This document shows positions 1-49,933 of a DNA stretch of 49,933 nucleotides, one piece after another. Every line of letters begins with the position of its first letter. Position 1 is the first letter of the stretch. Source of the DNA: Beroe ovata (Eukaryota > Ctenophora > Nuda > Beroida > Beroidae); contig CAMPET010000281.1 in assembly GCA_946803715.1 (NCBI GenBank), positions 23,755 to 73,687 on the forward strand, read 5' to 3'. Under the pieces are notes generated by a model that saw only the letters and a program-made list of their open reading frames with translations, searched no databases and was not told the origin of the DNA. Both the position numbers and the translations under genes were made by a program.

Positions 1-767
1 GTGTGTGTGTGTGTGTGTATTTGACGTACGCTGTGCAACATTCAGTGATAAGTTCAAACAGCCTAGATAATTCACCGCGATCGCGAGATTATGGAAATTC
101 ACAAACAATTTGGAATGGGCGTGTAGCCTCCCCACAATTACTCAGATAATCCACTTTGGGGGAAGCACGTGGTTTAGTGAGGAAATGTAACAGTAACTGG
201 ATGTGATTATAACTGTTACGTTATTGAATCTCTGTCGACATCACTTACGTCCATTGTCAGGCGAATCTGCTTCATTTGGGACNGGACTAGGGAGCCCGTC
301 AAGTACTCAAGTTGTCACGATCAATATAAACGCATCAGATAATGAAAGGACTAACGTATCGTTTAAGATGTTGAATGTAGTATGTAGTAGCTTAAATCCA
401 GATTCCAGATCAAGAGCGATCACAGCAACAGGTCACTCAGTGTGTGTGATGAGAGGTCGATTATTCAGTGCAAAACAGAAACATATCATGCAAGGTCTGA
501 CTGTCATTGCGCCCGCATCAAACTGCACGTGCAACTCTTGCCTTCCATATCAACAGAGAGAGCAACGTAATCAAAACAGCATCATGAGAAATGAGCCTAC
601 ATGCTACTCCTTTTTGCACGTGCAACTCATACACTACCATAGCAACACGTAGTACGCGGTGAACGCACAAAAACCTCCATAATAATGATAATAATAAAAG
701 AGAGAATGCCAAATTATAATAGGGATAAACGGAATAATTATCGAAAGAAGCAATTAATCCTGTAACA

Positions 768-904
768 TGGTGTCGATCCATCCTCAGATCCTATCATCTG
801 AAATAGACGGTCTGGAACTGATCTGTGAGGAGGCCCCGCCCGCAGCTGTGGGGGAAGTGGATGGCGTCAGCACCGTCATGGCTCAGAGAGATGACATCAA
901 ATTC
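768..904 (+). other. possible coding exon, unrecognised
   Basis: A GC-richer open stretch lies in AT-rich surroundings. It can be read from the ATG at 768 or from the acceptor-like cctcag at 781-786, and runs to about 904, followed by a GTAG donor. The reading contains SSEIDGLELICEEAPPAAVG and resembles coding sequence in composition. I recognise no family and find no partner exon in correct phase; joining it to rabphilin downstream does not keep frame. It lies downstream of the PKA exons but on the opposite strand. Confidence 0.2.
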
Positions 905-959
905 AGGTAGATATCAATTAGCACTATCACATGCCGAGATGAGTTGTTGTGACGTTGTT

Positions 960-1036
960 GTGTGTGTGCGTGTGTGTGTGTGTGTGTGCGTGTGTACTGT
1001 GTATGNACACACACACACACAAACACACACACACAT
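960..1036. repeat. (TG)n/(CA)n microsatellite with one undetermined base
   Basis: A run of TG dinucleotides (about 960-1001) is followed, across an N at 1006, by a run of CA dinucleotides (about 1007-1036). The two halves are near-inverted and could form a hairpin, which may explain the ambiguous base. A shorter (GT)n tract starts the window (1-18) and another lies at 16959-16972. Confidence 0.9.
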
Positions 1037-2272
1037 GTGGATTGTGGACGTATATTTTATTAATGAAACGTGCAGCGTGGATTGAGTTGTTTCATTGAGT
1101 TATTGAGCACTCTTGTAAATGGGATGAAGAGTATTGTACGTGAGGAGACATTGAGCTCAATTCAGAATAACAAATGTCATGGGGTTTTTGAAGAAGAAAT
1201 CTGTCAGAAATACAAATGATTAATCGTAACCATTTATGGTATTTATGGTAACAATTTCTGAAAATTCATCAATTATCACGGCATTTCATAATCCCGATGC
1301 ATTGGAATATTGGATCCGTAACAAGATATGTGGTTCTTATCTTGGTACGAATTAACATTATGTTACCAGAATGATTTTACTATTGTCATACCTAATATGC
1401 TGTAATTCGCTGTAATACAGAAGTCATTCTCTGAAAGCTGAATGACATGGAAGTTGGGACACTGCTGGGCAACATTTTTTTGTATGAATTGAAAACCGGT
1501 GATCAGTTAAGTAGGAAGGCTTGAGTCCCGAAAATTATGTCGTAACTATCAATTCTATGCTGCATGTTATAGAGTGCATGATAATAATGATATAATGTCA
1601 AGATGTCAAAGGTTTGAGTTGCACTTAAGTGAGAAATAGTATTCTCATGCCATATTCTAGATGAATGACTGCACTACCCAATCTCATTAAAAGCAAAATT
1701 GGGTGAGAGTGTGGCACAACTTTAGTACAGAGTTACAAAATTGTATGATTGATTACTGAAAACTTAAACAAAGCACATAATTTATTATTCATAACCCATA
1801 TTGAATAGAATGTTGGAATAAATTCTCAAAGTCAGGGAATGCCTAATAAAAGTAATATTGAAATTATTCATGGACTTTTATCTTTTTCAATTGAAAAGGT
1901 TCAATTTGATAACAGGTACAATAGCATTCACTCAACAAAACGTACATAAAACCAACTCCAACGCAAGAATAGCTGTTATCAAATTAGGGCCCAGAACACA
2001 TCCCATGGACATAATGACACTGGTACCCTTCCAAAAAACAATAAAATCATATCTATATAGAAAACTTGATGTGGAAGAGTGAGGAGTGACTGTTGATTTT
2101 TAGTGGCGAATGTTGATATCTCGGTTTTCAATTATCCCACACAGTTGTACATAGGTGCGCGATATTCCAATATTTTTGCTACCTCGATACTGTGTCTAAA
2201 AACCTATATTTTATTATCATTTTTATTTTATGATTTAACTTAAGGCAATTAAATGCAATGAAGGGAACTTAC
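1037..2272. other. AT-rich non-coding stretch
   Basis: No exon with conserved protein similarity was found. The longest open frame (1858-2082, +) is AT-rich, has no recognisable domain and no clear splice context. The region is probably intron of the PKA regulatory subunit gene. Confidence 0.4.
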
Positions 2273-2797
2273 CACTAGCACTCATGGGTGGAAGCTCACT
2301 CATACCAGTGACCTCTAAATCATCTGTGTGTGGGATGAGTGCATGAAGATGAGGAATGAACACTGATCAACAAATATTTATGAAATTATGAGTAAGTTTG
2401 ACATGACTCATAGCTTACCTTCATCTGAATAAACATCATCATTAGAGATCTTGGAAACATCAATCAGAGGGGCAGGGGCTCCTTCTGGGGGTGCCTCTAC
2501 TTCTTCTTCTATGTCTTCTGCCTCTTCTTGGAATTTAACTCCTGACCTCTTTTCTGGTATTTTCTCTTCCAAAGTTTCAGTTACTGTTGTGGAAGATTCT
2601 TCTTTTGCAATATGATCCACAACACCATTACTTGAAGCAACCTGTTGGCGGTTAGGATTCCTCTGGTTTGCCAAATCAGTGAAATATATGACAGCATATT
2701 CAATCACATCTACTGGTCTTTCTCTGAGAACAGACACGGTAAAGTCTTGCAGCAGTTCAGGGAAGCCATCAGGTATTGTGAATGGTGAGTTAGACAT
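2273..2797 (-). CDS. PRKAR2: cAMP-dependent protein kinase type II regulatory subunit, N-terminal exons (partial)
   Basis: Two coding exons are visible on the minus strand: 2797-2419 and 2323-2273, each with GT-AG borders and matching phase. Residues 4-48 form an RIIa dimerization/docking domain (IPDGFPELLQDFTVSVLRER, then the conserved EYAVIYFTDL stretch), which in PKA RII dimerizes the subunit and docks A-kinase anchoring proteins. An acidic, Pro/Glu-rich hinge follows (to about residue 143), as in RII subunits. The pseudosubstrate site and the two cyclic-nucleotide-binding domains are not seen in 1-2272, so the gene probably continues past the left edge. The start ATG at 2797 directly precedes the RIIa domain. 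Another RIIa-domain protein is possible, but the acidic hinge favours RII. Confidence 0.8.
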
Positions 2798-3319
2798 ACT
2801 GCTGATACCTTAACAGAGAAGAATAGTTCATAAAATTAAATTGAAATTAATAATCATACTTATCATCATAATTATTTTCTGGAATACATCTTTTCATGAA
2901 GTATAATCATAAGAAAGGATTTATATTCTGCATGAACTCAAATTCGAAAGTATGAGTCCATGTATAGAGATTTAAGAAAGAAAACTACCAGGTAATCAGC
3001 AAGTATTATTACTTTTCTAATCCCAAGATTCGCCAATCCCTGATATCCACATTCTAGTCTTCATAACACTTGCCTACATAACGCCTACATAATACTAGCC
3101 TTATAATGGTAGCCTACAACATGCTAGCAATAATACAAAGATGTGCTATTTGCTAGTTGTGGAAATTGTCTTCACAAATTTTATCTTTATCCTTACTTTT
3201 GCTATCCTTACTTTTTGTGGTCAAATATTCAAATAACAAACTTGCATCAGCGCCTTGCATAAACGGTTTAGCAGCATCACTTGACAACCGACTAATTTCT
3301 GAAATTCTAATCAAGAACG

Positions 3320-4140
3320 AATAGGGTTGTAAAATTTCACCCTACCCGCTTGCTGGCGGGATTTTATCTCTGGCAAGGGCGGAATGACAATTTTAATTGC
3401 GCGGCGCCGAAGGTATAGGGTAAAATCCTACAACGCAACGAATAGAGGGTTTGAGTGCACACTTTGCGCGCCCGCGCCCCTTGTCGATCGATGNATTGTT
3501 CTATTGGCATCTTTGATACATTTATTAATATTCTCATCCCAACTTAAATTTTCGTCCATTAAAACACCCAGGTCACGTTCTAAACAACTAATTTGCATCT
3601 GTTTATTGTTAAGGTTATAAACATTCCTTGGAATAGGGTTGTAGGATTTCACCCTACCCTTGCTGGCGGGCTTTTATCCCTGGCAAGGGTTGTAGGATTT
3701 CACCCTACCCTTGCTGGCGGGATTTTATCCCTGGCAAGGGCGGATTGAAAATCGCGCGCACCGACGGTAGGGTAAAATCTTGGCTGTCGATGATAGCCCC
3801 TGTCGAGAATTTCATTGCGCGCGCGCCGCAAATCATTCTCAGACAGAGCTGTCGCTCGCCGCTTCGCGGCTCGCGTCAGCTGGGCCTAGCATCGCCAGGC
3901 AAGGTAAAATCCTACAATGGCAAGGGTGAAGGGCGGAATGACAATTGCGCGGCACCGATGGTAGGGTAAAACCCTACGTCTAGACGCGTCTCTACAACAA
4001 ATAGAGGGTCCAAGTGCACACGTTGCGTTGCAGTTGTCAATCGATGATAGACCCTGTCCGCGAGAATTTCGTTTTGCGCGCGCGCGGCTCAAACTTTTTC
4101 GGCTCAAACTTTGCGGCTTTATTAGCGGTCTAGCATCGCC
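3320..4140. mobile_element. cluster of inverted-repeat (MITE-like) elements
   Basis: Repeated units begin with GTTGTAGGATTTCACCCTAC or a variant (near 3325, 3650, 3688) and end with the near-inverse, GGTAGGGTAAAATCCTACAA or a variant (near 3412-3432, 3767, 3902-3916, 3960-3974). Between them recur GCTGGCGGGATTTTATC, GGCAAGGGCGGAATGACAAT and TTGCGCGGC blocks. The layout of terminal inverted repeats with a short non-coding core matches non-autonomous DNA transposons, here apparently nested or tandem. A related copy in the opposite orientation lies near 33300-33365. An N at 3494 falls inside the cluster. Confidence 0.65.
3494..3634 (-). pseudogene. non-LTR retrotransposon reverse transcriptase fragment
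   Basis: The minus-strand reading contains ERDLGVLMDENLSWDENINK followed by CIKDANR. This matches the region just after the catalytic domain of LINE reverse transcriptases, where a DLGV motif is followed by an L-x-W/F-x-x-H/N-I pattern. Only about 45 residues are present and the reading ends at an N. The fragment is bracketed by copies of the inverted-repeat element, so it was probably captured by, or interrupted by, those insertions. Confidence 0.6.
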
Positions 4141-4979
4141 AAACTAACGTTGCGCGCCTCTTATATTAATTTCATGTCAACTCTGTCATATGAAATTAAG
4201 AATCATAAAACCTGGAGCCGCGCAGAGTATTTGGTCATGATCACGCTTGCCATATGTTATCTGACTATCTGTCCACTGCACTATTATTTTTGCGCGCCTT
4301 CACCAAATCTAGCTTTCAGTCTTTCACCGATTCACCGAATCTAGCATGCATGAATAAATAAAAATCAATGTGACAGGCAGTTGCTAATGCTGCAGGGCTG
4401 AGCTACTGATAGAGTGATAGATCACAAACCAAGCAATACCAAGATTTTGATAAACTGTGACAGTTTATCACCCAGTGGCATTGTCGGGCAATGCCAGACC
4501 GCTGATCATGATGTGCACTCGAAACGAACTTCTCAACAGGGTCTATCATGATCGACAACAAGTGGCAATACATGATTTTGCTGCTACAAACGAGTCTCAC
4601 AGGAAAAAAATGCTACAAGATCTGCAAGCAATTCAAACTTCATAACTCTGCTGGCAAGCCAGATGGATCGAAAATTATGTCATAAATTGATTCAGCATCA
4701 AAAATTACCGCAAGAAACATGATTGCTATGTGAAAATCGACAGAAAATTTCATTCTACAAAACACAAATGAAATTCCTACATATGCACTGAAATAGTATG
4801 GTTTTGTGTGCGTCGCCATGGCAACTGCTGCCAAACTAGGAATCACGCATGAAATCTCTGCTACAAATTCGCAGTAGTACCCTTCTTATAGCAGCACGTG
4901 CACAATTTGTTCAATTCGTGACAAAATCGATTTCTGACACCCAAATGAATGGAAATAAGAATAAGAAATTGTTTGACAT

Positions 4980-5570
4980 TATGCCACGCCTGAAAAATTG
5001 CTATGAATGAGATTCCTGCACTCCCAGTGTATTGCCACTGGGGTTTATCAGCCATCAAGGCAACAAACTCTTCAGTAATCAAAAGGAGCACCACCCACTG
5101 AGCTGCAGCAGCCCTCAATGAGCTAGCAGGGACCTATGAAGTAACTCTCAGTTGGCTACCAGCCCACAGGTGCTATGATGGAAATGAGGAAGCTTACCTA
5201 CTAGCCAAGGCTGGGTCAGCAAATGAGAACAACACAGTAACCAGCATCCTGCTTCCTATCCCCCGCAGCATCTACTATGCAGCGCTCAGGAGGAAAACCT
5301 GTGAGGACTGGAGCAGCTCTTACAAACAATATCCTTCTGAATGTTTAACAGGGATAAATTTGAGAAAGGGCTCTGCTCCACATGAGCAGAAAGGACATCA
5401 GAGTGGCCATGCAGCTCCTCACAGGCCACACAGTTCTCAACTACCACCTCAGGAAGCTGAATCCAGAAATACCCATGACCTGCCCACTCTGCAAAGGAGA
5501 GGATGAGACAGTCTCGCCCTGCTCTGAGCAACATTAGGGCGAAGTATTTCGAGACTTACTACTGCTCCAG
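4980..5570 (+). pseudogene. degraded LINE-type RNase H domain and C-terminal tail
   Basis: Plus-strand readings give, across at least one frame change, LNELAGTYEVTLSWLPAH, then DGNEEAYLLAKAGS, then RKDIRVAMQLLTGHTVLNYH and CPLCKGEDE. These match the end of a retrotransposon RNase H domain (VTLxWVPGHxGxxGNEEADxLAKxGS) and the zinc-knuckle-like tail that follows it in RNase H-bearing LINEs. Frame shifts and stops show that it is dead. The RT fragment at 3494-3634 lies on the other strand, so the two need not come from one insertion. Confidence 0.7.
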
Positions 5571-6297
5571 GACTGACATCATGGACAGGTTCAGCATCAA
5601 TCATATAGTAAGCTACGCTCATCACACTAAATGACTCGAGCCAGTGAAAATGAGCAAGGATCAGCAACCCTCTGCTACCCGGCAACCCAGGTAAAGCAGG
5701 GCAGCCAGAACCTCCTATACCCCCAGGGTACGACCTGAGGTTCCTGCACCCTCTCCAGCGAGAACTGGTCTACCCAGAGCCCCCCTGGAAGGACACTATA
5801 TGATCAGTATGAGGGATCTCTGCCCAGCAGAGAGACCTTCAGCTCACCTGGGGACTTGTTTCCCATCCCGGTCATGCCCAGCTGTGCCCTAGTGTGGCTG
5901 TGTAGTAGTAGCATCGGGGCAATCTTGGCTATATTGACGATCGGATGATAGCCTGTGCATATGTTGGACCCCTCACCTCTATTCTAATCTGTAGAAAAGC
6001 TTAGCGGTCGGTAACTTGGGTCACTCACGCAATGTACATGGAAACATACTATCACCAGAAAGCATCTTTTCTATGTCAAGCTGCAAATCTATTATCCATG
6101 CCAATTTTTTGGACAATTGATGAATAATTCCTAAGCTAAGCATACTATCTCACTACACAGTATGGTTTCCATACTACAAATATCTTGGCTCTTTATACTA
6201 TGGTTCATGTAGAAGAGGATTCATAGAATTTCATTACATTAATTTCTATTCATTTCCTATTGGGGTACTTCTAATAGATGCATTTCATTGAACAGGT

Positions 6298-8043
6298 ATG
6301 GCTCAGGAAGGATTACATAAGTGGGTTTGCCCAACTGACAGAGAATTATGTTTGAGAGCCAAACTTAATAATGGCATGGGATGGAGTTACAAAAGTGTTC
6401 AATCTGGTGTTGTGCCATCAACCACTAGAGAAACTTTTGCAAAGCATGAAATGGAGAAAATAGAAGAGGTTATTAAGAAGCACAATCAGTTGGTAAAAGT
6501 AGAAGAAGAAAGAATAGGAAAACTGATGGAAAGATTTGATAACATGAAAAATAGTCAAGGCGATGGATATAAAACATGTCTATTTTGTAACACCAGTTTC
6601 GGTTTTTTGAAAGCAAAGCCATTTCGTTGTCATCTTTGTCAAAGAAATGTTTGTAGCAAATGTAAAGTAGAGACTGAGAAACGCCAGATTGTTTTACCAA
6701 AGATATTGTGCCGTGTGTGCAGTGAATATAGAGAGATTTGGAAGAAGTCAAATGCTTGGTTTTTCCATGCTATACCCAAATATGTGATCCCTCCAAAACT
6801 TCCTAAACAACCCATGAAAATACACAATTCTCCAATTCAGAAAAAGCCCCAGGAGAGACCAGTTAAAGGTCACAGTGACAGCTATTGGGATAATGACACC
6901 GATTATGCCAGCACAACTGATGATGATACAACAAGCGATGAGACAGATTCAGATGACACTGATAGTGAATCTGGAGAAAATGATAGTAACCCTGACAACT
7001 CAAAAGATGATGGTGGTGAATCAACGAGTGTTGAAATTCAATGCGAAGAGGATCAAGTTCTCGACATTATTGGATCTGATGATACCAACTTTATAGAAAA
7101 TGATGAGGAAATGGAGACAGGTGAACGTGGTGCTATCAAGTTCTCTCTACAGTATGACTCCATTGAGCAAATGTTGAATGTGAAGATTTTCTCAGGGCAC
7201 CGCCTTAAGTCAATGGATGTCAGTGGAACCAGTGATCCTTATGTCAAATGTATCCTTATTCCAGGTCACCAAAAGGCAACAAAGTTGAAGACATCTCGAA
7301 AAGAATGTGACCTAAACCCTGTTTTTAATGAGAAGCTCACATATCACGGTATATTTGAATCAGACATAAATTCTAAGATGGCCAGACTCACAGTGCTAGA
7401 TTATGACAGAATGACCACTAATGACATAATTGGTTATACCACTGTACCTTTGGCTGGGCTAGTTCCACAACAGCAGCATTACTACTGTGAAATTCTGAAG
7501 GAGCCAGAAGATGAAACTCATGAGGCATCAGCATTGGGTGACCGTGGTAGGATTCAGATATCACTGCACTATCAACCAAACAAAGAATTGAAAGTTTCCA
7601 TTGTGAGGTGTAGCATGTTAATGGTTCCTGGGTCTGACACTCTTCCTAATCCAATAGTCAAAGTGAATATCAAGCCATCACCAAAGAAAAACTTTTTCAA
7701 GAGAAAAACAGAAGTCTTGAAGAAAACTGCAAATCCTGAATTTGGGCCAAAAGCTAGGTTCACCTATGATATTAGTAATATCGACATTGAAAGTAGTGAC
7801 AGATGTTTGCAAGTAAGTGTTTGGGATTGCACAGGGTTAAAAAGGCTTAGTCATATTGGTGGCATTACCTTAGGGAAGGAATCAGGTGGGGCTGCTAAGT
7901 CTCATTGGTTAGATGCTTTATCATCTTGCGGACACCGAGTTACAAGGTGGCACATGCTCGATGGTGACTCCTTTGGAATGATAGGAGAAACATCCTCCAT
8001 TGATATGACTGATCAACTTTCAGTCCAACCTTCTACTCCGTGA
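6298..8043 (+). CDS. RPH3A: Rabphilin-3A-like Rab effector (RabBD zinc finger plus two C2 domains)
   Basis: A 581-residue protein in one uninterrupted exon. Residues 1-160 are a rabphilin-type Rab-binding domain: KWVCPTDRELCLRAKL, a helical region with EEERIGKLMERF, four CxxC pairs (C94/C97, C111/C114, C119/C122, C138/C141) of a FYVE-like zinc finger, and SNAWFF at 151-156, equivalent to the SGAWFF Rab3-contact motif. An Asp/Glu/Ser-rich linker spans about 190-265. C2A (about 279-400) keeps Ca-binding acidic loops (MDVSGTSDPYVK; DYDRMTTNDIIG). C2B (about 418-570) has lost them (PNPIVK; WDCTGLKR), so it probably binds no calcium. Known rabphilins bind GTP-Rab3/Rab27 on secretory vesicles and regulate exocytosis. 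An acceptor-like AACAG just before the ATG suggests a 5' UTR intron. Possible polyA signal AATAAA at 8360. Confidence 0.9.
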   Translation: MAQEGLHKWVCPTDRELCLRAKLNNGMGWSYKSVQSGVVPSTTRETFAKHEMEKIEEVIKKHNQLVKVEEERIGKLMERFDNMKNSQGDGYKTCLFCNTSFGFLKAKPFRCHLCQRNVCSKCKVETEKRQIVLPKILCRVCSEYREIWKKSNAWFFHAIPKYVIPPKLPKQPMKIHNSPIQKKPQERPVKGHSDSYWDNDTDYASTTDDDTTSDETDSDDTDSESGENDSNPDNSKDDGGESTSVEIQCEEDQVLDIIGSDDTNFIENDEEMETGERGAIKFSLQYDSIEQMLNVKIFSGHRLKSMDVSGTSDPYVKCILIPGHQKATKLKTSRKECDLNPVFNEKLTYHGIFESDINSKMARLTVLDYDRMTTNDIIGYTTVPLAGLVPQQQHYYCEILKEPEDETHEASALGDRGRIQISLHYQPNKELKVSIVRCSMLMVPGSDTLPNPIVKVNIKPSPKKNFFKRKTEVLKKTANPEFGPKARFTYDISNIDIESSDRCLQVSVWDCTGLKRLSHIGGITLGKESGGAAKSHWLDALSSCGHRVTRWHMLDGDSFGMIGETSSIDMTDQLSVQPSTP

Positions 8044-10019
8044 TCAGAATAAGACTCCTCCTTGTTGTTATTAATTGTAATCTTTAGCTGATCACGTTCA
8101 TTATATTATGATATGTATTATGTACTATGTATGTTATTATTGAATCTTTTTGTCTATTTGTGAAATCGATAACGTTAATTTCATGTCATACAGAATGGGT
8201 TCACTTCTAAAACTCTCTTGAGATATATCATCTATCACTCTATTTGATTTAGATTTTGAATAACAATCTCTTTTATTTTATTTCGTTTTCAGAATCTTGA
8301 ACTATAACTGCTTGCAGATTCAGTATTCAATCAACCACAATTGTTTTCAGTTTTTAATGAATAAAACATGATTTTACTGCATTTTTCATTCCAGAGATTT
8401 TCCTTTAATTTCATCAGACTTGAAAGTAAACATCACATTTTATGGGTTTAATAATGATAATTAATCATGAATAATGATGAGGACCCGTACTAAGTTTATA
8501 ATCATTTCAGTATTTAATAATATTTCAATTTGTTAATATTTATGATTCAATATGATGGAGAAAACCGATCCAAGTAAATTAAACTTTTGGGACCATTTGA
8601 AAGTCGGAAGCCGATGATTGTATTGGTTTGAGATTTCGTTCTTATTTCTTGTTAATGAGTATAAATTTTCTGGAAAATGTTCATGCATTTCACTCCTACT
8701 ACCTATTGAATGAAAAATTAGAGGTGTTATTACACAATGTGTACCTACATCCTGCTATCATTTAGTTTCACTCGAGTAAATGAATGAACTTTAATTCATC
8801 TGACCTTATAATTCATCCTTTTCAATCCTCATGAAAGAGTTTCCTGAGACAAGTAACATCATTATGTTTAATAGTTCATGGTGAAGAATCCTAGATTCAA
8901 TCCAGGCAGTGGGTTCGGGGCTGTGTGCTACTAGTCTAGTCTTCGTGGCAGGTATGTTGATTTCTGTCAGAATATAATAATGTAGAGTGTAAACTACCTA
9001 TCAAATCTGTTCCCAGTCAGCTCTCCCACCCTTATATAGAAGTTACAATCCATACATCAGTGCCTGACTACTCCTCACCACTGTGGATCAAATTTCTAGA
9101 CATAATATCGTTCATTGTGTATCATAATGGAGTTCAACATTTGATCAATTCTGGCAACATCTTGTCGAAGGACTTTTTTTAAAAATTCACCCTACCTTTG
9201 CGGATTGAGATCATGAGATTCAATGGTTAATAAGGTTATTCCCACATTTCTTTCAAAATTAGCGCCTTTCTATACTTCTAATTCTATCTCGAACGCGTTA
9301 GAGGTGCTGTCCCATTTCTAACAAGTGGAGTTTCTGTGTGATATGCATGTCTAATGTCTATCCAAGATATAGTGCCCATAGTGCAAAAGCTGCTGTTGCA
9401 ACTTACCCCATCACCAAATTACCAAGACATGTAGTTTGCTTCACCTACTATTGTACATTACAAATTGCCGTAATACATATGACAAACCTCACTTCCTCAA
9501 GCGATGTAAGTTTCCACCCATCACTTTGTCGTGATAGTTCTAATTACCACTGACACGAAGGTTTAATTTAAGGTATAATTGGGTCCGAACCTTGCTGTAC
9601 TAGACGTTTTTTGTACTACGGTTAGCGCTATCCCATAAGGTTGAGATGCTGCATCTGCATCACCTCATAACGGTCACGATTCTCTTTGATCGACATAATT
9701 TGTTATATCATTCACTTTAGTAGTAGTAGTATCATTCACTGTAGTAGTAGTAAGAATGATCAGTCGATAATTAAGTACAGGACCACGCCCTTATCCCGAG
9801 TAATCCTTAATCAAGGGCTGAAATATACGTGACATGCGCTTCCATACCAGAATATGTATGTAATTTAGAGGGATGCCATTATGCTAAAACTGCTTCAACT
9901 TATTGCTTCTGTTACAACTACACGGGCATTAACTTTTACACAAAAGGCATAAATCCCATTTTCTTGTATCTATCTGTCGGATGTTATAATATGATGCTAA
10001 TATTTCAATTTTGTTCACA
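8044..10019. other. intergenic stretch, no gene seen
   Basis: Contains the rabphilin 3' UTR (AATAAA near 8360) and AT-rich sequence with short TAGTAG runs near 9718-9752. Open frames here (for example 9338-9553) show no domain and no splice partners. Confidence 0.5.
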
Positions 10020-10111
10020 GCTCCAGTGGCACAATCGGTTAGCGCGTCGTACTTATAAGCAGTACTGGCTTAGCAATGCGAAGGTTGAGAGTTCGAGCCT
10101 CTCCTGGAGCA
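10020..10111 (+). tRNA. tRNA-Ile (anticodon UAU) with an 18-nt intron
   Basis: Cloverleaf read directly: acceptor stem GCTCCAG/CTGGAGC, discriminator A at 10111, D arm GCAC...GCGC (one A-C mismatch), anticodon stem TCGTA/TGCGA, anticodon TAT at 10054-10056, T arm GAGAG-TTCGAGC-CTCTC. The intron 10058-10075 lies one base 3' of the anticodon, the canonical position. Mature length is 74 nt. It strongly resembles animal tRNA-Ile(UAU), which reads the rare AUA codon and is normally intron-bearing. The A and B box promoter elements are internal. Confidence 0.95.
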
Positions 10112-10929
10112 ATCGTTTTTACCATACTTTTCATAACAACCTCCCTTTCCAGCGAGACGTTTTCCTGATGATCAAAGCTCATGGAAATCATAGATTTTTG
10201 CTCATTAATTGATGAATGGTGGACCTCTCAATTCTTGTCATGGCTACAATTTGGCTCTGCTCTCTGTATCTTATTCCGCGCTGAATAGTTCGCCCAATCT
10301 GGTGTCATCGTGTCATTCCTTATCATTTTCCCAAAACTAACTGATGAAAAAGTGTTGCATCCATTCACGGATGCAGTTTAATACATTTAAGACAACGTAA
10401 AAAGGACTCCTTGATATGTATCCTATTGAATATCAAATATGTCATATACCCGCTAAAAACTCATCGATTATCTATCTAATTAGCTTGATGAATGTAGAAT
10501 GTTTGCCAAGGAGTCACAATTCCATTGTTCTAGGGCCTGGACACCACTGTAGTGTACTGCTGATTTTTGTGTGCCAATACAGCATGAACTCGGATATTAG
10601 TGGTACTTGCGCGCGGGCGCGGCGATATTGTCAAGCTTTGCCTTGCGCGCTTTCTGTAATTATGAATTCGATCGTTCGATCCATTTCATTCAGTGTGTTT
10701 TGAAGGTGTGAAGATTCGTCGAGTTCGTCCCTCGATTTGAGATCGGGAAACAAACTGGAATCTGGGATAGTTCTCAATTTACTAGCCCGATAAAGCCATC
10801 GATGCGTTATTCTGCGTATCAAGTATTTGAAGTATTCCCAATTCCACGATTCTGAATTTTGAAAAAGCACATCCAAGATACCGTCAAGTCGTTCCGATAT
10901 TATCCAACTCCGTAACCCATACCTGCAGG

Positions 10930-11725
10930 ATGTCGTCACTGTACGATGAGGCTCGCACCACACTGATCACGTGGTACAGAACAAGTCCTGGTGTTGCTAA
11001 CCTCAGAAAACTGGTCCTAGAGAATGATTACACTGATATGACATATGAACCGCGAACTAAGTACCAAATAGATAGGTAAGCTTTGATCCAACGAGTTTGT
11101 TATATACACACACTTCGATATTGAATTAAGGTGATTGATTCGTGGCTATGAATCATGAATATCTCCTAGATACGAACTGTGGCGGCAATCAACAGTAACC
11201 ATGACAACACTCGCCGGTGTAGTTGCTGCATTTGTTGGCTGGAGAGCCGGAACAACTCGTTTCGACGAAGTTAAAGAACTTCAGATTTACAACAGTAGAC
11301 GGGAATTGTTCAAAATTCGCCACTCGTGGCAGTCAATGGCTGCCCTGGGATACGCCACCCCTACCATAATCAGGACCTTTACCATGATGACATTCCTTAC
11401 CGGAATTCCGTCACTCATAGGCGTGTATTATGACGACACTGACTATGTCTCTTCATACGTTATATCAGGGTTCATCGGTAGTTTCGTTGTTACAACTCTC
11501 ATGTCAGCACGGGAATTTGGCGGAATTAGGCAGAAACTTGTTGGAGCACTACTCACATTCCCCGCGGCTCTAGGACTTGGCATCATGGGGGTTATGACAC
11601 AGAAATATGATGTTTACATAAACTATGACATGTATAAAGCTAGGTGGAGGAAAATTGATCCCATGTGGACGGATTTCATGGAGAAATCGGAACGCGAAGC
11701 TTCAGATAACAGAGATTGTGGATGA
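10930..11725 (+). CDS. TIMMDC1: TIMMDC1-like complex I assembly factor
   Basis: Two exons, 10930-11075 and 11170-11725, join through a split Arg codon to give 233 residues. The ATG begins the reading SSLYDEARTTLITWYRTSPG. The second exon carries the Tim17-like core: LQIYNSRRELFKIRHSW, a Gly/Ala-rich hydrophobic segment near LAGVVAAFVGWRAG, FTMMTFLTGIPSLIGVYY, YVISGFIGSFVVTTLM and LVGALLTFPAALGLGIMGVM, i.e. about four membrane segments, in the same order as animal TIMMDC1 (C3orf1). Known homologs sit in the mitochondrial inner membrane and build the membrane arm of NADH dehydrogenase. The C-terminus is shorter than in vertebrates. Identification rests on recalled similarity. The ADAT1-like gene follows on the same strand about 150 bp downstream. 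Confidence 0.8.
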
Positions 11726-11816
11726 TAAATCTTAATTTTTCACTCGTTTTTCGGTTTCTCGCTCAATTCATTCATGAGGGCTAGGTATTTGTCGCGCTAA
11801 GGTTTTTACGAGTTTT

Positions 11817-11851
11817 AATAAACACACCATGTTTTAATAAACACACCATGA
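11817..11851 (+). terminator. duplicated polyadenylation signal after TIMMDC1
   Basis: Two AATAAA hexamers (11817-11822 and 11836-11841) lie in a 19-bp tandem duplication containing AATAAACACACCATG. They sit about 90 bp after the TIMMDC1 stop and just before the next gene, so they probably serve TIMMDC1 transcript cleavage. Function is inferred from motif and position. Confidence 0.5.
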
Positions 11852-11873
11852 AAGTTCACTGCCATTTTAGAGA

Positions 11874-13088
11874 ATGAAACAGATGGGGGATGAGATAAAT
11901 AAACTTTGCAACGCACACTTCGCTAGTCTCCCTCAGAAGGGAAAACCCTCTTCATCCCAATGGACGGTTCTGTCTGCGGTTGTTATGGAAAAGCGAGGGG
12001 AACTATCAGTAATTTCCATGGCAACAGGGACGAAATGTGTTGGAGAGAGGGACAGGAGCATGTTTGTTGTTTCCGATAGTCACGCCGAAATCCTCTCTCT
12101 TCGACTCTTCAGACTGTACCTCCTACACCAGATGTTAGCGTTACATGATGATGGTATTTTGGAAGCAGGAGAGATGGGATTCTCAGTAAAATCTGGGGTC
12201 TTCTTCCACTTCTTCACATCATGCGTTATGTGTGGTGATGCTACAATTCACATTCCATCGAGCTGTGATATTGTTAGACAGCACAAGAGACCACCGTCCC
12301 CATGCGATGAATTCTCTCCGAAACAACTCAAAGCTTCTCCCTCCTCGAATGACCTATCCGTCCCTTCTACTCCTTCATCAACACTCTCAGTGGACATGAC
12401 TCGGAGTGGGGGCAAGTGTCTCATCTCTGACGATCTCTCGTCGGACTCTATCCAGACCAGAGCATGGCACTTGACCTCTGTGATCCGGACTAAGCCTGGC
12501 CGAGGACCCCTGTCTCTATCTCTGAGCTGCTCCGACAAACTGATGAAACGACACTGTCTCGGTTTGCAGGGAGGTCTTCTTTCTCCCCTAATCGAACAGC
12601 CAATCAGATTCCAATCGTTTGTAATCGGTGGTCCATTCTCGCATGAGAGTGTAACACGAGCTCATTTTACACGACTTCCCCCACATCTGCAGTATCCTGT
12701 GGATATCACTGGCGTGGAAGACATGTTCTCGAACAGTCTCGCTAACTGCCCACCCCCCTCCTCTCCTGCCAGCGTGTCCTTGCTGTGGTGTCGTGGTGTC
12801 GGGCAGTGGGCTGGTGTCAGGGGCAGACAGCAGGGAGCCACCAAATCGTCAGTCGAGGAGAAGGTCATGCTGCCTGTCTGTCGAGGTAATATGTTGAAAC
12901 TGACTGTAGACGTCACGAAAAGTGTAACCGTGGGCAGGGAGAGCGTGAAAGCAAATATGAGTTGTCAATATGAGGATATTAGGAACCTTTCACCGTTCTA
13001 CAAAGAGAAAAAATCTCAATTCTGTGCTTATTTTGATGGTTGGAAGAGGAAAGAGGAAAGGAAGGATAAAATTAGCCGTGTGTCATGA
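11874..13088 (+). CDS. ADAT1: ADAT1-like tRNA adenosine deaminase
   Basis: A single-exon gene of 404 residues with an adenosine-deaminase domain over most of its length. Catalytic elements: SDSHAEILSLRLFRLY (zinc-ligand His and proton-shuttling Glu), CVMCGDATI (second zinc ligand), and the RTKPGRGPLSLSLSCSDKL stretch (third ligand Cys), followed by GLQGGLLSPLIEQPI. Animal ADAT1 converts A37 to inosine in tRNA-Ala. The usual PCGDA motif reads MCGDA here, i.e. the conserved Pro is replaced by Met while all three zinc ligands and the Glu remain. A Ser/Pro-rich insert (about residues 135-185) separates the motifs. The protein is shorter than the human enzyme (about 500 aa). No double-stranded RNA-binding domain is seen, which argues against ADAR or ADAD. 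ATTTTAG before the ATG could be a 5' UTR acceptor. Confidence 0.85.
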   Translation: MKQMGDEINKLCNAHFASLPQKGKPSSSQWTVLSAVVMEKRGELSVISMATGTKCVGERDRSMFVVSDSHAEILSLRLFRLYLLHQMLALHDDGILEAGEMGFSVKSGVFFHFFTSCVMCGDATIHIPSSCDIVRQHKRPPSPCDEFSPKQLKASPSSNDLSVPSTPSSTLSVDMTRSGGKCLISDDLSSDSIQTRAWHLTSVIRTKPGRGPLSLSLSCSDKLMKRHCLGLQGGLLSPLIEQPIRFQSFVIGGPFSHESVTRAHFTRLPPHLQYPVDITGVEDMFSNSLANCPPPSSPASVSLLWCRGVGQWAGVRGRQQGATKSSVEEKVMLPVCRGNMLKLTVDVTKSVTVGRESVKANMSCQYEDIRNLSPFYKEKKSQFCAYFDGWKRKEERKDKISRVS

Positions 13089-13345
13089 AATAATAATATC
13101 CGTTGCAAAATTTATCACATGCCAAAGACGCATTTAGCATTGAATGTTATCTTTTAAGTTATTTGATATCCATATTCAGCTCTAACATTTGTGTACGCGT
13201 GTACCTACAAAGTTTCATGCACATTTCTTGCATGAGCGTTACTTTTCGAGTTACACTAAAGTAGCGTTTCCCTAAAGGGGACTAATCTCCTCAGTCCTCA
13301 AATTCTCTTTCAACAACTTTGATGAAGTATCCCCTTCTTTTTAGG

Positions 13346-16300
13346 ATGGAAGTGTGGGTTGCCAAGGTGATATGTCTCGTTATTCTACTGTCTCTGACGT
13401 GTCTCTTTGGGATGGTGCCAAGATTCCTCAGAACTACGGGGAATGAGAAATATCTCAGTATTGCTAACTGTCTCGCAGGTAATGGTATTCAATTTCAAAT
13501 TCAACTCGAGAACGCTACATCTTTTTTTCTTCGAATCTAAGCAAAATTCTGTGATTCATGCAGACCTTTTCAAATCACACCTTGAAGAGCTCACTCTCAC
13601 TAATAATGTCACGCCCACACCAATGTAACCCTCCTTATTCAGGCGGCGTGCTGATGGGTACAACACTGCTTCATCTCCTCCCAGAAGTGATAGATGATGT
13701 CACTTCGGGCCTCAAGATGACAGGAGTCGATACAGACTACCCCATTGCCACACTCACTGTGGGGCTGGGCTTCCTGTTGATTGTCTTCATTGAGATGTTA
13801 GCTCATACAATACAGGTAATTCCCTCTGTATAGTTATTTCGTGATTGGATGAGATGGTAGCCATCCCTGTTGGTATGGTAACCATCCCTGTTGACATGCT
13901 AACCGCCCCCTCGGGGGTCGCTGACCCCTCTGTTTATATGGTAACCAGGGGTAACCACTCCCTCTTGACAATTACCTACCCCCTAACCCTAACCAGCCCC
14001 AATTGACATGACATGATAACAACTCCTGATTCAGGACTATATGGCGCGCAAGGCGGAACTCGACACTGGATCTATAGCAGATGAAGAACTCCAAGCTCCA
14101 GACGCTTTTCTCGACGATGAAATCAACCTCTTCGATAGGTAGATAAGTAGAGATCTACCCAGGAGCAAGTAATTTCTTTGCTCATGATCGTTAGATATGA
14201 TCAGAGATCAGTTTATTTGCCAAGATTTATATTTGAGACGATGTTTATCCGATAAAACAACAAGACGAGTACACACGATATATTCCATAGTATGGAGCGA
14301 GTGCGGAGGTTCACACGGGCGAGTAGCAAGAGTTCTGGACCGAGTAGTCTGGACAGTGCAGGTCCCCGGACTCGGACTCGTTCCTGGGTAATTTGACAAA
14401 GATTCGACCACATTTCAATCGCCGAATCTTCTTCTCTTAATGATCCTTCTCGGAAACAGTTATCTTATACTAATTTCGAACAGATTAGCTAGTTATAAGT
14501 GTCACAAAAAACGTTGTACCCAGTATGTCCTCAAATCTTCTCCTCCATTTTACACTGATTCCGAACAGATTCAATTACTAAAACGTATGACCTGAGCACG
14601 CGCACGTATCATCCGATCTGTTCCTAGAGAGTAAGTACATCGACCAAGAACATGGATCCAGAGAAACAGACGCTGCTGAACAACACGGTACAGAACGCCA
14701 GACGAACAAACACCTCAGTCTGTGGTAAGAGATCCCTCTCATCCAATCTCTAGGATTTCTCTATTCCTGTTATGATTCGCTACTCACAGCCAGATTACTA
14801 CCTCTCGATCATAATGATTAATGAATATCACATTTCTTGGAACTGCATTTCCGAGATCTTTGCGGTGTTTTTCCTTGCTGTAGCGCTGCTCGATTTACAC
14901 AGTTCCGGCGGGCGTAGGGACCAATCCGACTAGCGCATTTCTCACATCTCCCGCCCAGTGAACCCTGAGCCCGGATACGGTACTCCTGACGGCGATGCCC
15001 AACCCACCAACACGGCATCGCAAGGGCATTCCCACGATGGTCATGCCCATCACGCACACGGGGGTGGACATGGGTCAGGTCACGCGCACGACCATGGGCC
15101 TCCCACTGAGATCAAGGGATTCGGTAGTATACTCCTACTCTTCGCCCTATCAGTGAGTAATTGTGTGATTTCCGATGTGGAACTATACCATGTATTGCAC
15201 TATCAACTATCACTGTTCAAGGTATTCAAGATTAAGGATTAAGAAATCTTGTGATAGTGTGATATCTATGACTATAGTATAGCTGTGATAGGTCTAGCTT
15301 TAGTATATAGTTGTTTACTAAACAATGTTTAGTATAGCTGTTTAATATAGTTGTTTTAGTAGTAGTATAGTTGTTCGAAATCGATCTAAACCATGAATAT
15401 TGTGATAGTATAAATGAGTTGGTATTATTGCTCAGGTTCACTCGATCCTGGAGGGCATGGCAGTGGGATCTGAACAGGATTGGGTCATGGTTTTTACTCT
15501 GAGTGGGGCACTCTCTGTTCATAAGATACTCCTCGCCTTCGCCCTCGGTAAGAACCGGCTTTATAAGCATGAGTAAGTATTCCCAGGAGAGGAGTCATGG
15601 ATCAAATAATCTCTTGTCCAATTTAGGTGTTAAAATCGTGGAGGAATCACAGACGTTATGGACCCACATCCGCTCCGTGGCATTCTTTGCAATTTCCAGT
15701 CCTATCGGTGTAGCTATTGGTTGGTAACTATGTTTGACAACACTTCATTCCCTTGACATCAGCCGACATCGCTATTGTCAATGATACTAATGCCAAGTGA
15801 CACTCACGTCGACACTATTTCCTTCACGCATGTCACCTGAAACCACTTTCTATCATTGACACTCACCTTTCTTCCACTATTGACACCAATCGTTCATCAT
15901 TGAGTCCAGTTTCAAGTGCCTACTGACACGACTTTCACCGATCATGACACCACTGTTCCCTATTGACACCACTGTACCCTATCGACACCACTGCTCCCTA
16001 TTGACACCACTGTTCCCTATTGACANNNNNNNNNNNNNNNNNNNNNNNNNNNNNNNNNNNNNNNNNNNNNNNNNNNNNNNNNNNNNNNNNNNNNNNNNNN
16101 NNNNNNNNNNNNNNNNNNNNNNNNNNNNNNNNNNNNNNNNNNNNNNNNNNNNNNNNNNNNNNNNNNNNNNCTGTTCCCTATTGACACAACTGTTCCCTAT
16201 TGACACAACTGTTCCCTATTGACACCACTGTTCCCTATTGACACCACTGTCCCCCATTGACATCACTATTCCTTATTGACACCACTTCTTGACCTCTCCT

Positions 16301-16807
16301 TGACTCCCTAGGGGTTGCGGTGCAGTTGTCTAACACCGACGAGTCCACTAAGAAGCTAGCAGAGGGATTGATCCAAGCTGTTGCTAGTGGAACCTTCCTT
16401 TACATTGCATTTGTAGAGATTATAACTCCTGAACTGAACAAGCCAGATCTCCCACCCCTTCTTAAGGTAAACTATATAAAATTCGTGCTTTCTTCTAACT
16501 GTTCCCCTACTCCCCAATCCATATAGTAGTTGCACAATACGAGAATAGAATCTCGCATTGTATTGATTTTAATCTGATGTTTCTTATCACTGACTGTTCC
16601 CCTTCACGCCATTGCTAGCTGCACAGTTTCTGACCTGTGACCACCCTGTACGAATAATAGTGACAGTTGCTTATTCCAATCTCTGTCGAGGTACTTTTCC
16701 TGGCTATCGGGTTCGCCATAATGTGCTGTGCTCAACTGGTACCAGAGGGCGACGAGGACATCAAACCAAACAATGGCACTCTTCCCACTATAATACAGGG
16801 CACTTAG
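13346..16807 (+). CDS. ZIP-family zinc transporter (SLC39A1/2/3-like)
   Basis: Nine exons: 13346-13478, 13643-13815, 14035-14138, 14630-14724, 14959-15152, 15436-15547, 15627-15719, 16312-16466, 16691-16807. All phases match; 391 residues. The start follows an acceptor-like CTTTTTAG; an in-frame ATG at 13322 is an alternative. N-terminal membrane segments (CLVILLSLTCLFGMVPRFL; GGVLMGTTLLHLLPEVIDD) precede a cytosolic loop with a His-rich stretch (about residues 182-206: HSHDGHAHHAHGGGHGSGHA). Segment IV carries VHSILEGMAVG, the ZIP HSxxEG metal-site signature, and SGTFLYIAFVEIITPEL matches segment V with its Glu in place of the usual HE. The C-terminus is the short extracytoplasmic tail typical of ZIP-I members. 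ZIPs move Zn(II) into the cytosol. The exon 4 acceptor (AG-AG choice) is the least certain junction. Confidence 0.88.
15943..16300. repeat. 19-bp minisatellite with assembly gap in ZIP intron 7
   Basis: Tandem copies of TTCCCTATTGACACCACTG fill this intron on both sides of a run of Ns at 16026-16170. Units differ by one or two bases. The gap is presumably unresolved repeat, so the true array length is unknown. It lies between the exons ending at 15719 and starting at 16312 and does not alter coding sequence. Confidence 0.95.
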
Positions 16808-17403
16808 TGTAAGTGGAGTGTTAGTGGTTAATATATAACCCGAGACATTGTTACAAACTCGAGCAACTTAAATGTTGCGTAGCAACCCTACTTCAAGTAG
16901 GGTGATGTTGCTGTGACGTCACGTTGCTACAGAAACATGGAAACACTTCCTCAACTCTGTGTGTGTGTGTGTGTTGTTTGTGTCAATCTCAGTAAATGCA
17001 GTGTTTTATGATCTGCTCCGAATGATCGGAACTTTTCATTTCCGTTTGTGGAACTAGCACTTAATAAGTTAATTGATATGACTATTCTTAATACAGTTTT
17101 AAATTAAATTAATCGCCCCGATCATGGCATGTATCTTAATTCTTAATTTATTTGATCTTTGATTTTTGTAACCAATTAATACATATCCCAGATAACCGAG
17201 AATTTGTGAGTTAAATATTTTTAAGATCGATTTGTTACGATATTTTTACAAAATTATCAACCTCCCGGATTTCTGATTTTATTGTTCATGTCATCATACT
17301 TTCCGGGTTTTGTCTCTCTTGGAATCGCAACTTTGTCATGATAACTCCTGACTTACTAACCATCCTTACATCATACATGACGCATGTATCCCTCAATAGC
17401 ACC
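16808..17403. other. intergenic, ZIP to cathepsin
   Basis: Contains a short (GT)n run (16959-16972), an inverted pair GTAGCAACCCTACTTCAAGT/AGGGT near 16876-16905, and AT-rich sequence. An in-frame ATG at 17338 lies upstream of the chosen cathepsin start, but the signal peptide begins at the 17404 ATG. No gene seen. Confidence 0.4.
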
Positions 17404-19893
<2,490 letters not shown>

Positions 19894-20713
19894 GGATATG
19901 CATGTATAGTATACACTGTACACTGTATATATTGTATAATGTGTACTGTAATTGTATACTGGAGTGTATATGTATACTGTATACTGGAGTGTATAATGGG
20001 AGCATGTCACTCTGAGACTACCTGTATACATGGGGGGGTGTCACGTGATTACTCAGAAACTAGCGGGGTTACATGCTGCTTTACACTGTTTGCCCTACCT
20101 AGTACCTACGGATAGTACGTGTGTTTCTATACTCTAGCATAAGTTGTTACCATCGCGATTATTGCAGTTGAAGACTTGATTGGCGTATTTCATAAACTCA
20201 GGCATGTATGATATGCATAAGGGTTTACTAATATTATAGAGTAGTTATAGTTGAACGTTTTGTGACCCTCAGATGATCATCACTTATGGTCGTACTGAGT
20301 ACTCGTAGTGTAGGATTCGGACTCCAATAACGTACAGTTTTGTAAATTTCTATAATTTTTATTATTTCATAATTTGAACAAGAAAAAGGATGATATCTTT
20401 CATAGATTTCCATATTCTATTTTATATTTCATAATTTCATAAACAGTAGTATTTAAACCGTTATTAACAGTAAGTATGTAAAAGCTGTAATATTGTAATT
20501 GTATCCTACATAAATTACGCTGTTTGGTAAAAGCATGATTTATCATTTCGTAAACAAGCTAAAAATACTCACATGCACTTATAACGGCATCAATAAAATT
20601 TGTCACTTAATAAAAATTGTCACTTAATAAAAACGATCACTTACTGATCTGGATTATGTTACTTAATGGATTAGGTTACTTATGAAGATCGATGCCATAG
20701 TTCGTCAGCGATC
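19894..20713. other. convergent intergenic region, cathepsin/Rh
   Basis: Lies between two genes whose 3' ends face each other. It holds AT-rich 3' UTR-like sequence and a cluster of GTATACTG/TATACACTG units (about 19914-20000). Several AATAAA hexamers near 20590-20632 (plus strand) and TTTATT on the plus strand near 20352 could serve the two transcripts. No gene seen. Confidence 0.4.
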
Positions 20714-23700
20714 TTAGGCTTCTTTGAGTTCTACCTCCTTATCTTCGATTTCATTCTCAGCTTCCATCTGAAAAATACATTCATATCGCAGTTCAGCAGC
20801 AGAGAGCGTTTGAGATCGTGGATATGCGGATCCACAAGGATTTTACACAAAAAGTCGTTTTTTGGATTTGTGAAGGTTCAGCTGGAACTGAATAGTAAAA
20901 AGCTATTTTTCATAAACAGTGGTTTTTACCTCGAAATACAGTCCCTCATCAATCAACTGCACATTTTCGACCTTGTCACAAATAGGAATTCTGCATAGCA
21001 GCCCTGTAGGAAATATGAAGATAAGCGTTATTTGTGGAATAGTAAATTCTCATCATTGACGAAACTGTCTTTCTCCGATAATTTCTTTGCAAGAACCAAT
21101 TCCTTTTCTGCTTTTTGTGCGATAGAATTCCATCCTTCCCGTCCAATGAACAGTAAATATGTATGCAATTACAACTACAAGCATTATTTTATAGTTACCG
21201 TTGAGAAGGCCCGTCACGAATCCGATCGCCAGAGTACACAGGATGGATGCGATAATCATCCCAAATTGTTTCCCGTTACTAGTTCCGTCCATTTCCGTCC
21301 ACTGGGCGTTAGCCGAGAAGTACCTGTACAGTTATATGCAGTAGCATAGTGTCAGCTTATCTATGTCATACTCATAGTATCACTGACAAGCTCCTATATA
21401 GTTACCAATTTCATTGTCACTAACACTAGCCAATTATGAATTATCAGTGATCAATTTCATCGTCGGTGAGGGAATATATATTTGTGACGTGAGCTGATGA
21501 CGCGTTATACTGACTGGTTGTTAGTGGATGCAATAACGACAATCCCAGCTACCAGAGCTCCAAACACACCCGGAATACCGTGGAGTTGTGTAGCTCCTGC
21601 ACTATCCATGACTCCCACTTCCTGAGAGTAATTGCATATGAGTAGTGAGCCTAGTGGTCACGTAATCAGTGAATGAAATATTAGTCATGATTTGTGCCTC
21701 TGATCCATTTTTCCTGACGGCATGACGCATGAATGAGCATTTCTTTCGACTCCATAATCATTCAATTTCAAGTCTTGCCCTCATATCACTCCATATATCC
21801 ACTTACCTCGAGGAATCCAGCAATCTTGCCGTATCCAACACTAGACAGGGCCCCAGCCAGACCACCAATGAGTACCGGTACCCAGGGCTCCACGTTGTAA
21901 CTACAGCTCATCCCGATTGAGACACCACCAGCCAGAGTTGCGTTCTGAACCTCAATCTGGGGGATAAGAACCGTTGACACCATGCCATTGACACCATGAT
22001 TTCACAATACTGAGACCATTTCCCAGTGGTATCACCACTTGGCACCAGTGTTGACACCTACGTTGACACCAGATTATCCTTTATTGTATAGAAAGTGGTG
22101 TCATGAACTATTGAACTGACCATGGTGAACTTGTTGTTGTGCACGAGGTTGCTCGTTACCATGGCTGTCACACACGACGCACAAATTGCTAGATAGGTGT
22201 TGACAACAACTCGTTGTTGTACCGTTATGTCACCATACAACAGAGCACCTGTTACAGAAAATATTTACTTGTGTTTGAATAGCATTTTCATAAGAATCAC
22301 CGTAATATAAAGTACAGCATGGTTTTGTAGAAACTCTTACCATTGAAACTGGGCCAGAACATCCAAAGCACGATAGTACCGATCATGGCAAATGTATCGG
22401 ACATGTATGTCGTGAGGCGGTTCTGTGGCGGGATATCCTCTGGCTTGGTGCCAAGTCCCAGAGTTAGTCCAAGTCCGAATACCGCTCCGAATGCGTGAGT
22501 GAGAATCGAGCCACCGGCGTCAGCAGTCTGTAGTGCAGTTTTCAACCATCAAAATATGGTTCTATTCTGGAATTCTATTCTGTATCAAATTCTAAACATA
22601 AAACATTTACATACCATACCAACCTAACAGTAACATAACCAATGACCTTCTCAATATTATATTTCTGATTCCCATATCACACTGATAAACCCGGTATCCT
22701 CATTCCCCTATAAGGATAGCTATTTCTGATATCCGCGATCACAGTACTCACATGAAGGTAGTGGACAACGATGTGTTCGTTTAGTTTCATCGCCACCGGC
22801 TCCACCAGACAAATGACTACAATTTGACAGGGTGACACAAAGCCATACACCACTCCGAATGTTATCAGAACAGCAGCAGTCACCAGATCTGCACTGATTA
22901 TCCTGTGATAATTGTACAACTCCTATTATTATAGAACTCTGTTATAGAACTCTGTTATAGAACTCCTATTATTATAGAACTCTGTTATAGAACTCTGTGA
23001 TAATAGAACTCTGAAGTTAGCTAGTGTTGTATGTGCTGGACGTACAGTGTAGATGTCTCTAAATTCTATATCGCCTCTCATAGCATTAGCCACCCCCTAA
23101 ACAGTATGAAAAAGGAACTTGGACGTACAGTAATGTACCCGCCTCCCTTAATATGGGACTCAGGAGCGAAATAGACTAATAAATTCAAGTCTCCCCCTAT
23201 GACAACTGTTTTAGTAAAACTAGAAGAAGAAACTCACGATGCAATGTTAATGTCAGTCTTCACGAATTTTCCCTCGAAGATGCTGGTCACAATACAGGTG
23301 GCTACTTGACACCACAAGAAGCACAGGCCACATATGAAGAAGTTGAGAGTGACACCACCCCACGTGTACTTACTGTGAGATCGGGGGATTAATACCGGTT
23401 ATCAGATTGCGGATTCTCATCGAATGAAGGGTTCATTTGAGGTGTGTCGCGGGCGAATGGTTGTTGACCGGATCAATTAACATTCGGTTATTTGGAAAAT
23501 TTACAATCCACGGCACGCCTCTGATTGATCCATCCAGTAGCACTCAGAGGTATTACCTCTCAAATTTATAATTTCATCTGTTCAACCTACCGACAGAATG
23601 CATAGAGGAATCCGAATCCCATGACACACATCGCAGTAGCATCCATCATCACTGAAATAGAATAGAATCTTTATGATCTCTATGATTATCATTATCTTTT

Positions 23701-24388
23701 TAGACATAGACTTAGAGCGATACCCCGGAATTAATTATGGATTTGCCGGCCCCTCTCTACTTTTTAGTTCAAGCTAAGTTTACTAGGTCCACTTTTATTA
23801 TTAATTAAGGTCCATTTTTAGACTGGAATCGACCGGGGCAGCTCAGCTTGAGCTCAGCTATCTGACTCACTGCCGTATGATCCCATCATGTGGTTAGCTG
23901 ACGCCGGTAACACAACCCTCGTGCTGCTCTCCTCGGAGATGTTGGGAACACTGTCATTGTCCAACTTGGTGCACACTCCAAACAAGATCAGGACCACCGC
24001 CTGCAGAAAGGGGCAGTCTGGAGGAAGTTCGACCCTAAAAAGCGGGCGTCCACTCTTTTAACAAAAAAGCAGACATTGATCAAAAAAGGAGATATCCGCT
24101 TTTAAAAGCAGACATCACTTTGAAGAGGCGGACGTCCGCTTTTAAGGGTCGAATAAACTTCTTCCAGACAGCCCAGAAGGAGGGGGGAGTGACGGTTATC
24201 ATATGGTGGTCGCGGGGGTATCATTATGTGATTCATAGTCAACCCCATTGTCTTCTCCTGGTTCAGTCTAGAGACCGGGTTTTAATTGTGGGAAAGTGGC
24301 ATGATCTCATGACCATACTGAATGTGATGATACTTACAAAGGCAGCATATCCTGTGATGGGGAGAGCGAATCTTCCTCCTAAGCCCAT
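20714..24388 (-). CDS. Rh-family ammonium channel
   Basis: Twelve minus-strand exons: 24388-24338, 24000-23871, 23651-23591, 23372-23238, 22902-22752, 22527-22341, 22248-22121, 21956-21807, 21621-21515, 21323-21199, 21003-20930, 20767-20714. All phases match; 450 residues, a normal Rh glycoprotein length. Hallmarks are MGFGFLYAF, WGGVTLNFFICGLCFLW, the GGS-H pair (TADAGGSILTHAFGAVFGL, with the first pore His), FAMIGTIVLWMFWPSFNG, LVHNNKFTM, QNATLAGGVSIG and the second-His region TQLHGIPGVFGALVAG. Rh proteins conduct NH3/NH4+ (possibly CO2) across plasma membranes; this is the Rh rather than the Amt/MEP branch. The cytosolic tail is short and acidic (ENEIEDKEVELKEA). The ATG at 24388 gives an N-terminus similar to vertebrate Rh (FALPITGYAAF before the first membrane segment). 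Confidence 0.92.
22917..23010. repeat. TATAGAACTCTGT tandem repeat in Rh intron 4
   Basis: Several copies of ATAGAACTCTGTT and ATAGAACTCCTATT lie just upstream (minus sense) of the exon starting at 22902, i.e. immediately before its splice acceptor. Confidence 0.8.
24004..24180. mobile_element. inverted-repeat element in Rh intron 1
   Basis: The left end (GGGCAGTCTGGAGGAAGTTC, then GACCCTAAAAAGCGGGCGTCC) is matched by the inverse of the right end (24130-24175: GGACGTCCGCTTTTAAGGGTCGA, then CTTCTTCCAGACAGCCC). The inverted repeats are about 45 bp around a core of about 80 bp that itself carries CTTTTAAAAGC palindromes. No coding capacity. It abuts the acceptor of Rh exon 2 (exon begins at 24000, reading leftward). 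Confidence 0.6.
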
Positions 24389-26168
24389 GATTACGATATT
24401 CCTGAGGTATTGAAACAGAGATCGTGAACAATGACTATAGTGCAGGTGAGTTCAACGAACAAAACCATTGGTTTTGATAAAAATGAAACAATAGCAATTA
24501 GACTTTAAGGAATTAAATATGGCTAATGGCTGATAACAATTGAAAATGGGAGCTGTGGTTGCCTAGATGCTAGATTTGGTAGCCTTAAATCAGGGATTTT
24601 CAAATAACGGGTGTTTTTACTTTTAGAATGATTGATTGAATTATGCAATTATAAAGTTACATTAATTTCTCAAATTTCAGACAACCGGTGGGTTTTTGGG
24701 GTGAAAACCGGCGATGGAGGGACGTTTAATCAAATCAAAACAACAAAATATTTGTGCAACATCGGTTAAAATTCCGTGATGAGATGAAAATCCGGCAGTA
24801 TTTTTTAAACATGATCAGGTGATCCTTCTCGATGTACAAATAAAGATTGCAAGACTCCACAAGGGTTCTTCTGCTGCAAGCAAGGGATTGTGTTTACATT
24901 CCCGCATAATATATGTAGGAAGCTGAAAAATCATTCAATTTTTGTGGGTACTGAAACTCTAAAACGAACTGAAAAGAAGGAAGGTTTTTGCTGGTCTGAC
25001 CTAACGTGGCATGATAAAGATTTGAGGATGCGAAATTGATACTGTACTGAAATTAGGTTTTGATATTTGCGAAATTAGGTTTGGGGTAATGGTATCTGCA
25101 AGAGTTGCTATGAAATTCAATCCAAAATTGGGAATATATCTGAGGCATCTCTACTGTAACAGAATTGAATTATTAAATTTAGGGTTTAACTTGTATGTAA
25201 CATGGGTGCAAATGCTGAGGCAGAATATAATACAGAATGCAGAGGCAGAATCATCAAATTGATAACGATGAAGAGAGAACTTTCCACTTTTGTAGTACCG
25301 GCGTGCAGCACCTTAATATGACAGTGCACGTGCAACTGCACGACACATGCATTGTCAAGATCTGGTACCATTAGACGTACACATTGGACGCACTTTTTGA
25401 CACCGCTTAGTGCTTATCACTATCAGTGACAACTTTTTGACAATTGAATGAGATCATGACCAAGTACTGAATAGGGAAGAAACTCAGAAAAGTATGGGAT
25501 TGACGGGGACACCACAATTTTTGTTATAGAATTACTGCTCTCACTTTGAGTCCAAGGTACAGTCATGAGTTTGACAAAACTTGACGCAATAAAAAGCATC
25601 TTTAAGTAGGTATACAAAAGAGATTAATATTTACAAAGAACAAGATGAATATTGAACTTAATAGAATCAGAATGATGATTCTTAATCGTATTTGTAATTG
25701 TAAATGCATATTTATTGGTGTAGTTAAACTTCATGCTTATGCTGATAAGATAGTGAAAATATTTGGTTGTATCTCCCTATTAAACGAAATCTCATGCCAT
25801 GCCTGTAAAACAAAAATCGAGCTCAAAGTTTCTCAATCCTGATAAATCTCGATAATATGGTATCTCAATTCCCATTCACTGTTTGTCACATGTCTGTTAA
25901 CTGTTTCATAATATTTCAGAGTACAATAAAATTCATTCAGTCCTTTTATTTTAATAATAAAGCAAAGCAATATAAAACAAAATAACATTCCAATTTCATA
26001 CTGATTACAGTTCATGAACTTAAAGTTGCAGTCTTGTTCGGGTTCAGTTCTCAGTTCGGGTTCAGTTCAGTTCTCACGCCGCGGCCAATGTCGCCGGCGT
26101 GATAGTAGTTGTAAAATAACAACTCTCGGCGTGATATTGATAGTATCCTGTACCAGGGGGGGGCGTGA
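24389..26168. other. intergenic region between Rh start and ABTB1 end
   Basis: AT-rich, no recognisable exon. Includes the putative promoter of the Rh gene (right of 24388 on the minus strand), short direct repeats of GGTTCAGTTC near 26039-26070, and a run of G at 26157-26163. Small open frames here lack splice context and family similarity. Confidence 0.4.
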
Positions 26169-29100
26169 TCAGGGATGGAGCATGGCGTGCAGATCCCTCA
26201 CACAGCGCTCCTCCCTCAGTTGAGCGGTGGGGCTGTGGTTCAGCTTGTTAGTCTGCTCTCTGAAATACATCCTCAGATCCAACTGAATGTCAACACTGTC
26301 TTCCTGGGGAACCGGAAATATTATTACTAATACTTCACACAACTTTCTGGAACATGAGTCAACCTCGGGCAGCTCGAATTGCTGTCAAGATCTTTTATTT
26401 TCACCCGTAAGGATTTGCCAAAAAATTGAAAAAGTTTTTGTTCAGCTTTTCTTGAAAAGTTTACAATTACATCCATCTTTACCTCGGTGCTTTCATCCTG
26501 TTGGTCTATCTCCATTTCCTCGAGGGAGCTCTCGCTGACTCTCACCAACCTGTTACCCCTGTTAGTGAGCTCATCAACCAGCAACATCTGACTCAATGCT
26601 GATTTGTCTTGGATCTGTGAGGGATGACCAGAAACNCTGAGGGCTGAATGCTGGAGTCTTGACATCCTTATCAGTCTTGCTAATGATAGGGTTTGGACTG
26701 CGTTGGTCAAGTCAAGTTGGGTCGCAAGAAGTGTTCCACAGGCAACCTTCAGTCCTAAGGTTGAAAGTATGATTAATTGGTACGGGACGATTGGTACGGG
26801 ACGATAATGATAGAATTAGCGAAATCAATTGTGCTGCTTACCGTATATCATGTAATGGTCAGAATAGAACAGTAACGGTTCCAATGTATTCAAGTTAATC
26901 TGGAGGAAATTTTGTATGTTCAAAAGTTGCACGAAATCGAATTCATTCTCACTGGAATCATAAGTGGATGGTAAAAACTCTGAAAGTTACACTGCACGCG
27001 AGTGTGCGTTCCTTACATCAGTTGTAGCAGAGTAGATGAACTGGAGAATTAGCGCGAATAAGTCGGATCTGATATTGTTCAGGGTGATGAATGTCAGGTT
27101 GCCTCTGTTAGAGGTGGTTACTTCAGTGAAGTGTTGCGTGTTCAGAAGTGCCGCAAAGTATGGACTGTTAGCCACCAGGAAACTCTGAAATCAAAAAGTT
27201 AATTCCCGTGAAATTATGAGAAAATTGAAGGCGAGCGCGCGCGCGTACGCTAAAATTCAATGTTCACAATGTGCCGCGCAACTTTTCATTTTTATTCGAA
27301 CGAAATTCGGATAAAAATAGCGACACGTTTGTTTTTATCACGTGAGCGAAAGGTGCTGCACATGTAGCCTTCCAATGACAGGCTTTATGTATATGGCAGG
27401 CTGCCATATAAAAATCAATGTGTTGCTCACATATATGTAGTTCTACAGTTTAGTGGCTTCTATTCCTAAAATGTCGAGTCGACGCACTCAATTAAAAACA
27501 TACACTGCCAATTTAGATAGAATTTACGTTGCGACTCATTAGCCCACTCAATTTGCTCCTCTTAAATAACCTATAAAATTGTACCTTGTGACAATAGAAG
27601 CGATTTCCTTCCACGATACAACACAGATCTGCAAACATCTGTCGCTGTTTCCGTCCCTGGAAGTACAATGTATTTAGTACGTTATTTTGGATCCCAATTA
27701 CTAGAAAACCAATTAAGAATCTCATCATACGGTTTGGAATTTTGCCAGCTCCCCTGGAATCAACAAGAGAAATTGGTAGAGGTACGTATGAAATCAGAGA
27801 AATTCGACTGTCAATTACCCTATCCTGTTCAATAGCTATCTCAGCCAGCTCTGGGTATGTTGAACAGCCCATGATAATGTCGTACTTTTCGTCCTGCTTC
27901 TTCTGCACTGCAAAATATGGTTTATATAATAATTTCTGCTGTTGTTTGATTTCGAATATACGAGGTTCGATGGTATAGGTACCGATGTCATGTTTTCGTC
28001 TTTTCTCATTGATTGTCGCTGATGGAGTACGAATTCCGCACTAAGCAATTTGTCTTGCTATGGTGTTTTAGATCTTTTAGACGAAAAGGGTTTTCAACTT
28101 CCAGTTAAATTCAACTTAAATTCAACTTGTTATTTTTGAGATTTGGAATTGAATGAAAATAATCAAAGTATCGTCACTTTAGCCAGATTGACCCATGTCT
28201 GCTTACTATACAATATACATTATTTTGTATCATCTTATCATAAAACTTCATTTTGGGATTTTGTTTTGATGGAGGTGGACTGTGGAGGAAGTGGGAACAA
28301 AAATCTCCGAGAAAGATCGATAATATTAGATTATATCAACAATCTCATCATTATTGCACCTACAATCTACATTATAAGTTTATTTTCCAGAATTTAGGTG
28401 CCTGCTTTTTGTTTGAATTCACACGGAATACGGATCATGTTCATAGGTAATTGGTGAACGAAATGAAAAATACGAATAATATTTGAAACTAAATTGCTAC
28501 AATAATAGAATCGTGATATCGACAGTTCTGAACAAATCAAAAGCTAACACCCTTATGGAACCACCGTATCATGACGTTGCTAAAGCATGTCTACTGCACT
28601 ACTGCAATCTCAGGAACGGGAATTTCTACTCTCGCTGACCTCCGAGTCCAACCCCCTCCCCTTTTCTCTTACTCAGCAGCCCTCTTCTGACCTCCAGTCC
28701 AACCCCTTGTGCCTTGCTTGTGTCCCTTGTATTTGGACATATCAAATTTACCCCCGTATCTTTTCTCTAACTCGGCAAGGCTGTCTGGAAAATACATCAG
28801 TTGAACAGGAATATTCAATGAGAGTAAAGTGATTATGATTTAAGGAATAGTAATGGGATTGATATTATAAAAAATATCAATATAGAGTGATCAATTACCA
28901 CTGGATTGCATTCTTGTTTGCTCATCATCTTCTTTAAGTAAATTCTCGCTTCTGACGACCACAAGCATCAACATGAATCCAAGAAGAAAGAATTTCATCT
29001 TTCACGAATTCCCCAAAATGATCCTATATGAAGACATCACAGATGAAATTTTCTGACGGGCATAGCAGCATTCAGCAACTGCGCTGATAACTAAAGCAAC

Positions 29101-31856
29101 TGCTACGAATAAGTTGCTATCTTCAACGTCAGGCAATGAACAGCGAATATTCCCTATCTTACCTAGCCCTCTATAACCCTAACCAACCTATAACCAACCT
29201 ATAACCCTAACCAGCCCTGGTTAAAATCCCAGCTAGGCAGCGCTTCTTTCAAAAGCGACGGGCGTAAAGTGTAATTTACAGATAAAGCATACAATTCTAT
29301 CCAAAAAACCGAATGACTTGGGAAATATAAGCCCTCCTCTAAGTCTACATGCAAATGATGGCGACATTCGGCACCATCTCCTCGATAATGACAGTTAAAT
29401 TGGAACAAGTGGGTATGTGATGAACCAGTGGGTATGTGATGAACCAGTGGGTATGTGATGAACCAGTGGGTATGTGATGAACCAGTGGTTATGTGATGAA
29501 CCAGTGGGTATGAGATTGAAGCGTGTGGGAAGCTTTTCAGACAGAAGCACTTGTGCTGGAAAGTGAAGCAGCACAAGTGCTTCTAGCTATAGTTGTTCCG
29601 TGGAGTAGCGAGAGCCCAAATATCACAAAATGCGAAGTGATACGAGTTTTGATCAAATGGATTCGAATTCCAATTTATAAATCCAAGTATTCAGGTTACA
29701 AGTCCGATCGAGGTTACTGAAATGGTCCAATTAAGCGAATTTAACGGCGCTTTTTATTTCTTGATTTGATAAATGCCATGCGTTTTTCATTTGTGAGAAT
29801 CGCACCTTTCTCAGAACTTAGCGCAGTTGTTACCAGCATTTTTAAACAGATTCCATGTTATAGCAATGACCTAACATTGTAAGGTCATCCGTCAGCTCGT
29901 TGAGCTACAGTCACTTGACGAATGGTAACTAACTAGTCAATCCAAAACACAAGTTCCAAGCCTTGCTAAATTTTGGAGTTTGAACACCTGCGCTGGTTTC
30001 TGAGAATTCACACTGATAAACAACTCATTTTCCTATATTAATATTATCAGAAATTGCCATAGAATTCTAACGCTAGTTGGACTCGTAACATTTATAGAGT
30101 CGACTGCAGCCATAAATTGACAAGTATTACTGAAATGATACCTGATATGATACCTATTCCATAATTCGCGTTAATATTCGAAAGCCTTTCTATGAAGTAT
30201 GATTCAAATTTTACGATCTTCATCGAAATGAGATTGAGAAATAACAGTGCTAGCGTTTCCGCTGAAGCATTTTATCTGCTTCCTTCCATTCCCCTTCCCA
30301 AAATAAGTTGAGACTATTATAATTAACGTGGTAAAGACACAGATATATTCTCCTCTTCTTAATTTTCATTTCCGGATCTCCTCGAATCACCGAGTTTGGC
30401 AGATATTGTAAGTAAGACTTACTAACATTTCTGAGCAATCCCTTTCAGCTGTCCTGTTAACTGCGGCATCCCCAGACGTCTAGATAGGTGAAGACAGTCT
30501 TTGTACGATTCTTGGCGAATTTCCAACTGCTGTGTGTACATAAACTGCAAGATTTGGAGCCACGCCAGGACTGAACGTTCCTGTAAATCATGATTTGTTT
30601 TCTTTAGTGGATACTCATTGTATCATGAAACATTTATCTTCATATGACATAGGTTCCAGATGGGTTAAGGCATACATTGTGCCATATCATCAACATTAAA
30701 ACTTCACGTGATCGGATGACATATGTTTATTGGTAGCATTACTATAGCTGGCACCATCAAAAAGCATTAGAACATTAATTTATGATAACATATTTTTTAT
30801 CTCCTCTGGATTAATTGAAATCAAACACTGGTATTCTATTCAAACACTGGTATTCTATTCCGAATATTCAGCAATCAGCATTGATGAGAAGCACCTCATA
30901 ACAGCATTTCCGACGATTGAAAACTCAAGGCACCCACAAGGGTAATTGAAACCTAGAACTGTCTTATTTGCCTTCCAGATTCTTCAAAATCATATTTGAC
31001 CTTCCTGCAAATTGACAACCTTCAAAAAGTTTATCCTCCAATGTATGTTCCCAAGTCCTATAATTGTTGATCAACAGAGTATTATGTCATGGCATAATGT
31101 ACTGATTTGCTGCTAACCTTGTAATGTTTGAAGTGAATCGATTCCTTTCCACGGCCAGGTCCTCTCAGACAACGGGAGAAGTATATGCTGTGCTTGCACA
31201 GGACCACACGATGCACATACAAGTGGGTTTCTTCTAGCCCCACAATCAAACAGATGTCGCTGTACATATCTTGCCCATTGGATAACATGCTGAAAGTTGT
31301 TGTTGTCCAAGACTATATATTTAAAGGGCATTATGTTGAATTACTGATAGCCCAAATGAACAAAATGAAGCACATCCGCCACAACAACTTACAAGCTCAT
31401 CATGTCTCTGAATGCTGAGTTCTGAGAGGGGCGTCTTTGAGGTGGATTACGGAGCATTGATCTGATTTTTTCAGTGAGAGCGCAATTCATGCACCTACAA
31501 TGTCAGTATGTTAAATCAACCTGACATGGTAGCATGACAGTCTGATTTCTATAATATTTTGCCTATAATAACTAAATGAAATCACCTTTCACCAGAGAAG
31601 TTATCATCTACTGTGGCTCCAGACTGGAGTAGGTACTCAACTATATCTTCATATCCAGAGAGACATGCATAATATCTGAAAAGATGCCAAATCACTCAAA
31701 ATTTGCTCTGTATAACAGCAAGTGTGGAAGTGATAATACTCACAGGGGTGTTGAATCCCATTTGTCTGTCACATTGACATCACATTCCATTTCTTCCACA
31801 AGGTGTTTAACACGGTCAAAATCACCTCTCTTGCAAGCCAAAAATAGATCTCCCAT
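26169..31856 (-). CDS. ABTB1: ABTB1-like ankyrin repeat and BTB/POZ protein
   Basis: Ten minus-strand exons: 31856-31744, 31675-31586, 31494-31393, 31289-31118, 30580-30427, 27907-27585, 27184-27017, 26977-26842, 26754-26483, 26303-26169; all phases match. The N-terminus (MGDLFLACKRGDFDRVKHL, then VNVTDKWDSTPLYYACLSGY) is two ankyrin repeats and closely matches animal ABTB1/BPOZ. The first BTB domain includes DICLIVGLEETHLYVHRVVL; the second is divergent (FADLCCIVEGNRFYCHK, then FLVANSPYFAALLNTQHF). The helical C-terminus (SLARLIRMSRLQ) is followed by a family-typical tail. Human ABTB1 is linked to PTEN growth control and Cullin-3-type ubiquitination. Exon 6 (27907-27585) is open throughout and in frame but longer than the human counterpart. 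One N sits at 26636. Confidence 0.88.
28669..28998 (-). CDS. small secreted protein, candidate prepropeptide, nested in ABTB1 intron 5
   Basis: Two exons, 28998-28899 and 28784-28669, join in phase to give 71 residues. The N-terminus MKFFLLGFMLMLVVVRS is a strong signal peptide. The rest is hydrophilic, with two dibasic KR sites (residues 41-42 and 67-68) bounding a 24-residue segment that starts YGGKFDM and ends TGGQ, followed by AAE and a stop. The layout suits a secreted precursor cleaved by prohormone convertases, but no family is recognised and there is no amidation Gly before the second site. It lies wholly inside the 2.5-kb ABTB1 intron 27908-30426, on the same strand. A GAGTAAG overlapping the stop could be a splice donor, so the C-terminus is uncertain. 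Confidence 0.5.
29404..29516. repeat. 19-bp tandem repeat in ABTB1 intron 5
   Basis: About six adjacent copies of GTGGGTATGTGATGAACCA with rare substitutions. Copies abut one another without unique spacers, so this is a minisatellite. Telomere-like CTAACC/TATAACC units occur nearby at 29165-29215. Confidence 0.9.
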
Positions 31857-32180
31857 AATGATATTTTTTCAGTTATGACAAGATTCTTAGATAGTTCAAG
31901 TTACTGCAATTGTTTATCAAACAAGTGTTCGATGTCATTCAACTGATTCAATTGGTTCTTTAAAAGTGAAGATAGATCTTTATTAGAAGTTGATGGACTC
32001 ATTTTCTTCATTCCAAATCCTTTGAAATTTGTTAGAGATGGTTGAACATACCTCCCTGAGGGATACAATTGGTATTTAGGTAACAGAAACTAAAATTGAA
32101 CAATTTTGCTTCAAATCCAAATTCTTGATTGGCATAATAGAAAAAATAATCTTAAAGGTGAAGCATCATAGGTTTCCCTG

Positions 32181-32492
32181 TATGGCGGATCAAAAGGCTC
32201 ACCCGGAATTTTATCTCTGAGAAATATAATTTGACCCCTCTCATCCACACGTGGATCACAGGGTTCATCTTAGGTGACCCTTCTGATCCACCTGGTGCCT
32301 CCCTGGGGTCAAATTGGATTTCAGTGACCCTCCTGATCAGGAGGATCACCAAATTTTTACTTGACCCCAGAGAAGCACCACATGGATAAGTAGGGTCACC
32401 TAAGATGAACCCTGTGATCCACGTATGGATCAGAAGGGTCAAGTTATACTTTTCAGAGATAAAATTCTGGGTGAGCCTTCTGATCCGCCATA
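32181..32492. mobile_element. 312-bp near-complete palindrome (hairpin-type MITE)
   Basis: The sequence from TATGGCGGATC to GATCCGCCATA folds back on itself around an exact centre between 32336 and 32337 (TCCTGATCAGGA). Matching blocks occur in mirrored order: TTTTATCTCTGAGAAATATA, GGATCACAGGGTTCATCTTA, GGTGACCCTTCTGATCCA and TTGACCCC. Arms diverge by scattered substitutions. CCCTG lies at both flanks (one extra base on the right) and may be a target-site duplication. No coding capacity; typical of foldback MITEs. Confidence 0.75.
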
Positions 32493-33269
32493 GCCCTGTA
32501 ACCCTACTAAGAACCAGCAGTCCATAGGTTTATATAAGGAAGAAAAAAGCATCATTAACCTCCCTAAATTGTAAGTTTATCCTTGGTTTTATGCAAGATA
32601 CAGATAACAGACCAAAGAGTCATCATATTTTCTATGTAATGTGAAACTACAGGACGTTGGACTTTTTTGCCTCGAATTATGTGATCCAATAGCTTCATTT
32701 ATTAAAGCAGAACTAGGCAGGGGTCTGGGGACATAGCCCCAAGAAGCCACAGATTTTGTACCTTGGTTTTGATTGACGATAAACTTTTGACGGACGATTA
32801 TGAGGAGTCAAGGAATGCATTTCCCAGAAAATACACCTTTCTTGCTTTTAATTTCAAAGTATCTGCAAAATTGCAATCCTTTTCGATTGATTACCCTATT
32901 GTAGACAGAGTGGAGGAAAATAAAACAGGGGTGTCCAGGCACAGTCCCCTGAAGCCAGACGTATTGAACCTGTCCTTTGACCAATGACCGAGAATGTTAC
33001 ACCCTTATCAGTTTACTGCAACAAGGTTGAGACACGAAGGGCTCGGGAATTCCGAATTATGTGAGCATAAGTATAGTTTAAAGAGAGACATTGACCCAAG
33101 TGGAGAAATTTGAGTAGAAAAATAGAAAATTATCATGTAATGAAGGTTTTTTCCTAGCGATTCTCGGATTCTGCCTGATAAAATTCCGTAGTACAGTCGA
33201 AACAGGCTTCGTCCTTCGATGATGGGGTGCATGCATGGACGCGTGGTGGACAAATAACATTTAGCAACA

Positions 33270-33370
33270 AAACACTGATTTGTATTTGTAGGGTTTTCCC
33301 CAAGCATTCGCGTTGGCGCCGCGCAGTTGTCATAGGCCATTTGGCCGCCCGACGATAAAATTCCGCCAGC
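33270..33370. mobile_element. partial copy of the 3.3-4.1 kb inverted-repeat family, opposite orientation
   Basis: Read on the minus strand this contains GCTGGCGGAATTTTATCGTC and then ATGACAACTGCGCGGCGCC, the same order of blocks as in the cluster at 3320-4140 (GCTGGCGGGATTTTATC, GAATGACAAT, TTGCGCGGCGCC). The left part shows the terminal motif GTAGGGTTTTCCCC. Confidence 0.5.
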
Positions 33371-33428
33371 CCCAGATCCAGCAAAGGTAACAGGTAAGAA
33401 AAAATCTTTGTCAGATGTTACCTGACTT

Positions 33429-33458
33429 GTTTAGTTTCTCGCGCGCGAGAAACTAAAC
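33429..33458. repeat. 30-bp perfect palindrome upstream of MANF
   Basis: GTTTAGTTTCTCGCG followed exactly by its reverse complement, centred on CGCGCGCG. TTACCTG (33418-33424) and CAGGTAA (33458-33464) extend the symmetry with a 5-nt offset. It lies about 200 bp upstream of the MANF ATG. It could be a dimeric factor-binding site, a cruciform or a transposon end; the sequence alone does not tell. Confidence 0.8.
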
Positions 33459-33661
33459 AGGTAATAACTGAATAAGAAATCCTACAAAGATTAGATAAAA
33501 TCTGACAACCAAAATGTGGGGAAGACGCCGCGCACTGCGCTCTTGTCCGGTCATCAAAATTTCGCGTTGGATAGGCAACATTTAGGCCTGCGTATCGCAA
33601 GACGTGTCCTTTCTTTCTCGATCACTGTTTTATAGCGATAGATTCTTTTTCTTGAATCGTT

Positions 33662-36600
33662 ATGGAGTTGGTGAATTCTATACTCAGCATTTTCTTGTGC
33701 TGCCTTCTCTTAGTGGCTTCAGCGAAAGATGATTCCACAGATTGCGAAGGTTTGTCAAATGTGGGTAAGCGGACATTTGTTTTACTGTAATACAGCAAGC
33801 TTTTGAAACAATTTGATATATTGGAATAAATGTACAAACAATTTGATGAAAGATCGAACAAAAATTTTAGTTCTAGAGAGTATGGAATTCTACTGGGACC
33901 GATTGTCACAGTTTGCTCCCTCCTGGAGTTCTAATTGAAATTGAATAGAACTTAACAAAAATCAAAATGCAAGTTATAAATGTCATATAAACGTGATTTC
34001 AGCAAATGAAACTTAGTAGTAAAACACAGAAGGACGTACTCTGTACGTAGGGGGGGGGGGGNATGATTCCACAGATTGCGAAGGTTTGTCAAATGTGTGT
34101 TTTTGAGGGTAAGCAGACATTTGTTTTACTGTAATACAGCAAGCTTTTGAAACAGTTTGATATATTGGAATAAATGTACAAACAGTTTGATGAAAGATCG
34201 AACTAAAATTTTAGTTCTAGAGAGAATGGAATTCTACTGGGACCGATTATCACGGTTTGCTCCTTCCTGGAGTTCTAATTGAAATTATCAGTGCTAATAG
34301 AAGTTAACAAAAATCGAAATGCAAGTTACAAATCTCATATAAACGTGATTACAGCAAATGAAACTTAGTTGTAAAGCACTGAAGGACGTACTCTGTACGT
34401 AGAGGGGGTCGATCCTTGCCCTTATCATCGACCGAACAAAGAAGCTGTTGTCTCTAGATTAATATAATCTGATACTGACATCAGCATCGCACTTTAGCCA
34501 TGTTGAGCTACGAATCTAGCCTCTTTCTAGCTGTGGTCGGGTCGCTAATTTTCGCGGGATGTGCATGGCTTTTCTCCTTTGGAAATAGTGTGGATATGTT
34601 TGATGAGATCAGAAGGATGGATAAACGGCAGGTATTGTTTCGTTCCTCATCTTTTTCACATAACCTCTTCACATTGTTCAATACCCTTTTCACATGATAA
34701 GGAAAAACCCGGGGTTGCAGGCATAATGTATATTGTACATTGTACATGGCACAAGTGTGTATTATACACAATGCAACGCATTTCTCACACAAAGATTCTC
34801 ATCGTTTTGTTCTAATACACGCTTGTGTACAATGTACAATGTACATGACTGCTTTGCTCGTTTAAGCTTAAAGGTATTCATCTGATATCGTGTGAAAACG
34901 GTATCTCTGTACATTTGTTTTCAATGTACAATTGTCTTCAATTTACACTATCCAAAAAACAGGCAATTCAACCTACTGCTAGTCCATACATTATACCAAA
35001 TCATTTGTAACAATTGTTTTCTCCACTCTGAACAATTTCCTTCCCCAGCTCATCTACCAGTTCCTCAATTTCGCCATGATCGTTAGCTCGGCACTCATGC
35101 TGTGGAAAGGACTATTTGTGTTAACTCACTGTGAGAGTCCAATTGTGGTAGTGCTCAGTGGATCAATGCAGGTACGTGGCAGAAGATGGACCGAATTTCT
35201 GTTCGCTAAACACGTCAGATGTTCTGGGATTTGTTATTTGTGTCCATCAGACAAAATCTATGTCATAAACGTACAAAAGATTTGTCCAATGGAAGAGCAA
35301 TGGACAAATTACAAATTCCATGTCCCTGTTACCGGTGTTTTCAGTACGATTCACACACACGTGTAATTTCAGCCGGCGTATTACCGGGGAGATTTACTTT
35401 TCCTCACAAACCACCCTGAACCAGTCAGGGTTGGGGATGTGGCTGTGTTCAGGATCAAGGGCAGGTCTATCCCTATCGTACACAGGGTTATCAAGGTCCA
35501 CGAACAGGAAGACGGGTAAATAGAGCCCTCATCAATGACAGATATACTGAAATAATCCCATGGGCATCCCATAGGAATGATGGAAAATTGTCCAAATTTA
35601 TAGACCCCCCTGCTTTGTATACAATTCGGCCCCTTGTATTTTATCTTCAGGACAACCACTTCCCACTCCGCTACGGACATTTATCTGTACAGGTGTTATC
35701 TCTGTCAAAAGACTATATCACAGTTGTATTTCACCCCAGGTATACCAAGTTCCTGACTAAAGGAGATAACAACAATATCGATGACAGGGGTCTATATAAT
35801 GAGGGTCAGCTATGGTTGGAGAAGGAGGATCTTATTGGCAAAGCCAAGGTTTGCAATTACCTACTTAATAAGCTGAAATTCACTGTTTTGCTCTGATAAT
35901 TTCAATTCCCAGTATCAATGATGTATGTTCATGAATATCCATTTTACTGTTCATGAATGTTGAATCAACTCTGTATTTCAGGGTTACTTCCCGTACGTCG
36001 GAATGATGACCATCCTAATGAACGATAAACCGAACCTCAAATACGCTCTCCTGGGACTTCTGGCACTTTTTGTTCTCATCAAAAGGGAACAATAGGTGTC
36101 ATGTGAATCATCAGAAATATCATAGCTCATTCTTGCCCTATCCATGCGAAAGAGTTCTATTGTTTTTGTATAATAATTTCAACTTATTTGTTTGATTTTA
36201 TCAGTTTAACAAATTTATTTCATGTTCATCCCGTGTTTCAATGCTTCCCATACCTATCAAAGAGGCTAATATTTTTTGCAAGGGAGGTTTTCATATGTTA
36301 GTGATATCTTTCAATATTAACATACTTCATTGCAGTGTGTGTTGGATTCCTAACGAAGTTCAGTAGTTCCCTCGAAAAGTCAGACTTGTCCAGTGAGGTT
36401 GTTATGAAGGAGAAGATACTGAAAATGTGTAAAACTGCCATCGGAAAAGATGAGAGATTGGTGGGTACTATGATAGTAAAACTGATGAGCCTCACTTTTT
36501 CTATGATGAGAAAATATTTTCGAGAGAAAAATATGAAAATTTAACTTATTTTAAACGAAAATGCCCTATTTCAGTGTTACTACATCGGTGGTTTGGAGAC

Positions 36601-37126
36601 CTCCGCTACTACGATGCTGAAAGACATCCTCAAACCTCTCGGTTTCCAGAAACCTGTCGAGAAGATTTGTAAGGAACTCCAGAAGAAAAACGACCAAATC
36701 TGTGAACTCAAATACGGTAATTATCATCCCTTTTATAAAAACATGTTTCGTGCATTACATGCGCATTGCGCAAACATGTGAGCGGATTACGTTCTACGAA
36801 CCTCTGGGACATTAATGCAAAATTAACTACCTGTACTAGCAAAAAGCCGCGCTTGCTGACGAAAGTACGATGTGTCCCACTGTTAGTGCGCGGCGCTTTT
36901 CGCAGTTGAAGCCGCGCAGCCACCACTTCAATATGTTCCATGACGTACACCCATTTCAGACAAAGCAATTGACTGGAAAACTGTAAACATCAAGAAAATG
37001 AAGGTGAAAGAGCTGAAGAAAGTGCTGGAAGACCATGGCATGGACTGTAAGGGGTGTTCTGAGAAAAGCGAATATGTGAAGAAGGTGGAGGATATCGCTA
37101 GATCTCATGGACGGACTGAATTGTAA
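33662..37126 (+). CDS. MANF: MANF/CDNF family ER neurotrophic factor
   Basis: Four exons: 33662-33749, 36336-36460, 36575-36716, 36960-37126; 173 residues (human MANF is about 180). Exon 1 encodes a signal peptide ([20 protein letters not shown]) and ends in the first Cys of the family; splicing to exon 2 rebuilds DCEVC. Then come the conserved [27 protein letters not shown] (saposin-like half), and the SAP-like C-terminal half with [20 protein letters not shown], the CxxC motif. The protein ends in RTEL, an ER-retention signal equivalent to human RTDL. Eight Cys are in family positions. MANF is an ER-resident, stress-induced protein that interacts with BiP. Intron 1 is 2,586 bp, much longer than its others, and contains the entire SEC11 gene on the same strand. 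Confidence 0.95.
33729..34407 (+). repeat. imperfect tandem duplication in MANF intron 1, including the end of exon 1
   Basis: The block from GATGATTCCACAGATTGCGA (33729) to GACGTACTCTGTACGTAG (about 34030) is repeated at about 34043-34403 with substitutions and small indels. The unit starts inside exon 1, so the last 21 coding bases and the donor GAAG/GTTTGT are duplicated. The copies are separated by a poly-G run ending in an N at 34042, so a local assembly or haplotype artefact is possible. Confidence 0.8.
34500..36095 (+). CDS. SEC11: signal peptidase complex catalytic subunit SEC11, nested in MANF intron 1
   Basis: Five exons: 34500-34631, 35049-35171, 35373-35515, 35740-35848, 35982-36095; phases match. 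From the ATG at 34500 the protein is 206 residues; from the in-frame ATG at 34596 it is 174 and aligns end to end with animal SEC11A/C ([12 protein letters not shown] opens as in human). Conserved elements: [15 protein letters not shown] membrane anchor, catalytic Ser in VVVLSGSM, catalytic His in IPIVHRV, Asp residues in [13 protein letters not shown], and C-terminal [17 protein letters not shown]11 removes signal peptides in the ER membrane. The upstream 32 residues include a second hydrophobic stretch ([20 protein letters not shown]) not usual in the family, so the 34596 start may be the real one. The gene lies complete inside the neighbouring MANF intron, same strand. Confidence 0.93.
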
Positions 37127-38119
37127 CACAGTCATGATACTATAGGATATTGGCTAGCTTGTTAGTTTTGTGTACAGTTTTTAGTTTGCTGGGTTGAGAA
37201 TTTATGGATTGTTCGACACTTGAACAGTGCATGGATAGAAGTTATTAATTGTCTATGATTTGATCGGTTTCTTGTTTTGAGTCCAAGAAATACCGGAACT
37301 GATGAAATACGGCATTCAGTTCTTCAGACTATTTTATTCGATATTTCAATGGATTTATGCCCCTTATGCATGCATTTTACTTTATATCCTCTTATCTGAA
37401 TGCTAACGCTATCCTGAAGACTCACAATACACAAGACAAACATTTTCAACTAATGCTGATGTTCTCAATGTATACATATTTGCTAATTGCTAGATTAAAA
37501 CATCCACTTTATTCACGAAGTTCAACTCCAAGAACATGTGTTTTCATTGTCGATCCTATCTCTATCATCGCAAGTGCTTGATTTTGTGACACGAGCGAGA
37601 TGAGAAACCGTGATGAGACCGATCGGAAGATTGTGGAGACTTGTTCCCACGTTGGGTGACCCAATCGGTTCACAGACTAGAAAGGGGGCGCGCAGCGTGT
37701 GCACATGGAGGCTCAGAACAGTCATCACCGATGACATGACTGTGATCAATAGTAGCATGACTTATTCCACATATTGCTTGTCTGTGGTCACTCACAGTTC
37801 TTGCTATGGAAAATAAACACGAATGTTATGGTATGCCGGCGGTAATTTCGGCGGGATATAATGTTAAAAATTGAATTAATTGCTAAATTATCGTTATAAA
37901 TAGGTTAAACTTAAATATAAGCTCATCAGTCAAATATACAAAAAACTGGGTCAAATTTTTATTAAAAAGTCATTTGGTAGTATCTAAAAGTGTTTTCATG
38001 AATACCTACGGCAGCTTAACAAATTCAAGCGAAATTAATAAAATGTTAGATTTAGAACATTAATTGTGAGAACAAAATCTAAAAATGCATGACGTCACAA
38101 GTTTATTGGAAGGGAATGT
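37127..38119. other. convergent intergenic region, MANF/LSM11
   Basis: Holds 3' UTRs of two facing genes. AATAAA at 37813 (plus) and AT-rich sequence near 37860-38060 are compatible with polyadenylation. The GC-rich patch 37600-37740 is open in both orientations but resembles no family. Confidence 0.4.
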
Positions 38120-41100
38120 TCATTCGACAATCCTGACAAGAACTACATTGTCACCCCTGACAAAAACCTGCTTGCAATACCGTGTTATGATTCGGTTCCT
38201 TGTATACCTGAAATGAACAACTTTAATCTTGTCACACTGTAATATGTGTGCACTGTAATATGACGTACACACTGCTACATTCATCTCTGATTAATTCACA
38301 AATCAAAACGGCTGTCATGATAGTTTCAAAAAAATAGGGTTTTTTCCGAATTCTCAAACACGTTATTTGCATCAGAATATTTATCTGCAATGACGTCCCA
38401 AAGTAAACATTGTCAACTCACCTGAATTTCCTATATTCGGGAATGTGATATGCCCATCCTAAGAGACCCTGTGGTGGACTGTAAACATGTTTGCCTGCAG
38501 AATGGAAAAGAGATGAGAAACAAGGGCTGTGTTATCCAGTCAGGAGTACAATTAACGGAAGGAAAAACTCCAATAATCATAATGAACACTTACTCGGAGA
38601 TTCATCCACGGAGGGAGGCGGGGTGCATTGTGGTGATCGTATGTGGTGACCTGGAGACATCATGTCTGGGGGATCAGCTCTACTGGGACCAGCTCTACTG
38701 GGACCAGCTGGACTTGGAGTCGTGCCTGGACAAAACACGGGTTATGGGGGAGAGTAGTATCATTAATCTGTGGTGCATCACAAATTGAGATTAGGCAGTA
38801 ATTGAAGATGTTCAGATCCCATTTGAAACGTACCAGGTGGTGACATAGATGGTGATCTTATCCCTCTTATTAAACTAGGATCAAGATCAACAGTTCGCGA
38901 GAAATTCACGAAAACCCGATCATCCTGGGTGTCTGGCCTGAGCGTGTCTTCTGACTGATTGTGAGGTTTGTGGTAATTGCTCCTGTAGTTTTCCGTAACA
39001 TCGGATAACGCCTGCGCAGTGTGTATTGCTGTGAAAATCATGATTATCTCCACTTTCTTGAGAAAGTAGGAACTCGACGTCAAATATCTCAAATGCACTT
39101 CCGTCTTTTACTGTCTAGTATCTGGGTCACCACTGCCCAAAAATTTCTGACCAATGATCAATTCCAGTCAGCGACCGAAAAAATCGGAGATATTGATAAG
39201 AGAGCAATTCTCCACTCACTAGATTCATGTATCTATCGTAGGCGACAAGATAGCCTGTACACTCTCCTCTCACTCCCTTGAATGTGCGAGTAACGACAGT
39301 TATCTTCAAATTGGATGTAAGAGCACGCTGCAGTGTTTGGAGTGGTCCGGCATCTTTAGCTGCAACAGAAATAAAAACTAAACAGCAGCAGTCATGAATT
39401 ATTGGGGAAATCAACATTGCTGATATCATCAACTTGAACTATCCGGATCCCTAACTGCAGCTGTTGATTCAGCAATTAAATTAAAAAATCAAAGAATTCC
39501 AATTTGACGTCTCACTCACTGATCATAATGTCGAGAACTGTCTGCTTCCGGACTTTTTTATACTGACAATGAGCTTCATCGGCCCTCTTCAAACACTCCT
39601 CCCACACCACTGGGGCATTGAGTTTTGTACACGAGGTTCTCGTTGCTTGTTTGGCAGACTTTTTGATCAAGAGAGGGTTGTGAACTTTGCTGGATGCTGC
39701 GGATTGAACATCCACACGTGACTCTTCTGTAGACGTCTGCTGGGGAAACTTGGTTTCATGACAGAAGTCAGGCTTGGTGCTATCCCAAGTAGCGAGTTCC
39801 TGCGTGGGTGACGGAGTTGGAGTGGTCTCTTGAGTCGGAGGAGGAGGTCTTGAAGTATCCAAGAACTGTTCCCTTGGGATATCAGAAAACTTTAGCCTGC
39901 TCAAGTCACGTGGCATGTAATTCGGGTCCCTTATCTGAAGCCTTGTAGTTCTCAGTTCCTTTAGGGTAGCCTCATCAACTTTCCAACATTCTAACCACCG
40001 TGACAGAGACGATCTCCGTCTACCCTTTACATTGGGTAAGATGATTTGTCTCTCACTTGCAGCCAAAACAGCAAGAGCATCAAACAGACAATGCTTGAAG
40101 TCAAGTTGCACACTTTCTCGACACGATTCCTCGCCAAGCTCTTGCTCGACAGTCTTCTTCGGAGATGTTTGATTGGGTTTTTCCTCACTACTACACCTTG
40201 TACGACTCCGCTTGTTCTCCGGCTTTGAAGACGAACTTCTAGAAAGAACTTGACGCAAATCAAACATCTTGTCAGACTGTTGGTCAGGTGAATCGGTTTT
40301 CCTTCGTTTTCGTGTTACTGAAATAAGAGGTTCTGTTGTTTCCATACTTTTATCAATGACAATCGTTGATTCCTCAACGGGGGATGAGGGTTTTTCTTCT
40401 TGCTGCTCGGCAAAGTATTGCTCGAGCCTTTGCTCCTTTGCCTTCTTTTCTTCAGACAAAATGACGCCAAGTTGCTTCTTCTTACGTTGAGTGAACAGTG
40501 TTGAACCAATGGGAGCAGAAGAGCCACATGTTTCAGCCACAAATTCCTTAATCTTTGTCGGAGAAGTCATTGAGTCAGTAGATGACACGGCATTTCTAAG
40601 ACATAGACTTTTACTGACATCAGAATTTCTTATTGAAGAGCTGTTCATGGATTTATTTCTAGCTGGTTTCTTAGGTATCCTGAATTTAGGGGGCTTTGTA
40701 ACCCTATCACCCATCTCTTCCTTTGGGGCAGTAGGCTCTGTCCGCTTTGCAGTTGATTCGTCAGGCGATTCGTCGGTAAAAGTATCAGCTTCAGTAAGCA
40801 TGACATCCTTAGTAATGTACGTTTCAGTAGTGTTGCCGACTGCGTCAGTCATCGGAGCCTCTAAAACGTTATGTTCTGCGACAGGCTCTTCATCATTGGA
40901 ATTGGAAGGATCACTGAATAAATCATTATCATGAGATTGATTTTTCTTTGCTGATGCCTCATCTTCTATCACACATTGTGTCTCTGTGAGTATTTCGGTA
41001 GCTGCACTCTCTTGCGACGAGTTTGCTGGCAGTAAATCCTCATGAGGGACGCCAGTTGATGGAGATACTAGTTTGGATGTGTCTCGATCTCCTTCTAAAC

Positions 41101-44100
41101 TCATATTTTTCAGGGATTCAAAGCTTTTGTCGAGTGCTGACTGCTGTAAGAACTTGCCCACTGTCATGCTGTCAGACTCACAGTCATAACTTCCAACCAC
41201 CCCTGATTCAGACATAAATGAGTTTGTGACTCTCATAACTTTCGGGATAACAACTTTCCTGAAATATTCATGCGATTCATCATCATTCAGTGATGCATCT
41301 TCCATTCCCGAACGTATTTGATGTTCTATTGGACCTACAGTATTTGATATAGCAGGTAAATCAGATTGATCATTACTTCCACCTGATGATATGTCTGGTT
41401 TGACAAGATCGATACCACAAGGCTTCTTTTCAGAACATTTCTGTTCACTATCGGTGTTTGAGAATGAGACAGTGTTGTTGATGGTGCTTTTATTGATTGA
41501 AGTGCTGGGCAATGATGACGATGATGCTACTGCTGTGACATTGGTGCAAGATGAATCGCTTTTTGTATAGGAAGTTTTGTGAGCAGCAGCGGTCATCGGT
41601 GTCATCAGTGCAGCTGGGTTTACTGGTGTTGCAGGGGGTTGTACTGATTTATTGTTGGGAAATTCTTGTCTTGAAGTTTCTTGCTGTAATGGTGGTTCGA
41701 CTGATTCTAGACTTTTTACGCTTTCCACCGAAGATTGAGTTCTAGTTCGTGCATCTGATTCATTGAGGAATGGTTTTTCAACGTGAGTTGTGAAAATTTG
41801 GGCAACAGGTTGAGTATATTTTAGATCAATCCCGCCAATCAATTCGTTGATGAGCATATCCTGAATCATTTTCACACGCCTGCAGTATAAAAACTCTTTT
41901 GGAGGGATTGTGATTGGTATCAAAACGTGGTATTTTAATTTCGGTTCGAGTCCTTTCTTCAAATTACCCTGAGAGCTGGGGGTCGCAATGCTCTGCATCA
42001 TTTGGACGGGTGACCGAGGACCATCAACAGACTCCGGACGACTAACACTTTCGAATTCGACTGCTAATGGTGTACTGGTTGATTGGGAACTGGCCTTCTT
42101 CCTAGCAAACTCTGGTGTGCAGAAAGATGACTCAGGAAGAACTGAAGAAGATTTTTCATCCTTACGTAGCACGTAGTCATGTAGAGATATTCTTCGTTTA
42201 GCTCCAACATTGCTTGATACGGGCTCGGGCATCTCATCTTGTCTGGGTTCAGGAGTCCATGTTGACATTGATTCCTCACTTGCTAAGAGCATATTGACAT
42301 CTTGAATAGAGGGCGGAACTGATAGAGCAGTGGATTGGACTGATTGGAGATCAGCTGGAGGATCTGTTGATGAATCGGGATTCACCGTAGCTTGAGTACA
42401 ACTTAGAGATAGAGGAGTTTTTTCTACCACGGACATTTCTAGGGATTGATCAGGAGGAGTGAAAGCAGGCATCTGCTCCTCTGAATACAGACTTTGAATG
42501 AAACCAGACGGTGCAATACGAGGTGAAGGCCCAGTCTTCTCACTATTCGGCACAGAATCATGTTGTGTCGGCCCTTGACTTTGTTCAGCAAAAGGATGGT
42601 TCGAAAGAGCTTCATCACTCCTAAGCATGTCTCTGATAGCCTGGTCAGTGGCAGTCGACTTGCTCTCTTCAATACTCTTTTTATCACAATCAACTTGGGG
42701 AGCGATTCCTTCCTTGATGAAATTTGGAACAAGTTCCTCAGATCTTTGAAGTGCACTTGCTGGTATTTTGGAAATATTTGATTGCTTTTCGGGGTTCACA
42801 CAGTCTAACGGAAGTTTTTCCTCAGAAGATCTGAGATGTTGCGTTTCAACTTTATCACCAGGGTCAGTTTCTTTCACTTCAAGCTCAGCCAAAATTGGTT
42901 CCAGCTGAACAACTGCACAATCATTGTGGGTTTCGTGTGGAGGAGAGTCATTCAGGGGAATTTCTCCAGGAGCCGAGTCTGAGCGTTGGGGCGAAGCAGT
43001 TTTGGAACTGTTTTCTTCTTCTTCTTTCAGGGATGGGATTTCAACCACTTTAGTTTCAGAAATCCTTCGTTCTGCTGTAAGGAGAGACTCAAATTTAGCT
43101 TTATTCATGGTTAGAAACTGTTTATCCACCGAAAGCTCATCTCTATCATCATCTAGGCTTTTCTTTTCAGCTGATGAAGTTCCGGTTCCATTCATGGTGT
43201 CTTTTGAAAGGGCCGGAGTCACAGGATGATTAGCACTTGAAGTTGTGTGACTAGGAGCAAAACTCTGAATGCTGGAAACGCCATTTTCATGTTCATCGTC
43301 AGTTGAAAGAACTTCCCCATCATCGAGGAAATGTTCACTGTAACCAATCTTGACCTTTTCATTGCTTTCCAATGGAGAGGACGCAATTTCCTCGAAATCC
43401 AGTGTATCTTCGGTTGAAGCATCAATGAAGCTAGGAACATCTTTCATGCCCTTTGAAGGAGAATCGATCTGAACACCTTGGATATCCTGATTATCTTGAG
43501 TATCATCCTTTGCTGCCAAATGCGAAGGCTCTAAATCTTGAGGCTCATTTTCAAGCGTCTTCTCTTCATCTTTACTTTTCACTCGTGTAGTATCTGAACC
43601 AACAATCGTTTCAGCGCTTTCCAGATGACTTAGTAGTTTGGGAAGAATAGATTTCACTGATGAACTGGAAACTACTTCTAAAGACTTAGTCGTCTTCTTA
43701 CTCCTTGGAAATTCAAATTCTAGATCAAATGATCTGGAAAGGTCATTAGCAGCACTGTCCAAGGGGGATAATTTTATGGAATCTTCCTTAGATGACTTAT
43801 TTCCCTTCTCATCCGGCTTTGATTTCATGATGGAGTCCAGCGATGGTGCTAGGGGGACATCAAGTGGAGTATGAGATTCAACAGTTAGAGAATAGCACCC
43901 CGATTCTGTTGGGTCATAGGGACAGCTTTGTTCTGATAGTCGTGAACCTGGAGACCATCCCTCACTTACTCTATCACCAGAAACGGACTTCTTTTTCATT
44001 CTCCTAACCGATTTTGTCGGAGTCTTGAAAAGGTGGGAGTCATCTGCCTTCCCCTTCTTTGGTGTAGAGTCGGTCTCTGGAGTCTTTTCTGATTCATTTG

Positions 44101-47100
44101 TGATACTTGGCTTTGGGCCGACTTCTTTCTGCTGAGTCAAACAATCAGTTTTCGATTTATCCTCATTATGGGATACACGATTCTCAATACCGACAACCAC
44201 AACAGAATTTGGACTTTTAGACTTCGCAATCTTCGCATTCTTGAGAGAGAAAAATGGATAATCTGTTTTGACTTCTTCAAGACCTTTTGCCCAAGCAGGA
44301 TCAAGTGTTTTCCTCGAAAGAGTCTTCTTGTTACAGCTCATCTTTTCTTTTTGCGGAGTATTTTCTTTGCCCTCACTTTCACCTTCTTTCCAGTCCCGTC
44401 TCCCAGAAAACAACTTCTTGCCCATTTCCCTCGCAGTCACAGGCGATGGACTTTTACCAAAGTCGGCAGTGACATGATCGTCAATTTTTATTAGACTGAT
44501 CCGCCGAGAAGGCCGATCTCTTGGTCGTGAAACTTGCTTCAGAGGGCTCATCAAGAGACTTTTCTCGAATATTTTCTGAACTTCTGGATCTACTTGACTT
44601 GGATTGAATGCAGGTCGAACAGGGGTGGTGGGTTCTTGGGGTGACTGCTGTCGTTCTTGACAGTTTTCATTCTGACTTGACACTTCCTCAGGAGTGCTCG
44701 GCTCATCGGAAGAGTTCTTGATCGGTGAAATTGTTGACTGATTGCAAAACATCTTCCTGGCATTATCCCAATCTATGGACATCTGACTGAAGCAGCTAGA
44801 GAGTTCCTCATTGATATGTGGCTTGTAAAACTTTTCATCCCAATATTCATTTCTGTTCAAATCTATGGGGGACTGAACAGGGAGCTTGATACTTCTTTCC
44901 TCAGGCTCGACCGCTTTTTTGGCAAGTAATTCCTTAGTTTTGGCAATAAAATTGATGCTCGGTTCATTATCATCAGGTTTCTGATCTTTATCTACACCAA
45001 TGTCAAGCCACTCTTCGTCGGAAGATTCAGTTGCTTTGTCGACATCACCCTGCTTACCCTCGGATTCAGATTGTTTGTCTTGGTTGGATGATTTAGTAGC
45101 TTCCTCTGGTTGTTTTTCTGCTTGGTGAGTCGATGAGGATGAACTTTCCAGAACACCGGCGACAGTACTGTAAGACTCCTGAACTTCAGGGAGCTGAGAG
45201 TACTCAGGGGATTTCTCTTCAGTGCACGATATCTCGACTTCCATGACTGGTTCAATTCCAAGCCACTTCTGTTCATGGTCCAATTCCTCATTTATGTGGC
45301 AACAATTATCAACGATAGATTTTCCGTCTCCAGCCGAATTTTTCTCTACACTTGTTAGAGGAGAGGGATCTGATTTTCTGGTTACAGTGGACTCCGAGGA
45401 CTTATTCAATGGTTTCCGAGTGATCTTTCTTTTTCCTCGAGGTGGAAGTCTGGGCGGTACTGTGCTCAATCCTATCTCTTCGTTGAATGACTTTGAGTCA
45501 AAGTTCGCGTTTCGTTGTTTCTGCAAAGATTTTAATGATGAACAAACACACGAAGTTCAACACACGAAGTTTAACACACGAAGTGTAATTATTGCAGAAT
45601 TGAAAGGGGCGTGGCATATATCACGTGTATACAAAGTTGAATGAATCAAAAAATACCCACCTTTGTAAGCGTTTTGAAGGGGGATTTGAAAACCGTTACA
45701 AATTCGGAATTGGATCCAAAACACGAGTCGCAGTAGAATGTAGCAATGTTGAGGACTTGTTGCTCGGTAAGTCCGATACATTCATCATGAAACCTGGGGA
45801 GGAGAAAATCAGGAACCTCGCCATTGTCGAGCTAATTGAGTGCTAATTATATTAATTTGCTATTAATTTGCTTAATTTGCTATTAATTTGCTTAATATGG
45901 GCTCATTCAAAATTAAGGTGGTAACGCGAGACTGTGTCACTAACCATTCGGAACAGTTTTCACACTGAATCATCACTCCGTGTTCACCTCCTCTGCATAC
46001 ACAGAATGGACCCTCAACTCCGGTAGCGACTTTCGGTGACTTTTTGCTCGTTTTGTTCAAAACCTTGTTCTAAAAACATCAGATTTTATAAAATTAAGGA
46101 AAGTTAGGATCTAATTATTAAAGTTAGGAAAAAGCGTATCAGTCGTCATGTATAGATCGAAATTTCCATTACCTTTGGAGGAGTTGAGGTTTTCATCTTG
46201 GTGTTCGATCTCAAACTTCGTCGACCTGACTTTGATAAAACAGAGGATTTCTCAGGAGTGTTTTCTTTCTCCTCTATCGAACCATTTGTTGACATATCTG
46301 AAACTGATTTCGTAGCCTTCTTATTTCCCTGAGCTTTTACGACATCATTTCTTTCACTAGTTTTAGTCTCAGAGCTGCAAACAGTGGGAACAAGGACGAG
46401 TTCACAAGAGGAAACCGCCTCTGGACCATTCTTGATGATCCTAAAGTCTGATTTGAGCTCTAACTTCTGCTTTCGATTCGATTTCTTATCGGTTTGCTTT
46501 ACAGCTGAAACTTTTGTCTCAACAGATTGTTTAATTGTGGCGACAGGCTGGGATCGTATTGGAGTTTCCGTGGTAACAACTTGGGTTGATCCACGAGACA
46601 AAATACTTCGATCTGTTGTAGAATTTTTTTCATCTCGACGTGTCGTCGTTGCTGATTGATTCGGTGAGCTCCCAACATGGGGTTCTGATGCGAAGGGGGA
46701 GGAGCGAGGGGTGAGGGAGGAAATTGTGATGGTCTCTGTTCGATGATCGGAGCGGGAATTCTCTGAAAAACGAATCGTCAGATGTGGGAATTCTCTTCAG
46801 ATTTCAGTAAGTTCTCGAAATCAAACGTAAACAGTCTAACACACGCACCAATTACATCAACGGATATTCGGCACGGTTTCTCTACGATTGTCGAATGTTC
46901 GGTCGATGACAATAGTGTAACATTGCACGTGGTCACTGTGTTATTCGCAGTGTTGTTCGAGCCCACTTCCTCATCCGACTTCGACAATAGCGACTTGGAA
47001 GATTCTGGATAAAGTGATGTTACAATTTCAGTCTCAGAATAATACGATATTCCTTATTCCCGAAATTTGAGATAACATACCTGAATTTGTTGGCACAGTG

Positions 47101-47451
47101 GCACTGGCTAACGCTGTCGTAGGTTTGGCAGTTTGCCAAGGTGGTAAAGAGGGTTGGTTCTGTATAGATGTTGTCTGAGATGGTGGGTAGGGGGTTGAAG
47201 CTGTGTTGCCGTTTGTTTCGTTATCATCTTCTGTGTCCTGAAAAAGAACAGTTTAACGAGAAGTTATGAACTGTCGCTGCATTCAATGTGTAATTTGGCA
47301 ATCAAATTCCAGATATTCCCCCCAAGATAATCACCTCAGAATCAGACTGAGAAGACGCTGAGACACCGGAACTTGATGATTCCTCACTCTCATCTTCACT
47401 GCAACTTGAGTCACCACTTTCAGAACTGCTCGAGCGAGGAGTGACAACCAT
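38120..47451 (-). CDS. LSM11: PHD finger - large low-complexity region - LSM11 (U7 snRNP Sm protein) fusion
   Basis: Twelve minus-strand exons: 47451-47335, 47237-47081, 47004-46849, 46762-46173, 46069-45945, 45793-45661, 45520-39520, 39359-39220, 39011-38834, 38725-38594, 38494-38422, 38207-38120. Every junction keeps phase; total 7,890 nt, 2,629 residues. Residues 1-340 are Ser/Thr-rich. A canonical C4HC3 PHD finger spans 363-406 (FCVCRGG, MIQCENCSEWFHDECIGL, FYCDSC). About 2,000 mostly disordered residues follow in one 6-kb exon. This exon splices directly into an LSM11 Sm domain (KDAGPLQTLQRALTSNLKI; RTFKGVRGECTGYLVAYDRY; NLALSDVTENYR), and the C-terminus QVFVRGDNVVLVRIVE matches the end of animal LSM11 (QIFIRGENVLLVHLAQ). 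A stretch near 40046-40110 (LDFKHCLFDALAVLAA) weakly resembles the LSM11 N-terminal motif. LSM11 is a core of the U7 snRNP that cleaves histone pre-mRNAs. An internal promoter making a shorter LSM11 cannot be excluded. Confidence 0.85.
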
Positions 47452-47786
47452 CACTATCACAAATGGAAGTTGAGATATTGGGGAATCAGGATCATTACCT
47501 TCTCAGATGTGAGCGATTGTCATTTGTCGACAACCGATTGATGTTAAGTTTTCTGATTTAATCGCTTTCATTTGTAAACAGATTTCCAATCAAGTAAAAA
47601 TACATCGTTCATTCCACGTATACGGTTTCTGCAGCAAAACACAGTGGATTCGTGAATTCTACAGCCACAACAATAAAATCGTGCGTGATAATTGCGCGCG
47701 CGGTCGAATTCACCATAGAAATGTCTATCAAATTATACCCGCGCCGTACGTCGTCAAATGATCGAAATTGTGACTGTCCCAATGTA
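47452..47786. other. short intergenic spacer between RWDD3 and the PHD-LSM11 gene
   Basis: Only 335 bp separate the RWDD3 stop from the next start codon on the same strand. It must hold both the RWDD3 3' end and the PHD-LSM11 promoter unless the two are co-transcribed. TGCGCGCGCGGT near 47693-47704 is the only GC-rich block. Confidence 0.4.
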
Positions 47787-48712
47787 TCAAACATTGGAAC
47801 GAAGGACTAACTCTTTTAAAATAGCGGATTGTATGTCTGTATCTGTTTGTATCAGGGTAAATTCATCACGCAGCTCCTTACTTTCGATTGGTTCATCTGA
47901 TATAACCTTGATCAATCGTTCTTTGCAGGGCCTTCCTGAAAATCGTGTTTTTGGTTTAGCATTCCTACGTCACAAGTATGCCGTGGTTTCAGCAGTTTGT
48001 GACGAATGGTTTTCCTATTCGTCACAGAGGCATGTTCTGACGTTCTGCTGTACAGTGTGAATATTCATTTTTTAATCCCTAAAACCAACAGTCAACACCT
48101 TTCTGGAAATCAAAATGGAGGTCAAAAAATGGAGATGAAACACTCACCATTTGAGTCTACATCAACTGATACAGTCTTGTTTAGCTTCACAAATTCCTTG
48201 ACACTCATTCCCTCAACAATGACTCTGATACTAGGACCTAAAACCAGCATGCAACTGCATTCGCATTGCTTTGCAAACTTTGCCAAACATCTCTGATACT
48301 TCTTCTGATTTCTGATGTGGTCCAAGGAATAGATGACCCGATTCAAAGTTTCAGCTGATTCTGGGAAAATTGATTCGTCTTCCTTTTCATCCACCTGTTC
48401 CAATTTCAACTGTAATTCAGCTATGTTCTGAGTAACGTACTCCAAGATGATAGACGGAGTCCAATCATTTAACTGAACTCCAGCCATACTTTCAGATATT
48501 TCCAGAACAGCTTTGTGCCACACAAGTTTTACTTCACTGATAATACCAAAAGCAGGAATGATGCTGATTTTTAGTAGCAATTCAGAATGAACTAGATCAG
48601 ACACGATTTCTGATAAAACGAACGTTAGCTTCCTTTTATTTCCGGAATTTTCGTCGAGCAGTTCTTTGTTGGCAATATACATCGATTGCAACATGTCAAT
48701 GTCTTCGTCCAT
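47787..48712 (-). CDS. RWDD3: RWDD3-like RWD domain protein
   Basis: Two exons, 48712-48148 and 47935-47787, join in phase for 237 residues. The N-terminal half is an RWD-type domain starting MDEDIDMLQSMY. The second half carries the family hallmark RVIYSLDHIRNQKKYQRCLA, CSCMLVLGPSIRVIVEGMSV and LNKTVSVDVDSNGRPCKERL, which lines up with human RWDD3 (LDHMRAKTKY ... TSKVDVDSSGKKCKEKM). Human RWDD3 (RSUME) binds the SUMO E2 UBC9 and raises sumoylation. The C-terminus ends about 30-40 residues earlier than in human. The PHD-LSM11 gene starts 335 bp downstream on the same strand. Confidence 0.82.
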
Positions 48713-49707
48713 GGTACTGATTTCGATTGAAGTAACATTTCACCGTGATTGTCAGAGCATAGGAAATACCTATGGAAAGGGATGCGTTATAATAATTGAA
48801 ATTTTCTGGAAGATTCCACAATTTTCTGTCTCTTCGTTTGTGATAAATCATAAAGGAATGAAACCAGGAACAACATAAAGATAAACATCTAAAGGATGAA
48901 AAATATCGCAAAGAAATTTTGAAAGTTATATAAACAAAATGTGAGAGCTTAGAAGGAGGGAGATGAACTATAAAACAAGGGCTCATAAATTACCTCTCAT
49001 ATATTCAATCAATTATTCAAAATTTAAGAAAATAATCACTCAAATGTTATAGAAACCTCCAAACGTCTTTTCATAACTCATCATTAATGCTTAATTGACT
49101 GCCCCGATGTGTAAATTATCAACCCGAAGAATAATAATCACATTGAAATTAATAATGTAATAAGTTAACCTAGGTATACATTATACAATTAAAAGTAAGT
49201 TTAAAGTTAGTTACTTACCTAAAACAATTAACCAACATTCAATATGCGTTGCATTGTAGTAACCATAGCATACCCTTTATCGACAGAAATTCTACTTTTC
49301 CCAGTAAGTACAGAATAATATGAATCTTGGCATGATACAACATCTCTTTTGATATGAACCACATAAATGACATAATGTTATTAACAAATTTTACAAGACA
49401 GAAGAATGTATCAATCTCCTTATTAAGAGAAGTAGAAAATAAAAATATAGGTTAAATAAAAACCTGTTTTATCAAAAAATGTCTAATTTTCATAGAAAAG
49501 ACATAGTGTAAAATAAACCCAATCAAATGTTAAAATTCTTTAAAAATTCGATGAAGGGTGAACCGGACTAATCATAGTTAGACTATGTTCCAATCTCAAA
49601 TCCCTTAACAAAATGAGAAAATCAGGGATATGAACCTCATCTATATGCTATGATACCTTAAGAAGACTCCAAAACGAGTTAAATAGTTGTCGACATTACT
49701 CCTCTAT
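48713..49707. other. intergenic AT-rich stretch, no gene seen
   Basis: Very AT-rich with stop codons in all frames. Presumed promoter of RWDD3 and 3' UTR of the gene whose last exon begins at 49885. The open frame 48696-48986 is a shadow without similarity. Confidence 0.45.
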
Positions 49708-49885
49708 CTAAAGTTCATCCTTGACTTCACCTCCTTTCTCCAGTTTATCTGGATCTATCACAGTGCTGAGTTCTGTATCACTGATGTACCCAGTCTGTCC
49801 TATGTAAAACTGGGGCTCAACAATCAGGGGAGATATGGAGAACGCTTTGAGGTCGCGTGGCGAGAAGTGAGACATCCACTCAGCG
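49708..49885 (-). CDS. C-terminal exon of an unrecognised gene ending in KDEL
   Basis: A minus-strand exon follows the acceptor CCTCTTCCAG and runs from 49885 to a TAG at 49708, with one leading base and 58 codons. It reads AEWMSHFSPRDLKAFSISPL, continues through QFYIGQTGYISDTELST, and ends KGGEVKDEL. The exon is GC-richer than its surroundings and lies on the edge of the window, so the remaining exons would be to the right. I do not recognise the family. The KDEL end matches the ER-retention signal exactly but may be chance, since no signal peptide can be seen. Confidence 0.5.
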
Positions 49886-49933
49886 CTGGAAGAGGTGAGG
49901 GGGTGAGTGTGAGGGGGTGGGTTTGGGGGGATG

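What the first reader, a model, noticed from the sequence alone, without database searches (positions are those of the whole stretch)
38120..47451. PHD finger fused to the U7 snRNP protein LSM11 in one predicted 2,629-residue polypeptide
Seen: the 6-kb exon downstream of a canonical PHD finger splices, in phase, into the LSM11 Sm domain, with no stop or independent start exon between; the last exon ends like animal LSM11. Known: LSM11 is normally a protein of a few hundred residues that recruits FLASH and the histone pre-mRNA cleavage complex; PHD fingers often read histone H3 tails. Inference: a direct chromatin tether for histone mRNA 3' processing. I know of no described PHD-LSM11 fusion.
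Basis: partly seen in the sequence, partly recalled or inferred. Interest (0 to 1): 0.88.

Follow-up and report, generated by a model that had tools for sequence, protein, structure and literature searches.

The report
Giant comb-jelly LSM11 with PHD finger
In what is probably a comb jelly, a core protein of the machine that trims histone messages is built as one 2,629-residue chain with a long flexible-looking tail and a chromatin-reader-type finger, an arrangement shared with at least one other comb jelly.

Summary
Twelve minus-strand exons (47451..38120) with GT-AG introns join in phase into 2,629 residues with one stop. The N-terminal part carries a PHD finger, closest among solved structures to CXXC1. 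The C-terminus matches human LSM11 across both Sm halves. LSM11-like sequence starts before the Sm exon, inside the 6-kb exon and in frame (weak). A Bolinopsis microptera NCBI protein of 2,523 aa carries both domains. Seven relatives without species names share the long frame; one reads on into Sm sequence. No other LSM11 match appeared in the genome. LSM10, SLBP and stem-loop histone genes are present; no U7 snRNA was recognised. No conserved methionine precedes the LSM11 part closely, which argues against a conserved short form. Correction: two relatives whose frames reach a Ser-rich N-terminus show no PHD, so the giant extension looks wider spread than the PHD. The chromatin-tether reading is plausible but untested. 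New variant of a known kind.

The parts
38120..47451 (-). whole gene, 12 coding exons, 2,629 residues
   Evidence: GT-AG introns, phases match, single terminal stop; the Ser/acidic start resembles that of Bolinopsis P0001
46173..47451 (-). exons 1-4: Ser-rich N-terminus (aa 1-340)
   Evidence: poorly conserved
45721..46006 (-). PHD finger, aa 362-406, on exons 5 and 6 (46069-45945 and 45793-45661), a phase 0-0 exon pair with a phase-2 intron inside
   Evidence: PF00628 E 6.5e-9; CXXC1 PHD (9c0o) E 9.9e-14; eight zinc ligands readable in the sequence
39520..45520 (-). exon 7, 6,001 nt: long extension with conserved blocks, ending in LSM11 N-terminal sequence
   Evidence: homologous in 8 of 8 relatives found; two AlphaFold2 jobs on parts of it (aa 557-1010 and 1490-2330) have 308 of 454 and 637 of 841 residues below pLDDT 50
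44717..44728 (-). S-P-x-K site aa 691-694, kept in 8 of 8 relatives
44537..44548 (-). S-P-x-K site aa 751-754, kept in 8 of 8 relatives
40397..40498 (-). conserved charged helix aa 2101-2134 (predicted)
   Evidence: model residues 612-645, block pLDDT 84, 93, 91, then 62
39998..40120 (-). region like the N-terminus of vertebrate LSM11 (FLASH-binding part), aa 2227-2267
   Evidence: hhalign 28.7-28.9 in three overlapping windows (probability 33-34%), next best other window 15.4, of 90; other settings gave 27.1 and 17%
39929..40006 (-). predicted helix aa 2265-2290, in the order expected for the LSM11 helix that touches CPSF73
   Evidence: model residues 776-801, block pLDDT 70-89; order as in PMC12774660 (passages); homology of the helix not shown
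39520..39556 (-). pre-Sm motif aa 2415-2426 (KVRKQTVLDIM..), aligned to human LSM11 just before its Sm domain
   Evidence: in 6 of the 7 relatives other than P0001 the frame ends within 14 residues after this motif, P0006 reads on into Sm sequence
39220..39359 (-). exon 8: first half of the Sm domain
38834..39011 (-). exon 9: end of the Sm1 region and linker
38120..38182 (-). second Sm half at the very C-terminus, aa 2610-2629, plus stop
38102..38107 (-). AATAAA just after the stop
   Evidence: weak evidence alone, as AATAAA/ATTAAA also occurs six times in exon 7 and once each in exon 4, intron 6 and intron 11

Best explanation
The locus encodes the only LSM11 found in this genome, made as one giant polypeptide. 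SHOWN by sequence: an LSM11 (N-terminal FLASH-binding-like region, pre-Sm motif, split Sm domain ending in the C-terminal Sm2) sits in frame behind about 2,200 residues of low-complexity, CDK-site-rich sequence with, in this species and in Bolinopsis, a CXXC1-like PHD finger. INFERRED: the C-terminal part takes the SmD2 place in the U7 Sm ring beside LSM10 and recruits the cleavage factors for histone pre-mRNA 3' ends; the extension works in cis as a scaffold that concentrates U7 snRNP at histone genes and is tuned by S-phase kinases; the PHD finger, where present, binds the H3 tail (probably H3K4-methylated) and so anchors the ring to active histone chromatin.
For: Gene structure and frame. 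LSM11 identity, both Sm halves. LSM11 N-terminal region in the same exon and frame as the extension, with a 90-window control. Same PHD plus LSM protein in Bolinopsis microptera. Long frame with an LSM11-like end in 8 of 8 relatives found; P0006 reads through a short stretch into its own Sm1 sequence, an independent linkage. No other LSM11 match at E <= 10. Partners: LSM10, best PDB hit 6v4x_C E 4.9e-18, best SmD1 1.2e-6; SLBP E 4.9e-24; histone genes in 12 of the 12 stem-loop loci held, of 33 hits. S/T-P-x-K/R sites in aa 1-2220: 14 against 4.6 +- 2.1 in shuffles, 0 of 1000 reach it. No conserved internal Met near the LSM11 part.
Against: No RNA or protein data. No PHD in P0005 and P0006. One aromatic present in the Bolinopsis PHD is His in the window. 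U7 snRNA not found: best RF00066 hit 19.9 bits, E 2; 18 pattern hits against 25 for the reversed control pattern, none convincing. None of the 33 stem-loop hits passes the Rfam cut-off, and 9 of 14 prokaryote controls also give weak ones. The FLASH-like match has low hhalign probability: 33-34%, 17%. CDK-site shuffles ignore local composition; cyclin-docking [KR]xL is not enriched (21 against 16.3; 127 of 1000 shuffles reach it).
Confidence: 0.6

Rival explanations
1. Two products from one locus: the long PHD form is real, but the working U7 subunit is a short LSM11 from an internal promoter or by cleavage of the long chain.
For: Vertebrate LSM11 is a few hundred residues (listed rows 201-503 aa, some partial); the Bolinopsis record is named 'isoform X2', so another isoform is annotated there.
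Against: In 9 of 9 proteins the nearest Met is 61 to 317 residues before the FDALAVL-type anchor (aa 2239), and no alignment column from aa 1863 to 2239 has Met in 5 or more of 9 (alignment of low-complexity sequence is unsure). No polypyrimidine-CAG acceptor in the last 1.5 kb of exon 7 by a simple pattern. Cleavage is not excluded.
Confidence: 0.22
2. The extension and PHD have a separate nuclear task (for example SET1/COMPASS-like or transcriptional), and fusion to LSM11 is a passive link.
For: The PHD is closest to CXXC1 among solved structures; a similar PHD sits in another gene on contig C5 with the same intron position.
Against: 8 of 8 relatives carry the LSM11-like end of the long exon, and no unfused homologue of the extension was found among 5,941 length-matched candidates; Sm sequence itself was seen only in P0001 and, in part, P0006.
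Confidence: 0.13
3. Gene-model artefact: two neighbouring genes joined by chance splice sites.
For: No RNA was available here.
Against: LSM11-like N-terminal sequence lies inside the long exon itself, the architecture recurs in Bolinopsis, and the end of the long frame is shared.
Confidence: 0.03

Closest known systems
LSM11 (U7 snRNA-associated Sm-like protein) of vertebrates
   Same: split Sm domain with C-terminal Sm2, pre-Sm motif, N-terminal region in the same order
   Different: about 2,200 extra N-terminal residues, CDK-type sites, PHD finger; vertebrate rows listed are 201-503 aa
Bolinopsis microptera uncharacterized protein LOC134819996 isoform X2 (P0001, 2,523 aa)
   Same: PHD and LSM in one chain, 47% identity over aa 2190-2629
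   Different: record is uncharacterised; has Tyr where the window PHD has His
PHD finger of CXXC1/CFP1 (9c0o)
   Same: zinc ligands, Met and Trp of the pocket, tail after the last Cys; 23 of 57 aligned residues
   Different: first aromatic is Phe, not Tyr; no CXXC finger recognised in the window, by a motif that also found none elsewhere
FLASH and NPAT (histone locus scaffolds)
   Same: works-like comparison only, from general knowledge: large scaffold tied to LSM11 and histone genes
   Different: no sequence relation shown; an NPAT_C profile search gave nothing, but its controls gave nothing either; FLASH was not searched

Membership tests
LSM11 | LSM11-type Sm1 block | tested here: met
   E 1.6e-17; the isolated exon is below the general Pfam LSM cut-off
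LSM11 | split Sm domain, Sm2 at the extreme C-terminus | tested here: met
   alignment, query 391-406 to human 345-359
LSM11 | N-terminal region that binds FLASH in vertebrates | tested here: met
   sequence only and weak: hhalign 28.7-28.9 against at most 15.4 outside LSM11-like parts, probability 33-34%, 17% under other settings; P0005 carries the precomputed accession PF28412.1 that many listed vertebrate LSM11 rows carry, though the Pfam copy here did not report it for P0005 or a gibbon LSM11; binding not tested
LSM11 | helix contacting CPSF73 | tested here: inconclusive
   a fairly confident helix stands in the right order; no homology test for it
LSM11 | U7 pathway partners in the genome: LSM10, SLBP, histone stem-loops | tested here: met
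   stem-loop hits are below the Rfam cut-off and accepted because they lie beside histone genes
LSM11 | U7 snRNA | tested here: inconclusive
   nothing convincing
PHD finger | C4HC3 zinc ligands | tested here: met
PHD finger, H3K4me3-reading class | aromatic cage | tested here: inconclusive
   Phe, Met and Trp present, His where Bolinopsis has Tyr; cage positions are recalled, binding not tested
CXXC1 | CXXC zinc finger | tested here: inconclusive
   no match to a simple CXXC motif in six frames of the window, but the motif matched nothing in the two other regions scanned either, so it had no positive control

The most novel reading that the evidence does not exclude
Ctenophores built histone-locus scaffolding into the U7 snRNP core itself: a giant LSM11 carries in cis the scaffold and kinase-control functions that other animals place in FLASH and NPAT, and one sublineage added a PHD finger that ties the cleavage machine directly to methylated H3 at histone genes.
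Probability: 0.25. Interest if true: 0.85.

Novelty: new variant of a known kind. Interest (0 to 1): 0.64.

Why it matters
LSM11 is the subunit that makes U7 snRNP a histone-specific nuclease. A version joined in one chain to a chromatin-reader-type module and a huge kinase-site-rich tail, shared by diverged relatives, would give a natural test of how histone mRNA 3' processing is coupled to chromatin and to S phase, and a case of snRNP architecture differing deeply within animals.

Tried and rejected
U7 snRNA: Rfam RF00066 on the whole genome and on its four loci, and a pattern with an HDE-complement word and a U7-type Sm site (18 hits; reversed control 25), folded downstream: four hits are one repeated sequence; none convincing. 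NPAT_C profile: nothing, but the controls gave nothing either, so no absence is claimed. Hidden domain in the extension: Pfam 0 families in exon 7; AlphaFold2 on two parts with 9-row alignments gave mean pLDDT 42.7 and 45.6, so no fold search was run. A fused LSM11 outside ctenophores: one search scored 3,416 length-matched candidates and found 4 at E <= 1, all this family; it reaches only relatives sharing short words, so absence elsewhere is not shown. One search scored the 7,996 candidates sharing most words and listed 120 of 495 hits; rows with a species name are vertebrates, so LSM11 size in sponges, cnidarians and placozoans was not seen. Chance splicing: rejected. Internal start: disfavoured. 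The nine-protein tree is unrooted, with two long branches flagged and one weak inner fork; only the supported five-member group is used, and if the true root lay inside it the PHD history would read differently. A first strict stem-loop expression matched 1 of 16 printed histone 3' flanks; expressions widened after seeing the rows match 15 of 16, the other being only 23 nt long. The search for the window PHD in the genome gave 21 matches, of which 12 had loci. Papers: two were opened, passages only; the rest are listings.

Full report
OBSERVATION. The minus strand from 47451 to 38120 holds 12 coding exons with GT..AG introns whose phases match, giving 2,629 residues and one stop at the end. 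The 6,001-nt exon 7 is open in one frame only; the other five frames hold 60 to 200 stops, and the chance of 2,000 open codons at this composition is about 10^-52. The PHD is PF00628 at E 6.5e-9, with the CXXC1 PHD as nearest solved relative (E 9.9e-14). The C-terminal 407 residues match human LSM11 at E 1.6e-17, including the distant second Sm half at the very end. The general Pfam LSM profile is weaker: the Sm1 exon alone scores below its cut-off, and a whole-genome scan with it gave 16 matches, none of them this gene.

WHERE LSM11 BEGINS. An alignment of nine related proteins was cut into 90 windows and compared with an alignment of 12 vertebrate LSM11 N-termini (12 rows chosen from the 120 listed). 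The five best windows are the Sm region; the next three, scores 28.7-28.9, are the same stretch, aa about 2227-2267, aligned to residues 18-59 of the gibbon row P0010; the best other window scores 15.4. The probability given is only 33-34%, and 17% under other settings. Human Lsm11 residues 23-130 were the construct that forms a complex with FLASH (PMC5636114, passages seen). A fairly confident predicted helix follows (aa 2265-2290), in the order of the human 107-118 helix that contacts CPSF73 (PMC12774660, passages seen); that equivalence is a guess. So LSM11-like N-terminal sequence is in the same exon and frame as the extension.

RELATIVES. A search among proteins of similar length found a Bolinopsis microptera NCBI protein of 2,523 aa with both PHD and LSM domains. 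A second search, with aa 340-1000, gave 8 hits of 5,941 candidates, all one family. Seven have no species name; the EukProt identifier of P0008 suggests Pleurobrachia (recalled). Of the seven other than P0001, six have frames that end within 14 residues after the motif where the window splices; P0006 instead reads through a short stretch into its own Sm1 sequence, a second linkage. P0005 carries the precomputed accession PF28412.1 that many listed vertebrate LSM11 rows carry; the Pfam copy used here did not report that family for P0005 or for a gibbon LSM11. The window's genome (77.8 Mb, 534 contigs) is taken to be a ctenophore's; that rests on one named relative and is an inference.

THE PHD MAY NOT BE UNIVERSAL. 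P0005 and P0006 have frames that reach a Ser-rich N-terminus like the window's and show no PHD, though exons not in these frames could carry one. P0002, P0003, P0004, P0007 and P0008 begin inside the long exon's region, so they cannot tell. In the unrooted tree the window with P0002, and Bolinopsis with P0003 and P0004, form one supported group, with P0005-P0008 on the other side; gain of the PHD in that group, or loss outside it, are both open. The PHD exons form a phase 0-0 pair with a phase-2 intron inside. A PHD gene on contig C5, in two near-identical copies, shares that inner intron position and phase by my reading of the DNA, and 33 of 59 residues; Bolinopsis shares 29 of 57, human CXXC1 23 of 57 with the window. 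Duplication of a PHD exon pair is a simple origin, not proven.

ONE PRODUCT OR TWO. In 9 of 9 proteins the nearest upstream Met lies 61 to 317 residues before the FDALAVL-type anchor (aa 2239 here), and no alignment column from aa 1863 to 2239 has Met in five or more of nine. That speaks against a conserved AUG-started short LSM11 from within exon 7, but not against cleavage or non-conserved starts. A search of the genome with the LSM11 part gave five matches at E <= 10, all exons of this gene.

PATHWAY. LSM10 is present (contig C222; PDB best hit U7 LSm10 at 4.9e-18), SLBP too (E 4.9e-24). Histone stem-loop hits number 33, none above the Rfam cut-off, and weak hits also occur in 9 of 14 prokaryote controls; but 12 of the 12 loci held contain core histone genes, and 15 of 16 histone 3' flanks show a stem-loop after the stop, one flank being too short to judge; ATCTT, part of an HDE-like purine-rich stretch, follows within 40 nt in 9 of those 15. 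U7 snRNA itself was not found.

MECHANISM. The two parts of the extension that were modelled are mostly below pLDDT 50 (308 of 454 and 637 of 841 residues). Residues 1-2220 have 14 S/T-P-x-K/R sites against 4.6 expected, two of them kept in 8 of 8 relatives; cyclin-docking [KR]xL motifs are not enriched. My best reading is a U7 core subunit with a built-in, kinase-regulated scaffold and, in this lineage, a histone-tail reader. The Sm ring and cleavage role follow from LSM11 homology; scaffold and tether are inference. Of the pocket residues (recalled), Phe, Met and Trp are present; one position is His here and Tyr in Bolinopsis.

NOVELTY. Library searches found no paper with LSM11 + 'PHD finger' + fusion, ctenophore + histone + 'U7 snRNA' or ctenophore + LSM11; LSM11 + PHD as whole words gave 18 papers, none about such a protein by the listing; ctenophor + 'stem-loop binding protein' gave one paper, on trypanosomes. 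Only open-licence papers are held. I call it a new variant of a known kind.

Noticed in passing
G000 contig C5, about 359600-360000 and 362800-363200: Two near-identical copies of a gene with a PHD finger like the window's (33 of 59 residues) and the same intron position; could be tandem copies or an assembly duplicate.
   Followed up: partly
G000 contigs C2, C59, C65, C66 (stem-loop hits also on C193): Histone genes with 3' stem-loops, 9 of 15 followed by an ATCTT-bearing purine-rich stretch, while no U7 snRNA gene was recognised.
   Followed up: partly
window 6292-8043 +: Single-exon frame with a FYVE_2 zinc finger and two C2 stretches, rabphilin/synaptotagmin-like (recalled).
   Followed up: no
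window 11871-13088 +: Frame with an adenosine-deaminase editase domain, E 3.7e-45.
   Followed up: no
window 19299-19733 +: Frame matching the C-terminal part of papain-family cysteine proteases (Peptidase_C1, E 3.2e-17); earlier exons may lie from about 17993.
   Followed up: no
window 47787-48712 -: Small two-exon gene directly upstream on the same strand; no Pfam match above a cut-off.
   Followed up: no
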